Assembly (NCBI RefSeq): GCF_018802765.1
Contig: NZ_CP069163.1
Location: 2,676,311 to 2,740,310 of the forward strand
DNA from: Paludibacterium sp. B53371
Lineage (GTDB): Bacteria; Pseudomonadota; Gammaproteobacteria; Burkholderiales; Chromobacteriaceae
Direction of reading: 5' to 3'
Length of the DNA stretch: 64,000 bases
Part shown: positions 1-64,000 of the stretch, piece by piece
Position numbering within the stretch: the stretch's first letter is position 1
Layout of the letters: every line of letters begins with the position of its first letter
Made by a program: the position numbers and the translations under genes
The notes under the pieces: model-generated
The model's database searches: none
What the model was told of the DNA's origin: nothing
What the model saw: the letters and a program-made list of their open reading frames with translations, nothing else

Positions 1-390
1 TGTTTACCATCAGGTAACAAGTATGAAAACCTGCCGGAAACAATAGCCCCCCTTGCACAGTAGATCACAAGAGCCTCATTTCTGCAGACAACAAGAACCC
101 TAGACGTAAACCAAAGTTAATGGCGCATGGCCGGCGGGACGCCGTGCCGCTAGTGACCCGAGAGGGACGCCCTGTGTCCCGAACGGGGTAGCGGTGCTTG
201 CCGCGGCCTCGCGGCTTAGCACCTGTCGCGCAAGCAGCATCTCGCTCCTCAGAGACCGCATACCGCGCCAAGAACGAACTGAACGCAAGCGGTCCGCACC
301 TATCATAACGAAAAAAAATCGACTACAATTCCGCATAGAGAAAACCCAACATCTCTACCTGTTAAACGCGAGCAAGGACAGTTTCTCTTT
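1..390. other. Intergenic region at the window edge
   Basis: I see no convincing gene here. Short open frames exist on both strands but they overlap each other and lack ribosome-binding sites. A TACAAT hexamer at about 323-328 could be the -10 element for the gene that starts at 391, but no good -35 partner is visible. Confidence 0.5.
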
Positions 391-1035
391 ATGCACGATC
401 TACATACAGCGTTGTTGCAACGCATTGCCTTTGAGGTTGGCGACATTTTTACGGTAAAGCTGGAGGATAGGCTTACTGCCGCCTTCAAGGCGAGTAATGA
501 CTATGCGAACCAATGGTTTGACCCTGAGCTACGGCAAAGCAACAAAGGCCATAACCAGTCCGTTCATATCCTTCAAGAAGTTGTAAGAGTCGCAAGGGAG
601 GCTGGGCATGACGCCACGATGGCCCCTACGACGCCCAAGGGTCACCACTACGCGAAAGTAATCCTCCCCAGCTTCACAATGGGGGGCACCCGTATCGAGT
701 CCCCCCACTGGCAAAGAGCAAAGTACGCGAAAAATTTCGGTCGATTGAACAAAGCACTTGAGCCACTGACGCGGGATCTATTTGATGCAATCGAAGAAGG
801 GGTAATTCAAGACAGGATTTTCCTGGTTGTCGCCGTAGCAGAGAACCGCTATCGTGGCGGGTTTCCTGATATCTATTTCGCCGTGCCGTACTCGACACTT
901 GATGGCTACCACTTCTCCGCAACCTTGGATGAAGTACGTGAAGCAACCAAGCAATCAGTTGAGGAACCGCTTGAGCCATTAGTGTTTCTTAAGAAGAGGC
1001 TGGACGATGCGGAGCGCGGCGCGAAGGAGGCATAA
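391..1035 (+). CDS. Hypothetical 214-aa protein, partner of an XRE/M78 gene
   Basis: Soluble 214-aa protein with no signal peptide or membrane segment. I do not recognise the family. It is rich in charged residues and has a long helical-looking start (HDLHTALLQRIAFEVGDIF). Its stop lies only 8 nt before the start of the XRE/metallopeptidase gene at 1044, so the two are almost certainly one transcript. Such tight pairing is typical of toxin-antitoxin or defence pairs in which the M78 protein controls or cleaves its partner, but that is inference. The ribosome-binding site is weak (an AAGGA about 12 nt upstream), so the exact start is uncertain. The local base composition is less GC-rich than the core genes after 10 kb, which suits an acquired locus. 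Confidence 0.7.
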   Translation: MHDLHTALLQRIAFEVGDIFTVKLEDRLTAAFKASNDYANQWFDPELRQSNKGHNQSVHILQEVVRVAREAGHDATMAPTTPKGHHYAKVILPSFTMGGTRIESPHWQRAKYAKNFGRLNKALEPLTRDLFDAIEEGVIQDRIFLVVAVAENRYRGGFPDIYFAVPYSTLDGYHFSATLDEVREATKQSVEEPLEPLVFLKKRLDDAERGAKEA

Positions 1036-1043
1036 GGTTCAAC

Positions 1044-2252
1044 ATGCGCATTGGTGTTAAAGGGTTCCAAGGAGCGCGCCTTACGCAGGCCCGCGCCGCG
1101 CGAGGAATGACCCAAACTGCGTTAGCAAAAGCATCAGGCATCTCCTGCCCCTCAATCTCAAAATGGGAACGAGGGGAGCAGATGCCTGAGTTTGCCGCAC
1201 TGGAGAAGGTCGCCGAAGCGCTTTCGTTGCCCACAACCTGGTTCTTACAACCGTTGCCCGACTATGGCAACGGCACCTACTTCTTTAGGTCTAACTCTTC
1301 ATTAGCAGCCGCAGGACGAGCGATCGCTCGCACACGACTCGAGTGGCTACATGAGCTCTCGCTTTGCATCCAAGAGTGGATAGCTTGGCCTGAGTTAACA
1401 CTTCCTAAGCCGCTGGAAAGAAGCGACGCTCTCGGCTTAACAGATTCCGAGATAGAGGCTCTTGCGATGCAATGCAGAGAGCTTTGGCGTCTGGGTACAG
1501 GCCCGATTGAGGATGTAATCAAAGCTGTTGAGGCCGCAGGGGTCATTACAACCCGCGAGGCCTTGGGTTACATGAAGATGGATGGAGTCTCGCGCTGGTT
1601 CGAGCGGGACGGTCGCCCCTATATGTTCATCTCGGCCGACAAAACTTCTGCCGTACGAAACCGCTTTGACGTTGCGCATGAACTAGGGCACATACTGATG
1701 CACGCGGGGCTGACACAAGAGGATGAAGAGCAGCACCACAATGAACTTGAGCGGCAAGCACACTTGTTTGCCAGCGCATTCCTGATGCCCGCGGAAAGCG
1801 TTGCTGGAGCACTGAACTATCCTACATTGGATACGTTGCTCACGTTGAAGAAAAAGTGGAAGGTATCCATCGGCGCATTGATCATGAGAGCCAAGTCCCT
1901 AGATTTGATCGATGATGCATATTCCACACGACTGTGGAAAAACTACAGTGCCCGCGGCTGGAGAAAAGGAGAACCACTAGACGACACCCTTGAGGCTGAA
2001 AAACCATTTCTCATGCCAAGGGCAGTAAAAATGCTGCTTGATCAAGGAGGTTTCAGCAAGCCTGTATTCATGGACACAACTGGATTCACTGCGACTGATA
2101 TTGAGCGCTTGTGTTCTTTGCCAGAAGGCTTCATGAGCAACCAACCGGCAAAGATAATAGAGCTGAATGCCCCCGTTTTCCGTAAAGGAGCGAATTCACC
2201 TGCTCCCTCCACTCAAGGCAAAGTCCTGCAGTTAAATCAACACAAAAAATAG
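1044..2252 (+). CDS. XRE-family HTH + ImmA/IrrE (M78) metallopeptidase fusion
   Basis: This is a 402-aa protein with two domains. Residues about 8-65 form an XRE-type helix-turn-helix (LTQARAARGMTQTALAKASG, then ISKWERG). A central M78/ImmA-IrrE zinc peptidase carries the motif HELGH at residues 212-216, with the usual downstream ERQAHLFASAFLMP segment supplying the further metal ligand and packing residues. The C-terminal 120 residues have no domain I can name. ImmA/IrrE peptidases cleave repressors or antitoxins in response to stress or phage signals, and fusions of this type often act as regulators in toxin-antitoxin or mobile-element loci. The start is supported by an AAGG six nt upstream. 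It follows the 214-aa gene by 8 nt. The specific target is unknown. Confidence 0.85.
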   Translation: MRIGVKGFQGARLTQARAARGMTQTALAKASGISCPSISKWERGEQMPEFAALEKVAEALSLPTTWFLQPLPDYGNGTYFFRSNSSLAAAGRAIARTRLEWLHELSLCIQEWIAWPELTLPKPLERSDALGLTDSEIEALAMQCRELWRLGTGPIEDVIKAVEAAGVITTREALGYMKMDGVSRWFERDGRPYMFISADKTSAVRNRFDVAHELGHILMHAGLTQEDEEQHHNELERQAHLFASAFLMPAESVAGALNYPTLDTLLTLKKKWKVSIGALIMRAKSLDLIDDAYSTRLWKNYSARGWRKGEPLDDTLEAEKPFLMPRAVKMLLDQGGFSKPVFMDTTGFTATDIERLCSLPEGFMSNQPAKIIELNAPVFRKGANSPAPSTQGKVLQLNQHKK

Positions 2253-2349
2253 AAAAGCAATTCAAGCATTTCCCTAGATTACTATTTTTTAAATTTTATC
2301 GTGCATCCCCCTTCAAAAAACACCAACCACAATTAGCCTAACATAAAAA

Positions 2350-2377
2350 GACACCCCCTTAAAAACAGGGGGGTGTC
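2350..2377 (-). terminator. Rho-independent terminator acting leftward
   Basis: A 9-bp stem, GACACCCCC pairing with GGGGGTGTC, is followed in the minus-strand direction by a run of five T. Read on the plus strand it has no T-run, so it would end a minus-strand transcript such as the one covering 2406-2504. Confidence 0.65.
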
Positions 2378-2405
2378 GGGCTGCGAGATGATAATCTCAG
2401 TGCAG

Positions 2406-2504
2406 TCAAGGATCACTGCACAATATGATTCGGCTTTTATACCGCGCCTTTCCCGGATGGCGCTCCAGGTATTCTGCAGTAACTACCCTTTCATAGAACC
2501 ACAT
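2406..2504 (-). CDS. Possible 32-aa small protein, or 3' remnant of a gene cut by the IS
   Basis: A 32-codon frame beginning MWFYERVVTAEYLERH has a strong AGGGAGG sequence 6-7 nt upstream, and a leftward terminator lies 29 nt after its stop. The same frame stays open upstream to the edge of the IS element at 2594 (SVEIAVWNQAAAWVLL precedes it), so it may instead be the C-terminal end of a longer gene truncated by the insertion. I could not join it in frame to sequence on the other side of the IS. Function unknown. Confidence 0.4.
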   Translation of the reverse strand: MWFYERVVTAEYLERHPGKARYKSRIILCSDP

Positions 2505-2593
2505 TGAATACCTCCCTAAGGTTAACAAAACCCAAGCAGCAGCTTGGTTCCAAACAGCAATTTCAACGCTACCGGAGGCCAGATCCGATAGCG

Positions 2594-2636
2594 TCGACGT
2601 CCCCCCGCTTTCAGTAGCAAAGGGCTTTAGAGTCCA
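2594..2636. repeat. Left terminal inverted repeat of the IS3-type element
   Basis: Reads inward as TCGACGTCCCCCCGCTTTC and ends at CTTTAGAGTCCA. It matches the reverse complement of 3758-3801 with a few mismatches and one 1-nt length difference. Confidence 0.75.
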
Positions 2637-3475
2637 AGGGTAATTTACCTGATTTTTCGGTGAGTGACTTGGCGTAGGCTGCCGGCGTCAAACCACCAAG
2701 GGCTTTCTTGGGCCTTTCCTCGTTGTATTCCCTGCGCCAGGCTTCGATGACGACCTGGGCATGGTGTAGGGCTAGTGAACCAGTGCTCGTTTAGGCATTC
2801 ATCGCGGAAACGTCCGTTAAACGATTCGATATAAGCGTTCTGATTGGGCTTGCCGGGCTCGATCAGAAACAGTTGCACCCCGCGAGCATGCGCCCAGGTC
2901 AACATGGCTCGACTACAGAATTCCTTGCCGTTATCCGTTCTGATCGCTTTGGGCAACCCCCGTGTCTTCGCCAGTTGGTCCAGGATGGACGTCAGTTGCA
3001 TGCCACCTATCGCGCGTTGCGGAACAATGGCGACCGCCTCATGCGTGGCATCATCGACAACCGTCAGATTCTTGATCACCCGACCTTCCGCTGTTCGGTC
3101 GAACACGAAATCCATCGACCAGACCTGATTTGCCGCCAATGGACGTTCCAATGGATGCCGATCCGTCACCGGGATCTTCTTGCGCTTGCGCCGACGAACT
3201 TGCAGACCCGCCTCGGCATAGAGCCGATCCACTCGTTGGTGATTTACCTGCATGCCAGCCTGCCGTAGCTTCAAGTAGATCATGCCGGCCCCGTAGCGCC
3301 GGTGGCGTTGTGCGAGCGCGATGATTTGCGCTTTCAGCGCAGCATTGCGGGCGGTGGCTGGTTGATAGCGCAATGAACTTGGGCTCATCCCGACGATACG
3401 CAGCGACCTGCGCTCGCTGAGACCTTTATCCTTCAGATGGCGCACCAGTTCCCGCCGAGACGGTGCGCTCACCAC
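2611..3475 (-). pseudogene. IS3-type transposase OrfB, frameshifted
   Basis: This encodes an integrase-core (DDE) transposase. N-terminal HTH_21-like region, then VWSMDFVFD (first Asp), AIRTDNGKEF (second Asp) and ESFNGRFRDECLNEHWF (Glu), in the usual order. After NEHWFTS the frame shifts. Removing one base from the GGG at 2769-2771 restores the expected tail (EAWRREYNEERPKKALGG, LTPAAYAKSLTEKSG) and a stop at 2611, giving 287 aa. The span of 865 nt equals 288 codons plus exactly one extra base. OrfB normally is made as an OrfAB fusion by -1 frameshifting; an A6G slippery string lies at the orfA/orfB overlap (3475-3481). The extra base could be a real mutation or a sequencing error. Confidence 0.85.
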
Positions 3476-3732
3476 TTTTTTCGCAGGGCCTCTTTGGTGA
3501 TTTCGTTCTCGAGCAGCGACTCGGCCAGGAGTTTCTTCAACCGAGTGTTCTCGGCTTCCAACTCCTTGAGCCGCTTGGCGTCCGAGACATTCATCCCGCC
3601 AAACTTGCTGCGCCAGAGGTAGTAGCTGGCTTCCGAGAAGGCGTGCTTACGGCATAGTTCTACGATAGGCATGCCGGCTTCAGCTTCGCGCAGAAATCCG
3701 ATGATCTGTTCTTCGGTGAATCGCTTCTTCAT
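3469..3732 (-). CDS. IS3-type transposase OrfA
   Basis: This 87-aa protein starts MKKRFTEEQIIGFLREAEAG, a typical IS3-family OrfA with an HTH (VELCRKHAFSEASYYLWRSK) and a C-terminal leucine-zipper-like helix (RLKELEAENTRLKKLLAE). It binds the terminal repeats and forms the DNA-binding part of the OrfAB transposase. The start at 3732 is chosen because GGAG lies eight nt upstream. Its end overlaps orfB at the A6G slippery site. Confidence 0.9.
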   Translation of the reverse strand: MKKRFTEEQIIGFLREAEAGMPIVELCRKHAFSEASYYLWRSKFGGMNVSDAKRLKELEAENTRLKKLLAESLLENEITKEALRKKW

Positions 3733-3757
3733 ATCCAATCTCCGTGTCATGGGTGAT

Positions 3758-3801
3758 TGGACTCTAAAGCTACGTGCTACTCAATACCGGGGGGACGTCG
3801 A
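3758..3801. repeat. Right terminal inverted repeat of the IS3-type element
   Basis: Begins TGGACTCTAAAG next to the orfA promoter region and ends GGGGGGACGTCGA. It is the partner of 2594-2636. Confidence 0.75.
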
Positions 3802-4368
3802 AGCTTTCAGGCGTTTCAGGACGTTTTTTTCTGTAGCGGCTTTTGGGAGAGGGAAAGAGGTTTTTGCTTTTTCTGTTTGCTTGTCGGTTTGGGTAGATCC
3901 GAGGGCAAAACACGCCCCACGACATCTTTCGGTTTGTGGCTTTGAGGTTCCTGACTCGCAGCAGGCTTGATGACGCCTGATGCGATTAGCGCTGAATCGC
4001 CCCGGTCTCACTAGACAGCTTCCTGCGGTGGTGAAATGCTCCCGTTCACGTCGACGCCAGCTTGAGCCCCGCGGCAAGGATATGCTTCCACTCCGCGGCA
4101 AAGTTATGGTTCCGATTACACTATTTTTCTGGGTCTGTCCCTAAAAAGCACGCCTCATCAGGAGGGTAAAGCGACTTAGATGGATAACTCCGAAAGCTGC
4201 CGGATGGCAAATACGTGCTCGCCGGCCTTTCCGGTCATTCAACCTGCTGTGAATTCAGTCAGAAATACGAAGATAAGCGCCCCTTCAGGTGCCCATCATT
4301 TTTTTACCATATCGACCCAATCCTGTTTGTCGGAACAGACGGATGCTGACGCCGTTGCGAGGATTAAG
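3802..4368. other. Gene-free stretch between the IS and the Fic gene
   Basis: No supported gene. A frame of about 100 codons on the minus strand has no ribosome-binding site and no recognisable domain, so I treat it as noise or decayed sequence. The segment contains one copy of a 46-bp repeat (4075-4120) that is found again on the far side of the Fic/HTH pair. Confidence 0.55.
4075..4120. repeat. 46-bp direct repeat, copy 1
   Basis: Matches 5723-5768 at 41 of 46 positions in the same orientation. Together with the few bases just upstream it consists of two 22-bp units, each starting CCGCGGCAA and spaced 24 bp apart. Tandem units like this resemble the multiple terminal repeats of IS21-type elements, which is an inference only. 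Confidence 0.6.
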
Positions 4369-4959
4369 CTACTTGCGCGCGAAGGCAAGAAGTGGCGCAA
4401 TGTCGCCTTGGTCAGCTGTTCGTAGGGCGGCCAGGTATTCAGCCCGCAGCGCGCTCTGGCTCACGAGGGAGGCGTATCCCCCACTACCCCATGAAAACGG
4501 ATCCTGCCCCATCTTCTGGAGCAGGAGGTCGGTTATCAAGCGACAGCACCTCCCATTGCCGTTCGGAAACGGGTGGATGAGCACCAACTGGTGGTGAAAC
4601 CGTGCCACCAGTTCATCCGGGGGCATGACTTGGTGTTCGACCTGATACCTGGTGTTCTCCCGTAAGTTCCGGACGCGCATAGAAACCTGGCGCCAATCGC
4701 AGCCGATATTCTTGTCGCTCTTGCGGTACGTGCCGGCCCATGTCCATGTATCGCCGAACATCCGCTTATGCAGTTCGCGCAGGAACACATCATCCAGGAT
4801 GTCCTGCTTGAACTGGCGCTGAGCCCACCGGGTGCCCTTGATGATGTTGTACTGCTCCCACTCATTGAGCTCGGCCTGCGTCGAGACGTGCTTGGGCTTC
4901 AGGCCCTCTTTTTCATCCGGTTCGAGCGGGGTCTGCCCAGGCTGGTACGTGAACTCCAT
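4369..4959 (-). CDS. Fic-domain protein, mobile mystery protein B family
   Basis: The 196-aa protein carries a full Fic motif, HPFPNGNGR, at about residues 128-136, so it has the residues needed for AMP or other nucleotide transfer to a target protein. The N-terminal part (GLKPKHVSTQAELNEWEQ and WAQRQFKQDILDDVFLRELH) matches the family known as 'mobile mystery protein B', which is always found next to an HTH protein called A. The ATG at 4959 overlaps the stop of the upstream HTH gene as TGATG, so translation is coupled; a GTG six nt earlier is an alternative start. The pair is on a mobile segment bounded by 46-bp direct repeats. It is likely a toxin or regulator controlled by the HTH partner, though the target is unknown. 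Confidence 0.88.
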   Translation of the reverse strand: MEFTYQPGQTPLEPDEKEGLKPKHVSTQAELNEWEQYNIIKGTRWAQRQFKQDILDDVFLRELHKRMFGDTWTWAGTYRKSDKNIGCDWRQVSMRVRNLRENTRYQVEHQVMPPDELVARFHHQLVLIHPFPNGNGRCCRLITDLLLQKMGQDPFSWGSGGYASLVSQSALRAEYLAALRTADQGDIAPLLAFARK

Positions 4960-5417
4960 CACCACAAATCGCGCCAGTTGCCGTCTAGCAGCTCTTTCGC
5001 GATGAGCTCTAATTGAGCCTGCTGCGCCTTGCTGTCAACGGACTGGTCCTCGAGTGACATGGTATGCGCCACGGGGCGCATGTGCTTCCGAGCCACGGAC
5101 ATGGCCTGGTCATTCAGTTTGGCCTCCAGGGGTTTCTTCGGCACGAGAATATAGTGCAGCTCGCAATCGAGCGCCGCAGCAACCTTGCGCAGAGAGGCAA
5201 GCGAGATGCTGTCGTCGGCCTCGCTCTTCTCCAGCTTGTGCACCGTGGTGTTCCTCACGTGCAGGCGCTGCGCGAGCGAGACGGCAGTCATGCCAAGCGC
5301 TTCCCGGATGGTCTGTATCCAGCCGCTGGAGGGCCTCGGCGGGAAGGTCTTCTTGAGCCATGGCTTCAGTTGCTTGTCGGCCTGGCGCAACTGCAGCCAG
5401 CGGTAGGACTTGTCCAT
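4959..5417 (-). CDS. XRE-type HTH protein, mobile mystery protein A family
   Basis: The 152-aa protein has an HTH of XRE/Cro type at about residues 35-90 (IREALGMTAVSLAQRLHVRN, then VHKLEKSEADDSISLASLRK). The family is known as 'mobile mystery protein A' and is paired with a Fic protein. The start at 5417 has AGGGAGAT seven nt upstream. The upstream region has three palindromes with GGGA cores that look like its own operators, which suggests autoregulation of the two-gene operon. It may neutralise or simply repress the Fic protein; the sequence does not decide this. Confidence 0.85.
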   Translation of the reverse strand: MDKSYRWLQLRQADKQLKPWLKKTFPPRPSSGWIQTIREALGMTAVSLAQRLHVRNTTVHKLEKSEADDSISLASLRKVAAALDCELHYILVPKKPLEAKLNDQAMSVARKHMRPVAHTMSLEDQSVDSKAQQAQLELIAKELLDGNWRDLW

Positions 5418-5460
5418 GAGGATCTCCCTGTAGCGCGAAATCGAAAGCTATACATTAGCC

Positions 5461-5570
5461 ATACAGGGATAAAAATACAATACCAAAACATCCCCATAGG
5501 GATACTAATAATAATATAAAATATCCACAAAGGGATATTTATTGCAAATTATAATCTCCCTATAGGGAGA
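5461..5570. promoter_or_regulatory. Operator cluster upstream of the HTH/Fic operon
   Basis: AT-rich DNA contains a perfect 16-bp palindrome TCTCCCTATAGGGAGA (5555-5570), a perfect-arm palindrome ATCCCCATAGGGAT (5490-5503), an imperfect one ATATCCACAAAGGGATAT (5521-5538) and a half site ACAGGGATA (5463-5471). The shared GGGA core and regular placement fit binding by the adjacent HTH protein. Confidence 0.65.
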
Positions 5571-5722
5571 AATTATACGTAAAAAAATAACCCGGAAGGG
5601 AGAACAGCAGACACGGTAAAGTCTCGACTACTGCCAACGTCTGGATTGGCCGAGGGCCTCACGTCGGGCAAACACTGAATTGGCCTCACTCGCGTAAACG
5701 CCCTGGTCCTATGCCCCACAGA

Positions 5723-5768
5723 CAAGGATATGCTTCCCCCCCGCGGCAAAGTTATCCTTCCGATGACA
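5723..5768. repeat. 46-bp direct repeat, copy 2
   Basis: Same orientation as 4075-4120 with five mismatches. The two copies bracket the HTH/Fic pair and its operators. Confidence 0.6.
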
Positions 5769-6030
5769 AATCCCTGTCCTCGCCGTCATCTCTTTGCGAT
5801 GAGGATCAGATCCATCATGACAACGCAGCAGCCCGCGCAAGACCTCACACCACCCCGCCAAGGCTCCACCTTAAGCAGCACCATCCGCCACAGCCCACTC
5901 CCCGCAGATTGATGGCGCACTTGAAGCGTGCGCCCTACGGTGCTCTCTAGGAAGGATGACCGCGCTGACTTGCGGATCTGTCATCGCTTTCGCTAGGGTA
6001 TGGGTCGCGGCAATGATGCCGTGAATAGGC

Positions 6031-6067
6031 GCGGGCCCGGGGGTGCTGGTAACACCCCCGAGCCCGC
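6031..6067 (+). other. Strong hairpin ahead of a small gene
   Basis: GCGGGC-C-CGGGGGTG pairs with CACCCCCG-A-GCCCGC, 14 base pairs with one mismatch around a 7-nt loop. No U-run follows, so it is either a processing or stability element or a regulatory hairpin in the 5' leader of the gene at 6098. Confidence 0.55.
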
Positions 6068-6097
6068 TAACCAAACCAACTCGAATCAGGAGTCAGT

Positions 6098-6361
6098 ATG
6101 GCTGCCAAGCATGGTAATTCACCCCTGTCCCACTTCACAAATCGCCGTTCTCACCAACCAACGTTCATGCCGCTGTTTGAGCTGGTTTCCGAGCTGTGCC
6201 CGCCGCGTGAGGCGCTGGCCGAACCCGGCATGTGCCGCCTGATCGTGGATGGCCGGCTCGACTGGTCATTGGCCAGGGTCAATGGCCAGAGCTGGCTGTA
6301 TCTGCCGCAGGCGGTACCGATGCGGCAATTGGCGGGTTGCACGGTGTTGCTGGCGGAGTAG
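6098..6361 (+). CDS. Small hypothetical protein, 87 aa
   Basis: An 87-aa frame with an AGGAG five nt upstream of the ATG. The C-terminal two thirds (LFELVSELCPPREALAEPG and GRLDWSLARVNGQSWLYL) look like a compact folded domain. No family recognised. It is flanked by strong hairpins on both sides (6031-6067 and 6377-6399), an arrangement common in small phage or satellite operons, but no phage gene is present nearby. An internal ATG at residue 24 is a possible alternative start. Confidence 0.5.
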   Translation: MAAKHGNSPLSHFTNRRSHQPTFMPLFELVSELCPPREALAEPGMCRLIVDGRLDWSLARVNGQSWLYLPQAVPMRQLAGCTVLLAE

Positions 6362-6376
6362 GCATTCAACTGGAGG

Positions 6377-6399
6377 CCGGGGGGTGTTAAGCCCCCCGG
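6377..6399 (+). terminator. Hairpin after the small gene, terminator-like
   Basis: CCGGGGGG pairs with CCCCCCGG around a 7-nt loop, 15 nt after the stop codon at 6361. No T-run follows, so it may be a weak or Rho-assisted terminator. Confidence 0.45.
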
Positions 6400-6452
6400 A
6401 GGGGTCGGTTTGGCGCATTGCTGCGGTGCATTTCTGCGGTGCATTGCCTTCG

Positions 6453-6512
6453 GCGAATGCACCCTACGCGAATGCACCCTACGCGAATGTGCCCTACGCG
6501 AATGTGCCCTAC
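6453..6512. repeat. Four tandem 15-bp units
   Basis: GCGAATGCACCCTAC occurs twice and GCGAATGTGCCCTAC twice, head to tail without spacer. The reverse-complement form appears again between 7230 and 7440. These look like REP/MITE-type genomic repeats. Confidence 0.8.
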
Positions 6513-6860
6513 TCGTGCCGAGCGGTCACCTTACCCGCCCCCCACACCCCCTCGTACTTCATCTCCCACCGCTGCCGCCCCAGCCAGTCCGCCAGCAACC
6601 GCGCCCGGTGCTGAGCTTGCTCCCCTCCCGCCCCGCCAAGACCTGCTGCGCCTCACGTATCGCCCAGCCCGCGTCAGCATCTCGTTTCAGCCGCACCTGT
6701 GCTCCAGCCTCGCTCGCCCTGGTACAACGAGAGAGACGAACCGCTGCCACGGCGCCCCCTGCAACGCGTCGGCTTCCGCCGCGAGCAGGCGGACGGCACC
6801 TGGCGCGACAGCTCCCTGTTCCCGTTGCCAATTTGGAACGGGAACAGGGACGCTCGCCGC
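6513..6860. other. Degenerate sequence with a 14-bp-arm palindrome
   Basis: On the minus strand two frames carry protein-like fragments (RLKRDADAGWAIREAQQVL, then LLADWLGRQRWEMKYEGVW) that would need a frameshift to join, so this may be a decayed gene. At 6813-6850 the sequence TCCCTGTTCCCGTT is followed after 10 nt by its exact reverse complement. Confidence 0.3.
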
Positions 6861-7133
6861 AAACCCTTGCCAGACAAGGCTGTTCCCGTTGTTCCCGTTG
6901 TTCCCGTGCCTTTTGAGGTAAAGAGGGGAATAGGTACCGTGATCACGTGAAATACTGTACGGGAGAGATGTTTAAGGATGACAAATACATATAAATATAT
7001 ATAGGCATACATACAAATACTAATTACCTACATAACAGATCAATTCCTCCCCCCTCCCCCTCTCTTTACTTTCTTGCTTAAAACGAACGGGAACAGCGGG
7101 AACAACGGGAACAGCCTTGTCTGGCAAGGGTTT
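6861..7133. repeat. 46-bp inverted repeat with GTTCCCGTT iterations around an AT-rich core
   Basis: 6861-6906 is the reverse complement of 7088-7133 with one mismatch. Each arm holds AAACCCTTGCCAGACAAGG followed by three GTTCCCG repeats. The 181-bp spacer is AT-rich with runs such as ATATAAATATATATAGG and no gene. A further GTTCCCGTT...AACGGGAAC palindrome follows at about 7150-7173. The layout resembles an iteron-bearing origin or an element end. Confidence 0.7.
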
Positions 7134-7208
7134 CAACCGGGTACACCGCGTTCCCGTTCCTGAATGCAACGGGAACATGGGGGCTTCATACGCCGATGCA
7201 ATGTGAAC

Positions 7209-7440
7209 GGCGCACTTGAAGAGTGCGCCCTACGTAGGATGCATTCGCCGAATGGCAATGCATCAATGCATCGCGTAGGGTGCATTCGCGTAGGGTGCAT
7301 TCGCCGAAGGCAATGCGCCGATGCAATGCGCCAATGGTGCATTCGCGTAGGGTGCATTCGCCGAAGGCAATGCGCCGATGCAATGCGCCAATGATGCATT
7401 CGCCGAATGGCAATGCACCGATGCAATGCGCCCATGGCAC
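7209..7440. repeat. Cluster of GTGCATTCGCC-type repeats
   Basis: Contains many copies of GTAGGGTGCATTCGC and GGCAATGC(A/G)CC(A/G)ATGCAATGC. One block of roughly 57-60 bp occurs twice in tandem between about 7270 and 7393. A degenerate copy also lies at 8526-8560. No protein is implied; the open frames through it are repeat artefacts. Confidence 0.75.
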
Positions 7441-7500
7441 GCCATCCTCATCTCCTGCCAGCGATACCACGCCGGAATTCACGTGACGACATGTGACGAT

Positions 7501-8238
7501 TCACCACCTGGCGAGAATTTGCGCGAGTTCCCCACTGGATTGAAGTCGAGCAAAGGCCTTCTGGATACGCTGCTCGGTGTCATAGGGGAAATGCAGCCCT
7601 GCGGCCAGATAGACCCCGGTTGGCGGCCCGAAGGCGGCCCCCATCTGCAAGGCGCCTTCAGGATAGCCCATGGTTTTCCAGTAATAGCGCACAATGAGAT
7701 CCGAATCTGCAATGCTCACAACACGATGGTGATACAGTTTTCGGACATTACTGCTGGCGTTTTCCGCGCCAGTGTCCAGCAGCGAGAACCCGGCCGCCTG
7801 TAATTCGCCAATCAGCGCGTGCCCTCTGACAAGCCCAATGTCCACCCTTCGCGCCTCGTCGATGGAAGCAATGGGGTGTGGCAGCATGTAGGAATAGAAG
7901 TGCGACTGGGTCACAAGCAGCTTTGCCAGCCAACGATAGCTGCTTTCTCGCTGCGCAGTGCGGGAGAAGGGAATGATGCCGGATAGTTCATTGCCTTGTT
8001 GCTGGATCATCTCTTGCGCTCTTCTCCACGGGACATCGAAACGGAAGTGAAATTCCGGTGCACCATAGCGGGTAGCCGCCTGCAGGATTTCTATCGCCAA
8101 TCCGGTGGCGTATCCCCCACTGGATCCGCAATAAGGCATAGCCTGCAGCGCATAGACTTCCACCGTCTCGGCCTTGGCCAGGATCGGCAGGATGAGCATC
8201 CCGAGCAACAGCTGGCGTAACAATCGCGCAAGATGCAT
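7501..8238 (-). CDS. Periplasmic solute-binding-like protein (SBP_bac_3 type)
   Basis: The 245-aa protein has a clear signal peptide (LLRQLLLGMLILPILAKA, cleavage near residue 23) followed by a family-3 solute-binding fold: VEVYALQAMPYC at the start, DVPWRRAQEM, then SGIIPFSRTAQRE. It resembles the stand-alone periplasmic proteins at 18512-20028, which sit next to a histidine kinase, rather than an ABC transporter component, since no permease gene is near. It probably binds a small polar solute in the periplasm; the ligand is unknown. It lies alone, downstream of a repeat cluster and of the gene at 8590. Confidence 0.75.
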   Translation of the reverse strand: MHLARLLRQLLLGMLILPILAKAETVEVYALQAMPYCGSSGGYATGLAIEILQAATRYGAPEFHFRFDVPWRRAQEMIQQQGNELSGIIPFSRTAQRESSYRWLAKLLVTQSHFYSYMLPHPIASIDEARRVDIGLVRGHALIGELQAAGFSLLDTGAENASSNVRKLYHHRVVSIADSDLIVRYYWKTMGYPEGALQMGAAFGPPTGVYLAAGLHFPYDTEQRIQKAFARLQSSGELAQILARW

Positions 8239-8589
8239 AGAGGCCGATCCTTGTTTTTGACCATTTATACAATGCTAGTCGCCAAAGGTCATTGCACCAA
8301 ATACAGACATGTAAGCGCACAACGCCCCCCGACACATCGCGCCTCGAATCAAGGCATGAGCGTCGTGTCGTGTCATCTGTCGCGCGGGTACCCGCGCGAC
8401 AGCCTGCGGCAGCTTCGTCGAGCCGGCACGGTGCAGCCATTGTGGTGACGTGTGCTATGCCCTGAAGCGCACAGGGCAGGACGGGGATGTGTACGTCCAG
8501 ATCAAACACCCGTCGACGCCGGACTGGGTGCATTCACCAACGGCAATGCACCAATGCAATACAGCGAAACGCGACTGTTTCCCCGGGAT
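8239..8589. other. Intergenic region with a perfect 26-bp palindrome
   Basis: No gene seen. At 8377-8402 CTGTCGCGCGGGT is followed immediately by its exact reverse complement. A degraded copy of the GTGCATTCGCC repeat lies at 8526-8560. Confidence 0.6.
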
Positions 8590-9567
8590 TCAGGAGTTCA
8601 CCGCAAAGCCAGGCGGGATCGAGATGGTGGTCGCCGCTGGTGATACTTGCCGACCGTCGAAAAACACCGCCAGTTGATTGCCGGTGTTGCTCGTGGCGGC
8701 ATAGCGCATGGCGTTGAGCGTCTGGAAAATGTTCCATTCGTCATGACAACCGATAGCGAAATTACTGCTGGCACGCAGTGCGAAGTAACGAATGAACTCG
8801 CGCCGCGCGTTCTGCCACGCTTCCTGCACTTGCGCCGGCGTGGCTTTGCTCGTACCGGCGCCAGCGTTGTAGAACGCCTGAAAGCGCGGGTCCAGCGCCA
8901 ACTTGCTGGCGAAATAGCTTTCGATGCCTGCCGTGATACTGGCTTCGCGCTGGGTAAAGAACGCGCGCACGTCGGAGGGCCCGAGAAAGTAGACACCATC
9001 GAAGTCGTAACCGAGATTGGCCGCCAGGCTGCGGGTACTGACCTGGCCCTGGTAATCGATATACCACTCCGTGCGGGCGGCATTCGTCACCAGCACTTTG
9101 GTCCACATATACATGTAACTGCCGCCGGATGGCACCGGCTCGAATTGGCCCTCGGCATTCTGGCTCGGCAGGTCTTTGATGCCCTGCTGGCTCAAATAGG
9201 CAATATGCTGCGACAGCTGACTGGCGCCCGACTGCGAGTGCAACTGAAAGTCGGCCGGATTGAGAAAGAAGAAGCCATCCCCCCATTCGTTGCTGAGACG
9301 CCGATGGGTGAATTGGGCGATTTCGACGTTGGTGACTTGAAAGCCGCCGGCTTCGGTACTAACCGGCAGACTCATGTAGATCACCGATTTGCCGGCTGCG
9401 CGAGCGCGCTGGATATGGTTGCGCACCAACTCGGTTTGCAGGTCGAAGACCGGTTGCCAGACGTTTTGCCAGGTGAACTGAATGGGAAAGCCTGACACCG
9501 GCTGACCGGTGGTGGTCGACGGCGTCTTCGGTGGCTTCTTGGGTTTCGGCGGCTTGGCGGGGCTCAT
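8590..9567 (-). CDS. Hypothetical 325-aa protein with a Pro/Lys-rich N terminus
   Basis: The start at 9567 is chosen because GGAG lies six nt upstream; an in-frame ATG fifteen codons earlier has no such site. The first 25 residues are Pro/Lys/Thr-rich (MSPAKPPKPKKPPKTPSTTT), then a globular region follows with no signal peptide or membrane segment. Recurrent aromatic segments such as TEWYIDYQGQVSTRSLA and YDFDGVYFLGPSDVRAFF suggest a beta-rich domain. I do not recognise the family. The flexible basic tail could be a linker or a nucleic-acid or peptidoglycan contact. It sits alone between repeat-bearing gaps at the accessory/core border. Confidence 0.65.
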   Translation of the reverse strand: MSPAKPPKPKKPPKTPSTTTGQPVSGFPIQFTWQNVWQPVFDLQTELVRNHIQRARAAGKSVIYMSLPVSTEAGGFQVTNVEIAQFTHRRLSNEWGDGFFFLNPADFQLHSQSGASQLSQHIAYLSQQGIKDLPSQNAEGQFEPVPSGGSYMYMWTKVLVTNAARTEWYIDYQGQVSTRSLAANLGYDFDGVYFLGPSDVRAFFTQREASITAGIESYFASKLALDPRFQAFYNAGAGTSKATPAQVQEAWQNARREFIRYFALRASSNFAIGCHDEWNIFQTLNAMRYAATSNTGNQLAVFFDGRQVSPAATTISIPPGFAVNS

Positions 9568-12220
<2,653 letters not shown>

Positions 12221-12259
12221 TGGCGACAGGATAAGGAGGGGGCATCCGCCCCCTCCTTG

Positions 12260-12562
12260 TTATGAACTGGCCGCCAGTCGCGCCAGCAGCGCCTTGCGCT
12301 CAGCGGTAAAAGCCCACCAGGGCCGAGCAGGGGCGCCATCGACAAAGCGCACCACCGAGATCAGCGTATCCAGCACGCAGGGGTCCTGCCGGGCTCCGGT
12401 CAATTCACACAACCGCCAGTAGAGTGCCAGTGGATCCTGCCCTGCCAGCTCACCCGGCGCGTGCACGCCGAGCAGCTGCAGATCACGCGCCATGGCCGGA
12501 CCGATATTCGGCAAATCCGTCAAATGCCGCAGCTGCTGACGAACAACCCTGTCAGGATGCAT
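12260..12562 (-). CDS. Helix-hairpin-helix protein, Cdd1 'pathogenicity locus' family
   Basis: The 100-aa protein contains a helix-hairpin-helix (LTDLPNIGPAMARDLQLLG) followed by a second helical part with a conserved Cys/Trp-rich end (RPWWAFTAERKALL). It matches the small Cdd1-type 'pathogenicity locus' proteins, which probably bind DNA without sequence preference; their role is not established. GGGAGGT lies six nt upstream of the ATG. It is convergent with katG. Confidence 0.8.
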   Translation of the reverse strand: MHPDRVVRQQLRHLTDLPNIGPAMARDLQLLGVHAPGELAGQDPLALYWRLCELTGARQDPCVLDTLISVVRFVDGAPARPWWAFTAERKALLARLAASS

Positions 12563-12615
12563 TCCGATACCTCCCTCATTTCGACCTCATGATGCCCTCA
12601 GGAAACCCAGTGGGC

Positions 12616-13218
12616 CTAGTGCCAAAGCGTGGCCAGAACACTGCTGCCGCTCAGCATCAGCACCCCACCGGCGACGCGGGACATCCAGACACCGTGCCCC
12701 CCCTGTCGCGCCAGGCGATGCGAGGTCAGCAGGACCAGACAAAAATACAGCATATTCATCAGCTCAAACCACACTCCCAGCAACAGAAAGCTCAACAGGC
12801 GCGACGGGCTTTGTGGCGCCACGAACAGGGGCAGGAATGCAGCAAAAAACAGAATCGGCTTGGGATTCACCAATGTGAGCAACAAGCCGTGGCGAAACCC
12901 TCCGTCCGGCGCCTGCGCCGGCTGATTTGCCCGACGTGCCGGCCAGCAGAGCGAGCCCCCCAGATACAACACATATAGACCACCCAACAACTTGATGGAG
13001 AACAGCAGATTCGGCCAGCAGGCCAGAAACGCCGAAAACCCGAGTCCGGCGAGCAGGATCAGGACAAAGTCACCGACGACCACGCCAGCCACAGTGAGCC
13101 ACGCCCGTTGCTTTGATTCGGCCGCCACGGCGGCCACCAGCAACGTCGCCGGCCCTGGCAGAAAAATCAGCGCCAGCGACGCCGGGACAAATGCCAGCGG
13201 ATGAATGATAAGGCTCAT
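12616..13218 (-). CDS. LysE/RhtB-family amino-acid exporter
   Basis: The 200-aa integral membrane protein has six predicted helices and the family signature at the start (LIFLPGPATLLVAAVAAESK) and in the middle (GFRHGLLLTLVNPKPILFF). These proteins export amino acids or related metabolites by proton exchange. Its ATG overlaps the stop codon of the upstream epimerase gene (ATGA), so the two are translationally coupled. The natural substrate is unknown. Confidence 0.88.
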   Translation of the reverse strand: MSLIIHPLAFVPASLALIFLPGPATLLVAAVAAESKQRAWLTVAGVVVGDFVLILLAGLGFSAFLACWPNLLFSIKLLGGLYVLYLGGSLCWPARRANQPAQAPDGGFRHGLLLTLVNPKPILFFAAFLPLFVAPQSPSRLLSFLLLGVWFELMNMLYFCLVLLTSHRLARQGGHGVWMSRVAGGVLMLSGSSVLATLWH

Positions 13219-14144
13219 GGCAGAACCTCGTCGGGCGTTTCGGCATGGGCCAGGATCCACGGGACCAGCTGTGGCAACAGGTCTGGAAAGCGATAGCCGG
13301 CTTGCTGTGCCCGAAAGGTGTCCATGAGGTAGGGCGCACCAAAATCAAATGGCCCGCCCTGCGGCTCTGGCGATGTCGTAGATGGCGCGATCAGGGCCTC
13401 GACGTCCAGCACTCTGGCAATCTGCTGCATCAGACTTGCCGGGGTGAGCGAACCTTGATCGGCGGCATTGAGCGGTCCCAGCACATCGACCTGCCCGAGC
13501 CAGTGCAGAAAGGCAGCAATACTGTCTTCGCCGATATAGGCACTGGGCGAATCCGGACCATGCACCAGCCGACGTCCCTGTTGGACCAGCCGGACATAAT
13601 GTGCCAATCGCCCGGTGAAATCGGCCTTTCCACCCAACACATGACCAATCCGCACTGACACCAGCGGTAGACGTCCATCCTGATACAGGCAGGCTTCCGC
13701 CTGGCGCTTCCCTGCCGAATAGCGCACCTCGGCCAATGCCGGATTCAACCAGTCGACATCGAACTGAACCGCCTGGGTATAGGGATCAAAATCCTGTTCG
13801 CGCATCACAGGCTGCCGGCCGAGCAAGGGCCGGTACACCTCGATGGTCGAGGCCATGACATACCGTCCCGTACGCTCGGCAAACGTATCCAGAGAGATCC
13901 GGGCATCCAGCGGGTGGTAGCACACCTGGTCATACACGATGTCATAACTGCGCCCGGCAAACGCTTTGAGCATGGCCTGGGGATCACGTCGATCCACCTG
14001 CAGTCGCTGCACTCGATCTGCGAAAGGGTCCGGTTGTTGGCCGCGTGTGGCCACCGTCACGCGATGCCCCTCATCCAGCAGACGCTGAACCAGCCGCAGA
14101 CCAAAGAACCGGGTGCCGCCAATGATCAAGATATGCTGAGGCAT
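13215..14144 (-). CDS. NAD(P)-dependent epimerase/dehydratase family protein
   Basis: The 309-aa protein has an extended short-chain dehydrogenase fold. The Rossmann motif GGTRFFG lies at residues 8-14, and the catalytic region contains STIEVYRPLLG and later YSAGKRQAEACLY with the YxxxK pair. The start at 14144 is supported by AGGAG eight nt upstream; earlier in-frame starts lack one. It is the first gene of a two-gene operon with the LysE-type exporter and is divergent from a LysR regulator. The substrate (sugar nucleotide or isoflavone-reductase-like) is not clear. Confidence 0.85.
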   Translation of the reverse strand: MPQHILIIGGTRFFGLRLVQRLLDEGHRVTVATRGQQPDPFADRVQRLQVDRRDPQAMLKAFAGRSYDIVYDQVCYHPLDARISLDTFAERTGRYVMASTIEVYRPLLGRQPVMREQDFDPYTQAVQFDVDWLNPALAEVRYSAGKRQAEACLYQDGRLPLVSVRIGHVLGGKADFTGRLAHYVRLVQQGRRLVHGPDSPSAYIGEDSIAAFLHWLGQVDVLGPLNAADQGSLTPASLMQQIARVLDVEALIAPSTTSPEPQGGPFDFGAPYLMDTFRAQQAGYRFPDLLPQLVPWILAHAETPDEVLP

Positions 14145-14245
14145 AGGTTTCTCCTGTTTGATTTGAACGACTATTTTTTCTTGTTTCAAACCCAGGAACA
14201 AACCAGTTATTCTGCTCTAATGAGATAGTTTTTCTTGGTCATGAT

Positions 14246-15148
14246 ATGTCATCACACTCCCCCGTTCGTAGTCTTTCCGGCCTGATTGACTTCGAAGCCG
14301 CCGCGCGCTGGAACAGTTTTCGTCTGGCTGCACGCGAGTTGAGCAAAACGCCAGCCGCCGTCAGCCAACAGGTCAGGTTGCTGGAAGAGACACTCGGCTT
14401 TGCTTTGTTTATCCGGCATGCTCGCGGGCTCAGCCTGACAGAGAACGGCAGGGCCCTGGCTCACACCGCCACGGCGGTACTGCAACAATGGCGAGCGCGG
14501 ATTCAGCACTTGCAGTCACAGAACAATGACCACCTGTTGCGCCTGTCGGCAACGCATTCGTTTGCCTTCAAATGGCTCATGCCACGCCTGAACCGCTTCA
14601 CGGCCGAACAAGACTGGCTGGACTTGCAAGTGGATTCCAGCGATGCGCTGGCCAATGTCGAAGATGGTTCCTGCGATATTGCACTGCGATATCGCAAGCT
14701 GCGGCAGAATGAGACGGCATTGCTGTTTCGTGAGCAACTACTGGTTATCTACAGCCCCAGACTTTGTCCTGCACCTTTACCGCTACAGGCACTGTCAGGC
14801 TACCCTTTGCTGTATGAAGAGACGCCGGCCAACTGGGTCACCCTGCTGGAGCGGGAGAACATCAGACGGCCTCATGTGGATTTTGCCCATTGCTACAACC
14901 ATAGTGGCCTGCTGGTTCAAGCTGCCGTCGCCGGACATGGCGTCGCACTGGCGCCATATTCTCTGGCCTATGAGGATCTGCGTCAGGGATGGTTGCTGAC
15001 GGCGCGCTGTGCGCCGCTGCCCAGCGAATATGGTTATTGCGCCCATTATGCGCATTGGCGCGCGGCAGAAAGGAAAATTACCCTTTTCCTGTCCTGGATG
15101 AGACAGGAGGTCGATCAGATGCTGGCCTGGCATCAAGGCTCGGCCTGA
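14246..15148 (+). CDS. LysR-family transcriptional regulator (GcvA-like)
   Basis: The 300-aa protein has the winged HTH at residues 10-70 (DFEAAARWNSFRLAARELSK, PAAVSQQVRLLEETLG) and a substrate-binding C-terminal domain. The HTH wording is closest to GcvA-type regulators. It is divergent from the epimerase/exporter operon, its probable target, with a 100-nt shared control region. Its 3' end overlaps the convergent GGDEF response-regulator gene by 16 nt. Confidence 0.9.
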   Translation: MSSHSPVRSLSGLIDFEAAARWNSFRLAARELSKTPAAVSQQVRLLEETLGFALFIRHARGLSLTENGRALAHTATAVLQQWRARIQHLQSQNNDHLLRLSATHSFAFKWLMPRLNRFTAEQDWLDLQVDSSDALANVEDGSCDIALRYRKLRQNETALLFREQLLVIYSPRLCPAPLPLQALSGYPLLYEETPANWVTLLERENIRRPHVDFAHCYNHSGLLVQAAVAGHGVALAPYSLAYEDLRQGWLLTARCAPLPSEYGYCAHYAHWRAAERKITLFLSWMRQEVDQMLAWHQGSA

Positions 15149-16149
15149 ACCTGATTGCGCCCGGTTTGTTTGGCCGCATACAGCGCCTGATCGGCGCGGC
15201 TCAGCAGGCTGCTGACCGTGTCGCCATCACGCCAGCTGGCCACGCCGAAGCTGGCGGTGCAATGGCCGCCACCGGCAAACACGCTGTCTTCCACACAGCG
15301 GCGCCATTTCTCGGCGGCCGCCAGGGCGCCATCGAGCGGGGTGCCGGCGCACACGATCAGGAATTCTTCCCCGCCCCAGCGCGCCACGACATCACTGTCG
15401 CGCACCTGCTGACGCAGGATCTGCGCAAACTGCTGCAATACCTGATCGCCAACTTGATGGCCGTAGTGGTCGTTGACCAGCTTGAAATGGTCGATATCCA
15501 GCATCACCAGCGACAACGGCGCGCCGCTGCGCCGGGCCGTGGCACTGGCCTGCAGCAGGACCTGATCGACAAACAGGCGGTTGTAGAGTCCGGTCAGGGT
15601 GTCGGTCACCGCCAGTTGCTCCAGTTCCTGGTTCTTGCGGCGCAGCTCATCGGTGCGCTCGGCCACGGTGGCTTCCAGCGCCTGGTTGACGCGCGCGAGT
15701 TCTTCGACTTGCTGCTTGAGGGCCCGGTCCAGGGCAAAGGTACGAATTGCCGCCTGGATGGTCAGCACGATGTCCTCGTTCTGCCACGGCTTTTCCAGAA
15801 AGCGGAACAGATTGGCCTCGTTGATGGCGCGTTTGACGCCCTGCATGTCGCTCTGCCCGGTGAGCATGATGGTCACGGTGCCGGGCATGCGTGCATGCAC
15901 CTGGATCAGCAGCTCGTCGCCCTTCATGCCGGGCATGATGTAGTCGGCCACCACCGCCGTCAGCGGCTGGCCTTCCCGCGCCAGCTCGTCCACCAGCTCG
16001 AGCGCCTCTTCGCCGCTCTCGGCGATCTCGATCACGACATGTCCGGGCAGGTGATGGCTCAGCAGGGTCCGCAGGGCATGGAGCACGCTGCTGTCATCGT
16101 CGACACAGAGGATGGTATCCAGTGCCATCTCAGCCCCCTGCCCGCTCAT
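15133..16149 (-). CDS. Response regulator with diguanylate cyclase output
   Basis: The 338-aa protein starts with a receiver domain (ILCVDDDSSVLHAL, phospho-acceptor Asp in VVADYIMPGMKG, Lys in FLEKPW), followed by a coiled coil (residues about 130-175) and a GGDEF domain. The active site is WGGEEF and an inhibitory site RDSD lies five residues before it, so it should make c-di-GMP and be product-inhibited. Its start overlaps the histidine kinase gene by four nt. It is the likely output of that kinase. Confidence 0.95.
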   Translation of the reverse strand: MSGQGAEMALDTILCVDDDSSVLHALRTLLSHHLPGHVVIEIAESGEEALELVDELAREGQPLTAVVADYIMPGMKGDELLIQVHARMPGTVTIMLTGQSDMQGVKRAINEANLFRFLEKPWQNEDIVLTIQAAIRTFALDRALKQQVEELARVNQALEATVAERTDELRRKNQELEQLAVTDTLTGLYNRLFVDQVLLQASATARRSGAPLSLVMLDIDHFKLVNDHYGHQVGDQVLQQFAQILRQQVRDSDVVARWGGEEFLIVCAGTPLDGALAAAEKWRRCVEDSVFAGGGHCTASFGVASWRDGDTVSSLLSRADQALYAAKQTGRNQVQAEP

Positions 16150-18491
16150 GTCGCCTCTCCCCAGGGCAGATAGACCCGGAAGGTCGAGCCCTGCCCGGGC
16201 GTGCTGTCGACCTCGATGCGGCCGCGATGACGCTCGACGATCTTGCGCACGATGTCCAGCCCGAGCCCGGTGCCCTCGCCGGCCGGCTTGGTGGTAAAGA
16301 AGGGTTCGAAGATCCGCTCGCGCACCTCCGGCGCCATACCGCTGCCGGTGTCCGCGATGCTCACCACCACGTACTCACCCGCCACGTCGATGCCCAGGGT
16401 CAGGGTGCCCTTGTAGTTCATGGCCTGCAGGGCGTTGGACACCAGATTGGTCCAGACCTGGTTGAGCTGGTCCGGCAGGCATCGCACCGGCGGAATCTCG
16501 CGGAAATGGCGCACGATTTCCGTGCCCTGCTTGATCTTGTTCTGGTAGATGGTCAGTACCATTTCCAGTCCCTCGCGCAGATCGCTCTCGCACAGCTCAC
16601 CTTCGGCATCGAAGCGCGAGAAGGTCTTGAGGGCAAAGATGATCTTGGTCACGCGCTCGACCGCCACGTTGATGTTCACCGCATTCATCACGATGGCGGA
16701 GATGCTGTAGGCGGTCTCCAGGATCTGGCTGCACTGCGGATGCTGCAGCAAGGGCAGGAAGCGTTCGACATCGTCGTGCACCTTGAGCTGTACCAGCACG
16801 CTGGCGCGCTGGCGGGCGTCGGCAATGCCGTGCTGCGCCAGTCGCAGCGCCAGATCACGCGAGATGGCACGCTCCTCGCGCGTGTTGATGACCTGCCCCG
16901 GCTGGCGGCTCAGGTCGAGCAGCTGCAGAAACAATACGCGTTGCGCCGGTTCCAGTTGGGTCAGGGCGGCAGGCAGGCTCTGCAGGGCATGGTCGAGGGC
17001 ATCGAGGATATTGCGGCCGCTGGATTTGACGGCACCGATGGGCGTGTTGATCTCGTGCGCCACGCCGGCCACCAGTTGCCCGAGCGCCGCCATTTTTTCC
17101 GAGTGGATCAGTTGCCCCTGCGCCTGGCGCACTTCGATCAGCGCCTGGTCGGCCTGCTGGCGTGCCGCCTCGGCGGCGGCATAGGCGCTGGCATTGCCCA
17201 GGGCAATGGCGGCATAGGCGCCGATGGAGCGCACGATGTCCTGCTCGCGCTCGTGGTAGACATGCGGCACATGGCTGAGCACGATCACCACGCCGAGGCG
17301 CTGGCCATGCACGCTCAGCGGACGCAGGATGGCTTCGCGCATCGGCTCTGGCGGCAGGTTGGCGATGCCCAGCGGCGACGTCTGCAGTGTCGTCTCATCC
17401 ACCAGCATGGCCTCGCTGCTGGCGAGAAAGGCGCGCGCGATCAGGGCGGCTTCGGGGTCCAGCCGCAGCGCGGCCGGCTCGGCGCTGCGACCGTCGGCGA
17501 CGCAGTACACCAGCTCCAGCTGGTCGGGGGTGGCGGTGCGCATGGCCACGGCAAAGGCATCCAGCGGCATCAGGGCCTCCAGATGCTGGTGCAGCGACTG
17601 GCAGATGGCCTGGGGGTTGAGGCTGGCGGTCAGGTCCTTGCCGATGTCGCCCAGCTGGCGCAGGGTCTCGGCCGAATGCGCCAGCGCATCATTGGCCACC
17701 GACAATTCGACGGTGCGCGCCTCGACCAGCTCGGACAGATGATCGCGGTGCGCCGCCAGCTCGCTCTCGTATTGCTGCTTCTGCAGCAGGTAATCGGACA
17801 GATTGTGTTGCAGCTGATTCACCCCGGCGACCAGGGTGGCCAGTTCGTCATTGAGCGGCTGCTTGCGCTGCAGTCGCAGGCGCTCGCCCAGGGTCTGCGG
17901 CGTCAGTGCCTGCAGGTGGCGGGCAATGCGCTGCACATGCACGGTCACCGAACGATTGAAGATCAGCATGATGAAACTGGCCAGCAGCAGGGACTGAATG
18001 ACCTGGGTGATGATGATGTTGGTGATCTCACCTTTGAGCCGGCTCCACAGCACGCGCTCGTCGCCATACAGCAAGAGGGAGCCGACCCGCTGCGGCGCGG
18101 CCCCGGCAAAGGTCTGATAGCCGAGCGGCAGGTTTTCTACCGGGGCATAGGCCGAAGGCTGCCAGCCCGGCCGCGTCAGGGTGAGGATTTCGGGGGGCTG
18201 CTGGTCATGGTTGATGGTAATCACCGCCCGGCCGATGGCCGGTACAGCCCGGCTGCTGGCCAGATGGCTTTGTACCGATTCGCGATCCAGCTCCCAGATC
18301 GCCTTGGTCAGGGTGTGATCGTAAATGCGCGCCACCAGCAGCAATTCAGCACGCATGGCCGTCACGTCGTCCATCCAGGCCAGCCAGGTTTTGACGGCCA
18401 CCGCACCCAGGGTAAACACCAGGCAAAATGCCAGCGTGGCCAGCACCATCCGGCTGCCGAGCGATTGGGTATTGCGGGTGGCAAGCAACAT
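16146..18491 (-). CDS. Membrane sensor histidine kinase with GAF domain
   Basis: The 781-aa kinase has transmembrane helices near residues 15-38 and 158-180 with a periplasmic sensor region between them, a HAMP-like segment, a GAF domain (about 290-430), a phospho-acceptor His near 477 in GVAHEINTPIGAV, and an ATPase domain with GSGMAPEVRERIFEPFF and GTGLGL. The start at 18491 has GGAAGGAG six nt upstream; the frame is open a further eleven codons. It follows the solute-binding gene closely and precedes the GGDEF regulator. Probably it senses a solute delivered by the periplasmic proteins encoded upstream. Confidence 0.93.
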   Translation of the reverse strand: MLLATRNTQSLGSRMVLATLAFCLVFTLGAVAVKTWLAWMDDVTAMRAELLLVARIYDHTLTKAIWELDRESVQSHLASSRAVPAIGRAVITINHDQQPPEILTLTRPGWQPSAYAPVENLPLGYQTFAGAAPQRVGSLLLYGDERVLWSRLKGEITNIIITQVIQSLLLASFIMLIFNRSVTVHVQRIARHLQALTPQTLGERLRLQRKQPLNDELATLVAGVNQLQHNLSDYLLQKQQYESELAAHRDHLSELVEARTVELSVANDALAHSAETLRQLGDIGKDLTASLNPQAICQSLHQHLEALMPLDAFAVAMRTATPDQLELVYCVADGRSAEPAALRLDPEAALIARAFLASSEAMLVDETTLQTSPLGIANLPPEPMREAILRPLSVHGQRLGVVIVLSHVPHVYHEREQDIVRSIGAYAAIALGNASAYAAAEAARQQADQALIEVRQAQGQLIHSEKMAALGQLVAGVAHEINTPIGAVKSSGRNILDALDHALQSLPAALTQLEPAQRVLFLQLLDLSRQPGQVINTREERAISRDLALRLAQHGIADARQRASVLVQLKVHDDVERFLPLLQHPQCSQILETAYSISAIVMNAVNINVAVERVTKIIFALKTFSRFDAEGELCESDLREGLEMVLTIYQNKIKQGTEIVRHFREIPPVRCLPDQLNQVWTNLVSNALQAMNYKGTLTLGIDVAGEYVVVSIADTGSGMAPEVRERIFEPFFTTKPAGEGTGLGLDIVRKIVERHRGRIEVDSTPGQGSTFRVYLPWGEAT

Positions 18492-18511
18492 GGCGACTCC
18501 TTCCGGCGGCG

Positions 18512-19267
18512 CTACATCAGCCACTTGGCTTTGATGCGGTCAAAGGTTCCGTTCTGCTTGATGGCCAGCAGCCCCTTGCGAAAGCGCTCGACCAGCGCAT
18601 CCGGTGTCTGCGGGCTGAACGCCATATAGTAGTCGCCGCTGATCTCGGTCAGATGCAGGCTGGGGTACAGCACCTGCTGCGGATCATCGCCCTCGCGGCG
18701 TGCCAGGTATTGCGCCACCAGCAGATTCATCACCCACAGATCGACCCGCCCCGCCTTGAGCTTTTGGTAATTCAGCTGATACGCGGCACTGGGCTGCAGG
18801 TTCTTGCCGACGGTAAAGCCGAGACTGCGCAGATACTGGTCGCCCACATCCTCATACACCGTGGCCACGGTATAGCGGCTGGCCTCCTGCAGGCGGTGCA
18901 CCACCACGGGGTGCTGTGCCGAGGAAAACAAGTAGATGTCCTCGGGAGCCACGCTGCCGACCCATTTGAACCGCGGCTCGCGCTGCCGGGTGCGGGTGAT
19001 CGAGTAGATCAGCACATTGGGGGCGGATTGCGCCAGCTCATAGGCCCGCGCCCAGGGCATCACCTTGAAGCGGGCCGTCAGGTCGAGTTGATGCAACACG
19101 GCCTGCACCACCTCGGTACTCAGACCGGTCAGGCTGCCCTGATCGGTAAAATTGTAGGGCGGCAATTCTTCGGTCACGATCAGCAGCTCGTCCGCCGCCC
19201 GACAGGCAGGCAGGATCAGTAACAGTGCCAGGAATCCCGCAATCGCCCGAAGCAGCCAGCCCGCCAT
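18512..19267 (-). CDS. Periplasmic solute-binding protein (SBP_bac_3 type)
   Basis: The 251-aa protein begins with a signal peptide (LLRAIAGFLALLLILPACRA) and continues with TEELPPYNFTDQGSLTGLST, typical of family-3 binding proteins. There is no lipobox-anchored ABC partner nearby; instead it sits 20 nt upstream of the sensor kinase. It is a paralogue of the next upstream protein (shared PWARSYE/PWARAYE and EPRFKWVG/ENQFKWVG patterns). Stand-alone proteins like this often present ligands to sensor kinases. Confidence 0.85.
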   Translation of the reverse strand: MAGWLLRAIAGFLALLLILPACRAADELLIVTEELPPYNFTDQGSLTGLSTEVVQAVLHQLDLTARFKVMPWARAYELAQSAPNVLIYSITRTRQREPRFKWVGSVAPEDIYLFSSAQHPVVVHRLQEASRYTVATVYEDVGDQYLRSLGFTVGKNLQPSAAYQLNYQKLKAGRVDLWVMNLLVAQYLARREGDDPQQVLYPSLHLTEISGDYYMAFSPQTPDALVERFRKGLLAIKQNGTFDRIKAKWLM

Positions 19268-19287
19268 AAGTCCTCCCGACCGGCCGC

Positions 19288-20028
19288 TCAGCGCGGCGCC
19301 ATGATGTGATCGACCACGCCAGCCGCCCGCAGCGCCTCGAAGGCCTGTCGGGTACGGTTGACCACCTCGTCCGACGTCTGCTGGCTATAGGCCATGTACA
19401 GCTTGGTCGTCAGCTCATCCAGGGCGAACACTTTTTCCAGCCGCGTGCAATCCGCCTTCAGCCTGGCACAGTAGGCGGCCGGCTCCTCGGGCAGCAGCGG
19501 CACCATTTGTACCTGACGGGCCAGCAGCAGTTGAAAGTTGTTCAGCGCACTGCTGGAGACGATCAGACGATGGAAGCCCTTTTTCTGCAGGTATTGCTGA
19601 CTGACATCGTCACGCACCACGCCGATGTTGTATGACATGGCATCGGACAAACTGCGCAGCGTGATCGGCGGGGTGTCTTTGAGCTTGTAGAGATAGGGGC
19701 GGAAGCGCACCACTTCGCCCACCCATTTGAACTGGTTCTCGCGCGCCGGGGTGCGGGCGATCAGGTAGATCAGCACATCGGGCTGGCGCAGCGCCATTTC
19801 GTAGGAGCGCGCCCAGGGATAGAGGCTGAGCTGAAAACGGTAGCCGGCACGCGTCAGGGTGCGCTGCACCACCTCGGTGGCGGTCCCCGCGACCTTGCCA
19901 TTGCTGACAAACGCCCAGGGGGTTTCTTCCGTCACGGCGTGAATCACGGTGGTCGAGGCCAGCGCCAGCCAGGGCAACATGCCCCAGAGCGCCATCAGCC
20001 CCATCCGGCACCACGCTGACCTTGCCAT
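19288..20028 (-). CDS. Periplasmic solute-binding protein, paralogue
   Basis: The 246-aa protein has a signal peptide (MGLMALWGMLPWLALAS) and a family-3 fold with TEETPWAFVSNGKVAG, YPWARSYEMAL and ENQFKWVGEVVRF. It is the first gene of the four-gene sensory operon with the second binding protein, the histidine kinase and the GGDEF regulator. The ligand is not known. Confidence 0.85.
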   Translation of the reverse strand: MARSAWCRMGLMALWGMLPWLALASTTVIHAVTEETPWAFVSNGKVAGTATEVVQRTLTRAGYRFQLSLYPWARSYEMALRQPDVLIYLIARTPARENQFKWVGEVVRFRPYLYKLKDTPPITLRSLSDAMSYNIGVVRDDVSQQYLQKKGFHRLIVSSSALNNFQLLLARQVQMVPLLPEEPAAYCARLKADCTRLEKVFALDELTTKLYMAYSQQTSDEVVNRTRQAFEALRAAGVVDHIMAPR

Positions 20029-20136
20029 GCGTCACCCCCGCTGCTGCCTGCTCGCCTCGCCCCCTGGCAGACATGCACCAGGCACCTTCTATCGTTTTAG
20101 CGAGAAAACGCAGTGAAGCAAAGCACGGCAAGGCAC

Positions 20137-20886
20137 TCAGCCGGGGAAGCGCCCCTCGGACTCGGCCTGTTGCAGCTGCTTCAGGGCGGCTATCAGCGGG
20201 TCGTCCTGCGCGGCGCCCTGCTGCCACTGATCGATGAACACCAGCTCATCGGCGGGCAGACGCGGCAGCCAGCCGGCCTTCTCCAGCTCGGGCTTTTCAT
20301 GGAAATGACTGACCTTGCCCAGGCACAGATAGGCAATCGGCACGATCTGCTCGGGGATGCCCAGCACCGTCTGCAACCGCTGCTGATCGAAGATGCTCAC
20401 CCAACCGACGCCCAGCCCCTCGGCACGCGCCGCCAGCCACAGGTTTTGCACGGCACAGACGCAGCTGTAGAGATCCATGCTGCTGATATGCGTCCGGCCC
20501 AGCACCAGGGGGCCGCTGCGCTGGCGGTCACAGGTAATGCACAGATTCAGCGGCGACTCGAGAATCCCTTCCAGCTTGAAGCGGCTGTACAGTTCGCGCC
20601 GCTCGCCGCTGAACAGCGCCCGTGCCTCCTCGTTGGCCTGGGAAAACAGGGCATGCACCTGCTGGCGCACCGCCGGTGAACGCACCAGCAGAAAATTCCA
20701 CGGCTGCATGAAGCCGACCGATGGCGCGTGATGCGCCGCAAGGAGAATACGCGCCAACACCTCATCCTCAATGGCATCGGGCAAAAACTGACCGCGCACA
20801 TCACGGCGGCTGAAAATGGCCTGATACACCGCATCACGGGCAGCGGCGGCAAAAGGATGATCGGCAGGAGAAACAGACGACGTCAC
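20137..20886 (-). CDS. bluB: 5,6-dimethylbenzimidazole synthase BluB
   Basis: The 249-aa flavoprotein belongs to the nitroreductase superfamily and converts reduced FMN into the lower ligand of vitamin B12. Diagnostic parts are IFSRRDVRGQFLPDAI, AAHHAPSVGFMQPWNFL and GVGWVSIFDQQRLQTVLGIP. I place the start at a GTG (20886) that has GGAAAGG seven nt upstream; a TTG at 20907 would add seven residues. No cobalamin riboswitch could be recognised upstream. A CobD/CbiB-like gene is at 58062, but no other cobalamin genes are in the window. Confidence 0.92.
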   Translation of the reverse strand: MTSSVSPADHPFAAAARDAVYQAIFSRRDVRGQFLPDAIEDEVLARILLAAHHAPSVGFMQPWNFLLVRSPAVRQQVHALFSQANEEARALFSGERRELYSRFKLEGILESPLNLCITCDRQRSGPLVLGRTHISSMDLYSCVCAVQNLWLAARAEGLGVGWVSIFDQQRLQTVLGIPEQIVPIAYLCLGKVSHFHEKPELEKAGWLPRLPADELVFIDQWQQGAAQDDPLIAALKQLQQAESEGRFPG

Positions 20887-20981
20887 GGCATGACCTTTCC
20901 GGCGCAAGACAAAAACGCATCATGAGCCAGCCACCTTGCCACAGCAAGCCACAAACCGGAACGGGATCAGCCCGAAGGGGG

Positions 20982-21881
20982 TCAGGGCGTGGGTTGGCGC
21001 AGGCTGCTGCGGGCACCGTCACAGACGGCGCGGGTCAGGCGTTCCAGTCGCGGGGGCTGGAGGTTCCAGCAGTGCCACCACAGGGGGACATCCAGCGGAT
21101 GGGCCGGCAAGAGGTCGATCAGCTGGCCTTGTGCCAGTTCGGCATCGGCCTGCAGCTCCGGCAGCAGGCCATAACACAGGCCCTGAAGGATCGCCCGCAT
21201 GAAGGCCTCGCTGGAGGGGAGGTACAGGCAGGGTAATACCGAGGCCGGCAGGCCAAAGACCTGTTGCAGGACCTGCCATTGCAGCAGGTCTTTGCGGTCG
21301 AACACGGCCAGCGGCGCCCGCTGTGCGCTCTGGCGTGTAAAGCCGGCGGCAAACCAGCGCGCGACGAAGGCCGGGCTGGCCACCATGCGATAGCGCATGT
21401 GGCCGAGCCACTCGGCCCGACAGCCACGCAGGGTATCGGGCTGGCTGGCAATGCCGGCCACGGCGCGGCCGGCCTCCATCAGGCCCTGGGTGTGTGTCTG
21501 GTCATCCAGGGTGATGTCGAGCAGGATGCGCTCTTGTTGCAGGCACTCGCCCAGCGCCGGCAGCAGCCAGGTCGCCATGGAGTCGTGGTTGACCGCCAGC
21601 GGGACAGACAGCCAACCCTGATCTTCGAGTGCCATTTCGGCGCGCCACTCCTGCTCCAGCAGCCGGCTGCGCTGCAGATAGAGCAGGATCTTGCGGCCGG
21701 CCGGGGTCGGCTGGCAGGGGCGGCTGCGCAGGACCAGCGGCTGACCGATTTCTTCCTCCAGTGCGCGCAGGCGTTGCGATACCGCCGACGCGGTCAGGTG
21801 CAGGCGTTCGGCCGCCCGTTCGAAGCTGCCCTCTTCCAGCACGGCGAGCAGTGCCTCGCCCTTGCGCCAGTCAAATTGCAT
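20982..21881 (-). CDS. argP: LysR-family regulator ArgP
   Basis: The 299-aa protein matches ArgP (IciA), the lysine/arginine-responsive activator. The N terminus FDWRKGEALLAVLEEGSFE and HTH SAVSQRLRALEEEIGQPLVL are characteristic. It is divergent from an operon that ends in a LysE/ArgO exporter, the classic ArgP target. A T-rich palindrome in the 114-nt gap is the likely operator. Confidence 0.92.
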   Translation of the reverse strand: MQFDWRKGEALLAVLEEGSFERAAERLHLTASAVSQRLRALEEEIGQPLVLRSRPCQPTPAGRKILLYLQRSRLLEQEWRAEMALEDQGWLSVPLAVNHDSMATWLLPALGECLQQERILLDITLDDQTHTQGLMEAGRAVAGIASQPDTLRGCRAEWLGHMRYRMVASPAFVARWFAAGFTRQSAQRAPLAVFDRKDLLQWQVLQQVFGLPASVLPCLYLPSSEAFMRAILQGLCYGLLPELQADAELAQGQLIDLLPAHPLDVPLWWHCWNLQPPRLERLTRAVCDGARSSLRQPTP

Positions 21882-21893
21882 CTCGACCTCATT

Positions 21894-21923
21894 AAGATAT
21901 TTTTAGCCTATCTTAAATATCTT
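21894..21923. promoter_or_regulatory. Putative ArgP operator
   Basis: AAGATATTT is followed after 12 nt by its reverse complement AAATATCTT, in the gap between argP and the divergent exporter operon. The form fits a LysR-type T-N11-A site. Confidence 0.6.
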
Positions 21924-21995
21924 TAGTTTTGTTTACCTTGGCAAGCGCTTTTGCCACACTGCGTGCATAACATATTGAACAATCAAGGAGAAATC

Positions 21996-22670
21996 ATGCG
22001 ATGTGAACTGGACGCCAGCCTGCTGGCCAAGTATCCCGACATGCAGGTCAGCGGCCTGCTGGTGCGCGGCATCGATCAGGCGGCGGTGGCTGCTCTGGCG
22101 TTTCCGGCCTGGCCGCAAGCCGCCGAGGAGCAGGCCGAGCCCGTCATCCGTCACTGGAAGGCGCTGCACAAGCAGCTCTCCGGCGACAAGCATGCCCGCA
22201 GCTCGATCGCCTATCTGGTCAAGGCGGCCAACCGCGACAGTCTGCGCCGTATCAACCCGCTGGTGGATTGGTATAACCAGGCTTCGCTACGCAGTCTGAG
22301 CCCCTTCGGCGGCGAAGATATTCGCTGTTTGTCCGGCGCACTGCGCCTGACGCTGGCGCAGGGTCAGGAGCGTTTTGTGCCGCTGGGCCGTCCCGATGAG
22401 GTACAGCTGCCCGGTGCCGGCGAAGTGGTCTGGCTGGACGGGGCGGGCAAGGTGGTCTGCCGCGCACTGAACTGGCTGGAGTCGGATCTGCACAAGATTA
22501 CCGGGCAGACCCGCGAGGTGGTGTTTGTCAGCGAACGCCCCGACCGGACGCTGCCGGACCCGCAACCGGGCATGGACTGGCTGGCCGCGCAGCTGGCACC
22601 GTGTGCCGCCGAGCTGCAGCCTTTCCTGCTGGACCGTCACACCACGCAAATTGATCTGGGGGACGCATGA
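21996..22670 (+). CDS. B3/B4 tRNA-binding-domain protein
   Basis: The 224-aa protein is a stand-alone B3/4 domain like the one in the beta chain of phenylalanyl-tRNA synthetase (INPLVDWYNQASLRSL, DLHKITGQTREVVFVSERPD). Such free-standing proteins are thought to bind or edit tRNA or small amines, but their function is not settled. The ATG at 21996 has AAGGAG seven nt upstream. Its stop overlaps the start of the exporter gene (ATGA), so both are under the ArgP-type control region. Confidence 0.82.
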   Translation: MRCELDASLLAKYPDMQVSGLLVRGIDQAAVAALAFPAWPQAAEEQAEPVIRHWKALHKQLSGDKHARSSIAYLVKAANRDSLRRINPLVDWYNQASLRSLSPFGGEDIRCLSGALRLTLAQGQERFVPLGRPDEVQLPGAGEVVWLDGAGKVVCRALNWLESDLHKITGQTREVVFVSERPDRTLPDPQPGMDWLAAQLAPCAAELQPFLLDRHTTQIDLGDA

Positions 22671-23299
22671 TTTTTTCACCTGCCGTATTTGGTTCCGCCG
22701 CCCTGCTGGCCGCCTCGCAAATTGTCAGCATCGGCCCGCAAAATGCGTTCGTGATCCGCCAGGGCCTGGCCCGGCAACACATTGTGCCGATCATTCTGAT
22801 CTGCATCCTGAGTGATTTCCTGCTGATCGGCCTGGGGGTACTGGGCATGGGCAAGCTGCTCAATGCCATTCCCGGTTTTGTCGGCATGGCGCTGCTGGCG
22901 TCGGCCTTGCTGGTGGCCTGGCTCGGCCTGCGCTCGCTGCGCGCGGCGCTGCGTCCGGCCGGCGGTCTGCCCGGCGGCAAGGTGGCTGATCAGCGCAGTG
23001 CGGCCATCCGCACGATTCTGGCGGTGACGCTGCTCAACCCCTATGTCTGGTTTGATACCGTGGTACTGATCGGCGGCGTCTCGGCCAGTTGTCTGCCCGA
23101 GGCGCGTCCCTCGTTCTTCGCCGGCGCCCTGCTGGCATCGGTGCTGTGGTTCAGTCTGGTCGGCGGTTTGTCGACGCGGCTGGCGCCCTGGTTCGAGCGG
23201 CCGAACAGCTGGCGCTGGCTGGATGGCGGGGTGGCGCTGGTGATGTTCATCACCGCCGGCACCATGGCCTGGCGTTTTATGCTGTCACTCGCGGCCTGA
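22667..23299 (+). CDS. argO: LysE/ArgO-type basic amino-acid exporter
   Basis: The 210-aa membrane protein has about six helices and the family motif QIVSIGPQNAFVIRQGL near the N terminus. ArgO/LysE proteins export arginine, lysine or toxic analogues. The coupling to the upstream gene and the divergent argP support this assignment. It is convergent with the frameshifted exporter gene and overlaps its 3' end by 23 nt. Confidence 0.9.
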   Translation: MIFSPAVFGSAALLAASQIVSIGPQNAFVIRQGLARQHIVPIILICILSDFLLIGLGVLGMGKLLNAIPGFVGMALLASALLVAWLGLRSLRAALRPAGGLPGGKVADQRSAAIRTILAVTLLNPYVWFDTVVLIGGVSASCLPEARPSFFAGALLASVLWFSLVGGLSTRLAPWFERPNSWRWLDGGVALVMFITAGTMAWRFMLSLAA

Positions 23300-24474
23300 C
23301 GCCGCGCGGCGCCAGCGCGAACCACGCCAGACTGGTCAGCAGGCTGGCCGACAGGATGACGCCGGCCATGACTGCGGCGCCGCCGGGCAGGCAGCCGATC
23401 AGCGTACTGCACAGGGCGGCACAACTCATCTGCACGAAGAAAAACAGTCCCGAAGCGGTCCCGACCCGCTGCGGATGGGCCTGCATGACGGCCAGCTGGC
23501 AGGCCGGTATCAGCACCCCGACCGAGAGCATGAGCAGCATCATCGGCAGCACGATGGCCCAGGGCGAGGCTGGCCAGATCCGGACACTCAGCCACAGCAG
23601 CAGACTGGCCAGCAGATTGAGCAGGCAGGCGCCCCCGAGCAGGCGATCGAGCGCCAGGCGCCCGGCCAGGCGCCGCATGAGGTGCGCGCCGAGCAGATAA
23701 CCCAGCACCGACAGGGCAAAGCAGCCGGCGTATTGCAGGGGGCTGAGCTGCAGATCGTGCTGGAACAGGAAGGATGATGCCGAGATGAAGGCAAAGTAGG
23801 TGGCATAGCCCAGGCTGATGGTCAGGGTCGGACGCAGGAAGTCGCGGTCACGCAGCAGCAAGGCGTACTGGCGGGCCAGTGGCGTGCGGGCCTGCTGCCG
23901 GGTCTGTAGCGTCACGGTCTCCGGCACATGGCGCCAGATCAGCCAGAGCAGCACGGCGCCCAGCAAGGCCATCAGCAGGAAGTCGGCGCGCCAGCCGGCA
24001 TGGGTCTCGATCAGGCCGCCGAGCATCGGGGCCAGCACCGGCGTCAGCGCCATGCCACTGGAAAGATGGGCCAGCAGCGAGGCCTGGGCCGAGGGGGGGA
24101 AAGCGGTCTTTGACGATCACGCGTCCGACGACCGTGCCGCAACACCCGCCCAGTGCCTGCAGCAGGCGGGCGGCGGTCAGGACGTCGATGCGCGCGGCAA
24201 ACAGGCAGACCAGGGTGGCCAGCAGATAGAGCGCCAGGCCGCCCAGCAAGACCGGACGTCGGCCATAGCGATCGGCCAGCGGGCCGCACAGCAGCATGGA
24301 GCAGGCATAGCCGATCATGTAGTCGCTGAGGGTGCGCTGGACCTCGGCCGGGGTGGCCGCCAGCTCGCTCGCCATCGCAGGCAGGGAAGGAAGATAGAGA
24401 TCGATGGTCAGTCTGGGCAGACAGACCACGGCCATGAGCAGCGCCAGCCAGCGCCAGGTGTACTGCCGGTTCAT
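23277..24474 (-). pseudogene. Bcr/CflA-type multidrug exporter (MFS), frameshifted
   Basis: The 5' part encodes MFS helices 1-4 (LTIDLYLPSLPAMASELA, DYMIGYACSMLLCGPLADRY, GRRPVLLGG) and ends KDRFPP. The 3' part continues in another frame (MALTPVLAPMLGGLIETHAG onward to the last helix). The break is in a run of seven G at 24093-24099. With six G the two parts join as one 398-aa protein, the normal length for Bcr/CflA drug exporters. The change is either a true inactivating or phase-variable slip, or a sequencing error. The start at 24474 has a GGGAG eight nt upstream. Confidence 0.85.
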
Positions 24475-24588
24475 GAACGCTCCCGTCACATCAGAGCGCA
24501 GACTGTAGCCGCCGCGGCCGGCGCGGCCAAGAGCCAGAATCGGGCCGTGCGACCGGACCACTTGCCGGCAGACACGGCCCGCGGGGCC

Positions 24589-26229
24589 TCAGACGCGATA
24601 CTGCGTCACCGCCTTGCGCATCTTGCCGACGCTGGTTTGCAGCTGATGGGTGATGGATTCGGTCTGGTGGGCCACGGCCAGGTTTTCGTCGGTCAGATGG
24701 GCCACCTGCTCGACGCCCTGGGCCATCGACTGCATGGCCACGCTCTGCTCGCTGGAGGAATGCGAGATGTGCGACACCATTTCCTGGGTCCGGCGCATCT
24801 CCTGATTGATGCGCTGCAGGGACAGCTCGGCATCATGCACCAGACTCACACTCAGGCCGACCTGATCGGCACTCTGACGCATGCCGTCCACGGCATTGCC
24901 GGTTTCCTGCTGGATGCCGCTGATCATGTGATCGATTTCCTGGGTGGCCCGCGCGGTGCGCTCGGCCAGCTTGCGTACTTCATCGGCCACCACGGCGAAG
25001 CCACGCCCCTGTTCCCCGGCGCGTGCCGCCTCGATGGCGGCGTTCAGGGCCAGCAGATTGGTCTGGTCGGCGATGTCCTTGATCACCGCGGCCACCTTGC
25101 CCACTTCTTCGGTACGTTGTCCCAGTTGTTCGACGGTTTCGGCCGATTGCGCCACGGTCTGTGCCAGCGCCTGGATGGTGCTGGTGGCCTTGCCGGACAG
25201 TCGGGCCCCCTCTTCGGCCATCGCCCGGGTCTCGTCCGCCACGGCATGGGTGGATTCGGCATGCTGTGCCACTTCGCCGATCGAGACCGACACTTCCTCC
25301 ACCCCGGCGGCGGCGGCGGACGAGGTAGCGCTCTGCTGTTCGGCGGCCGTCGCCAGACGGGCCACCGTGCCCTGCAGCGCGTCGCTGGACGCATTCACTT
25401 CGCGCGAAGCATCGGCAATCACCTGCAGCGTGGCGCGCATGGCCGACATCAGGGTTTCCAGCTGGCCGGAGACCTGTCCGATGCTATCGTTCTGCTGCGG
25501 CACCGGCGCGTCGGTCAGATCACCGACCGACAGGGCGTGCGACAGGTAGTTGCTGATGCGCTGCAAGCGTCCCAGCGCTTTGGGCAGGTAGATCATCCCC
25601 ATGTACAGCGACAGGGCCAGCATGGTGAACGACAGTCCCTGATGGAAGCGTTCGAGTTGCGGGATCAGGTCCATATCGGACAGGACACCGGTCAGCTGGG
25701 TCAGGAAGGCGAGCAGAACGAAGCCATACAGCCGCGACTCGTGTGAGATCAGCTTTTCCATCAGCGGCGAGCGGTTCTTGACCACCCGGCCCTCCTGCAC
25801 GCGGATGCGGCGATCTCCGCCGTTGATGCGCTGGTAGGCGGCCTCGGCGGCCTCGATCTGCGCGCGGGTCGGGCTGGTGCGTACCGACTGGTAACCGACG
25901 ACCTGGCCGTCTTCGCGTACCGGCGACGCATTGGCCACGACCCAGTAGAAGTCGCCGTTCTTGCGCCGGTTCTTGACCACCCCTTTCCAGGGTTTGCCGG
26001 CCTTGAGATTACGCCACATGTCTTCAAAGGCCGCCGGCGGCATGTCCGGGTGACGGATCATATTGTGCGGCTGGCCGAGCATTTCGGCCGGCTCATAGCC
26101 GCTGATTTCGGCGAAGGTCGGGTTGACCTCGACGATCATCCCTCTCAGGTCGGTGCGGGAATAGATGAATACGCCTTGCGGGATGACGTACTCTTGTTTG
26201 GTCACCGGTTGATTGTTGCGCATGGTCAT
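24589..26229 (-). CDS. PAS-domain methyl-accepting chemotaxis protein (Aer-like)
   Basis: The 546-aa receptor has an N-terminal PAS domain (about 15-125; [34 protein letters not shown]) of the Aer type, two short membrane helices near 165-215, a HAMP-like linker and a full signalling domain with the conserved tip [20 protein letters not shown]. It has no large periplasmic domain, so it likely senses redox or oxygen through a bound flavin and reports to CheA/CheW. AAGGGGG precedes the start. It is divergent from a large GGDEF-EAL gene. Confidence 0.92.
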
Positions 26230-26609
26230 GCCCCCTTCTTGTTAACCTGGCCACCTCGCCGTATCGCCGACACAACACACCGGAGGCCGGGGACGAAGAC
26301 GGATGTCGTATGAGCATGTCAGCCAGGGCGATTTTAAATCGTTTCCCGCGTCTGGCCGGCATGATTTGTTTTATTTGGTATAAGTAACCCGTTTGGGGTA
26401 CTTGAAAACTTTTTAAACCAGATAAGTATGCACAGTTCTTTTTTTGATTGAAGTGCTAAATGCTGAAAATTTGATTAATTTCAAAACGATACCCAAAGGG
26501 CATATCAGCCACAGTATGCGCCATGCATATTGCGCACCCCGGGCATTCGGGTACACTGCCATGACAATTTCATTTTTCATGTACTCTGCCCCGGAGGAAG
26601 TCCCCAACC
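26230..26609. other. Divergent promoter region between the chemoreceptor and GGDEF-EAL genes
   Basis: No gene seen. The part from 26330 to 26580 is clearly AT-richer than its neighbours. A sequence at 26471-26484 matches the FNR consensus at nine of ten positions, too weak to count on. Confidence 0.5.
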
Positions 26610-29600
26610 GTGACGTGGATGTTTTCCGCCAGCGATGATCCGCTGCAGCACTGGCCCCGCGCTCTGCAAATCGTGCTGGCCATCGTGCTGGCCCTGCTGC
26701 CGCTGGCCATTCACTCTCTGCACCCCTTCTTGCTGACCGGGCACGCCCTGCTGCTGGTCGGCATGCTGCCCGTGATTCTCAGTGCCTATCTGAGTGGTTT
26801 TGTCCCGGGCATGCTGGCCACCGCCATCGGGGTCTGGTCCGCCAGCGATCCCCTGATTCCCTGGGAGCCGGTCTATCCGGGCTCGGCGGTACCGTTCAGC
26901 AGTCTGGCCACCTTTGCTGCTGCCGGCCTGTGCATCAGTGCCCTCAGCCAGCGCTCCCTGTCCGCGCTGCGCCTGCGCACCCGGGTCGAACGCAAGCTGG
27001 AGGCGTTTGCCCAACTGATCGACTCCACCGACGACTCGGTGGTCTCGACGCGCGACGGCGCCATCGTCACCCACTGGAACCGCGGGGCGGAAAAGTTGTT
27101 CGGCTACCGGGCGGAAGAGATGATTGGCCAGTCGGCGCAGTTGCTGGTGCCCGCCTGGCTGCTGGCCCATGAGCAGGCGATCCTCGACCGGGTCCGGCAG
27201 GGCGAGCATGTCCCGGCTTATGAGACGCAGCGCATCCACAAGGATGGCCATCTGGTGGATATATCCACCACGGTGTCGGTCATTCTGGACCGGCAGGGCT
27301 GGCAGATCGGCATTTCGCGCATCTCGCGCGACATCACGCCAAAGAAACGCGCTGAACGGGAAAAGGCCGAGGTGGAGGCCAAGTTCCGCGCGCTGGTCGA
27401 GCAGTCGATTACCGGGGTGTATATCGTGCAGGATGGTCGCGTGGTCTACGCCAATCAGGCGTTTGCCGACATCTTTGGCTTTGCCTCGGCCGAGGCCCTG
27501 CTCGACAAGCGCTCGATGCTGCTGGTGGCGCCGCAGGACCGCGAGCAGGTGGCCGAGAAGATTCAGCAACGTCTGGACGGGACGGCCGACTCGCTGCGCT
27601 ACCATTTCAATGCCGTGCGCGCCGATGGCTCGCCGCTGGTGGTCGAGGTACACGGCCGGCGTTTCATGCATGAAGGGCGACCGGCCATCATCGGCTCACT
27701 GATTGATGTCACCGAAGCCCAGCTGCATCACGCCGAGCTGGCGCGGCTGGTGGCCGAAAAAACCACCCTGCTGCGTCAGCGCGAGCAGGAGCTGCATACC
27801 ATCCTCGACAATATGCCGGCGCTGATCAGCTATTACGATCCGGATCTGCGCCATCGCTTCGGCAACCAGGGCTATTGCGACTGGTACGGCATTGCCCCCG
27901 ACCGGCTGGCCGGCTTGCCGCTGGCCGATCTGATTCCGGCTCAGCATTTCCAGCTGGCGCTGCCGCGTCTGCGCGAGGCGCTGGCCGGCACACCGCAGAT
28001 CTTTGATTACCGTGTCAGCCGGGCCGACAACACACAGCACTGGCATGCGCAGATTCATCTGATTCCGGACCGGCAGGACGATCAGATTCACGGCTTGTTT
28101 GCCCTGATTCTGGATATCACGCCGATCAAGAAAGCGGAAGCGGCCCTGCGGGAGTCCGAGGGCCGCTTCCGTCAGTTGTTCGAGACGGCGCCGGTGGGCA
28201 TGTCGCTGTACCACAGCGATGGCCAGTGCATCATGGCCAATCAGGCACAGGCCGATCTGGCCGGCGCCACACGTGAGCAATTGCTGGCGCAGAATTTCCG
28301 CAAGGTCAGCACCTGGGCCAACTCCGGTCTGCTGACGGTGGCCTTGCACACGCTGGAAACCGGGCAGCCGCAGCACTATGAGCTGCATATGGTGTCCAGC
28401 TTCGGCCGCATGATGGAAGTGGATTGCGAGTTCACCCTGCCGGAGGTACAGGGGGTGCGCTATCTGATGCTGCTGGCCAAGGACATCACCCCCTATCGCC
28501 AGGCCGCGCGACTGATGAAGCAGGCGATGGATGCCGAGCTGGAAAAATCACGGCTGGATCATCAGTATCGCCAGGTGGTGGAGAACATGGTCGATGGCTT
28601 CTTTGCCATCGACAATCATGGCCAGTTGCTGGAAACCAACGATGTCTTCGCCCGGCTGTGCGGCTATGCCCGTGCCGACTTGCTGCAGTTGTCGGTCGAC
28701 GAGCTGGAGCTCAATGCCACCCGCGAGGATGTGGCGGCACGGATTCACCGCATCGTGCACCATGGCAGCGAGCGTTTTGAGTGCCGCATGCGTCGGCAGG
28801 ATGGCAGTCACTGGCCGGCGGAAATCTCGGCCACCTGCGCCGGCGGGGATGGCGGCAAGATTTACGCCTTTGTACGCGACATCACCGAACGCAAGCGCTC
28901 GGAGGATGAAATTCGCCGTCTGGCCTTCTATGACTCGCTCAGCGGTCTGCCCAACCGCCAGTTACTGCTGGAGCGGCTGCAACAGGCGCTGGTGAGCTGC
29001 AAGCGCTCGCGCCAGCATGGCGCGCTGTTGTTCATTGATCTGGATAATTTCAAGCTGCTGAATGACACGCTGGGCCATGACATGGGCGACCGTCTGCTGG
29101 TCATGGTGGCCAAGCGGCTCAAGGCCTGTGTGCGCGCCAAGGATACCGTGGCGCGTCTGGGCGGCGACGAGTTCATCATTCTGCTGGAGGATCTGGACGC
29201 GCGGCGGGAAAAGGCCGCCAGCCAGATCCGCGCAGTGGCCGACATGATCATGGCGGCACTCAATCAGCCCTACCCGCTGGACAAGGTGGATTTCCACAAT
29301 ACCCCGAGCATCGGCATCGCCATGTTCAATGACCAGGATCAGACCACGGTCGAGGAGCAGCTCAAGCACGCCGATCTGGCGATGTATCAGGCCAAGGCCG
29401 CCGGGCGCAACACCCTGTGTTTCTTCGATCCGGTCACCCAGGCCGAGCTGGAAACGCGCAGTTCGCTGGAGAGCGAGTTGCGCAATGCGCTGCGCAAGGA
29501 TCATCTGGTGCTGTATTACCAGCCGCAGATTGACCGCGATGGCCGCATCATCGGCGCCGAGGCGCTGGTGCGCTGGCTGCATCCGCAACGTGGCCTGATC

Positions 29601-30242
29601 CCGCCGGCGCAATTCATCGGCCTGGCCGAAGAGTGCGGCCTGGTGCACCAGCTGGGCCTGCGTGTACTGGAGATCGCCTGCGGTCAACTGGCGCTGTGGA
29701 AGGCCTGCCCGACCATGAGCCAGATCACCATGGCGGTGAATGTCAGCGCGCGCCAGTTCCGGCACTGCGAGTTTGTCCCGCAGATCCGCGAGTTGCTGAC
29801 GCGGTTTGACATCGATCCCTCGCGGCTCAAGCTGGAGCTGACGGAAAGCCTGCTGCTGCACGATATGGCGGAGTCCGCCGCCAAGATGGCGACGCTGCGC
29901 GCCATGGGGGTGAAGTTCAGCCTGGATGATTTCGGCACCGGCTACTCGTCGCTGTCGTATCTGAAGACGCTGCCGCTGGAGCAGCTGAAAATCGACCGTT
30001 CTTTTGTGCACGATATTCTGACCGATGCCAACGATGCCGCCATCGTCCGCGCCATCATCAGCATGGGCCACAGCCTGGGCTTGCAGGTCGTGGCCGAGGG
30101 GGTGGAGACGGCGGCGCAGTGGCAGTTCCTGCTGCAGGAGGGCTGCGACATCGGCCAGGGCTATCTGTTCAGCCCGCCGGTGCCGCAGGGCGACTTCGAA
30201 CGCGACAAGGCGCACCAGCCTCACAGCGCCGTGCTGGTCTGA
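26610..30242 (+). CDS. Multi-PAS GGDEF-EAL c-di-GMP protein
   Basis: The 1,210-aa protein has an N-terminal membrane region of four helices (about 15-125), about five PAS domains in tandem (130-770), a GGDEF domain (about 775-935) and an EAL domain (about 950-1200). The cyclase motif LGGDEF is intact with an inhibitory site RAKD upstream. The phosphodiesterase motif GAEALVRWLHP, the DDFGTGYSSLSYLK loop and KIDRSFV are intact too, so both activities are possible. Start is a GTG at 26610 with GGAGGAA eleven nt upstream. It probably links several redox or small-molecule signals to c-di-GMP level, with no obvious partner. Confidence 0.93.
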   Translation: MTWMFSASDDPLQHWPRALQIVLAIVLALLPLAIHSLHPFLLTGHALLLVGMLPVILSAYLSGFVPGMLATAIGVWSASDPLIPWEPVYPGSAVPFSSLATFAAAGLCISALSQRSLSALRLRTRVERKLEAFAQLIDSTDDSVVSTRDGAIVTHWNRGAEKLFGYRAEEMIGQSAQLLVPAWLLAHEQAILDRVRQGEHVPAYETQRIHKDGHLVDISTTVSVILDRQGWQIGISRISRDITPKKRAEREKAEVEAKFRALVEQSITGVYIVQDGRVVYANQAFADIFGFASAEALLDKRSMLLVAPQDREQVAEKIQQRLDGTADSLRYHFNAVRADGSPLVVEVHGRRFMHEGRPAIIGSLIDVTEAQLHHAELARLVAEKTTLLRQREQELHTILDNMPALISYYDPDLRHRFGNQGYCDWYGIAPDRLAGLPLADLIPAQHFQLALPRLREALAGTPQIFDYRVSRADNTQHWHAQIHLIPDRQDDQIHGLFALILDITPIKKAEAALRESEGRFRQLFETAPVGMSLYHSDGQCIMANQAQADLAGATREQLLAQNFRKVSTWANSGLLTVALHTLETGQPQHYELHMVSSFGRMMEVDCEFTLPEVQGVRYLMLLAKDITPYRQAARLMKQAMDAELEKSRLDHQYRQVVENMVDGFFAIDNHGQLLETNDVFARLCGYARADLLQLSVDELELNATREDVAARIHRIVHHGSERFECRMRRQDGSHWPAEISATCAGGDGGKIYAFVRDITERKRSEDEIRRLAFYDSLSGLPNRQLLLERLQQALVSCKRSRQHGALLFIDLDNFKLLNDTLGHDMGDRLLVMVAKRLKACVRAKDTVARLGGDEFIILLEDLDARREKAASQIRAVADMIMAALNQPYPLDKVDFHNTPSIGIAMFNDQDQTTVEEQLKHADLAMYQAKAAGRNTLCFFDPVTQAELETRSSLESELRNALRKDHLVLYYQPQIDRDGRIIGAEALVRWLHPQRGLIPPAQFIGLAEECGLVHQLGLRVLEIACGQLALWKACPTMSQITMAVNVSARQFRHCEFVPQIRELLTRFDIDPSRLKLELTESLLLHDMAESAAKMATLRAMGVKFSLDDFGTGYSSLSYLKTLPLEQLKIDRSFVHDILTDANDAAIVRAIISMGHSLGLQVVAEGVETAAQWQFLLQEGCDIGQGYLFSPPVPQGDFERDKAHQPHSAVLV

Positions 30243-30248
30243 GCCGGC

Positions 30249-30815
30249 TCAGCGCGTCAGCAGCCGATACCAGCGCCGCTGCAGACGACGATGCAGCGGG
30301 TCGAGCAGCATGGCGCCGTATTGCCGCGTCAGGCGCGCCACGATGCAGGCCACCAGTACGGCGCCGAGCATGTCGAAGGGGAAATGCACGCCGAGATAGA
30401 TCCGTCCCCAGGCCGTGAGCACGGCCATCAGGGCCCACAGCCGGCCGGCCTGGCGCCAGCCCTGCAGCCACAGGCTGGCCGCGGTCACCGACATCAGGGT
30501 CATGTGGTCACTGGGAAAGGATGGATCGGCCACATGCGCGATCAGGGTATGCCCCAGGCCGATGGCAAAGGGTCGCGGATGCGGCCAGATCATGCCGATG
30601 ATCTGGTTGGCCAGCAGGGCCAGCAAGGCCGACAGGAACACTTCCAGCATGACGCGGCGGGTCGGTTCGCTGCCGCGCAACCAGCCCGCCACGAGCATCA
30701 GCGGTAAAAACCAGATCAGCATTTCGCCGCACAGATAGGCCAGCGCAAACAGCTGAAAGTTGGCGTCCGCCGCCGCATTCAACTTGAGAAACAGGGCTTG
30801 ATTGAGGTGTTCCAT
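30249..30815 (-). CDS. PAP2-family phosphatase, probable undecaprenyl-diphosphatase
   Basis: The 188-aa membrane protein has the three phosphatase motifs of the PAP2/BcrC family: PHPRPF, PSFPSDH and RIYLGVHFPFD, between about five to six helices. BcrC-type enzymes recycle undecaprenyl diphosphate on the outer face of the membrane for cell-wall synthesis. I chose the ATG at 30815 because family members start MEHLNQALF; a TTG eight codons earlier is possible. Confidence 0.85.
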   Translation of the reverse strand: MEHLNQALFLKLNAAADANFQLFALAYLCGEMLIWFLPLMLVAGWLRGSEPTRRVMLEVFLSALLALLANQIIGMIWPHPRPFAIGLGHTLIAHVADPSFPSDHMTLMSVTAASLWLQGWRQAGRLWALMAVLTAWGRIYLGVHFPFDMLGAVLVACIVARLTRQYGAMLLDPLHRRLQRRWYRLLTR

Positions 30816-30921
30816 ATTTAAAATAACTAAGGCATGCAATGTTGATAATCGTACTGAGACCCGACACCATCGTTCGGGTTCCGGTACGCATCATCGCATT
30901 GCTCGATTAAGTCAGCCTTAG

Positions 30922-31806
30922 TCAGTCGGCCAGGCCGCGTGCACGCTGATCCAGCGCGCTCAGCCCCTGCTGCAGGCGCAGCGCCAGCGCCTGTGACACC
31001 TCGCTCATCGGCGCCCGCAATTCATTGTGAATCCGCCCCTGCAGCGCCAGTGCCGCCTTGACCGGACCCGGATTGGCTTCGGCAAACATCAGCCGCATCA
31101 TCGGCGCCAGAGCATGGAAGATGGCCCGGGCTCGCGGCAGCTCGCAGGCGGCGACGGCCTGTTGCAGCGCCACGAACAGGTCGGGACGGATATGGGCCGA
31201 GGCGGCAATGGCACCGCTGCCGCCCATGCAAAGGGTGTTGAGCAGGTTCATGTCCTCGCCGGCCAGTACTTGCAGGCGGCCATCGGCAATCAGCGTCTGG
31301 GTGGTATCCACCGAGCCGGCACAATCCTTGATGGCCCGAATGTTCGGATGGGCCGCCAGGGTCAGCAGGGTATCCAGTTCCATGCGCACGCCGGTGCGAT
31401 AGGGAATGTCGTACAGCACCAGCGGCACGCTGCTCAGTTCGGCCAGCCCGGTGAAATAGTCGACCAGGCCCTGCTGACTGGGACGGATGTAGTACGGCGC
31501 CGGGGTCAGCAGGCCGGCAATCGGCCGCTGGCAGAACGCCTTGAGGCGCGCATGCAGATGGCCCAGGTGATTGCCGGCCAGACCGGCGATCACCGGCAGG
31601 TCGCCGGCCACGGCCAGCACGCTGTCGATCACCGCCAGTTGTTCGTCGTCGTCCAGGGCAGCAGCTTCGCCCGTGGTACCCAGCGCCACGATGCCGGCCA
31701 CGCCGGCCTGATGATAATGTTCGGTCAGCGCCCGCAAGGCGATGTGGTCAACCGCCCCGTCGCGAAACGGCGTAACCAGCGGCACCCAGATACCGGAAAA
31801 ATCCAT
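30922..31806 (-). CDS. DapA-family aldolase/lyase (dihydrodipicolinate synthase-like)
   Basis: The 294-aa protein has the complete active site of the family: ALGTTGEAAAL phosphate/carboxylate loop, Tyr near 131 in YDIPYRTGVR and the Schiff-base Lys near 159 in AIKDCAG. It could be 4-hydroxy-tetrahydrodipicolinate synthase of lysine synthesis or a related lyase. Its place downstream of a nitrilase and GntR gene, rather than with lysine or housekeeping genes, leaves a catabolic role open. An unusual leader with a micro-ORF and hairpin precedes it. Confidence 0.85.
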   Translation of the reverse strand: MDFSGIWVPLVTPFRDGAVDHIALRALTEHYHQAGVAGIVALGTTGEAAALDDDEQLAVIDSVLAVAGDLPVIAGLAGNHLGHLHARLKAFCQRPIAGLLTPAPYYIRPSQQGLVDYFTGLAELSSVPLVLYDIPYRTGVRMELDTLLTLAAHPNIRAIKDCAGSVDTTQTLIADGRLQVLAGEDMNLLNTLCMGGSGAIAASAHIRPDLFVALQQAVAACELPRARAIFHALAPMMRLMFAEANPGPVKAALALQGRIHNELRAPMSEVSQALALRLQQGLSALDQRARGLAD

Positions 31807-31889
31807 GTTGACACCCTCTCTGTGAGTACAAGACCGTATTCGGGTCCGTCAGCAGCGGGCGATCGGGAGGCAGGGCAAGAGTAAGCAGA

Positions 31890-31938
31890 GACCGGGGCCT
31901 GTTCCGTCGCTCACCTGACGGAACAGCACGCTCCGGTC
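31890..31938 (-). other. Long hairpin in the leader of the dapA-family gene
   Basis: CTGTTCCGTC pairs with GACGGAACAG over 10 bp, and flanking GACCGG and CCGGTC add six more after small bulges. The base of the stem overlaps the stop codon of the 32-codon ORF. No U-run follows, so it is not a simple terminator. Confidence 0.6.
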
Positions 31939-32035
31939 AGATGAGCAGCTGTTTTTTGGCTTTGGCAAACACGCACGGCGACACCCCGCGCAGGGCGGCG
32001 GAGTGTTCGGAGAGAAATGTGCGAATGTTTTCCAT
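31937..32035 (-). CDS. Predicted leaderless 32-codon upstream ORF
   Basis: Encodes MENIRTFLSEHSAALRGV and ends FAKAKKQLLI, with three AAA lysine codons in the last eight. No Shine-Dalgarno sequence precedes it, but a promoter (-35 TTGTCA, 17 nt, -10 TACATT) places the transcription start on the A of the ATG. It ends inside the base of a strong hairpin, 130 nt before the dapA-family start. It may be a leader peptide or a microprotein; coding is not proven. Confidence 0.4.
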   Translation of the reverse strand: MENIRTFLSEHSAALRGVSPCVFAKAKKQLLI

Positions 32036-32042
32036 GACTTGC

Positions 32043-32071
32043 AATGTAATTGGCTTTATGACATTTGACAA
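32043..32071 (-). promoter_or_regulatory. Sigma-70-type promoter for the leader ORF and dapA-family gene
   Basis: On the minus strand TTGTCA, a 17-nt spacer and TACATT; the -10 ends seven nt before the ATG of the micro-ORF. Confidence 0.5.
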
Positions 32072-32104
32072 GCACTTCGCTGCAAAACGCAGGCGGCGCC
32101 GGTT

Positions 32105-32932
32105 TCAGTGCGCCTCTGTGCTGTCAATCTCGAACCAGCGGTGCCCCTGATCATCCTGCCGGATGGCGCCGCCCAGCCCGATGCGGCGCTCGCGGCGGTA
32201 GTCATACTGACTGCGCGAACGACTCAGCAGCGTCATGTCCAGTTCGACCACCCGCTGTTCCGGGCCTGCCCCGCACTCGGCGACGATCTCGCCGAAAGGA
32301 TCGACCACCACGCTCTGGCCGGGGAACTGATGGCCGGCGCCTTCGCCGCAGCGATTCACCAGCACGGCAAACATCTGGTTTTCCATGGCCCGGGCCACGA
32401 TGGCCCGACGGTGTACCGGACCATAGGGGTCCATATTGCCGTCGGTGACCAGCAGCAGCTCGGCGCCCAGCGCGGCCAGGGCGCGCGCCGACTCCGGAAA
32501 CTCGATGTCATAGCAAATCAGGCTGCCGACCTGCAGTCCGCGCCAGTCACAACATTCGATGCGATCACCCGGGCTGAACACGCCCTGATCGGAGGCCCAC
32601 ATGTGCACCTTGCGATAGGCCATCGCCAGTCCGTCCGGGGTCAGCAGGATGGTGGTATTGAAGAAGCGCCCGTCGCGCACCTCGGCCAGGCCGATGGCAA
32701 TCGACAGCTTGTGCTCGCGCGCGGCGCCCTGCAGCAGGCCGACCACCGCGCCATCCAGCGGCTGCGCCAGGCTGGCAACGTTCTCCGGGGTCGGAAAACC
32801 GCTGAGGAAGGTTTCGGGGAAGACGATCAGGTCCGTGGCATTGCCGGTGCGGGCCACGGCCTGCAGAGCATTGGCCAGGTTGGCCTTGAGGTTGCCGTCT
32901 TCACAGGGCAGTTGCGCGAGTTCGATATGCAT
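32105..32932 (-). CDS. Carbon-nitrogen hydrolase (nitrilase superfamily)
   Basis: The 275-aa cytoplasmic enzyme carries the catalytic triad of the superfamily: Glu40 (IVFPETFLSG), Lys108 (YRKVHMW) and Cys140 (SLICYDIEFPES). It is an amidase or deaminated-glutathione-amidase-like hydrolase; the substrate cannot be told. It follows the GntR regulator by 9 nt in the same direction and is probably cotranscribed with it. Confidence 0.9.
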   Translation of the reverse strand: MHIELAQLPCEDGNLKANLANALQAVARTGNATDLIVFPETFLSGFPTPENVASLAQPLDGAVVGLLQGAAREHKLSIAIGLAEVRDGRFFNTTILLTPDGLAMAYRKVHMWASDQGVFSPGDRIECCDWRGLQVGSLICYDIEFPESARALAALGAELLLVTDGNMDPYGPVHRRAIVARAMENQMFAVLVNRCGEGAGHQFPGQSVVVDPFGEIVAECGAGPEQRVVELDMTLLSRSRSQYDYRRERRIGLGGAIRQDDQGHRWFEIDSTEAH

Positions 32933-32941
32933 GGTTCGGTT

Positions 32942-33670
32942 TTACTCTCCGGCCGCGACATGGCTGTCCACGGTGATGCGGATGGCGTCGTGTCGCCAGT
33001 ACTCGTGATCACAGTCGATGATGCGGCCATGCTGGTCATAGTTGATGCGAAATACCAGCAGGATCGGACTCCCTTCGGCCAGCGTCAAGGCTTGCGCCAC
33101 TTCACCGCGTGCGGCACTGGGAAAAATGTCGAAACGCGAGCGGCCATAGCGGATGTCGTAGCGCTGCTGGTAGATCAGGGTCAGCGACTGTGACAGGTCC
33201 TGTTGCAGGATGCCGGGAAAGAACTCGGGCTTGAGATGGTGCTCGACATACATCACTACCCGGCCATCAATGCTGCGGGTGCGGCGGATCTGCAAGAGCT
33301 GGGCCAGCGGCCCGAGCGACAGTTCCTGGCTCAGGGCCGGCGTGGCCAGCACGGTCGAGGCCGACAGGACGCGGGTTTCCACCTGGCGCTGCTGGCGCGT
33401 CACCATATCATGGAAGTGCGAGCGATACTGCGGGTTGTAGATCAGTCGCGGCGGGGAAACAAACCAGCCCCGGCGGTCCTCGCGATAGATGCGTCCCTCG
33501 GCCTCCAGGGCCAGCAGGGCATCCTTGATGGTGATGCGGGTAGTGGAAAACAGTTCGGACAACTCGCGCTCGGAAGGCAGCTTGCTGCCCAGCGGCAGCA
33601 GGCCGCTGTCAATCTGGGCCGACAGGGACTCGCGGATGGTTGCTGCTTGGGAACGGGGCACTTGGCTCAT
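32942..33670 (-). CDS. GntR-family regulator with UTRA ligand domain
   Basis: The 242-aa protein has the winged HTH at residues 8-70 (LPLGSKLPSERELSELFSTT, ITIKDALLALEAEGRIYRED) and a UTRA domain of HutC type (RTRSIDGRVVMYVEHHLKPE). These repressors respond to small metabolites. The start at 33670 places the ATG right after a perfect TGGACTAGTCCA palindrome, a likely autoregulatory operator. It is divergent from the phosphatase pair at 33892 and upstream of the nitrilase. Confidence 0.9.
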   Translation of the reverse strand: MSQVPRSQAATIRESLSAQIDSGLLPLGSKLPSERELSELFSTTRITIKDALLALEAEGRIYREDRRGWFVSPPRLIYNPQYRSHFHDMVTRQQRQVETRVLSASTVLATPALSQELSLGPLAQLLQIRRTRSIDGRVVMYVEHHLKPEFFPGILQQDLSQSLTLIYQQRYDIRYGRSRFDIFPSAARGEVAQALTLAEGSPILLVFRINYDQHGRIIDCDHEYWRHDAIRITVDSHVAAGE

Positions 33671-33671
33671 T

Positions 33672-33683
33672 TGGACTAGTCCA
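33672..33683. promoter_or_regulatory. Putative GntR/UTRA operator
   Basis: The perfect palindrome TGGACTAGTCCA abuts the gntR start codon. A half site CTAGTCCA recurs at 33853-33860, 30 nt before the divergent gene, so one repressor could control both directions. Confidence 0.55.
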
Positions 33684-33891
33684 CAATCGATCCTGGATCG
33701 CAAAATCCAGAGAAAACAAATGTTTTCACTGTACTCGGGCAAGATTGCAAATTGATGATCGTCGATATGCCGCCATGAATGCCCCGGATAACGGCGGCTG
33801 AAGTCATATTTTTGTCATCATGGCTGGCTATGATCGGCCGACACCTTCTGACCTAGTCCAATAGTCAAAGTTTCCGCAGACGGAAGATCTC

Positions 33892-34698
33892 ATGCGCCAA
33901 AAAGTGATCCTGGTTTTGATCGACGGCCTGGCCTGGCAAGTGGCCAGCCATGGCATGGGCTATCTGCTGGGGCTGTGCGAAGCACGCCAGGCAACGATGT
34001 ATCGCCTCTGCAGTGCCCTGCCCTCGCTGTCCCGGCCCCTGTATGAATGCATCCTGACCGGCAGTACCCCGGTGCAGAGTGGTATTGTCCACAACGGCAT
34101 CCAGCGGCTGTCGAACCAGCAGAGCATTTTTCATCTGGCTCGCGATGCCGGGCTGGTCACCGCAGCGGCGGCGTACCACTGGATCAGCGAGCTGTATAAC
34201 CGTACGCCCTATCTCGCCCGCCGCGACCGCCATACCCAGGATGCAGGCCTGCCGATTCAGTACGGCATGTTCTATCACAGCGATGACTATCCGGATGAGC
34301 ATCTGCTGCTGGATGCCGAAGCCCTGCGCTGCCGGCATGACCCGGACTTTCTGCTGATTCATCCGATGAATGTCGATGATGCCGGCCATCGTTTCGGTCT
34401 GGACTCGGCGCAGTATCGCAATGCGGCGCGGTGCTTTGACCAGTTGCTGTCTGACCTGCTGCCCGCCTGGCTGGCCGAGGGTTATCAGATCCTCGTCACC
34501 AGCGATCACGGCATGAACAACGATCACACGCACGGCGGCAATCTGCCGGAAGAACGCGACGTGCCGTTGTTCGTGCTGGGCCGGGCGTTCAGCCACCGCC
34601 CCGATGTGTCGGTCACGCAGACCGCGCTGTGCGGCATCGCGGCCGATCTGCTCGGTCTCTCTCACACCAAACCTCACTGCCCGGAGTTGCTTGCCTGA
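33892..34698 (+). CDS. Alkaline-phosphatase-superfamily hydrolase
   Basis: The 268-aa protein has the metal-binding pattern of nucleotide-pyrophosphatase/phosphodiesterase-type enzymes: an Asp near residue 11 (VLIDGLAWQ), a nucleophile region LPSLSRPLYECILTG, DDAGHRFG, and TSDHGMNNDHTHGG. No signal peptide, so cytoplasmic. It probably hydrolyses a phosphate mono- or diester or a phosphonate. Its stop overlaps the HAD gene start (TGATG). Divergent from the GntR gene. Confidence 0.85.
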   Translation: MRQKVILVLIDGLAWQVASHGMGYLLGLCEARQATMYRLCSALPSLSRPLYECILTGSTPVQSGIVHNGIQRLSNQQSIFHLARDAGLVTAAAAYHWISELYNRTPYLARRDRHTQDAGLPIQYGMFYHSDDYPDEHLLLDAEALRCRHDPDFLLIHPMNVDDAGHRFGLDSAQYRNAARCFDQLLSDLLPAWLAEGYQILVTSDHGMNNDHTHGGNLPEERDVPLFVLGRAFSHRPDVSVTQTALCGIAADLLGLSHTKPHCPELLA

Positions 34699-35351
34699 TG
34701 TCTCTCGCGATTTTTGATCTGGACGATACCCTGGTCGACGGCGACAGCTCGTCGATGTTTCTGCAATATCTGGTCGATGCGGGACTGGCCGCGGCGGACA
34801 TGCTGGCACGCGAAGCGGCGATGATGGCCGACTATCGTGCCGGCCAGCTGGGCATGGAGGACTACATGCTGTTCACCATGCAGCCCTTGCAGGGCAAATC
34901 AGTGCAGGAGGTGGCCACGTGGACAGCCGACTATATCCAGCAGCGCATCCTGCCGCGCCTCTTCCCGCAGGCGCTGGCGGCCCTGGCCGACTATCGTGCC
35001 GTCGGGCGCCGCATCGTGATCATCTCGGCCACCGGCGACCACATTGTGCAGCCGATTGCCCGGGCGCTCGGGGTCGATGACGCGCTGGCGATCCAGCTGG
35101 AAACCCGCGAGGGATGCTATACCGGCCGCACCCGCGGCACGCTGACTTATCAGCATGGCAAGGTCAGCCGGCTGCACGACTGGCTGGCCGAACAAGGCGA
35201 AACGCTGGCCGACAGTCATGGTTACAGTGACTCGATCAATGATGTGCCGCTGCTGGAGGCGGTCAGTCAGGCGCATGTGGTGAATCCGGATGCCCGACTG
35301 GCCGCCGTGGCGGCCGAGCGTCACTGGCCTCAGCTCGCCTGGGCGCGCTGA
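34698..35351 (+). CDS. HAD-IB family phosphatase
   Basis: The 217-aa protein has HAD motif I at the start (FDLDDTLVDGDSSSMF), motif II (IISATGDHI), the Lys of motif III (HGKVSRL) and motif IV (GYSDSINDVPLLEAV). It matches the SerB-like HAD-IB subgroup that acts on small phosphate esters. It is translationally coupled to the alkaline-phosphatase-family gene and overlaps the convergent exporter gene by 22 nt. Confidence 0.9.
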   Translation: MSLAIFDLDDTLVDGDSSSMFLQYLVDAGLAAADMLAREAAMMADYRAGQLGMEDYMLFTMQPLQGKSVQEVATWTADYIQQRILPRLFPQALAALADYRAVGRRIVIISATGDHIVQPIARALGVDDALAIQLETREGCYTGRTRGTLTYQHGKVSRLHDWLAEQGETLADSHGYSDSINDVPLLEAVSQAHVVNPDARLAAVAAERHWPQLAWAR

Positions 35352-36241
35352 GCCTCGCTGAGCACCACCCGCGCCGCCGGCTTGCGGAACACCAGCACGT
35401 TCCCCAGCAGGACCAGCACCACGCCGGTCAGGGCGGCCGGCGTCCAGCGATAGCCTTCCAGCAGGGCGGAAACATTCAGCGCCACAATGGGGAACAGCAC
35501 GGTACAGTAGGCGGCGCGCGCAGCGCCCAGGCGTCCGACCAGCATCAGGTAGGCGGTGAAGCCAATCACCGATCCCGGCACGGCCAGGTACAGCATCGCG
35601 CCCCAGTAGCGCGGGTCACTTTCCAGCTGGAACGGTACCCCGGCCAGCAGGCAGCCGACGATCAGTACCAGGGTACCGGTCAGCATGGCCCAGGCATTGG
35701 TTTGCAGCGGGGTATGGCCGAGGGACTGCAGGCGGCTGGAGAGCAGATTGCCGAAGGAAAAGCACAGCGTACCCAGCAGGGCCAGCCCCAGTCCCAGCAG
35801 ACTCGACCAGGAGAAGGACGCGCCGGCCAGTTGCTCCCAGGACAGGACGGTGATGCCGGTCAGGCCGATGGCACCGCCGAGCACGACCTGCGGGGCAATG
35901 CGCTGTTTGAAGAAGATCCGCGCATTCAGGGCATTCCACAGGGTGGCCATGGAGAACACCACGGCGACCAGGCCGCTGGGAATCCAGCGCGTGGCGTTGT
36001 AGAAGCAGAGGAAGTTGCAGCAAAACAGCAGCACGCCTTGCGCCAGTACCAGCTTCAGCGCCGGTCCTCGTGGCGGCGCCAGGCGCTTCTTCCAGGCCAG
36101 GATGGCAAACAGCACCAGCGCCGCCATGGCAAAGCGCACGGCGATCGAGACCGGAATCGGCGTGGATCCCAGCTCCCATTTGATGGCAATCCAGGTGGTG
36201 CCCCAGATCAGGACAGTCAACAGATACAGAAAGGCATTCAT
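35330..36241 (-). CDS. EamA/DMT-family transporter
   Basis: The 303-aa protein has ten predicted helices in two EamA repeats (LYLLTVLIWGTTWIAIKWEL; later LAVPGSVIGFTAYLMLVGRL). Members export amino acids, nucleosides or drugs. AAAAGGAG lies upstream of the ATG at 36241. It is divergent from an AraC-type regulator. Confidence 0.9.
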   Translation of the reverse strand: MNAFLYLLTVLIWGTTWIAIKWELGSTPIPVSIAVRFAMAALVLFAILAWKKRLAPPRGPALKLVLAQGVLLFCCNFLCFYNATRWIPSGLVAVVFSMATLWNALNARIFFKQRIAPQVVLGGAIGLTGITVLSWEQLAGASFSWSSLLGLGLALLGTLCFSFGNLLSSRLQSLGHTPLQTNAWAMLTGTLVLIVGCLLAGVPFQLESDPRYWGAMLYLAVPGSVIGFTAYLMLVGRLGAARAAYCTVLFPIVALNVSALLEGYRWTPAALTGVVLVLLGNVLVFRKPAARVVLSEAQRAQAS

Positions 36242-36304
36242 GGTCGGCTCCTTTTTTTCAGCATGGCGCCGGGCCGGAGCCGGGTATTGCACAATCCTGC
36301 GCTT

Positions 36305-36320
36305 TTGATTGATGAATCAA
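36305..36320. promoter_or_regulatory. Putative operator between the EamA and AraC genes
   Basis: TTGATT and AATCAA form an inverted repeat around GATG in the 123-nt divergent gap. It has six rather than four nt between TTGAT and ATCAA, so it is not an FNR box. Confidence 0.45.
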
Positions 36321-36364
36321 TAAAATGAACGCGCAAAGCACCTGTCCGACGCTACACTGACGGC

Positions 36365-37261
36365 ATGGAGAATCTGATCCACCACCCGCGACCGGCCAGC
36401 CCGGTGTATGAAGTCCTCAGCCATTCACGTGCCGATCTGGAGCGTGAGGGTTTGCTGGGCGATGATCTGCGCGCGGCGCTATGGCTGCGCGAGCAGCTGG
36501 AAGATACCCATTATGACCGGCCTGCACACCATACCCTGTCGCTGTATCTGGAAGATGGCTACGACGTGCATCTGTACGGCCGCCCGGAGCAGCGCGGCGG
36601 CCCGGGCAAGCTGTGCCTGCTGCCGGCCGAACATGAATCGTTCTGGCGCATCAACGGCCGCATCCGGTTCATTCACTTTTATTTCAGCCAGGCGCAGTTC
36701 GGGGATCTGGCGATCCGCATGCTGGACCGCGAACCGCGCACCCTGAGTCTGAGCGAGCGGATTTATGTCGATGATGGCCGTCTGGCGACGCTGGGGCGCC
36801 AGCTGGCCACCCTCACCTGGCAGGACAATGCCAGCCGGCTCGAGGCCAATGCCATCGGCCACGAGATGCTGGCGCATCTGTTGCTGAACTACAGCGATCA
36901 GCCGCGCAAGCTGCGCATCCGTGGCGGACTGGCTCCGAGCCAGCGCCGGCGTGCGCTGGATCTGATCGAAGCCCGGCTGGACAGCGACTTGTCGATCGGC
37001 GAGCTGGCCAATGAGCTGGCCCTGTCGGAATACCACTTCGCCCGCATGTTCCGCGTCTCAGTCGGCGAAGCGCCGCACCGCTGGATCATGCGCCGCCGGC
37101 TGGCGCGGGCGCGCAAGGCGCTGGCCCGGGGCGATCTGCCGCTGAGCGTGGTCGCCAATCAGAGTGGTTTCACCCATGCCAGTCACCTGACGCGTCATTT
37201 CCAGCAGGCACTCGGGGTCACGCCTGGCGTCTATCGCCAGTGGACGCAGGGCTTGCTCTGA
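36365..37261 (+). CDS. AraC-family transcriptional regulator
   Basis: The 298-aa protein has an AraC-type cupin-like N-terminal sensing domain (LSLYLEDGYDVHLYGRPEQ) and a C-terminal double HTH (IGELANELALSEYHFARMFR and LSVVANQSGFTHASHLTRHF). It probably controls the divergent EamA exporter. Effector unknown. Confidence 0.9.
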   Translation: MENLIHHPRPASPVYEVLSHSRADLEREGLLGDDLRAALWLREQLEDTHYDRPAHHTLSLYLEDGYDVHLYGRPEQRGGPGKLCLLPAEHESFWRINGRIRFIHFYFSQAQFGDLAIRMLDREPRTLSLSERIYVDDGRLATLGRQLATLTWQDNASRLEANAIGHEMLAHLLLNYSDQPRKLRIRGGLAPSQRRRALDLIEARLDSDLSIGELANELALSEYHFARMFRVSVGEAPHRWIMRRRLARARKALARGDLPLSVVANQSGFTHASHLTRHFQQALGVTPGVYRQWTQGLL

Positions 37262-37442
37262 CCGCTCTTTGCCCGGCGGCGCATCGCCGCCGCCCCCTCC
37301 CCTGCGACCATTTGTCGCATCCCCAGCGATACCCCCACCCCCTATCATGACAAGGGGGTCCTCTGCACAGCGGGTTGGCTGAATCCATGCCGCTTTCCAG
37401 ATGTCCCACTCCGTCCGGAATTTCCACTCAAAAACAAAAGCC

Positions 37443-37619
37443 ATGATGAGCCGTTACCGCCGAGAGATCATCGCCGTGCTGGTGATCAAGATCGTATTGA
37501 TTCTCACCATCAGGATGATCTGGTTTTCCGACCGACCGCCGATCAGCGACCAGGCGGTGGCCAGCCGCCTGCTGGCGGCGCCAGCTGCGGCAGAAAACGG
37601 CTCCAAGGAGCACCCATGA
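37443..37619 (+). CDS. cydP: Cytochrome bd oxidase small subunit CydP
   Basis: The 58-aa protein has one membrane helix (IIAVLVIKIVLILTIRMIWF) with a short basic N terminus and fits the CydP family found ahead of cydAB in this group of bacteria. Its stop overlaps the cydA start (ATGA). The start has no clear ribosome-binding site; a 19-codon frame at 37387-37446 ends on top of the CydP start codon and may couple its translation. CydP is a putative structural or assembly partner of the oxidase. Confidence 0.8.
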   Translation: MMSRYRREIIAVLVIKIVLILTIRMIWFSDRPPISDQAVASRLLAAPAAAENGSKEHP

Positions 37620-39175
37620 CAGAAACATTGGTTGATCTTTCACGATTACAGTTCGCGGTCACCGCGCTGTATCACTTCCTGTTTGTGCCGCTGACGCTGG
37701 GACTGAGCATGATGCTGGTGATCATGGAGTCGGTCTATGTGATCACCCGCAAGCAGATTTATCAGGACATGACCCGCTTCTGGGGCAAGCTGTTCGGCAT
37801 CAACTTCGCGCTGGGGGTCACCACCGGCATCACCATGGAGTTTCAGTTCGGCACCAACTGGGCCTACTACTCGCACTATGTCGGCGATATTTTCGGCGCG
37901 CCGCTGGCCATCGAGGGCCTGATGGCCTTCTTCCTCGAATCGACCTTCATCGGCTTGTTCTTCTTTGGCTGGGAGCGGCTGTCGCGCGCCAAGCACCTGA
38001 TGGTGACCATGCTGATGGCCATCGGCTCGAACCTGTCGGCGCTGTGGATCCTGATCGCCAACGGCTGGATGCAGGACCCGGTCGGTGCGCATTTCAACTA
38101 CCGCACCATGCGCATGGAGCTGTCGAGCTTCTGGGACATCATTTTCAACCCGACGGCCCAGGCCAAGTTCGTGCATACCGTCAGCGCCGGCTATGTCACC
38201 GCCGCCTGTTTCGTGCTGGGGATTTCCAGCTGGTATCTGCTGCGCGGTCGTGACATCGCCTTTGCCCGCCGCAGTTTCCGCATCGCCGCAGCCTTCGGTT
38301 TTGCCGCCGCCCTGTCGGTGATCGTGCTGGGCGACGAATCCGGCTATACGGTCAGTGAGTCGCAGCAGACCAAGATGGCCGCCATTGAGGCGATCTGGAA
38401 TACCGAACCGGCACCGGCCGGGCTGACCGTGTTTGCCCTGCCGGACCAGCAGGCGCGCACCAATCACTATGAGCTGCAGATTCCCTATGTCATGGGGCTG
38501 ATCGGCACCCGCTCGACCACCAAGGAGATTCCGGGCATCAACCAGATCGTGGCCAAGAATCGCGAGCGCATTGTCGATGGTCAGCAGGCGGTGATCGCAC
38601 TGGAAGCGCTGCGCAAGGCGCCGGATGACCCGGCCTTGCGTGCCGCCTTCGAGCAGCATCAGGCCAATCTCGGCTTCGGCCTGCTGCTGAAGAAATATGT
38701 CGCCGATGTGCGCCAGGCAACGCCGGCCATCATTGATCAGGCCGCCTGGAGCACCATTCCCAGGGTGGCACCGCTGTTCTGGAGCTTCCGGCTGATGGTT
38801 GGTCTGGGCATGAGCTTCCTGCTGCTGTTCTCCGCCGCCCTGCTGTTCTCGCTGAAGAATACCTTCGCGCAGAAGACATGGTTGCTGCGCTGGGCGCTGC
38901 TGTGGATTCCGATGCCGTGGATTGCCTGCGAGCTGGGCTGGTTTGTCGCCGAGTACGGCCGGCAGCCCTGGACCATTTACGGTCTGCTGCCGACGCACCT
39001 GTCGACCTCGACGCTGAGCGTGGCCTCGGTCGCCGGCTCGCTGATCGGCTTTGTGGTGTTGTATACCGGTTTGCTGATCGCCGAGCTGCTGCTGATGATC
39101 AAGTATGCCCGCCTTGGCCCGGCCAGCCTGGGCACCGGTCGTTACCACGATGAACAAGTCAAGGAAGCCAAGTGA
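37616..39175 (+). CDS. cydA: Cytochrome bd ubiquinol oxidase subunit I
   Basis: The 519-aa membrane protein is the quinol-oxidising, haem-bearing subunit. Visible landmarks are the N-terminal LQFAVTALYHFLFVPLTLG with the haem-ligand His, LFGINFALGVTTGITMEFQF, and the GRQPWTIYGLLPT segment near the end of the Q-loop. It reduces oxygen with high affinity without pumping protons. It lies in the order cydP-cydA-cydB-cydX, with four-nt overlaps to both neighbours. Confidence 0.97.
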   Translation: MTETLVDLSRLQFAVTALYHFLFVPLTLGLSMMLVIMESVYVITRKQIYQDMTRFWGKLFGINFALGVTTGITMEFQFGTNWAYYSHYVGDIFGAPLAIEGLMAFFLESTFIGLFFFGWERLSRAKHLMVTMLMAIGSNLSALWILIANGWMQDPVGAHFNYRTMRMELSSFWDIIFNPTAQAKFVHTVSAGYVTAACFVLGISSWYLLRGRDIAFARRSFRIAAAFGFAAALSVIVLGDESGYTVSESQQTKMAAIEAIWNTEPAPAGLTVFALPDQQARTNHYELQIPYVMGLIGTRSTTKEIPGINQIVAKNRERIVDGQQAVIALEALRKAPDDPALRAAFEQHQANLGFGLLLKKYVADVRQATPAIIDQAAWSTIPRVAPLFWSFRLMVGLGMSFLLLFSAALLFSLKNTFAQKTWLLRWALLWIPMPWIACELGWFVAEYGRQPWTIYGLLPTHLSTSTLSVASVAGSLIGFVVLYTGLLIAELLLMIKYARLGPASLGTGRYHDEQVKEAK

Positions 39176-40311
39176 TGCTCGACTATGAAACCCTGCGCTT
39201 TATCTGGTGGCTGCTGGTCGGCGTGCTGCTGATCGGTTTTGCCGTGATGGATGGTCATGACCTGGGCGTCGGCACCCTGTTGCTGTGGGTGGCACGCGAC
39301 GACGACGAACGCCGGGTGCTGCTCAACACGGTCGGGCCGCACTGGGATGGCAATCAGGTGTGGTTCATCACCGGGGGCGGTGCCCTGTTTGCCGCCTGGC
39401 CGTTCATCTATGCCACGGCATTCTCCGGTTTTTACTGGGCCATGCTGGCCGTACTGTGGACCCTGTTCCTGCGTCCGGTCGGCTTCGACTATCGCAGCAA
39501 GCTGCCCCAGGCCAGCTGGCGTCGTTTCTGGGATGTGGCGCTGTTCATCAGCGGCGCCATCCCGCCGGTGATCTTCGGCGTAGCCTTCGGCAATCTGTTG
39601 CTGGGCGTGCCGTTCACCTTCGACGACACCCTGCGGGCCGACTATACCGGTTCGTTCTGGGCCCTGCTGACACCGTTCCCGCTGCTGTGCGGCCTGGTGT
39701 CCAGCGCCATGATCACCTTCCAGGGGGCGACCTTCCTGATGATCAAGACCGTCGGTGCCCCGCAGCTGCGCGCACGCCGCGCCGCGCATCTGGCCGGTCT
39801 GCTGTGTGCCCTGCTGTTCGTCGGGGCCGGGGTCTGGGTCAGCCAGTTGCCCGGCTACCAGATCATCGCCGGTGCCCTGCCCTCGGCCGAGTCGAATCCG
39901 CTGGCCAAGGTGGTGACGCTGCATGCCGGCGGCTGGCTGGCCAATTATCATCACTGGCCGCTGCTGTGGCTGGTACCGGCCGTGGGGGTGCTGTCGGCGC
40001 TGGTCGGTTCGGCACTGGCGCGCGCCGGGCGCGGCGGTCTGGCCTTCATCGCCTCCAGCCTGACCCAGGCCGGCGTGATCGGCACCGCCGGGGTGAGCAT
40101 GTTCCCGTTCCTGATGCCGTCCAGCCTGAACCCGAATGCCAGCCTGACCGCCTGGGATGCCACCTCCAGCCATCTGACGCTGTCGGTGATGTTTTGGGCC
40201 GCGCTGATCTTTACCCCGCTGATCGTGCTGTACACCAGCTGGTGCTATCGCGTGATGCGTGGCCCGGTAACGGTCGAGCAGGTCCGCAAGAACTCGAAAT
40301 CGGCTTACTGA
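39172..40311 (+). CDS. cydB: Cytochrome bd ubiquinol oxidase subunit II
   Basis: The 379-aa membrane protein is the structural partner of CydA. Typical sequence at the start (YETLRFIWWLLVGVLLIGFA, then DLGVGTLL) and GPHWDGNQVWFITGGGALFA. Nine helices are predicted. It overlaps cydA by four nt and is followed by cydX after 12 nt. Confidence 0.97.
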   Translation: MMLDYETLRFIWWLLVGVLLIGFAVMDGHDLGVGTLLLWVARDDDERRVLLNTVGPHWDGNQVWFITGGGALFAAWPFIYATAFSGFYWAMLAVLWTLFLRPVGFDYRSKLPQASWRRFWDVALFISGAIPPVIFGVAFGNLLLGVPFTFDDTLRADYTGSFWALLTPFPLLCGLVSSAMITFQGATFLMIKTVGAPQLRARRAAHLAGLLCALLFVGAGVWVSQLPGYQIIAGALPSAESNPLAKVVTLHAGGWLANYHHWPLLWLVPAVGVLSALVGSALARAGRGGLAFIASSLTQAGVIGTAGVSMFPFLMPSSLNPNASLTAWDATSSHLTLSVMFWAALIFTPLIVLYTSWCYRVMRGPVTVEQVRKNSKSAY

Positions 40312-40323
40312 AAGGAGACGCAC

Positions 40324-40437
40324 ATGTGGTATTTCGCCTGGATGCTGGGTCTGCCGCTGGCGATCTCGCTGGCGGTGATCAACGTCATCATCGAGGAAAA
40401 CCTGCACCATGATGATCTCGAGGACGAGACCAGGTGA
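40324..40437 (+). CDS. cydX: Cytochrome bd oxidase small subunit CydX
   Basis: A 37-aa protein, MWYFAWMLGLPLAISLAVIN followed by an acidic tail, with one membrane helix and the conserved WYFAW-LG-PLA pattern. CydX stabilises the haem site of the bd oxidase. AAAGGAG lies seven nt upstream. It is the last gene of the operon; a new promoter for cysS begins three nt after its stop. Confidence 0.93.
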   Translation: MWYFAWMLGLPLAISLAVINVIIEENLHHDDLEDETR

Positions 40438-40440
40438 CGG

Positions 40441-40469
40441 TTGACCGTCGCTGGCGACACCGATAGTAT
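40441..40469 (+). promoter_or_regulatory. Near-consensus sigma-70 promoter for the cysS leader
   Basis: TTGACC, a 17-nt spacer and TAGTAT. Seven nt after the -10 is the A of the leader ORF's ATG (40477), which would be the transcription start, so the leader transcript would begin with AUG. Confidence 0.7.
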
Positions 40470-40476
40470 CGAAATC

Positions 40477-40554
40477 ATGAAACTGAACCTGCTGAACCTG
40501 ACCCTGCGCCCGCAACCGTGTTGTCCGACACGGCCAGGGAGGTCGTGCGTCTAA
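40477..40554 (+). CDS. Cysteine-containing leader peptide upstream of cysS
   Basis: A 25-codon ORF, MKLNLLNLTLRPQPCC then PTRPGRSCV. Codons 15 and 16 are tandem TGT and codon 24 is TGC. No ribosome-binding site is present, consistent with leaderless translation from the promoter seven nt upstream. It is followed by competing hairpins and a terminator just before cysS. I interpret it as the sensor of charged Cys-tRNA in a transcription-attenuation circuit. Coding is predicted, not shown. Confidence 0.65.
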   Translation: MKLNLLNLTLRPQPCCPTRPGRSCV

Positions 40555-40577
40555 CGCATCCGTTCAGCACCCCCAGG
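40516..40577 (+). promoter_or_regulatory. Attenuator hairpin region upstream of cysS
   Basis: Hairpin 1 pairs CCGTGT (40516-40521) with ACACGG (40528-40533) and contains both tandem Cys codons. An alternative long pairing joins CGGCC-A-GGG (40531-40539) to CCC-AG-GGCCG (40572-40581), with GTGC (40545-40548) to GCAC (40567-40570) inside it. ACACGGC (40528-40534) can also pair with GCCGTGT (40581-40587). Both alternatives take up bases of the terminator's 5' arm, so they exclude it. Confidence 0.6.
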
Positions 40578-40613
40578 GCCGCCGTGTTATTGCAACCGGC
40601 GGCTTTTTCTTTT
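40578..40613 (+). terminator. Intrinsic terminator immediately before cysS
   Basis: GCCGCCG (40578-40584) pairs with CGGCGGC (40597-40603); GTT and AAC extend the stem inside a one-base bulge. The run TTTTTCTTTT follows at 40604-40613 and is joined directly to the GGAG ribosome-binding site of cysS. Confidence 0.85.
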
Positions 40614-40623
40614 GGAGAACCGC

Positions 40624-42003
40624 ATGCAGCTGCATTTGTACGATACCTGGCAACGCGCCCTGCGCCCCTTCGAACCCTTGCGTGCGGAGGGCGTCGGCCT
40701 GTACTGCTGTGGCCCGACGGTGTACGACTATGCCCATATCGGCAATCTGCGCACCTATCTGTTCGAGGACACGCTGCGCCGCGTGCTGCAGTTCAACGGG
40801 CATACCGTACGCCATGTGGTCAACATTACCGATGTCGGGCATCTGGTGTCGGATGCGGATGAGGGTGAGGACAAGATGGAAAAGGGTAGCCAGCGGGCCG
40901 GCGGCGAGTCGGCCTGGGCGCTGGCCGAGCGTTTTACCGAGGCCTTCCGGCAGGACATGCAGGCGCTGAACATGCTGCCCCCCACCCTGTGGTGCCGTGC
41001 CACCGAGCATATCCCGGAGCAGATCGACTTCATCCGCATCCTGGAAGACAAGGGCTATACCTACCGTACCGACGACGGCATTTACTTCGATACCGCACGC
41101 CAGGATGACTACGGCTATCTGGCCCGACTGAAACGCGAAGGGCTGCAGGCCGGTATCCGGGTCGAGCTGGGGCAGAAGCGTCAGCCGACCGATTTCGCTC
41201 TGTGGAAGTTCAGCCCGCGCGACAGCCAGCGCCAGATGGAGTGGGACAGCCCCTGGGGGCGCGGCTTTCCTGGCTGGCACATCGAGTGCTCAGCCATGTC
41301 GGCCAAGTACCTGTCGCCCTGGTTCGACATTCACTGTGGCGGCGAGGATCACGTGGCGGTGCATCACAGCAACGAGATCGCGCAGAGCCAGGCCTGCCAT
41401 GGCACCCGTGCCGCCAACTTCTGGCTGCATGGCGCTTTCCTGCAACTGGATGAGGCCAAGATGTCCAAGTCCAGCGGCGACTTCCTGCGTCTGCAGACCT
41501 TGCTGGATCGCGGCTACGACCCGCTGGCCTATCGCTATCTGAGCCTGACCGCCCATTACCGCAAGCAGCTCAATTTCAGCTGGGACTCGCTGGAGGGCGC
41601 ACAGCAGGCGCTGAACCGTCTGCGCAGTACGTATGCAGGTTGGCCTGAGGGCGGCAAGCTGCTGCCGGCGTTCGTCGAGGCCTTCACCGCCGAGATCAAT
41701 CAGGATCTGAATCTGCCGCGCGCGCTGGCCCTGGTATGGGGGCTGCTGAAGCAGTCCGACAGCGATGCGGACAAGAAAGCCACCTTGCGCCACTGTGATC
41801 AGGTGCTGGGTCTGGCGCTCGATCGGTGGCAACCGGTCGAGCAGGCGATCCCGGCAGAGATTCTGGCGCTGGCAGAGGCTCGCCAGGCGGCACGCCAGGC
41901 CAGGGACTGGACCCGGGCGGATGCGCTGCGTGACGAACTGGGTGCGCTCGGCTATGTGCTGGAGGATGGGGTGGACGGGGTGAGCGTGCGCCCGGCCCGC
42001 TGA
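40624..42003 (+). CDS. cysS: Cysteinyl-tRNA synthetase
   Basis: The 459-aa class I synthetase charges tRNA(Cys). The HIGH-type motif is YDYAHIGNLRTYL (near residue 38), the zinc ligand Cys is in LYCCGPTVYD and the KMSKS motif is AKMSKSSGDF (about 278). Length is normal. The ATG at 40624 has GGAG seven nt upstream. The preceding 180 nt form a promoter, Cys leader ORF and terminator, suggesting control by the level of charged tRNA(Cys). Confidence 0.98.
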   Translation: MQLHLYDTWQRALRPFEPLRAEGVGLYCCGPTVYDYAHIGNLRTYLFEDTLRRVLQFNGHTVRHVVNITDVGHLVSDADEGEDKMEKGSQRAGGESAWALAERFTEAFRQDMQALNMLPPTLWCRATEHIPEQIDFIRILEDKGYTYRTDDGIYFDTARQDDYGYLARLKREGLQAGIRVELGQKRQPTDFALWKFSPRDSQRQMEWDSPWGRGFPGWHIECSAMSAKYLSPWFDIHCGGEDHVAVHHSNEIAQSQACHGTRAANFWLHGAFLQLDEAKMSKSSGDFLRLQTLLDRGYDPLAYRYLSLTAHYRKQLNFSWDSLEGAQQALNRLRSTYAGWPEGGKLLPAFVEAFTAEINQDLNLPRALALVWGLLKQSDSDADKKATLRHCDQVLGLALDRWQPVEQAIPAEILALAEARQAARQARDWTRADALRDELGALGYVLEDGVDGVSVRPAR

Positions 42004-42051
42004 GGCAAAGCGATGCGCTGCGGCCTATGCTGAAGTCAGGAGGACAACATC

Positions 42052-42693
42052 ATGCGCCGCAGCCGAAACATCCAGATCGTGCCCAACGACAGCAAACCCG
42101 ACGATGAGGATCTGGCGCCGGAGGTGCTGCCACTGTTCAAGCGCTATGAAAGCCAGGGCATTGCCCGCCAGATTTCGTTCTACCTGTCGGGCGAGATCGG
42201 TGATCCGATTCACTACACCGATCTGCTCTATACCCTGCGCAGTGCCAGCCAGACGGATCTGATCCTGCTGCATCTCAACAGCCCGGGCGGCAATTTCGAT
42301 ACCGGGCTGCAAATCATCAACAACATCGCCGCCAGTGACGCCCATGTCATGACGGTACTGGAAGCACGGGCCTATTCGATGGCCGCGCTGATTTTTCTCG
42401 CCGGCGACGAGCTGATCGTCCATGACACCTGCCAGCTGATGTTCCACAACTATTCGTCCGCCCTGATCGGCAAGGGCAATGAGCAACAGGCGCAGGTCGG
42501 CGCGGTCAGCAAATGGTTCGAGAAGGTCATGCGCCACGTCTGCCGCCCCTTCCTCGCGGATGAGGAAATTGGCCGCATTCTGCATGGCGAAGATATCTGG
42601 ATGGATACCGACGAAATTCGCCGCCGGCTGACCCATCTGCAGAAAGGCGAGCCGGCGGTGACGCCGAAAAAGCGTCAGGGCACAAAGGCCTGA
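42052..42693 (+). CDS. ClpP-like serine peptidase
   Basis: The 213-aa protein has the ClpP/crotonase fold. The nucleophile Ser lies in EARAYSMAALIFLAGDE and the His in QLMFHNYSSALIGKG, in the usual order, after LILLHLNSPGGNFDTG. It resembles the small family of ClpP-like proteins found away from clpX in proteobacteria rather than the main ClpP. GGAGG is eight nt upstream. It follows cysS and is convergent with rlmF. The ATPase partner, if any, is unknown. Confidence 0.8.
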   Translation: MRRSRNIQIVPNDSKPDDEDLAPEVLPLFKRYESQGIARQISFYLSGEIGDPIHYTDLLYTLRSASQTDLILLHLNSPGGNFDTGLQIINNIAASDAHVMTVLEARAYSMAALIFLAGDELIVHDTCQLMFHNYSSALIGKGNEQQAQVGAVSKWFEKVMRHVCRPFLADEEIGRILHGEDIWMDTDEIRRRLTHLQKGEPAVTPKKRQGTKA

Positions 42694-43620
42694 TCAGGCC
42701 TGAGGCGGCTCGGCTTCGCGGGCGAAGCGCCAGGCGATGAAGCGGCTTTGTTTCTGCCCCTGGGCCATGGCCACGGTGCGGACATCAACCGCGCCAGCAC
42801 GGCGCAGAGCCGGACGCAGGGCATTCAATGTCTCGGCGCGCGAGACCAGGCTGCTGAACCAGTGGCACTGTCCGGCCAGCTCGCGACTCTCGGCCACCAT
42901 GCGCAGCAGGAAGCCGGCCTCGCCGCCCGGGCACCACAGCTCATTGCTCTGACCGCCGAAGTTCAGCAGCGGGGCGCCGGGCTGGGTTCGGCCCAGATTG
43001 CGCCACTTGCGGGCCGAACCGGCGCGTGCCTCCTCGGCCGAGGCATGGAAAGGCGGGTTACACAGAACCAGGTCAAACTGGTCGCGCGCCTTGACCACCT
43101 GCTGAAAGATGGCCTGCGGGTCAGGCTGCAGGCGCAGCTCGATCTGCTTGCCCAGCCCATTGGCACCGACGATCACCCGGGCCGTTTCCAGCGCCTGAGG
43201 ATCGATGTCGCTGCCGACAAAGCGCCAGCCATACTCAGCCTGACCGATCAGCGGATAAATGCAGTTGGCGCCCACGCCGACATCCAGCACCCGCACGGAT
43301 CCGCCTCGCGGCACCTCGCCGCCATGATCTTCAGCCAGCAAGTCGGCCAGGTAGTGCAGATAATCGGCGCGGCCCGGGATGGGCGGACACAGATAGCCGG
43401 CGGGCAGATCCCAGAAACGGATGCCGTAATGCTGTTGCAGCAGGGCCGCATTGAGCAGGCGCACTGCCTGCGGATCGGCAAAATCGATGGTAGCCTCGCC
43501 GGCCGGATTGGCCTGCACAAACGGCGCCAGCGCCGGATTCAGCTCAACCAGGGCGGCCAGATCATAGCGGCCCTGGTGACGGTTGCGAGGGTGAAGCGTG
43601 GTGGCAGCTTTGGTGCCCAT
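42694..43620 (-). CDS. rlmF: 23S rRNA (adenine-1618-N6)-methyltransferase RlmF
   Basis: The 308-aa protein uses S-adenosylmethionine to methylate A1618 of 23S rRNA. Signatures: [18 protein letters not shown] at the start, [16 protein letters not shown] for the cofactor and the adenine-N6 motif CNPPFHAS. The start at 43620 has AGGAT nine nt upstream; an ATG ten codons earlier is less well placed. Its stop abuts that of the ClpP-like gene. Confidence 0.95.
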
Positions 43621-43665
43621 AAAGCCATCCTGTAACTTGATGGGCGCCATTATAAGCCCCCGGCG

Positions 43666-44301
43666 TCAGATCCAGCCGAGAAAACCGAAGATCAGCAGCG
43701 CACTGACCACGCCGCCGGCGAGTCCGGCCACGACTTTGATCTGGCGAATGCGCGATGGCATGTCGTGCACCCAGTAGGCCACCAGGAAGAACGGCAGGTA
43801 GCCGATGAGGAAAATCAGCCAGGGGGCATGCAGCCCCCAGCCGGACCACGCCCAGGTCAGCACCCCGATGTGGTTGAGCCAGCACTCGACCAGGACGCAC
43901 AGGATCGAGTTGACCACCGCCAGCAGCAGCCGGTTGGGCACGCCGAGGATTTTCAGCTCGCGCTGCGGCGGCAGCATGCGTACGGCCATCAGTCCCATCA
44001 CGGCGAACATCAGCGAAATTTCCAGGTTCAGGCCGATCAGCAGCACCAGGGATGACGAGCCATTGGGCGTCCCCCACACCGGGGCAAAGCCGGAGAAGTG
44101 GGCAATCAGGCCGTTCCAGATCTCGTTGACCCAGTCCATCAGCCAGAAGGCGATGCCGGCCAGCACCACAGACCAGCGCCGCTCGGCAATTTGCTCGTTA
44201 TAGACATAGAGCACCAGCAGGAAGACCGGCAGGATGCCCCATTGGAAGTGGCTGGTATCGCGCAGCAGGCTCTGGGCCTGGGCAGCAGAGGCAGCAAGCA
44301 T
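43666..44301 (-). CDS. Hypothetical integral membrane protein
   Basis: The 211-aa protein has six to seven hydrophobic helices (for example ILPVFLLVLYVYNEQIAERR, LLAVVNSILCVLVECWLNHI). No family recognised. AAGGAG lies eight nt upstream of the ATG and a good sigma-70 promoter (44328-44356) drives it. It is divergent from a gene with sigma-28-type promoters and shares promoter bases with it. Confidence 0.75.
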   Translation of the reverse strand: MLAASAAQAQSLLRDTSHFQWGILPVFLLVLYVYNEQIAERRWSVVLAGIAFWLMDWVNEIWNGLIAHFSGFAPVWGTPNGSSSLVLLIGLNLEISLMFAVMGLMAVRMLPPQRELKILGVPNRLLLAVVNSILCVLVECWLNHIGVLTWAWSGWGLHAPWLIFLIGYLPFFLVAYWVHDMPSRIRQIKVVAGLAGGVVSALLIFGFLGWI

Positions 44302-44327
44302 GGTGTTCTCCTTGTTGTAGTGGGCTC

Positions 44328-44356
44328 ATTACAGGATCAATTCATGCCATTGTCAA
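44328..44356 (-). promoter_or_regulatory. Sigma-70 promoter of the membrane-protein gene
   Basis: Minus strand TTGACA, 17 nt, TGTAAT. Its -35 shares bases with the -35 of the plus-strand sigma-28 promoter at 44353. Confidence 0.7.
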
Positions 44357-44424
44357 TTCATGGTCCCGACGGCCGATAAAGATGCCAGCGACAGGCATAA
44401 AGAAAGCCGTCAATCCGTCGATAA
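44353..44424 (+). promoter_or_regulatory. Tandem sigma-28 (FliA) type promoters
   Basis: TCAA-N15-GCCGATAA at 44353-44379 and TAAA-N15-GTCGATAA at 44398-44424. Both keep the exact 15-nt spacing of the FliA consensus TAAA-N15-GCCGATAA; each differs from it at one base. The gene starts 28 nt after the second. Confidence 0.7.
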
Positions 44425-44451
44425 AAGCTCGACAGCATCAGGAGTGTGGCC

Positions 44452-45594
44452 ATGCAGATTTCTCATCAGACCCAGAACAACACCGCGGCTTACGGCTTTA
44501 GCGAGTCGCTCATGGCCCAGACGCAGTTTCAGTTGCAGGCAGTCAACAGCAGCCAGAGCAGGCCAGGCTCAGTGTCGGACCAGATCAGTCTGAGCCCGGG
44601 GGCACTGGCGGGCAGTCGCACCAGCGACGCAACCGATCCGATGAGCTCGCTGCTGGGGGTGATGCAAAGCATTCTGCAGCAGGTGCTGGGCGTGTCGATG
44701 AACACGGTGGCCGCCACCGGTAAACCCGATGCGGTCAGCGGGAGTACGGCAGGCTCGGACACCAGCCAGCGTGGCCCGGACAGCTCGCTGGATCAGCTGA
44801 CGTCTTCCATTTTGTCGGCCCTGCAGGGCGATGGCGCCAGCCAGTCTGCCAAGAGTGGCGGCAACCAGGACAGCCTGTTGAGCGCCCTGAGCAATATGGG
44901 CCGCTCGGTCGAAAGCGATGCCCTGTCGCTGTTCAACAACCTGTCTGCCCAGAATCAATCGATGATGAACGGCCTGCTGGGCAGTGCCGTGTCGCAAGGC
45001 GCCTCGGGCAGCTATCTCAGTCAGGTGTCGGTGGCGGAGAGCCAGCATTTCAGTTTCGCGGCCAGTGGTCAGCTGACCACGGCGAGTGGTCAGCGCTACC
45101 AGTTTTCCCTGCAGGTCGATCTGGAAGTGGATGTCGCCATCAGCAGCAGCCAGTCCGGTACATTTGGCCCGGGCAATGCCAGCCAGAATAGTGGCGGCAT
45201 GCAAAGCCTGCAGCTGGGCGCCATGGCCGGTCTGTTCAGCGGTGCCAGCCTGAGCTATCCGCAACCGACGCTGCAGTCTGCGACGCAAGGCAAGGACAAG
45301 GGCAAGGACAAGGACGAAGGCTCAGCAACCAGCAGCGCCCCGACGCTGGCCTCGATCGGCCAGCAGATCAACAGCGCGCTGGCCAGCCTGATCCTGACAC
45401 CAGAGCAACAGGACGGGAAAACGAAGCGTCAGGCACAGCAGCAGATCAGCGCCTTGCTGCAACCCGCTCATCGTCATCACAAGCATGGCCAGGGCAAACA
45501 CCAGGACGTGACTACCCAGACCGCTGCCCAGACACAAGCTCAGGCAGACACCACCGCCACACAGGCGAAGGATCTGGCAAGCAACGAGGCATGA
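44452..45594 (+). CDS. Uncharacterised Ser/Gln-rich protein, probable flagellar-regulon member
   Basis: The 380-aa protein has a low-complexity Ser/Gln/Gly-rich sequence, no signal peptide and a central stretch (SVAESQHFSFAASGQLTTAS, QRYQFSLQVDLEV) that matches the equivalent part of the protein encoded at 45765 (EQSSFQANGSITTADGQVFA, FQLNSSLQRSF). The C terminus is Lys/His/Gln-rich. It starts MQISHQTQNN much as its neighbour starts MQIRSFS, so the two are probably paralogues, this one having lost the acidic repeats. AGGAG is seven nt upstream. Two sigma-28-type promoters precede it. Function unknown. Confidence 0.75.
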   Translation: MQISHQTQNNTAAYGFSESLMAQTQFQLQAVNSSQSRPGSVSDQISLSPGALAGSRTSDATDPMSSLLGVMQSILQQVLGVSMNTVAATGKPDAVSGSTAGSDTSQRGPDSSLDQLTSSILSALQGDGASQSAKSGGNQDSLLSALSNMGRSVESDALSLFNNLSAQNQSMMNGLLGSAVSQGASGSYLSQVSVAESQHFSFAASGQLTTASGQRYQFSLQVDLEVDVAISSSQSGTFGPGNASQNSGGMQSLQLGAMAGLFSGASLSYPQPTLQSATQGKDKGKDKDEGSATSSAPTLASIGQQINSALASLILTPEQQDGKTKRQAQQQISALLQPAHRHHKHGQGKHQDVTTQTAAQTQAQADTTATQAKDLASNEA

Positions 45595-45622
45595 TTCGAT
45601 GCCGGGCAAATCCGGCATCGAA
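45595..45622. other. Hairpin after the Ser/Gln-rich gene
   Basis: TTCGATGCCGG pairs perfectly with CCGGCATCGAA around a 6-nt loop, one nt before the end of the upstream stop region. No U-run. Confidence 0.6.
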
Positions 45623-45657
45623 ATAGAGACGAAGAGTCCATCCACAGCCTCCATCGG

Positions 45658-45687
45658 CGATCGTGCAGTCTGGCGATCGTTTTTTTT
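45658..45687 (+). terminator. Terminator between the paralogous genes
   Basis: CGATCG at 45658 and CGATCG at 45674 can pair, followed by eight T (45680-45687). The short stem makes it moderate. Confidence 0.5.
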
Positions 45688-45764
45688 GTCCCGAACAAGG
45701 CAAGGGAATGAGACGGGTCACTGTCGACAGCAGGTTGATCCGTTGGGTTTTTTTGGAGATCGTC

Positions 45765-46823
45765 ATGCAGATTCGTTCGTTCTCATTGGACATGGCGGCA
45801 CAACATAGCCAGATGTCCAGGCAATCCAGCACCCTCACCCGCCTGTCGGCAGGCCCTTCACCCGAGTTATCTGTTGAATCCGCGTGGCAAACCGGTGCGA
45901 GCACCCAGCGCAGTCAGATCAGCACCGCCAGTACGGCATCACCGGCGGCAGCCTCGTCGACAGCGGGCTCGGCACAGGAGATGGCCGACGACAGCAGCAT
46001 CCCGCCCTTGCTGAACCTGGCGAAGATGATTCTGGAAAAGGTCATGGGGGTACACTTCTCGCTCTATCACGGCAAGCTGCAGCCTGATCCGTCCACCGAT
46101 AACGCCGAGGCGACGACCACGCCGGCCGCACCGAACACCACGCCAGCCAACCGCGAGCAAAGCGGCTGGCTGATCACCCGGCAACACACGCAGGAGCAGG
46201 AGCAGAGTAGCTTTCAGGCGAATGGCAGCATCACCACCGCAGACGGGCAGGTGTTTGCTTTTCAGTTGAACAGCAGCCTGCAGCGTTCATTTGAGCAGAC
46301 AAGCGAGAGCGTGCGCCGGCTGAATGCCCATGGCAGCATCGACCCACTGATGATCACGCTGCCCCGGGATGAAACCCGGTTCAGTGGTGCCAGTGTGAAA
46401 TTCGACTTGCAGGCCAATGGCCAACTGGTCGACCTGCCTTTTGCCAGCCAGGGCGGCTGGCTGGTCTGGGACAAGAATCACGATGGCAAGATGACCGATG
46501 GCCGACAGCTGTTTGGCCCGCAAAGTGGCAACGGCTTCGCCGATCTGGCCCGCCAGGACAGTAATCATGATCAGGTCATCGACAGCAGTGATCCGGTGTT
46601 TGCCGATCTTAAAGTCTGGACCGGCATGGACAGCCAGGGTAAAGCACAACTGGCATCACTGTCGTCCCTGCAGATCGGCGCCATTCTGCTGCCCAGCATC
46701 GACACGCCGTTCAGCTTGCGCGATAGCGACAATCAGTCTCAGGGGGAGGTGCGCCGCAGCGGGGTCTACCTGACCGAACAAGGCCAGGCAGGCCTGATCA
46801 GTCAGGTGGATGTGTCGGTCTAG
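45765..46823 (+). CDS. Uncharacterised protein with EF-hand-like acidic repeats
   Basis: The 352-aa protein belongs to a conserved family of unknown function. After a low-complexity first third, the middle has SSFQANGSITTADGQVFAFQ, and the C-terminal half has two calcium-binding-like loops, DKNHDGKMTDGRQLFG and DSNHDQVIDSSDPVFADL, followed by RRSGVYLTEQGQAGLI. The acidic loops follow the Dx(N/D)xDG pattern of EF-hands or dockerin/VCBS-like repeats. No signal peptide. The start at 45765 has GGAG six nt upstream; the frame is open 34 codons further but without such a site. Paralogue of the preceding gene. Confidence 0.8.
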   Translation: MQIRSFSLDMAAQHSQMSRQSSTLTRLSAGPSPELSVESAWQTGASTQRSQISTASTASPAAASSTAGSAQEMADDSSIPPLLNLAKMILEKVMGVHFSLYHGKLQPDPSTDNAEATTTPAAPNTTPANREQSGWLITRQHTQEQEQSSFQANGSITTADGQVFAFQLNSSLQRSFEQTSESVRRLNAHGSIDPLMITLPRDETRFSGASVKFDLQANGQLVDLPFASQGGWLVWDKNHDGKMTDGRQLFGPQSGNGFADLARQDSNHDQVIDSSDPVFADLKVWTGMDSQGKAQLASLSSLQIGAILLPSIDTPFSLRDSDNQSQGEVRRSGVYLTEQGQAGLISQVDVSV

Positions 46824-46856
46824 GGGCGGTTTGCCGACCGCCCCCGGGAGGAGGAC

Positions 46857-47783
46857 TCAGTCGCCGTCCTCGTCTTCTTCGCCGGCGGGGTCAAGGTGGG
46901 TGGTGACATAGAGCACCGGCAGGGCGGTCAGGACCTTGTTGCGGGCGGCCACGGCAATGGCATGGCCTTGGCGCACTGTCAGGTCACCATCCACCTCCAG
47001 ATGCACGTCCACCACGATGCGATCGCCCATCATGCGGGTGCGCAAATCATGCAGCCCCTGCACGCCCGGCGTGCTGAGCAGGCAGTCGTTGAGTTGTCGG
47101 ATCTGTTCGTCACTGGCGGCCCGGTCCATCAGGTCGTGCATGGCATTCCAGGCAAAGGTCCAGCCCATGCGGCCGACCATGACGCCGACCACCAGGGCGG
47201 CCAGCGGATCGAGCAGATGGAAACCCAGCAGGTTGCCGCCAATGCCGATGGCCACCACCAGTGAGGAGGCGGCATCGGAGCGGGCATGCCAGGCATTGGC
47301 TTCCAGCATGCTGGAACCCACGCTTCGTGCGGCGCGCAGCATGTAGCGGAACAGAATTTCCTTGGCCACCAGGGCGAACAGCGCCACCCACAGTGCCAGG
47401 CCATGCACCTGCACGATCAGTTGCGGATCCAGCACCTTGTGCGCACCGTTCCAGACCATGCCGACGCCCACCACCAGCAGCAGCACGCCCAGCACCAGGG
47501 ATGCGGCGGTCTCGTAGCGCAGGTGGCCATACTGGTGGTCTTCATCGGCGGCTTTCTGACTGTGGCGATTGGCCAGCAGCACCACGAAGTCGGCCAGCAG
47601 ATCGGACAAGGAGTGGATACCATCGGCAATCAGGCCCTGCGAGCCGGAAAGAAAACCGGCCATCACCTGCCCCACCGTCAGCACCACATTCGTCAGGACG
47701 CTGACCATGGTGCTGCGATGAGCGACCTGCTGCCGCTGTACGTCCTGATCCTGCGCTGGCCGGACCGTCATTTCTGAACTCAT
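46857..47783 (-). CDS. Cation diffusion facilitator (metal efflux) protein
   Basis: The 308-aa protein has six helices and the C-terminal cytoplasmic domain of the CDF family. The first metal site is in GLIADGIHSLSDLLADFVVL and the second in NAWHARSDAASSLVVAIG (HxxxD pairs). It exports divalent ions such as Fe, Zn or Mn against protons. The upstream region contains nested inverted repeats that may bind a metal regulator. Confidence 0.92.
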   Translation of the reverse strand: MSSEMTVRPAQDQDVQRQQVAHRSTMVSVLTNVVLTVGQVMAGFLSGSQGLIADGIHSLSDLLADFVVLLANRHSQKAADEDHQYGHLRYETAASLVLGVLLLVVGVGMVWNGAHKVLDPQLIVQVHGLALWVALFALVAKEILFRYMLRAARSVGSSMLEANAWHARSDAASSLVVAIGIGGNLLGFHLLDPLAALVVGVMVGRMGWTFAWNAMHDLMDRAASDEQIRQLNDCLLSTPGVQGLHDLRTRMMGDRIVVDVHLEVDGDLTVRQGHAIAVAARNKVLTALPVLYVTTHLDPAGEEDEDGD

Positions 47784-47860
47784 GAAAACACCCTGATTTT
47801 TAAATACCGTAGCAAAATCGCCATCACGCCAAAATGGTCAAGTGAAAGCTATTGTAAACA

Positions 47861-47950
47861 GTCATTTTGCCGGAAGTCCAAGACAAAATATTGCATGTCA
47901 TTTAGCAAGAATCATTCGCATATTTGAATGATAACAAGTCGCAAAATGAC
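47861..47950. promoter_or_regulatory. Nested inverted repeats upstream of the CDF gene
   Basis: Outer arms GTCATTTTGC and GCAAAATGAC match perfectly; inner arms ATCATTC (47911-47917) and GAATGAT (47926-47932) match perfectly. The AT-rich inner part has some likeness to Fur-type boxes. Confidence 0.5.
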
Positions 47951-48145
47951 GCTTAATTAACCATTTCAAAAAAACGGTGATTTAGACAGGTTTACGCCAC
48001 AGGGTCAAACCGAGTCCCGGCGCCAAGCCATACAAATACTGAGGCGCTGCGTCTCTCCCAGATCCCTCGGGCAGTGAGCGCAAGAATAAATACCCAAGTC
48101 ATATTCCATTGGAATTTACGGGCAATCAGCCAACCCGGAAAAGGG

Positions 48146-48159
48146 TTGATCTGGATCAA
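48146..48159. promoter_or_regulatory. FNR/ANR box
   Basis: TTGAT-CTGG-ATCAA, a perfect match to the FNR consensus. A -10-like TACTAT lies at 48188-48193, so transcription would start near 48200 with the box around -47. This gives an anaerobic promoter reading toward the potE-like gene with a leader of about 490 nt, or a separate small RNA. Confidence 0.65.
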
Positions 48160-48603
48160 TGGGCTGCCTTGCCTGCCCAGAGCTCGTTACTATAGAATTA
48201 TTTTCGAATATAACAATTATGCCGAATACCTGATTCGGATGTTTCACCGCCTGGAATGATCAGGCCTTCCGCTTTTTTCGACTCCTTGTGCGAGTCCGAC
48301 GTTTTGTCATCCCCGGAGCATGATCTCCGGCATACGTACCCTCTTCGGCCCAGTCAGACTACCCCACGCTGATTCGGTTGTATGACGTGATTTCTGCTGG
48401 ACTGCAGGCTGACGGCCTTGGCGGTCCAGGTCAAAACGGGTGCCCCCGGGCACACCCTGCCGTGTCACCGCGGGTGACACGTCTGTCGATTTCTGAAATG
48501 TGATTGAAAAAGCGACGGTTCCGTCCCTGTCTCTGGCTTGCCCAGCGTCAATGACATCGTCATTGAACCGTCATGTTCCAACCGCCAACCAGGAAGCAGT
48601 GAA

Positions 48604-48678
48604 TTGGCACATACCTTCAGCACTACCCGCGCCCTGTGGCGCAAGTTTCAAAGCACGCGCAAATTTTTTAAACATTGA
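48604..48678 (+). CDS. Putative leader peptide upstream of the potE-like gene
   Basis: A 24-codon ORF starting at TTG, with AGGAAG seven nt upstream, reads MAHTFSTTRALWRK then FQSTRKFFKH and stops 12 nt before the transporter start. It is basic and aromatic. E. coli potE is controlled by the SpeFL peptide, another short basic, Phe-rich leader that arrests ribosomes when ornithine is present. The likeness is one of position and composition only. Confidence 0.4.
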   Translation: MAHTFSTTRALWRKFQSTRKFFKH

Positions 48679-48690
48679 TTCGGGATCATC

Positions 48691-50025
48691 ATGTCTTCCA
48701 GTTCTGCCAAAAGTACCAAAATGGGGGTGGTCGGTCTGACCATTATCGTTGCCGTCAATATGATGGGTTCCGGCATCATCATGCTGCCAGCCAGCCTGGC
48801 CAAGGTCGGGACCATTTCGCTGCTGTCCTGGGTCGTCACGGCGCTGGGCTCGATGGCGCTGGCCTACTCGTTCGCACAGTGCGGCTTCTTCGTCAGCCGT
48901 TCGGGCGGCATGTCGGCCTATGCGGAAGAGGCTCACGGCAAGTCGGCCTTCTTCATGGCCTCGTACACCTACTACCTCTCGCTGGCCATCGCCAACGTGG
49001 CCATCGCCATCACGGCCATTGGCTACCTCTCCCCCTTCGTTCCATGGTTGTCGGCCTCGCCGGTGAATACCTGCATCGGGGTCATCGCATTGCTGTGGAT
49101 CACCGCCATCGCCAACTTTGGCGGTCCGCGCATTACCGGCCGGATCAGTGGCGTCACGGTGTGGGGGGTGATCATCCCGGTGGCGACACTGGCGATTTTT
49201 GGTTGGTTCTGGTTTGACCCGCATCTGTTTACCAGCGCCTGGAACGTGCAGCACAAGCCGTTCGGCGAAGCCATTTCCTCCAGTATTGCCCTGACCCTGT
49301 GGGCCTTCCTCGGCATGGAGTCGGCCTGCGCCAACTCGGACGCGGTGGAAAACCCCAAGAAGAATGTACCGATCGCCGTGATGGCCGGTACCGGGGTAGC
49401 GGCAGTGATCTATATTCTGTCGACGACCGCCATGCAGGGTATCGTGCCGAACCATGAACTGGCCACGTCCTCGGCACCGTTCGGCCTGGCGTTCAGCATG
49501 CTGTTCTCGCCGGCACTGGGTAGCCTGGTGAGCCTGCTGGCCGTGGTTGCCTGCACCGGTTCGCTCCTGGGCTGGCAATTCACGATCGGTCAGGTTTCCA
49601 AGGCGGCCGCCGATCAGGGGGTGTTTGCCAAGATATTCAGCGCCGTCAACAGCAAGGGCGCGCCGGTCAAGGGCATGGTGATCGTCACGGCCGCACAGAC
49701 CGTGATCTCGCTGATGACCATTTCGCCGAGCCTGAACCAGCAGTTCAACGTGCTGGTCAATCTGGCGGTGTTCACCAATGTGGTGCCCTATATCCTGTCG
49801 CTGACGGCCCTGTCGGCCATCATGAAGAAAAACGCCGTGGCGTCGGGGATTTACCTGCGCAATATGGTGATCGTGATGGTCGCGCTGCTGTATAGCCTGT
49901 ACGGCATCTATGCCGCCGGTACCGATGCGGTGTTCTGGGGTGCGCTGGTGATGCTGGCCGGTTACATTCTGTACGGCCTGCGTGCCGACCGCTTCCCGGT
50001 CGTTATCGCCGACAACGCGCAGTAA
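48691..50025 (+). CDS. potE: PotE-type amino-acid/polyamine antiporter
   Basis: The 444-aa protein has twelve helices and is close to E. coli PotE (putrescine-ornithine antiporter) along its whole length: VNMMGSGIIMLPASLAKVG, GFFVSRSGGMSAYAEEAHGK, IALTLWAFLGMESACANSDA and QQFNVLVNLAVFTN. Its neighbours are a CtlX-type citrulline hydrolase and an Lrp regulator, so it may instead exchange citrulline for ornithine. A long leader with a micro-ORF and an FNR box precedes it. It ends at a bidirectional terminator. Confidence 0.85.
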   Translation: MSSSSAKSTKMGVVGLTIIVAVNMMGSGIIMLPASLAKVGTISLLSWVVTALGSMALAYSFAQCGFFVSRSGGMSAYAEEAHGKSAFFMASYTYYLSLAIANVAIAITAIGYLSPFVPWLSASPVNTCIGVIALLWITAIANFGGPRITGRISGVTVWGVIIPVATLAIFGWFWFDPHLFTSAWNVQHKPFGEAISSSIALTLWAFLGMESACANSDAVENPKKNVPIAVMAGTGVAAVIYILSTTAMQGIVPNHELATSSAPFGLAFSMLFSPALGSLVSLLAVVACTGSLLGWQFTIGQVSKAAADQGVFAKIFSAVNSKGAPVKGMVIVTAAQTVISLMTISPSLNQQFNVLVNLAVFTNVVPYILSLTALSAIMKKNAVASGIYLRNMVIVMVALLYSLYGIYAAGTDAVFWGALVMLAGYILYGLRADRFPVVIADNAQ

Positions 50026-50050
50026 GCCCTGTCTGCACCACGCATGAAAA

Positions 50051-50079
50051 AACCGCCGCGACAGGTTGTCGCGGCGGTT
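50051..50079. terminator. Bidirectional terminator between potE and ctlX
   Basis: AACCGCCGCGAC pairs with GTCGCGGCGGTT, 12 bp with a 5-nt loop, with an A-run before it and T-rich sequence after it, serving both convergent genes. Confidence 0.85.
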
Positions 50080-50112
50080 TTGCTTTCTCTCTCCCTGCGT
50101 CTTGCAAGCCGA

Positions 50113-51093
50113 TCAGGACAGGTAGGGCGAATCGTCCTGACGGGTATGGGTTTCCGGCAACACGATGGCCTGGCTCGGGGTACGCAGCGGCAGATGGATT
50201 TCCGCCACCATGCAGCGTGCACCGCCACCACCGAGTCGTTCGATGGTATCGACCGGGGCCTGCACCGGGGTCACATACTTCAGGATCTGTTCCTGCTGGC
50301 CCTTGCTGAGCGACCCCCATGCCTGACGGGACAGCGCCAGGATCGGCTGATCCTTGTGGCCCTTGAGCTCGATACAGTTGCCGGCGAAGTGCTCGACCTG
50401 ATCCAGGGTGATGTCGACGATTTCCTTGCCGCTCTTTTCCAGCGACTGCACAACGGCCTTGCGTTCGTACGGGCTGAGGATGGATTCCAGGCACACCACG
50501 GCCATCTTGCTGCCGACATGCATCATCACGTTGGTGTGATAGATCGGCATGTTGGACTTGTCGACGGCAGTGAACCAGACAGTGCTGTAGCCCATGACCT
50601 TGGCAAATGCCCCTTCGACCATTTCATGGCTGCGCGAGGAGCGGCAGACATAGGCGATGTAGTTTTCCCGGTCCAGCACCATCGAGCCGGTCCCTTCCAG
50701 GAAGTACTCTTTCGATTCGTAGGAGCTGAAGTCCATGACCGAGGAAATATCGAAGCGTTCGCCAATACATTCCAGAATGTCGCGACGACGTTCCAGGCGG
50801 CGGTTCAGGGCTTCCATCGGGTACAGGATGACCGTGCCGTCATCATGGGTGGTGATCCAGTTGTTCGGGAAAATCGAGTCCGGGGTGTGCGGCGTCTGGC
50901 GATCCTGAATCACCATGACATCGACACCGGCTTCACGCAGCAGCGCGACGTATTCGTCGAACTCGCGTACGGCAGCGGCCTGGCCTTCTTCGGCCGTCAT
51001 ATCGGCGTGCTGGAAGGTGTTGCTGCCCATGGTATCCGGGTTGCTGGTGAAGTTGGTCGGACGGACCATCAGGATGTGTTTCGTGGTTTGCAT
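50113..51093 (-). CDS. ctlX: Citrulline hydrolase CtlX-type (amidinotransferase fold)
   Basis: The 326-aa protein belongs to the arginine-deiminase-like superfamily. The N terminus HILMVRPTNFTSNPDTMGSN, the Asp-bearing SIFPNNWITTHDDG, the His in MPIYHTNVMMHVG and the Cys in LGGGGARCMVAEIH fit the CtlX citrulline-utilisation subgroup, which splits citrulline to ornithine, ammonia and CO2. The start at 51093 has GAGG nine nt upstream. It is convergent with the potE-like gene and divergent from the Lrp gene. Confidence 0.85.
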   Translation of the reverse strand: MQTTKHILMVRPTNFTSNPDTMGSNTFQHADMTAEEGQAAAVREFDEYVALLREAGVDVMVIQDRQTPHTPDSIFPNNWITTHDDGTVILYPMEALNRRLERRRDILECIGERFDISSVMDFSSYESKEYFLEGTGSMVLDRENYIAYVCRSSRSHEMVEGAFAKVMGYSTVWFTAVDKSNMPIYHTNVMMHVGSKMAVVCLESILSPYERKAVVQSLEKSGKEIVDITLDQVEHFAGNCIELKGHKDQPILALSRQAWGSLSKGQQEQILKYVTPVQAPVDTIERLGGGGARCMVAEIHLPLRTPSQAIVLPETHTRQDDSPYLS

Positions 51094-51186
51094 GACATGA
51101 CCTCGTGATGAAATCAGGCGGGTGAGAATGGGGCTCATTTTGCGAGCATTTGCCTAACAATTCCGGCTGTAATTCCTGTTGGCTGA

Positions 51187-51231
51187 CAGCGGTTTCTGTT
51201 ATATTCGACAGCACGACAGCGGATTCCGCTG
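51187..51231. promoter_or_regulatory. Putative Lrp-type operators
   Basis: A perfect palindrome CAGCGGATTCCGCTG at 51217-51231 and a related copy CAGCGGTTTCTG at 51187-51198, 30 bp apart, in the gap between ctlX and the lrp-type gene. Spacing of about three helical turns suits an Lrp oligomer. Confidence 0.6.
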
Positions 51232-51268
51232 CAAACCTTTAAACACAGTACTCTCCGGGGCTTTTGCC

Positions 51269-51763
51269 ATGAAACGGGACGACAAGAAACTTGCCATCAG
51301 CCAGCTCGACCGCATTGATCGCAAAATCCTCGAGGTCCTGCGTCAGGACGGGCGCATCACTTACCAGCGCCTGTCGGAAATCGTTTACCTGACCCCCCGC
51401 CCCTGCCAGGAGCGGGTACGCCGGCTGGAGCAGGCCGGCATTATCCGTGGCTACACGGCCATCATCGACGAAGACGTCCACCCGCTGGGCGTGACCCTGC
51501 ACGCCAAGATCGCGTTTTCCAGCCAGAGCGGCCGCTCGGCACAGCAGGCCTTCGAGGCGGAAGTGCGGCAGCGCGACGAAGTCCTGGATTGCTGGCTGGT
51601 CAGTGGTCAGTTCGACTATGTCGTGCGCATTCAATGCGCCGACATGGACCGGTATCGCACCCTGACCAGCGAATGGCTGGCCAGTGACATCTTCAAGATC
51701 GAAAAGATTGTCAGCGATCCGGAAATGCAGGTCATCAAAGGCACCGGCATTTCACGGCCTTAG
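51269..51763 (+). CDS. Lrp/AsnC-family transcriptional regulator
   Basis: The 164-aa protein has the AsnC-type HTH at residues 10-65 (LDRIDRKILEVLRQDGRITY, LSEIVYLTPRPCQERVRRLE) and a RAM effector domain (WLVSGQFDYVVRIQCADMD). It probably controls ctlX and itself through the palindromes in the shared gap, with an amino-acid effector such as citrulline, ornithine or arginine. Start chosen at 51269; ribosome-binding site weak. Confidence 0.92.
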   Translation: MKRDDKKLAISQLDRIDRKILEVLRQDGRITYQRLSEIVYLTPRPCQERVRRLEQAGIIRGYTAIIDEDVHPLGVTLHAKIAFSSQSGRSAQQAFEAEVRQRDEVLDCWLVSGQFDYVVRIQCADMDRYRTLTSEWLASDIFKIEKIVSDPEMQVIKGTGISRP

Positions 51764-51832
51764 GACAGCAGCCCGCAGGCCGGTCAATCGCTTCAATATA
51801 GACTGCCGCATGGGTTCGGCATTTGGCCTGGA

Positions 51833-52774
51833 TCAAGCTCCCGGCGCGGGGAATTCATAGCTTTTCATGCGAATATTCGGCGAATCTGCCGCATAACGTT
51901 CGCACGCAGTCAGTTTGCCGATCTGACAGGGAAAGGACTTGCCGCCGAACACCGCGGCATGGATCTGGTCCAGCACCGCGCGCAGTTCGACTTTGTCCTT
52001 GCAGCGGCGCAACCAGCTCTTGGGCAGGTAGCGGGCATCGCTGCCGTCCTGCCACTGAAACCCGCCGACGGCCTTGAGCTTGTCCTTGTCGTCGAAGCGC
52101 ACTTGCAGGTTCAGCAGAAACGACGGTTTGTCCGCGCTTTGCAGCAGGGCGGCCAGCGCGGTTTCGCCGCGCGGTTCCAGCACCTGCCCGAGCATGAACA
52201 GCAGAGCCCAGCAGTCATTCAGCGCACGGTGGCTGTCGTAGAAATAGCCACAGTGGTAGACCAGCAGCTCCAGCTTGGCACTGGTGAAACCCGCCTCCAT
52301 CCAGTCGATTTCGTTCACCGAGCAGGCAAAGGCTTTGTCGCGGAACACCGGCCAGCGTCGTTCGAGGAAGGGGCGGTCAAAGGCAGCATTGTGGGCGATG
52401 ACCAGATCGGCCTGACTGGCCAGCGCATTGACGCGCTCGTCATCCATTTGCTGGCCGGCCAGATCGGCATCGCGCAAACCGGTGACGGTCTGCACCACGC
52501 GCGACAGCGGCTGCTCCGGGTCTTCGAGGCCGTCATAGTGTCCCTCGATCGCCAGCCACTCGCCGGTATCGCGGCGATAACGCACCAGCAGCATGCCAAC
52601 CTCGATGACCAGGTCCCGCTGTTTGTCCATGCCGGTGGTTTCGGTATCGATGATCAGCGCCAGACCGGTATCCCCTTCGGCTTCCGCAACGGGCGGCAGG
52701 CTTTCCGGCACGCGGCGCAACAGGCGGAAATCGGGATCGTTGGCGAGGGTTTGCAGGGCTTGCAGGGTATCCAT
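51833..52774 (-). CDS. DEDDh 3'-5' exonuclease
   Basis: The 313-aa protein has the exonuclease I-III motifs: ALIIDTETTGMD, IAHNAAFDRPFL and DSHRALNDCWALL, i.e. the DEDDh catalytic set used by DnaQ, RNase T and related enzymes. A C-terminal 110-residue extension follows (RFDDKDKLKAVGGFQWQDG onward), as in stand-alone DnaQ-like nucleases of this group. The start at 52774 has no strong ribosome-binding site; earlier codons are possible. The in vivo substrate is unknown. Confidence 0.88.
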   Translation of the reverse strand: MDTLQALQTLANDPDFRLLRRVPESLPPVAEAEGDTGLALIIDTETTGMDKQRDLVIEVGMLLVRYRRDTGEWLAIEGHYDGLEDPEQPLSRVVQTVTGLRDADLAGQQMDDERVNALASQADLVIAHNAAFDRPFLERRWPVFRDKAFACSVNEIDWMEAGFTSAKLELLVYHCGYFYDSHRALNDCWALLFMLGQVLEPRGETALAALLQSADKPSFLLNLQVRFDDKDKLKAVGGFQWQDGSDARYLPKSWLRRCKDKVELRAVLDQIHAAVFGGKSFPCQIGKLTACERYAADSPNIRMKSYEFPAPGA

Positions 52775-52985
52775 GAAATCAATGCATTCGAAGACAATGG
52801 TGCATGATACCGCGCAGCAGCCATCCTTCGGAATTTTTCCGGCGCAGGAAAGGCACCCTTCCCCTTGCCTGGCAGCAAAATCCTGTATGACGACTACAAT
52901 GCAAGCAACAGGCACCGCCCATGGCCATTCGACCTTAATATTGGATTAATATATTGATTTTTTTGTGTTTTTTAGCAAAAAACCC

Positions 52986-53012
52986 TAAACTCAACCGCTG
53001 CCGTGCCGATAG
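52986..53012 (+). promoter_or_regulatory. Sigma-28 (FliA) type promoter
   Basis: TAAA-N15-GCCGATAG, one mismatch to the FliA consensus with exact spacing, about 70 nt upstream of a small gene. A GTTTTTTAGCAAAAAAC hairpin just upstream separates it from the exonuclease gene. Confidence 0.65.
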
Positions 53013-53080
53013 AAGAAGTGAGATCAGTTTACTGAGCTCTTCTCTTACAGACCGGCGCATCGCCGAACAAGGAGTCCATG

Positions 53081-53284
53081 ATGTCGATCAGCCCCGTTTC
53101 TTCTGGCAATAGCCAGGTCTATACCCCGGCAACCAGTGCGACGCGCGAGGCCGCCGAGCCCAAGGTCAATGGCAAGGAAGCCCGCAGTGATGGTGACGGA
53201 GATGACGGGGGCGGCAAGATTCAGGCCCCGACGGTCAACACCAGTGGCCAGTTGACCGGCTCGCAGATCAATACCACCGCCTGA
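53081..53284 (+). CDS. Small hypothetical protein, probable flagellar-regulon member
   Basis: A 67-aa protein, MSISPVSSGNSQVYTPATSA, followed by a charged Asp/Gly-rich middle and a Thr/Ser-rich end. No signal peptide, no membrane helix; it is likely disordered. AAGGAG lies six nt upstream of the second of two adjacent ATG codons (first at 53078). A sigma-28-type promoter precedes it and a hairpin follows. Function unknown. Confidence 0.65.
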   Translation: MSISPVSSGNSQVYTPATSATREAAEPKVNGKEARSDGDGDDGGGKIQAPTVNTSGQLTGSQINTTA

Positions 53285-53344
53285 TGCTTGTACCGGCCGG
53301 TACCCGTCGCGGTCACCGGCCCCGCTTCACTGCCCTCCTCTTCC

Positions 53345-53378
53345 CCCGCCTGTCCGGTCAGGACAATGGACAGGCGGG
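53345..53378. terminator. Long hairpin after the small gene
   Basis: CCCGCCTGTCC pairs with GGACAGGCGGG, 11 bp, around a 12-nt loop. No T-run, so termination is uncertain. Confidence 0.5.
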
Positions 53379-53510
53379 TACCTGCATGCCAAGGTATGTT
53401 TACGGCATATCGTTTGACCCAAGGCAACTACGCCAGTGGCACCCTCTCGCGCCATGCCGCAAAATAGCAGACTTGCATCCTCTTTCGCTCAAATCACAAG
53501 AAAGACACCC

Positions 53511-55523
53511 ATGAAACTGCATTCATTGGCATTATTGCTTGGTTTGGCATTTGGTTCTGCCTCAGCCCTGAGCGCACCGGTATCCGGCATCGACTTCAGC
53601 GGCTTCGATCGTTCGGTTCGCATCCAGGATGACCTCTTCTCGGCCGTCAATGGTCAGTGGGTCAAGACCACCAGTATTCCCGGCGACCATGCCTCCTATG
53701 GCGCCTTCAATAAGCTGCGCGATGACAATGAAGCCCGCAGCCGGCAGTTGATCGAACAAGTCGCCAAGGCGCCGTCCGCCTCTAAGGAGGAACGCAAGCT
53801 GGCGGATCTTTACCTGAGCTTCATGGATGTGAAATCGGCTGATCAGCGCGGCCTCAGCCCGCTGTCCGGCCAGTTGGCTCAGATCGCCGGGGCGGACAGT
53901 CTGCCGGCGCTCACGCGTCTGTTGGGTCAGCTGCAGGCCGCGCCGATAGAGCTGCCGATCAGTGTCAGCGTCGATCCGGATGCCGCCAATCCGGGCGTGA
54001 CGCTGTTGCAGTTGAATCAGGATGGTCTGGGTCTGCCGGATCGCGATTATTACCTGCAGAACGATGCCCGTTTTGTCGCCGCGCGCCAGGCCTACCAGGG
54101 TTATCTGACCCAGCTGTTTACCCTGGCCGGGATGAGCCATGCCGCCGAACGGGCCACGGCCGTGCTGACGCTGGAAACCCGCATTGCCCAGGCGCAATGG
54201 GACAACGTCACCAACCGCGACCCGATCAAGACCTATAACCCGATGAGCCGGGCCCAGTTGCAGAAAACCGCACCCGGCATCGACTGGCAGATCTGGTTTG
54301 CAGCGGCCGGGGTGGGCAATACGGACAAGCTGAACCTGACCCAGCCAAGCTATGTCAAGGCACTGGGCGAGCTGTTGCATGACACGCCGTTGCCGGTCTG
54401 GCGCGATTATCTGACCATCCGTCTGCTGGACGGCTATGCCCCCTTCCTGAGCAAGCCGTTTGTGGATGCGCATTTCGCGCTGCATCAGCAGGCGCTGTCC
54501 GGCGTGAAGGAGCAGCGCGCGCGCTGGAAAAACGGCGTGTCGCTGGTGGAACGCTCGATGGGCGAGGCGCTGGGCAAGCTGTATGTGGCGCAGTACTTCC
54601 CGCCCGAGGCCAAGGCCAGGATGGATGAGCTGGTCCACAATCTGATGCAGGCCTACCAGCAAAGCATCGACAAGCTGAGCTGGATGACGCCGGCGACGCG
54701 TCAGGCTGCGCAGGAAAAACTGTCCAAGTATCAGATCAAGATCGGCTATCCGGCCAAGTGGCGAGATTATGGCAAGTTGCAGATTGATCGCCACGATCTT
54801 GCCGGCAACGTGCTGCGTGCCTCGCAATTTGCCTATCAGTACCGGCTGAGCAAGCTGGGCCGCCCGGTCGATCGCACGGAATGGCAGATGACGCCGCAGA
54901 CGGTCAACGCTTATTACGACCCTTCGCTGAATGAAATCGTCTTCCCGGCCGGCATCCTGCAGCCGCCGTTCTTCAATGCCAGGGCGGATGAGGCGGTGAA
55001 CTACGGGGCGATCGGCGCGGTGATCGGCCATGAGATCAGCCATGGCTTTGATGATCAGGGCAGCCAGTTCGACGGGGATGGCAAGCTGCGCAATTGGTGG
55101 ACGCCGGAGGACCGCAGCCGCTTTGATGCGCTGACCAGCAAGCTGGTGGCGCAGTACGATGCCTATGAGCCGCTGCCGGGCAAGCACATCAACGGCAAGC
55201 TCACGCTGGGGGAGAATATTGCCGACAATGCCGGCCTGCAGATTGCCTACAAGGCTTATCACCTGTCACTGGGGGGCAAGCCAGCGGCCGTGATCGACGG
55301 GCTGACCGGTGATCAGCGCTTCTTTATCGGGTTTGCGCAGGTATGGCGCAGCAAGATCAAGGATCAGGCCCTGCTGAAGCTGCTGGTGACCGATCCGCAC
55401 TCACCAGCGGCGTTCCGGCCGCAGGGGGCGGCGGTGAATACCGATGGGTTCTATGACGCCTTCGAGGTCAAGGCAGGTGACAAGATGTTCAAGCCGCAGA
55501 GCGAGCGCATCCACCTCTGGTAA
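53511..55523 (+). CDS. pepO: M13-family metallopeptidase (neprilysin/PepO type)
   Basis: The 670-aa protein starts with a signal peptide (LHSLALLLGLAFGSASALSA), so it is exported, probably to the periplasm. The zinc site is HEISH in AVIGHEISHGFDDQGS and the third ligand lies in LTLGENIADNAGL; the NAYYDPSLNEIVFPAGILQP substrate region precedes it. These peptidases cut small peptides. It has a terminator right after its stop. Confidence 0.93.
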   Translation: MKLHSLALLLGLAFGSASALSAPVSGIDFSGFDRSVRIQDDLFSAVNGQWVKTTSIPGDHASYGAFNKLRDDNEARSRQLIEQVAKAPSASKEERKLADLYLSFMDVKSADQRGLSPLSGQLAQIAGADSLPALTRLLGQLQAAPIELPISVSVDPDAANPGVTLLQLNQDGLGLPDRDYYLQNDARFVAARQAYQGYLTQLFTLAGMSHAAERATAVLTLETRIAQAQWDNVTNRDPIKTYNPMSRAQLQKTAPGIDWQIWFAAAGVGNTDKLNLTQPSYVKALGELLHDTPLPVWRDYLTIRLLDGYAPFLSKPFVDAHFALHQQALSGVKEQRARWKNGVSLVERSMGEALGKLYVAQYFPPEAKARMDELVHNLMQAYQQSIDKLSWMTPATRQAAQEKLSKYQIKIGYPAKWRDYGKLQIDRHDLAGNVLRASQFAYQYRLSKLGRPVDRTEWQMTPQTVNAYYDPSLNEIVFPAGILQPPFFNARADEAVNYGAIGAVIGHEISHGFDDQGSQFDGDGKLRNWWTPEDRSRFDALTSKLVAQYDAYEPLPGKHINGKLTLGENIADNAGLQIAYKAYHLSLGGKPAAVIDGLTGDQRFFIGFAQVWRSKIKDQALLKLLVTDPHSPAAFRPQGAAVNTDGFYDAFEVKAGDKMFKPQSERIHLW

Positions 55524-55542
55524 GTGACCGGCATTCCGTCTG

Positions 55543-55570
55543 GCCCGGTCATGGTGACCGGGCTTTTTTT
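55543..55570 (+). terminator. Terminator of the M13 peptidase gene
   Basis: GCCCGGTC pairs with GACCGGGC around a 5-nt loop, followed by seven T. Confidence 0.9.
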
Positions 55571-55581
55571 CGTCGGCAGGA

Positions 55582-56568
55582 TCAGACCGGCCAGAGGGGA
55601 GGCTCGTCCATCAGGGCGATCTGCTCGCGCAGCTCAAGGATACGATCCTGCCAGTAGCGTTGGCTGCCGAACCAGGGGAAGGCGGCGGGAAAGGCCGGGT
55701 CATGCCAGCGCCGTGCCAGCCAGGCGCTGTAATGCATCAGGCGCAGGGTGCGCAGCGCTTCGATGAGATAGAGCTCGCGGGTATCGAATTCGCAGAAGTC
55801 CTCATAGCCGGCCAGCAGATCGGCCAGCTGGCGCACCTGGTCTGACCGCTCGCCGGACAACAGCATCCACAGGTCCTGTACCGCCGGACCGCTGCGGCTG
55901 TCATCGAAATCGACGAAGTGCGGACCGTCATCGGTCCAGAGCACATTGCCGGCATGACAATCGCCATGCAGACGGATGCTGCGTACCGCGCCGGCGCGGT
56001 CAAAGCAGCGCCGCACGCCATCCAGGGCCTGTCGGGCCACGCCCTGATACACCTCGCGCAACTCGGCCGGCAGCCAGTCATGCGCCATCAGCCAGGCCAG
56101 CGGTTCTTCGCCGAAGGTCTCGATATTCAGGGCAGGACGGTGCTGGTAGGGCTGGCTGGCGCCAAGCGCATGAATGCGCCCCATGAAGCGGCCCATCCAC
56201 ATCAGGGTGTCGGCCTGGTCGAAATCCGGCATGCGACCGCCGCGACGCGGAAACAGGGCAAAACGGTAGTCAGCGTGCCGGTGCAGGGTGTGCCCGGCAA
56301 AGTCCAGCGCGGGGACAACCGGGATTTCCAGCCCGGCCAGGGCGGCCACGAAGGCATGCTCTTCGAGGATTTGTGTCTCGGTCCAGCGTTCGGGCCGGTA
56401 GAACTTGGCGACCAGTGGCGGCCCTTCGTCCATGCCGATCTGATAGACACGGTTTTCGTAGCTGTTGAGCGCCAGCAGGCTGCCATCAGGGCGCAGGCCC
56501 AGGGTCTCGACGGCGTCGAGCAGGGTATCGGGAGTCAGCCCGGCAAAGGGCGGCGCAGAGGGTTCCAT
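55582..56568 (-). CDS. srkA: Stress response kinase A (YihE/SrkA)
   Basis: The 328-aa protein is a Ser/Thr kinase of the aminoglycoside-phosphotransferase fold. Key parts: SYENRVYQIGMDEGPPLVAK with the ATP-binding Lys, catalytic loop RLHGDCHAGNVLW and metal-binding HFVDFDDSRSGPAVQD. It protects cells against toxin-linked death in E. coli. Convergent with the M13 peptidase gene. Confidence 0.93.
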   Translation of the reverse strand: MEPSAPPFAGLTPDTLLDAVETLGLRPDGSLLALNSYENRVYQIGMDEGPPLVAKFYRPERWTETQILEEHAFVAALAGLEIPVVPALDFAGHTLHRHADYRFALFPRRGGRMPDFDQADTLMWMGRFMGRIHALGASQPYQHRPALNIETFGEEPLAWLMAHDWLPAELREVYQGVARQALDGVRRCFDRAGAVRSIRLHGDCHAGNVLWTDDGPHFVDFDDSRSGPAVQDLWMLLSGERSDQVRQLADLLAGYEDFCEFDTRELYLIEALRTLRLMHYSAWLARRWHDPAFPAAFPWFGSQRYWQDRILELREQIALMDEPPLWPV

Positions 56569-56622
56569 GGGTCGCAGTATATCGGATTGCGACCCATGGC
56601 AGGGAAATGCCGGTCAGAATGC

Positions 56623-57942
56623 TCAGCGGGCAGGGGCGTTGACCTTGTAGCGCGGCGGCAGCAGCAATGCCGGGATTTCACGCTGTTGCTTGCCGCGACC
56701 ACGGCGAACGGCCTTGGGCTGCTTGATCCCTTCCGGGGCACCGGTCAGGGCGGCGGCCGTCGGTGCCACCGGGGCTTCCACCACCGGGCGCGGCATCCAG
56801 GAGGGCCAGAAGCCATCCACCGCCTGCGCTTCCAGGTTCTTGCGGATCAGCTTGTTGATCGCCTCGAGCTGACGGCTTTCTTCCTGGGACATCAGCGAGA
56901 TGGCAACGCCGGAGGCACCGGCACGACCGGTACGGCCAATGCGGTGCACGTAGTCTTCCGGGGCGTTGGGCAGCTCGAAGTTGACCACATAGGGCAGTTC
57001 GGTGATGTCCAGACCGCGGGCAGCGACATCGGTCGCCACCAGCACCTTGATGCTGCCTTCCTTGAAGGCAGACAGGGTTTCCAGTCGGGCTGCCTGGGCC
57101 TTGTCGCCGTGAATGGCTTCGGCGGCATGACCGTCGCGCTTGAGGTCACGGGCAAGCTGATCGGCGCTGAGCTTGGTCTTGCAGAAGACAATGACCTGGC
57201 CCATGTCGCGATTGCGGATCAGGTGCGACAGCAGCTTGCGCTTCTGCCAGCCATCCGCGGCATAGACCAGTTGCTCGACGTCTTCATTGGTCGAGTTCTG
57301 GCGCGCGACTTCGACCACCTGCGGGTCTCGCATGAAGTCTTCGGCCAGCTTCTTGATTTCCGGCGCGAAGGTGGCGGAGAACAGCAGGGTCTGCCGTTCA
57401 CGCGGCAGCAAGGCCATGATCTTGCGGATGTCCTGGATGAAGCCCATGTCGAGCATGCGGTCGCCTTCGTCCAGCACCAGCACATCGACTTTGTTCAGCT
57501 GCACGGTTTTTTGCGAAACGTGGTCCAGCAGGCGCCCCGGGGTGGCGATGAGGATCTCGACCCCGCGCCGCAGTTCGGCCACCTGGGGATCCATATTGAT
57601 GCCGCCGAAGATGGTGGTGGCGCGCAGCGGCAGATAACGGGTGTAGGCCTTGACGTTGACGCCGATCTGGTCAGCCAGCTCGCGCGTCGGCGACAGAATC
57701 AGGGCGCGCACCGGGTGCATGGCCGGCGAGGCGCTGGCATTGGCGTATTTCTTCAGGCGCTCCAGGATCGGCAGCATGAAGGCGGCGGTCTTGCCGGTAC
57801 CGGTTTGTGCGGCAGCCAGCATGTCGCGGCCGGTCAACACCAACGGGATGGCCTTGGCCTGGATCGGGGTGGGCTCGTTATAGCCCTGCTCGCCGATGGC
57901 ACGGAGCAGCTCCGGCGACAGGCCAAGTTCGGAAAAAGACAT
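56623..57942 (-). CDS. rhlE: DEAD-box-type RNA helicase RhlE
   Basis: The 439-aa helicase has the Q motif (YNEPTPIQAKAIPLVL), motif I (AQTGTGKTAAF), Ia, SAT (LLFSATFAPEI), and motif VI (HRIGRTGRAG). Motif II reads DEGD (VLDEGDRMLDMGF) instead of DEAD, an unusual change in this family. The C-terminal tail is basic and Pro/Arg-rich as in other RhlE. The start at 57942 has GGAGAT seven nt upstream. RhlE works in ribosome assembly and RNA turnover. Confidence 0.93.
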   Translation of the reverse strand: MSFSELGLSPELLRAIGEQGYNEPTPIQAKAIPLVLTGRDMLAAAQTGTGKTAAFMLPILERLKKYANASASPAMHPVRALILSPTRELADQIGVNVKAYTRYLPLRATTIFGGINMDPQVAELRRGVEILIATPGRLLDHVSQKTVQLNKVDVLVLDEGDRMLDMGFIQDIRKIMALLPRERQTLLFSATFAPEIKKLAEDFMRDPQVVEVARQNSTNEDVEQLVYAADGWQKRKLLSHLIRNRDMGQVIVFCKTKLSADQLARDLKRDGHAAEAIHGDKAQAARLETLSAFKEGSIKVLVATDVAARGLDITELPYVVNFELPNAPEDYVHRIGRTGRAGASGVAISLMSQEESRQLEAINKLIRKNLEAQAVDGFWPSWMPRPVVEAPVAPTAAALTGAPEGIKQPKAVRRGRGKQQREIPALLLPPRYKVNAPAR

Positions 57943-58021
57943 GTGAAATCTCCACTGATAATTCTTCAGCAGTGCCAGCGACGGCACTGTACATCACACC
58001 CGCAAGGGGCAAGAATGCCAA

Positions 58022-58041
58022 CGCCGCCCTTCGGGGCGGCG
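58022..58041. other. UUCG-type hairpin after the cobD-like gene
   Basis: CGCCGCCC, a TTCG loop (CGAA on the minus strand) and GGGCGGCG. It lies 20 nt downstream of the cobD-like stop in the transcribed direction. No clear T-run. Confidence 0.55.
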
Positions 58042-58061
58042 CAGGGGGTCGGCGCGATCTC

Positions 58062-58982
58062 TCAGCCCAGCAGGCTGGCCACGCTCATGAGCAGGATGAC
58101 CAGTAACCACAACAGGGCGGAGCGCCAGATCAACCCGACGGCACTACGCAGATAGTTCGGATCGGCTTCATCGCCGAGACCGAGTTCCGGCCGGAACTTG
58201 ACCGTATAGTCCTGCTTCAGCGGGTCACCCAGCCGGATGCCGAGGGCACCGGCTGCGGACGCCAGCAGGATACCGTTGGCGTAATGACCCCAGGCTTTGG
58301 CCTGGGAGCGCCAGCAGTACACCGCATCTTCAAAATCGCCCATCACGGCGAAACTGGCGGCGGTCAGACGCACAGGCAGCCAGTCCAGCCAGCTGGCAGC
58401 CCGGTCGGCAAACTGCCCGAAGCGGTCTTCCGCCTGCGGACGATTGCCCCACTTCTGGTACAGCATCTGGCTCAGGCGATACATCAGCGCGCCGGAAGGT
58501 CCCGGCAGCAGTACGAACCAGAACATGGTCCCGAACACGAAACGATAGCTGTCCATGACGCCCTGCTCGATCGACAGGCGGGCGATCTCGTTGACGGACA
58601 GCTCGGCGCTCGGTTGCCCGGTCCAGCGCGACAGGGCGACCCTGGCATCCAGATCACGCCCCTCGGCCAGCGCCAGGGAAATATCGGAAAACGCACTGGA
58701 GAAGTGGCGGAACCCCATCGTCAGGTACAGCACGAAAACGTTCCAGCACAAGGCCAGCACCGGACTGATGGCTTTCAGTCCGTAATAAATGACAATGCTC
58801 AGCAGCATCGCCGGCACAATGGCCAGCAGCCAGGCAAAGACGCCATGCCGGTTGGCGCCGGCATTCAGATTTCGCTCGAGATGATTGGCGAATCGAATGA
58901 ACAGCAGCCAGACGCGGTTGCGGTTGCCGAGCGGGCGAATCTGCTCGAGCCCCAGTGCGAAGATCAGTGATAGCAGGGTCAT
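58062..58982 (-). CDS. CobD/CbiB-family membrane protein
   Basis: The 306-aa protein has about five helices and the CobD/CbiB pattern (LGLEQIRPLGNRNRVWLLFI; LALAEGRDLDARVALSRWTG; QGVMDSYRFVFGTMFWFVLL). True CobD makes adenosylcobinamide phosphate in B12 synthesis. No other late cobalamin genes are here except bluB at 20 kb, so a B12 role is possible but not secured. Weak ribosome-binding site before the chosen ATG. Confidence 0.8.
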   Translation of the reverse strand: MTLLSLIFALGLEQIRPLGNRNRVWLLFIRFANHLERNLNAGANRHGVFAWLLAIVPAMLLSIVIYYGLKAISPVLALCWNVFVLYLTMGFRHFSSAFSDISLALAEGRDLDARVALSRWTGQPSAELSVNEIARLSIEQGVMDSYRFVFGTMFWFVLLPGPSGALMYRLSQMLYQKWGNRPQAEDRFGQFADRAASWLDWLPVRLTAASFAVMGDFEDAVYCWRSQAKAWGHYANGILLASAAGALGIRLGDPLKQDYTVKFRPELGLGDEADPNYLRSAVGLIWRSALLWLLVILLMSVASLLG

Positions 58983-59046
58983 TGTTTTTGGAAGGTTGTT
59001 CAGGCCCAACTGGAAGATACCACAACTACCACCCGGCAATCACTTG

Positions 59047-59511
59047 TCAGGCCGAACCAAGGTGACGGCCACCGATCGGTACTTGCGCCTGGGCGCCATC
59101 CGGCCCGTAGGACATCATCGACGCCGCCGCGCTCTTGAGGACATTCAGCCCCTCCCGGGCACGGTGCAGCCCCTGATTGATCTGCTGGCCGTTAAATTCG
59201 TTCAGCACCACGGCGCGCTTGATCGCGCCCTCGAGCTGAAACCAGGCATCACACAGTGCCGGCCGCGAAGTCAGCCATTCATGCACCGCCTGCGGGCTGG
59301 TCAGCCCCTGGGTCTGCATCCATTGCTGACGCTGCTGGCTCAGTTGCGCCAGTTGATCCAGCGCCCGGCTCTTGTCATCGGCCAGCTGCTCCAGCTTCAG
59401 CACCTCGCCGGCCAACAGGGCCTGTTGTTCCATTTCCAGAAATGCAATTAGCCGGGACACCTGTTCGGTTTCGTCCCGGCAAAATCTGGCAAACAATTCA
59501 ATATCCGCCAT
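59047..59511 (-). CDS. flgN: Flagellar chaperone FlgN
   Basis: The 154-aa helical protein is the export chaperone for the hook-filament junction proteins FlgK and FlgL. The pattern LIAFLEMEQQALLAGEVLKL followed by LADDKSRALDQLAQLSQQRQ is typical. It follows flgM in the usual flgA-flgM-flgN order. An ATG two codons earlier (59517) is an alternative start. Confidence 0.88.
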   Translation of the reverse strand: MADIELFARFCRDETEQVSRLIAFLEMEQQALLAGEVLKLEQLADDKSRALDQLAQLSQQRQQWMQTQGLTSPQAVHEWLTSRPALCDAWFQLEGAIKRAVVLNEFNGQQINQGLHRAREGLNVLKSAAASMMSYGPDGAQAQVPIGGRHLGSA

Positions 59512-59545
59512 AACCATCCATATATCAGGCTGTCATGCGCGCGTC

Positions 59546-59842
59546 TCAGCCCGCCAGCAACTGCCTGGTCGAATTAATCAGCCCGTCGGCAATATCCTCA
59601 GCGTTGATCTTGAAGTTGCCGGCAGCGATCGCACTCTTGATGGATTCGACCTTGGCCATATCAAAAGACGGCTCGGTCGCCATGTTCTGGGCAACCTCAT
59701 TGATCTGGCTGGCCAGCGGGTTGATGGCAACCTGAGACGACGGCGCACTGGAGCTGGACGATTCAGTGTCCTGCTTGCGCTTGGCCGGCTTGTTCTGCGC
59801 CGGATAAAGATCCTGGATATTACCCGATTGATCGATTTTCAT
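59546..59842 (-). CDS. flgM: Anti-sigma-28 factor FlgM
   Basis: The 98-aa protein binds the flagellar sigma factor FliA until the hook is finished, then is exported. The first half is disordered and polar; the second half (VAQNMATEPSFDMAKVESIK, SAIAAGNFKINAEDIADGLI) is the helical sigma-binding part. Sigma-28-type promoters at 44.4 and 53.0 kb show targets of the same regulator. Confidence 0.95.
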   Translation of the reverse strand: MKIDQSGNIQDLYPAQNKPAKRKQDTESSSSSAPSSQVAINPLASQINEVAQNMATEPSFDMAKVESIKSAIAAGNFKINAEDIADGLINSTRQLLAG

Positions 59843-59917
59843 GATTGGGTCCCTTCCTTCAAGACTCCACGGTTACCTGTATTATCGTCTCAAATATGCG
59901 TAACATGAGAAATTATT

Positions 59918-60595
59918 TTAATTAGATAAGCTTACTACACCATCTTGTCCCGCCACGCCGCGCAACAACTGTCCGTTGGGCATGCGCACCGTCACGACGT
60001 CACCCGCGCGGCCATTGGCGATGGCGACCCCCTCGGCCTCCACGCTGAATCCGTCACCACTGACAACCACTCTCACACGCTGATTCATTTTCACAACAAA
60101 TGGCGGGCGCACCATGAAATTACGCAGCCAGATCCCGGCGGCAGCACCGCTGGTCATGCTCTGACCAACGACCTGGGCGGGGTCCGACAGTACATCACGC
60201 GCCATGGCGGCATCCGGTAGCGGCGCCTGGCGCACATCGCCCGGTTCCAGCGTGTCGCCGGCCCTGACAGGCCGGGTCAGCACCAGGCCGAGCACGGTCT
60301 CGTTGATGGCGACCGGCAGGCGCAGACGCCAGGCCGGTGCCAGGCAATAGAGATCGATATAGGTGTTGCCGCCTGGCACGGCACCATCGGCCCATGCCAC
60401 CTGAGGGGCGGGGCAGGCCGGCAGAGCCAGACGGCGGTCCAGCCTGCCGAGACGGAAGGTGGCCTGGGGACGCTGACTCAGTTCGCCCTGCACATAGCTG
60501 CGCGCCATCTGCTCCAGCAAGGTCAGATTCTGATTCGCAGCCAGTGCCGGCACTGTCAGGCACAGCGCCAGCATCATGAGAAAAATCCGCTTCAT
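59918..60595 (-). CDS. flgA: Flagellar P-ring assembly protein FlgA
   Basis: The 225-aa protein has a signal peptide (FLMMLALCLTVPALAAN) and an SAF domain (RPVRAGDTLEPGDVRQAPL) followed by the C-terminal VVTVRMPNGQLLRGVA. It chaperones FlgI in the periplasm. Upstream of flgM in the same direction with a 75-nt gap that should contain a flgM promoter. Confidence 0.93.
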   Translation of the reverse strand: MKRIFLMMLALCLTVPALAANQNLTLLEQMARSYVQGELSQRPQATFRLGRLDRRLALPACPAPQVAWADGAVPGGNTYIDLYCLAPAWRLRLPVAINETVLGLVLTRPVRAGDTLEPGDVRQAPLPDAAMARDVLSDPAQVVGQSMTSGAAAGIWLRNFMVRPPFVVKMNQRVRVVVSGDGFSVEAEGVAIANGRAGDVVTVRMPNGQLLRGVAGQDGVVSLSN

Positions 60596-60613
60596 GCCGA
60601 CATTGTAACGCAA

Positions 60614-61072
60614 TCAGTCGTCGAGCATCCCCGGGGTGATCATGGCTTTCAGGCGGACCGGATCGCCACCGGCCTGATGACGCAGGCCCAGCCACCAGAT
60701 GGCCCCCTTCTTGATGTTCCAGTACTGCGGATCGCCGGACATCAGCCGGGCGGCCAGGCGGCCCAGATAAGGCTGATGGCCGACCAGCACCACCGTGTCG
60801 ACATGATGGTACTGATCCAGCACCGCCAGCACGTCTTCCATGGCGGCACCGGGGTTCAGGGCCGCCTCGGTCTCGAACCCCTTGCTGAGAAAGGCCGCCG
60901 TCTGGCGTGAGCGCTTGGCCTCTGACGCCAGCACCACATAGTCTTGCGGCAGACGACGCCCCAGCCAGGCCGCCATGCTGCGCCCTTGCTGCTGGCCCTT
61001 GCGGGTCAGGGCCCGCGACAAATCGTCAGAGCCTTCTTCGGCGTCGGCGTGACGCCACAGGATCAAATCCAT
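60614..61072 (-). CDS. sixA: Phosphohistidine phosphatase SixA
   Basis: The 152-aa protein has the histidine-phosphatase motif in LILWRHADAEEG (RHG type) and the second catalytic His in VVLVGHQPYLGRLA. SixA removes phosphate from histidine-phosphorylated proteins, such as those of the nitrogen PTS or sensor kinases. The start at 61072 has GAGGG five nt upstream. Confidence 0.92.
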   Translation of the reverse strand: MDLILWRHADAEEGSDDLSRALTRKGQQQGRSMAAWLGRRLPQDYVVLASEAKRSRQTAAFLSKGFETEAALNPGAAMEDVLAVLDQYHHVDTVVLVGHQPYLGRLAARLMSGDPQYWNIKKGAIWWLGLRHQAGGDPVRLKAMITPGMLDD

Positions 61073-61108
61073 GAGTCCCTCTCTGCATGACATTCAAAGC
61101 GTTGGTTA

Positions 61109-61816
61109 TTACTTCAGCATACTGCAAATCAGAGGCACCAGCACCGCTGTCCACAAACCGTTCAACCCCATGGCCAGGCCGGCGAAGGCGCCAGCGGTCT
61201 CCGACAACTGCAGCGCTCTGGCGGTGCCGACGCCGTGCGCCGCCACACCGGTGGCAAACCCAAGCGTCATGTCGTCCAGCCGTGGAAAGCGCTGCCGCAA
61301 GGGACCGAGCAAGGCAGCGCCGAGGATGCCGGTCAGGATGACACCGGCGGCCGCCACCGAGGGGATGCCGCCAATCTGTTCGGCAATGCCCATGGCGATG
61401 GGGGTGGTGGCCGAGCGCGGCAGCAGGGACAACAGGATGGGCCGGGGCAGTCCCAGCAGCTTGCCCAGCAAACCGCCGGAGAGAATGCCGACTGCCCCGC
61501 CGCCCAGCAGCGCCAGCCCCAACACGGCGGCATGGCGCTTGAGGTGGTGCAGGTTGTCATACAGCGGCACGGCCAGCGCCACGGTTGCCGGGCCGAGCAG
61601 GAGGTGAATGAAACGTCCGCCCGCCATGTACTCCTCGTAGCGGATGCCAGTTGCCCAGAGCACCAGCATCACCAGCAGGACACCGACCAGCACCGTATTG
61701 GTGAGGGGATGGCCATGGCAGCGCCGGTTGAGCAGGATGGCCAGCCGATAAGCCAGCAGGGTCAGGAACAGGCCGGTCAGCGGGGAGTGGCGGACGGCCA
61801 GCAGGGCTGCGTTCAT
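61109..61816 (-). CDS. lrgB: LrgB/CidB-family membrane protein
   Basis: The 235-aa protein has eight or so helices and the LrgB sequence (GLPRPILLSLLPRSATTPIA, then GFATGVAAHGVGTARAL). With LrgA it forms a holin-like system now linked to transport of small acids and murein hydrolase control. Its start overlaps lrgA by four nt. Confidence 0.92.
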   Translation of the reverse strand: MNAALLAVRHSPLTGLFLTLLAYRLAILLNRRCHGHPLTNTVLVGVLLVMLVLWATGIRYEEYMAGGRFIHLLLGPATVALAVPLYDNLHHLKRHAAVLGLALLGGGAVGILSGGLLGKLLGLPRPILLSLLPRSATTPIAMGIAEQIGGIPSVAAAGVILTGILGAALLGPLRQRFPRLDDMTLGFATGVAAHGVGTARALQLSETAGAFAGLAMGLNGLWTAVLVPLICSMLK

Positions 61817-62163
61817 GGCTGTCTGGCCTTTCTGCGCAGCAAGGCATGCAGCAGGCCGGCGCTGGCCAGCCAGGTCAACAGGGTGGCCAGCAGCACGACG
61901 GCCAGCAACTGCCAGGCCAGCGGCGCCAGCTGACTGCGCCAGAGCATGACCCCGACCCCGGCGGGAATGAACAGCATCGACAGATGGCGCAGCAGGCCCG
62001 GTACGGTGCTGCGCAGGTCATCCGGAATGCCGCGGCGCAGGCACAGTGTCAGAAACAGCAGCAGCATGCCCAGCACCGGACCGGGCACCGGCAGGGACAG
62101 CAGGCGGGCCAGCGCCTCGCCGGCGATCTGGTAGCCCAGCAGCCAGATCAGGGCATTGAGCAT
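61813..62163 (-). CDS. lrgA: LrgA/CidA-family holin-like protein
   Basis: The 116-aa protein has four helices and the family core LPVPGPVLGMLLLFLTLCLR and HLSMLFIPAGVGVM. It works with the coupled LrgB. The ATG at 62163 fits family length; the frame is open far upstream but antisense to ubiC. Divergent from ubiC with an 81-nt gap. Confidence 0.92.
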   Translation of the reverse strand: MLNALIWLLGYQIAGEALARLLSLPVPGPVLGMLLLFLTLCLRRGIPDDLRSTVPGLLRHLSMLFIPAGVGVMLWRSQLAPLAWQLLAVVLLATLLTWLASAGLLHALLRRKARQP

Positions 62164-62244
62164 GGCGGGTCTCCACAGGATGATCTGTCTGCCGTGTCGT
62201 CGGGCCACGGGACAGCAGGGTTTACGTTTGGCATAATGTGCGCC

Positions 62245-62775
62245 ATGTTTGCCGATACACACTGGGCGGCCACGCCGCCCCACACCTCTGCGCTGCTGCA
62301 GCCATGGCTGACGGACAGCACCTCCCTGACGGAACGACTGATGGCCACCGGTCGCGAGTTTGCCGTGCGCGTACTGTATCAGGGGCCTTCGGTGGCCGCC
62401 TCCGACGAGGCCGACCTGGTCGGCGCGGCCGCCGGCAGCCCGCTCAGCGCCCGGCATGTCGCCCTGACGCTGGATGGCGTTTGTGTCGTCGTGGCGCGCA
62501 GCATCATCCGCCCCGGTTGCCCGGTCTGGGAGCCGATCCTGCAGCGCGGCAGCCGCTCGCTCGGCCTGACGCTGTTCAGTCAGGACAGCGCGATTATACG
62601 TCAACCCCTGCGCTATCGTGAGCTGCAGCCCGGCCACCCGCTGTTTGCGCTGGTGCGCGGCCAGGATATGGAAGAGGCGCCGCGCTATGCCGCCCGACGC
62701 TCCACTTTTCTGCTCGATGGCGCCGCCCTGAATGTATGCGAGGCCTTTCTGCCGGTCTTGGAGACCTTCCTGTGA
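62245..62775 (+). CDS. ubiC: Chorismate lyase UbiC
   Basis: The 176-aa enzyme converts chorismate into 4-hydroxybenzoate and pyruvate, the first step of ubiquinone synthesis. LLQPWLTDSTSLTERLMATG, the Arg-bearing VLYQGPSV and ARRSTFLLDGAALNVCEAFL at the C terminus (Glu of the active site) are diagnostic. An ATG three codons earlier (62236) is possible. Overlaps ubiA. Confidence 0.95.
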   Translation: MFADTHWAATPPHTSALLQPWLTDSTSLTERLMATGREFAVRVLYQGPSVAASDEADLVGAAAGSPLSARHVALTLDGVCVVVARSIIRPGCPVWEPILQRGSRSLGLTLFSQDSAIIRQPLRYRELQPGHPLFALVRGQDMEEAPRYAARRSTFLLDGAALNVCEAFLPVLETFL

Positions 62776-63641
62776 CGACAGCGCTGCGCGACAGGCTGAC
62801 CATCTACAGCCAACTGATGCGTCTGGACAAGCCCATCGGCACCCTGCTGCTGCTTTGGCCGACGTTGTGGGCCATCTGGATTGCCTCGGCCGGCCACCCG
62901 ACGCTGCCGGTTCTGCTGATCTTCTGTCTGGGCACCTTGCTGATGCGCTCGGCGGGCTGTGTCATCAACGATTATGCCGACCGTGATTTCGATGCCCTGG
63001 TGGCGCGCACCAGCGGGCGTCCCTTTGCACGCAAGGCGGTCAGTGGCAAGGAGGCCTTGCTGCTGGCTGGCGGCCTGGCGCTGCTGTCCCTGCTGCTGAT
63101 CCTGCCGCTCAACCGGCTCACCCTGCTGTTGAGCGTGCCGGCGGTGCTGGTGGCCGCCAGTTACCCCTATACCAAGCGTTTCTTCCCGCTGCCGCAGGCC
63201 TATCTGGGCATCGCCTTTTCCTTTGGCATCCCCATGGCCTTTGCCGCCATCGGCAACCATGTCCCGCTGCTGGCCTGGCTGATGATGCTGGCGACGGCTT
63301 TCTGGGTGGTGGCCTACGACACGGCCTATGCCATGGCCGACAAACCGGACGATCTGAAAATCGGCATCAAGACCTCGGCCATTACCTTTGGCCGTTTCGA
63401 TGCCGAGGCGGTCATGCTGTGCCACGCCGTGTTTCTGGTCCTGATGAGCTGGCTCGGCCGCCAGTGGCAGTTCGGCCTGGTCTTTTATGCCGGGATACTT
63501 GTATCCGCATTCCTGATTATGCTTCAGTACCGCGAGATCAAGGGGCGTGACCGGCAGCGCTGCTTCAAGGCTTTCCTGGATAACAACCGTGTCGGTCTGG
63601 TGCTGTTTGTCGCCATCGTCCTGGACTACCTGAGCCGATAA
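62772..63641 (+). CDS. ubiA: 4-hydroxybenzoate polyprenyltransferase UbiA
   Basis: The 289-aa membrane enzyme attaches the polyprenyl chain to 4-hydroxybenzoate. Both Asp-rich motifs are present: INDYADRDFD and DTAYAMADKPDD, with about eight to nine helices. The start is a GTG at 62772 that overlaps the ubiC stop, with GGAG nine nt upstream. The ubiC-ubiA pair gives the first two steps of ubiquinone synthesis, feeding the bd oxidase among others. Confidence 0.96.
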   Translation: MTTALRDRLTIYSQLMRLDKPIGTLLLLWPTLWAIWIASAGHPTLPVLLIFCLGTLLMRSAGCVINDYADRDFDALVARTSGRPFARKAVSGKEALLLAGGLALLSLLLILPLNRLTLLLSVPAVLVAASYPYTKRFFPLPQAYLGIAFSFGIPMAFAAIGNHVPLLAWLMMLATAFWVVAYDTAYAMADKPDDLKIGIKTSAITFGRFDAEAVMLCHAVFLVLMSWLGRQWQFGLVFYAGILVSAFLIMLQYREIKGRDRQRCFKAFLDNNRVGLVLFVAIVLDYLSR

Positions 63642-63701
63642 GCTGCCGAGGCCCTTCCCTGCTCGCGACCTCTGACAACCCCGCACAGACAGGAACCGCC
63701 C

Positions 63702-63860
63702 ATGAAAACCGTTGTTGCCCTGCTACTGGCGTGCGCCGTCGCCGCGCCGGCTTTTGCCGCCGACGCCTCGGCCCCGAAGGACATGAAACAGATGGAAAAA
63801 CAGCACAAGCCCATGCACAAGAAACAGATGCACATGAAGAAGAAGGCCTCCGCCGCATAA
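63702..63860 (+). CDS. Small secreted Met/His/Lys-rich protein
   Basis: The 52-aa product has a signal peptide (MKTVVALLLACAVAAPAFA, cleavage after Ala-Phe-Ala) and a mature part of about 33 residues made largely of Met, His and Lys (KDMKQMEKQHKPMHKKQM). AGGAA lies eight nt upstream of the ATG. A strong bidirectional terminator follows. Met/His clusters of this sort can bind copper or other metals in the periplasm, or may simply be a basic structural peptide. No family assigned. Confidence 0.75.
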   Translation: MKTVVALLLACAVAAPAFAADASAPKDMKQMEKQHKPMHKKQMHMKKKASAA

Positions 63861-63877
63861 ACCGGTGGACTTCAGAC

Positions 63878-63905
63878 GACAACAGGCGCCTCGGCGCCTG
63901 TTGTC
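63878..63905. terminator. Bidirectional hairpin terminator
   Basis: GACAACAGGCGCC pairs with GGCGCCTGTTGTC, 13 bp with a two-nt loop (or a shorter stem with a wider loop). It overlaps the stop codon of the minus-strand gene that follows. Confidence 0.75.
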
Positions 63906-64000
63906 ATTTCACCTGCAGGGGCAGGCGGTAGCGCTGCCCGTTCAGCAGCAAGACCATCTGCCAGTCGCGGCGCCCGGTAACACAGACCGGCAGGGTCGCC
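63904..64000 (-). CDS. C-terminal end of an unidentified gene (partial)
   Basis: The last 31-32 codons of a minus-strand gene whose start lies beyond the window: ATLPVCVTGRRDWQMVLL followed by LNGQRYRLPLQVK and a stop. The pattern looks like a beta-strand-rich ending. Family unknown from this fragment. Confidence 0.55.
   Translation of the reverse strand, partial: ATLPVCVTGRRDWQMVLLLNGQRYRLPLQVK

Follow-up and report, generated by a model that had tools for sequence, protein, structure and literature searches.

The window analysed here, 64,000 nt of contig NZ_CP069163.1 of Paludibacterium sp. B53371, carries a cysteinyl-tRNA synthetase (CysRS) gene behind a short leader rich in cysteine codons. 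The locus raises the question of what the leader senses, and which synthetase it serves. An initial annotation of the sequence proposed attenuation of the trp/his type with Cys-tRNA as the signal. In the reading that we favour, with a probability of about 0.84, the leader is a ribosome-mediated transcription attenuator that responds to the level of charged tRNA-Cys and regulates an accessory CysRS.

The window gene encodes a second CysRS

The gene at 40624..42003 (+ strand) encodes a CysRS. Its product scores 410 bits against TIGR00435 (cut-off 340), resembles solved CysRS chains by sequence and contains both CysRS signatures, HIGN and KMSKS. The protein also has all of the Cys/Cys/His/Glu motifs that we take to be the zinc sites, and a zinc-free spare enzyme was rejected because these presumed ligands are kept. 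CysS2 of Cupriavidus metallidurans is encoded in a zinc-starvation (Zur) operon and is, according to the same paper, probably zinc dependent (PMC10882993, as far as its available text goes).

Every one of the 61 genomes in the relatives set, to which the window's own belongs, had a CysRS match. CysRSs of the window type (at least 63% identity) occurred in 10 of the 61, and all ten of these genomes also had a copy at 38–41% identity. A wider draw returned the window type from 17 of 399 genomes of the order (E 1e-130 or better). Since the genome has another, housekeeping copy, the window gene is an accessory CysRS; judged by sequence, it is a second, sporadic enzyme and not the housekeeping cysS. 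The initial annotation was thus right about the enzyme family, but its cysS is a second copy, and the housekeeping copy lacks such a leader. We label the gene cysS2, a name coined here for CysRS genes of the window type. The cysS2 match of one relative, L002 (G003:C3:132904-134274), has one internal TAG and could be a pseudogene, a sequencing error or a match with a misplaced end. The ORF that follows cysS2 in the window (42052-42693) matches a ClpP-related head maturation protease at 67 bits, below the cut-off of 120.

Architecture of the leader and the proposed switch

Direct reading of the 186 nt at 40441-40626 gives a promoter, a short ORF, hairpin 1, an antiterminator and an intrinsic terminator, all on the + strand. 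The promoter is of the sigma-70 type (TTGACC-N17-TAGTAT, 40441..40469), with hexamers at 40441-40446 and 40464-40469 and a 17-nt spacer. It was the sole match in a scan of 40200-41000 (shuffle mean 0.2), and relatives have similar hexamers at an equal distance from the ATG. The ATG at 40477 lies 7 nt 3' of the −10 box and opens a predicted leaderless Cys leader-peptide ORF of 25 codons plus TAA (40477..40554; stop at 40552-40554), identified by sequence and by its recurrence in relatives and translated as MKLNLLNLTLRPQPCCPTRPGRSCV. Codons 15-16 are the tandem Cys codons TGT TGT (40519..40524), the predicted stall site according to sequence, recurrence and folding; a third Cys codon, TGC, is codon 24 (40546-40548).

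The Cys codons are held in hairpin 1 (40516..40533), in which 40516-40522 pairs with 40527-40533 and which an inverted-repeat search found as CCGTGT/ACACGG. The same search returned a strand able to pair with the 5' arm of the terminator. This antiterminator (40532..40580) joins the region of 40532-40539 to that of 40572-40580 (GGCC..GGG with CCC..GGCC) and excludes the terminator; partner swaps and folding, given below, are its evidence. The intrinsic terminator (40575..40612) has the core stem GCCGCCG/CGGCGGC (40578-40584/40597-40603), a loop of 12 and a U-rich tail at 40604-40612. A scanning tool reported no terminator in 40200-41000, because its loop limit is 8. With loops of up to 17 allowed in a score of our own, 500 shuffles of the 69-nt region included 2 that did equally well. 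By eye, the ribosome-binding site of the synthetase gene is GGAG at 40614..40617.

The initial annotation had suggested folding the leader as a check, and this gave z −3.15, with none of 200 leader shuffles folding as well; the terminator piece gave z −3.02. The promoter, the ATG, the 25-codon ORF with its tandem Cys codons, hairpin 1, the competing pairing and the terminator with its U-run were all confirmed as annotated. Folding and the inverted-repeat search also revealed a long-range pairing (40490..40569), a perfect 8-bp match of TGCTGAAC (40490-40497) with GTTCAGCA (40562-40569) that rivals the antiterminator in nested folding. By eye, this pairing is partly present in the relative L003. 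An Rfam search of 39900-41000 returned nothing above the gathering score, for the T-box riboswitch or any other Rfam family.

Enterobacterial trp and his attenuators follow a logic of regions 1:2, 2:3 and 3:4 like that proposed for the window, and differ in having a Shine-Dalgarno (SD)-led leader, a biosynthetic operon and another amino acid. The window shares with them a short ORF with repeated codons for the amino acid that the next gene serves, and an intrinsic terminator in the gap that follows this ORF. From the parts, recurrence, pair fit and stall folding computed here, we infer the following start site, translation, stalling, kinetics and cysteine response. Transcription would start on the A of the ATG or on a neighbouring nucleotide, so that the leader would be translated without an SD site. 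With Cys-tRNA plentiful, the ribosome would clear the two Cys codons and get to the stop, hairpin 1 and the terminator would form, and transcription would end upstream of cysS2. With Cys-tRNA short, through low cysteine or a failing housekeeping CysRS, the ribosome would stall at codon 15 and cover the 5' arm of hairpin 1, leaving the strand from 40532 free. That strand could then pair with 40572-40580 before the 3' arm of the terminator exists, and cysS2 would be transcribed.

The leader recurs upstream of cysS2 genes

Upstream regions of cysS2 were collected from the relatives set, the order draw and a scan of public genomes (best 80 of at least 592), giving 80 unique regions with a protein identity of at least 57%. 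We dropped three duplicates as well as L100, whose match starts at residue 71; 20 more distant loci, two of them with an ATG Cys-Cys ORF, were kept out of the count. A strict scan defined a leader by a promoter with 8 or more of 12 matches, an ATG 5-8 nt beyond it and, from that ATG, an ORF of 10-45 codons with Cys-Cys. Such leaders were found in 33 of the 80 regions against 0.03 expected from 100 shuffles per region, and in none of 30 regions upstream of housekeeping cysS, ten of these from cysS2 carriers. When any ATG Cys-Cys ORF was accepted, the counts were 48/80 for cysS2 and 4/30 for housekeeping cysS. The tandem Cys codons, whose conservation in relatives the initial annotation had wished to see, therefore recur, and so does the promoter-ATG distance.

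The 33 leader loci include Chromobacterium, Paraburkholderia, Burkholderia, Trinickia, Achromobacter, Collimonas, Rugamonas and Amantichitinum. Named leader-bearing loci are Betaproteobacteria plus one Vibrio, and none of the 33 is labelled Chloroflexi or another non-Proteobacteria phylum. The strict leader is missing from 47 of the 80 loci, some of them betaproteobacterial, and other cysS2 loci have Cys-Cys ORFs with a different terminator, of the AAGGCTGC type. In 19 of the 33 loci the pair begins at codon 15. The relatives L002, L003 and L031 lack the Cys of codon 24, which several Burkholderiaceae leaders do have at that place.

Cys codons were also the rule when they were not asked for. 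Among 81 loci (the 80 plus L092), 34 combined a promoter of at least 9 matches with a leaderless-type ORF, and 32 of these ORFs contained Cys-Cys. The two without it are both from Janthinobacterium. In Janthinobacterium L071 and L080, a leaderless-type ORF and a terminator occur with no Cys-Cys in frame, and L071 has Cys-Cys in another frame. L092, from Vibrio sinus, lies at a gammaproteobacterial CysRS gene and has a TTGAAT-N17-TAGGAT-N7-ATG leader that contains four Cys codons. Its spacer and its terminator, which is GC-rich, were assigned by eye, and its ORF extends past the four Cys. A further set of loci (L032, L033, L036, L069 and L111-L113) has Cys runs at or near the stop with no clear terminator, possibly a second mechanism. 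These leaders resemble actinobacterial Cys leaders as described in the accessible part of PMC1262725.

Evidence for a leaderless start

Promoter spacing was left free (0-40 nt) across the 81 loci, and 32 of 48 Cys-Cys ORFs then had a promoter of at least 9 matches. The distance from promoter to ATG was exactly 7 nt in 24 of these 32 and 5-8 nt in 31. An SD-like core preceded 4 of 33 leaders, compared with 21 of 33 cysS2 genes. The spacing and the scarcity of SD-like cores are good evidence for a leaderless start, and the distance from the promoter predicts a 5' end at or near the leader ATG.

The leader might instead act as proposed from a transcript that begins upstream, with a weak ribosome site serving the ORF. 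We consider this unlikely. The promoter is a consensus match alone, and the loci with Cys runs near the stop (those named are Undibacterium and a Burkholderiales MAG) lack a good promoter at that distance, both of which would suit an upstream start. Against it stand the spacing, which settled on 7 nt when left free, and the few SD-like cores, the place of the SD being occupied by the −10 box.

Antiterminator pairing and folding under a simulated stall

The antiterminator could be anchored in 29 of the 33 loci (L007, L009, L057 and L059 were left out), and in these we compared each 5' strand with its own 3' strand and with swapped partners. Mean energies were −18.1 and −16.5 kcal/mol, respectively (p 5e-5). 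Partner swapping was used because the consensus fold of alignment A1 contained the terminator and missed the antiterminator. When 22 of the 33 leaders were aligned by column, 81.3% of antiterminator cells were paired, against 78.0% when shuffled (4 of 500 as high), and pairing fell to 33-63% when the partner was slid by one to three columns. Covariation by column was modest, its score being reached by 28 of 500 shuffles.

Hairpin 1 has modest comparative support in addition to folding and the inverted repeat. Its partner swaps gave p 0.05. In the alignment, 62.5-78.8% of its cells were paired with two compensatory pairs; this refers to the Burkholderiaceae register, from which the window pairs are shifted by one and so were mostly counted as unpaired. 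In the same register, hairpin 1 and the terminator pooled had 14 cells changed on both sides, against 4.2 in shuffles (0 of 500 as high), and 6 of the 14 sit in hairpin 1. Of the stems whose covariation the initial annotation had looked to, the antiterminator is supported by its partner fit and more modestly by column covariation, and hairpin 1 is a weaker point.

For the stall, nascent RNA with its 3' end before the 3' arm of the terminator was folded with the ribosome represented by a mask, either over all upstream RNA or over the 28-nt footprint alone. With all upstream RNA masked and the ribosome at codon 15, the antiterminator probability of the window was 1.00. The free RNA, or a ribosome at the stop, gave hairpin 1 or no antiterminator. 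Under this full mask the antiterminator exceeded 0.5 in 25 of 29 loci, all but L047, L075, L082 and L119; it did so in 5 of 29 as free RNA, in 2 of 29 with the ribosome at the stop and, by mean, in 0 of 29 with the spacer shuffled. A stall-favoured antiterminator that excludes the terminator, as in trp/his-type attenuators, is therefore seen with the full mask. Together with the recurrence, the cognate antiterminator pairing and the terminators described below, this supports the attenuation logic first proposed.

The footprint mask gave a graded profile. A stall at the first Cys codon yielded a mean of 0.49 (16 of 29 loci, the window not among them), and stalls at the five codons before it yielded 0.57-0.74. 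Past the first Cys, the mean was 0.13 at the next codon and 0.03 or less three to nine codons on, returning a little to 0.25 at +12 (7 loci). Stalls far before the Cys codons also gave the antiterminator in about half of the loci. The Cys codons thus mark roughly the 3' limit at which a ribosome can stall without blocking the antiterminator. In the window, the footprint mask gave 0.89-0.99 for stalls three to seven codons before the first Cys codon and 0.12-0.15 for stalls one and two codons before it, falling to 0.04 at that codon itself; this low value arises because 40490-40497 pairs with 40562-40569. The outcome for the window hinges on the choice of mask, so its switch would also rest on cover of the upstream RNA. 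At equilibrium, the finished window leader forms the terminator at 0.97 even with the stall, and the switch therefore needs co-transcriptional timing. Other attenuators likewise rest on such timing. For the window, the earlier claim that stalling favours the antiterminator accordingly holds with the full mask and not with the footprint mask or at equilibrium.

The nascent Cys-Cys peptide might itself sense a metal, persulfide or oxidant through ribosome arrest or release, in the manner of CruR of Bordetella, which senses copper by a nascent CXXC motif (PMC9426467, in its available text). A C-terminal GACV or GSCV that repeats among Burkholderiaceae leaders would fit such a role. The N-terminal halves of the leaders diverge widely with Cys-Cys kept, however, Cys runs are 2 to 4 long and CXXC is not constant. 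The simulated fold changes at the Cys codons, and such leaders precede CysRS genes and, in one case, cysE. Peptide sensing therefore appears rather improbable to us.

The terminator and the weaker alternatives

A terminator scoring at least 20 separates the ORF from the gene in 31 of 33 loci; the expected number is 1.9. Its fifth pair changes from G-C to A-U on both sides in 8 of 22 sequences, a compensatory pair that adds to the folding and shuffles. These data bear on Rho-dependent or translational control, in which Rho access or the ribosome site of the synthetase would be the target and the terminator hairpin would be secondary. Such control would be in keeping with the U-run, which adjoins the ribosome-binding site in the window, and with actinobacterial Cys leaders, which, according to the accessible text of PMC1262725, are without conserved terminators, unlike the window leader, and for which Rho was proposed. 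We judge it very unlikely, given a strong hairpin with a U-rich tail at nearly every locus; in the 31 loci the terminator ends 17-89 nt from the gene start and so is not tied to the ribosome site of the synthetase.

A chance likeness to an attenuator, for which one could cite that single parts are common and that the genome has 8 sites with the strict promoter-plus-ATG pattern against 4 for a reversed control, can be dismissed: the other 7 sites have no Cys-Cys in the first 60 residues of their frames, the shuffles and the controls (housekeeping cysS, cysE and other promoters) reject it, and in our view the comparative counts of leaders, with cognate antiterminator pairing, already refute it.

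Relation to known systems

As far as the available text of PMC8632094 goes, uORFC-8-2 is a predicted Cys attenuator at cysS of Rhodobacterales, with 145 examples and Cys usually at codons 14-15. By its description it shares with the window an ORF upstream of cysS, tandem Cys codons, a stem that holds them, a terminator with a U-run and an equal proposed logic; the window leader has each of these traits, its tandem Cys codons, 15-16, lying close to that place. uORFC-8-2 is reported exclusively from Rhodobacterales, within the Alphaproteobacteria, whereas the leaders described here are from Betaproteobacteria and one Vibrio. The main text of PMC8632094 does not use the word leaderless, and its available passages mention neither a second CysRS nor a covarying antiterminator. 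Because a cysS attenuator had already been predicted, our reading is less new than the initial annotation supposed. Among the titles, abstract openings and passages covered in the open-licence literature, none described a Cys attenuator for cysS from Beta- or Gammaproteobacteria.

Mycobacterial polycysteine short ORFs are, according to papers citing Canestrari et al. 2020, leaderless, with contiguous Cys codons and cysteine-responsive attenuation. They lie at cysteine biosynthetic genes and are described there as affecting translation, whereas the window has an intrinsic terminator and a synthetase. Closer in phylum is trpL of Sinorhizobium meliloti, whose RNA begins at the leader ATG and which sets terminator against antiterminator in a ribosome-mediated manner; it differs in its Trp codons and biosynthesis gene (PMC7298713, in its accessible part). 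The separate features of the window leader are thus already known; a leader of Beta- or Gammaproteobacteria that combines them ahead of a spare CysRS was not seen among the open-licence titles and abstract openings covered.

A cysE leader and further sites

A covariance model built from 22 leaders identified one upstream of a serine O-acetyltransferase gene, cysE (L144:664-1464), in one genome (87% completeness, 7% contamination). The gene product scores 230 bits against TIGR01172 (cut-off 211). In this leader a weak promoter lies 7 nt before the ATG of the ORF MNMPSRFFVPCCAQCCRPGPGELVA, and a terminator is present as well. The same leader at a cysteine-making gene fits cysteine sensing, in this one case. 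A scan of 30 other cysE upstream regions (best matches of 258 genomes) found no leaderless Cys-Cys ORF; the L144 leader itself falls below the promoter threshold of that scan.

Taken at its broadest, the evidence suggests, at somewhat better than even odds, a family of leaderless Cys attenuators that extends across Betaproteobacteria into Vibrio. The fixed geometry of promoter, start and stall site would let the first ribosome start right behind the polymerase, the spare CysRS would be a back-up made only when charging of Cys-tRNA fails, and the module would have been reused at cysE. If true, this would show how a bacterium chooses when to use a second synthetase, through a charging state that the first one cannot maintain. 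With 33 natural versions, all predicted to start leaderless, this attenuator would offer a good test bed for the coupling of leaderless initiation to transcription, and it would join two separate lines of work, one on the cysS motif of Rhodobacterales and the other on polycysteine leaders of mycobacteria.

The covariance model matched 12 of 31 other loci at E 1 or less, 9 of these at 0.02 or better. In the window's own genome it gave no second good site (77.1 bits, next 22.7). At order level, where strict filters recovered 3 of 17 known cysS2 genomes, 5 of 399 genomes matched: 3 at cysS2, 1 at cysE and 1 with probably a terminator alone. At class level, 5 of 369 matched, the window and four without a convincing Cys leader. 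A general Cys regulon was rejected on the lack of a second good site in the window genome and the few matches at order and class level.

One further leader, L149 (G364:C225:185-284), has the ORF MFSIRQSVLLLLANDPTGPALEHVC with four Leu codons, the arrangement TTGACA-N18-TAGTCT-N7-ATG and a terminator, and lies ahead of two ORFs, one acetyltransferase-like and the other LeuA-like by eye. Among 10 genomes of its family, the model matched G364 alone. Its sequence is possibly that of a leaderless Leu attenuator with the geometry of the Cys leaders.
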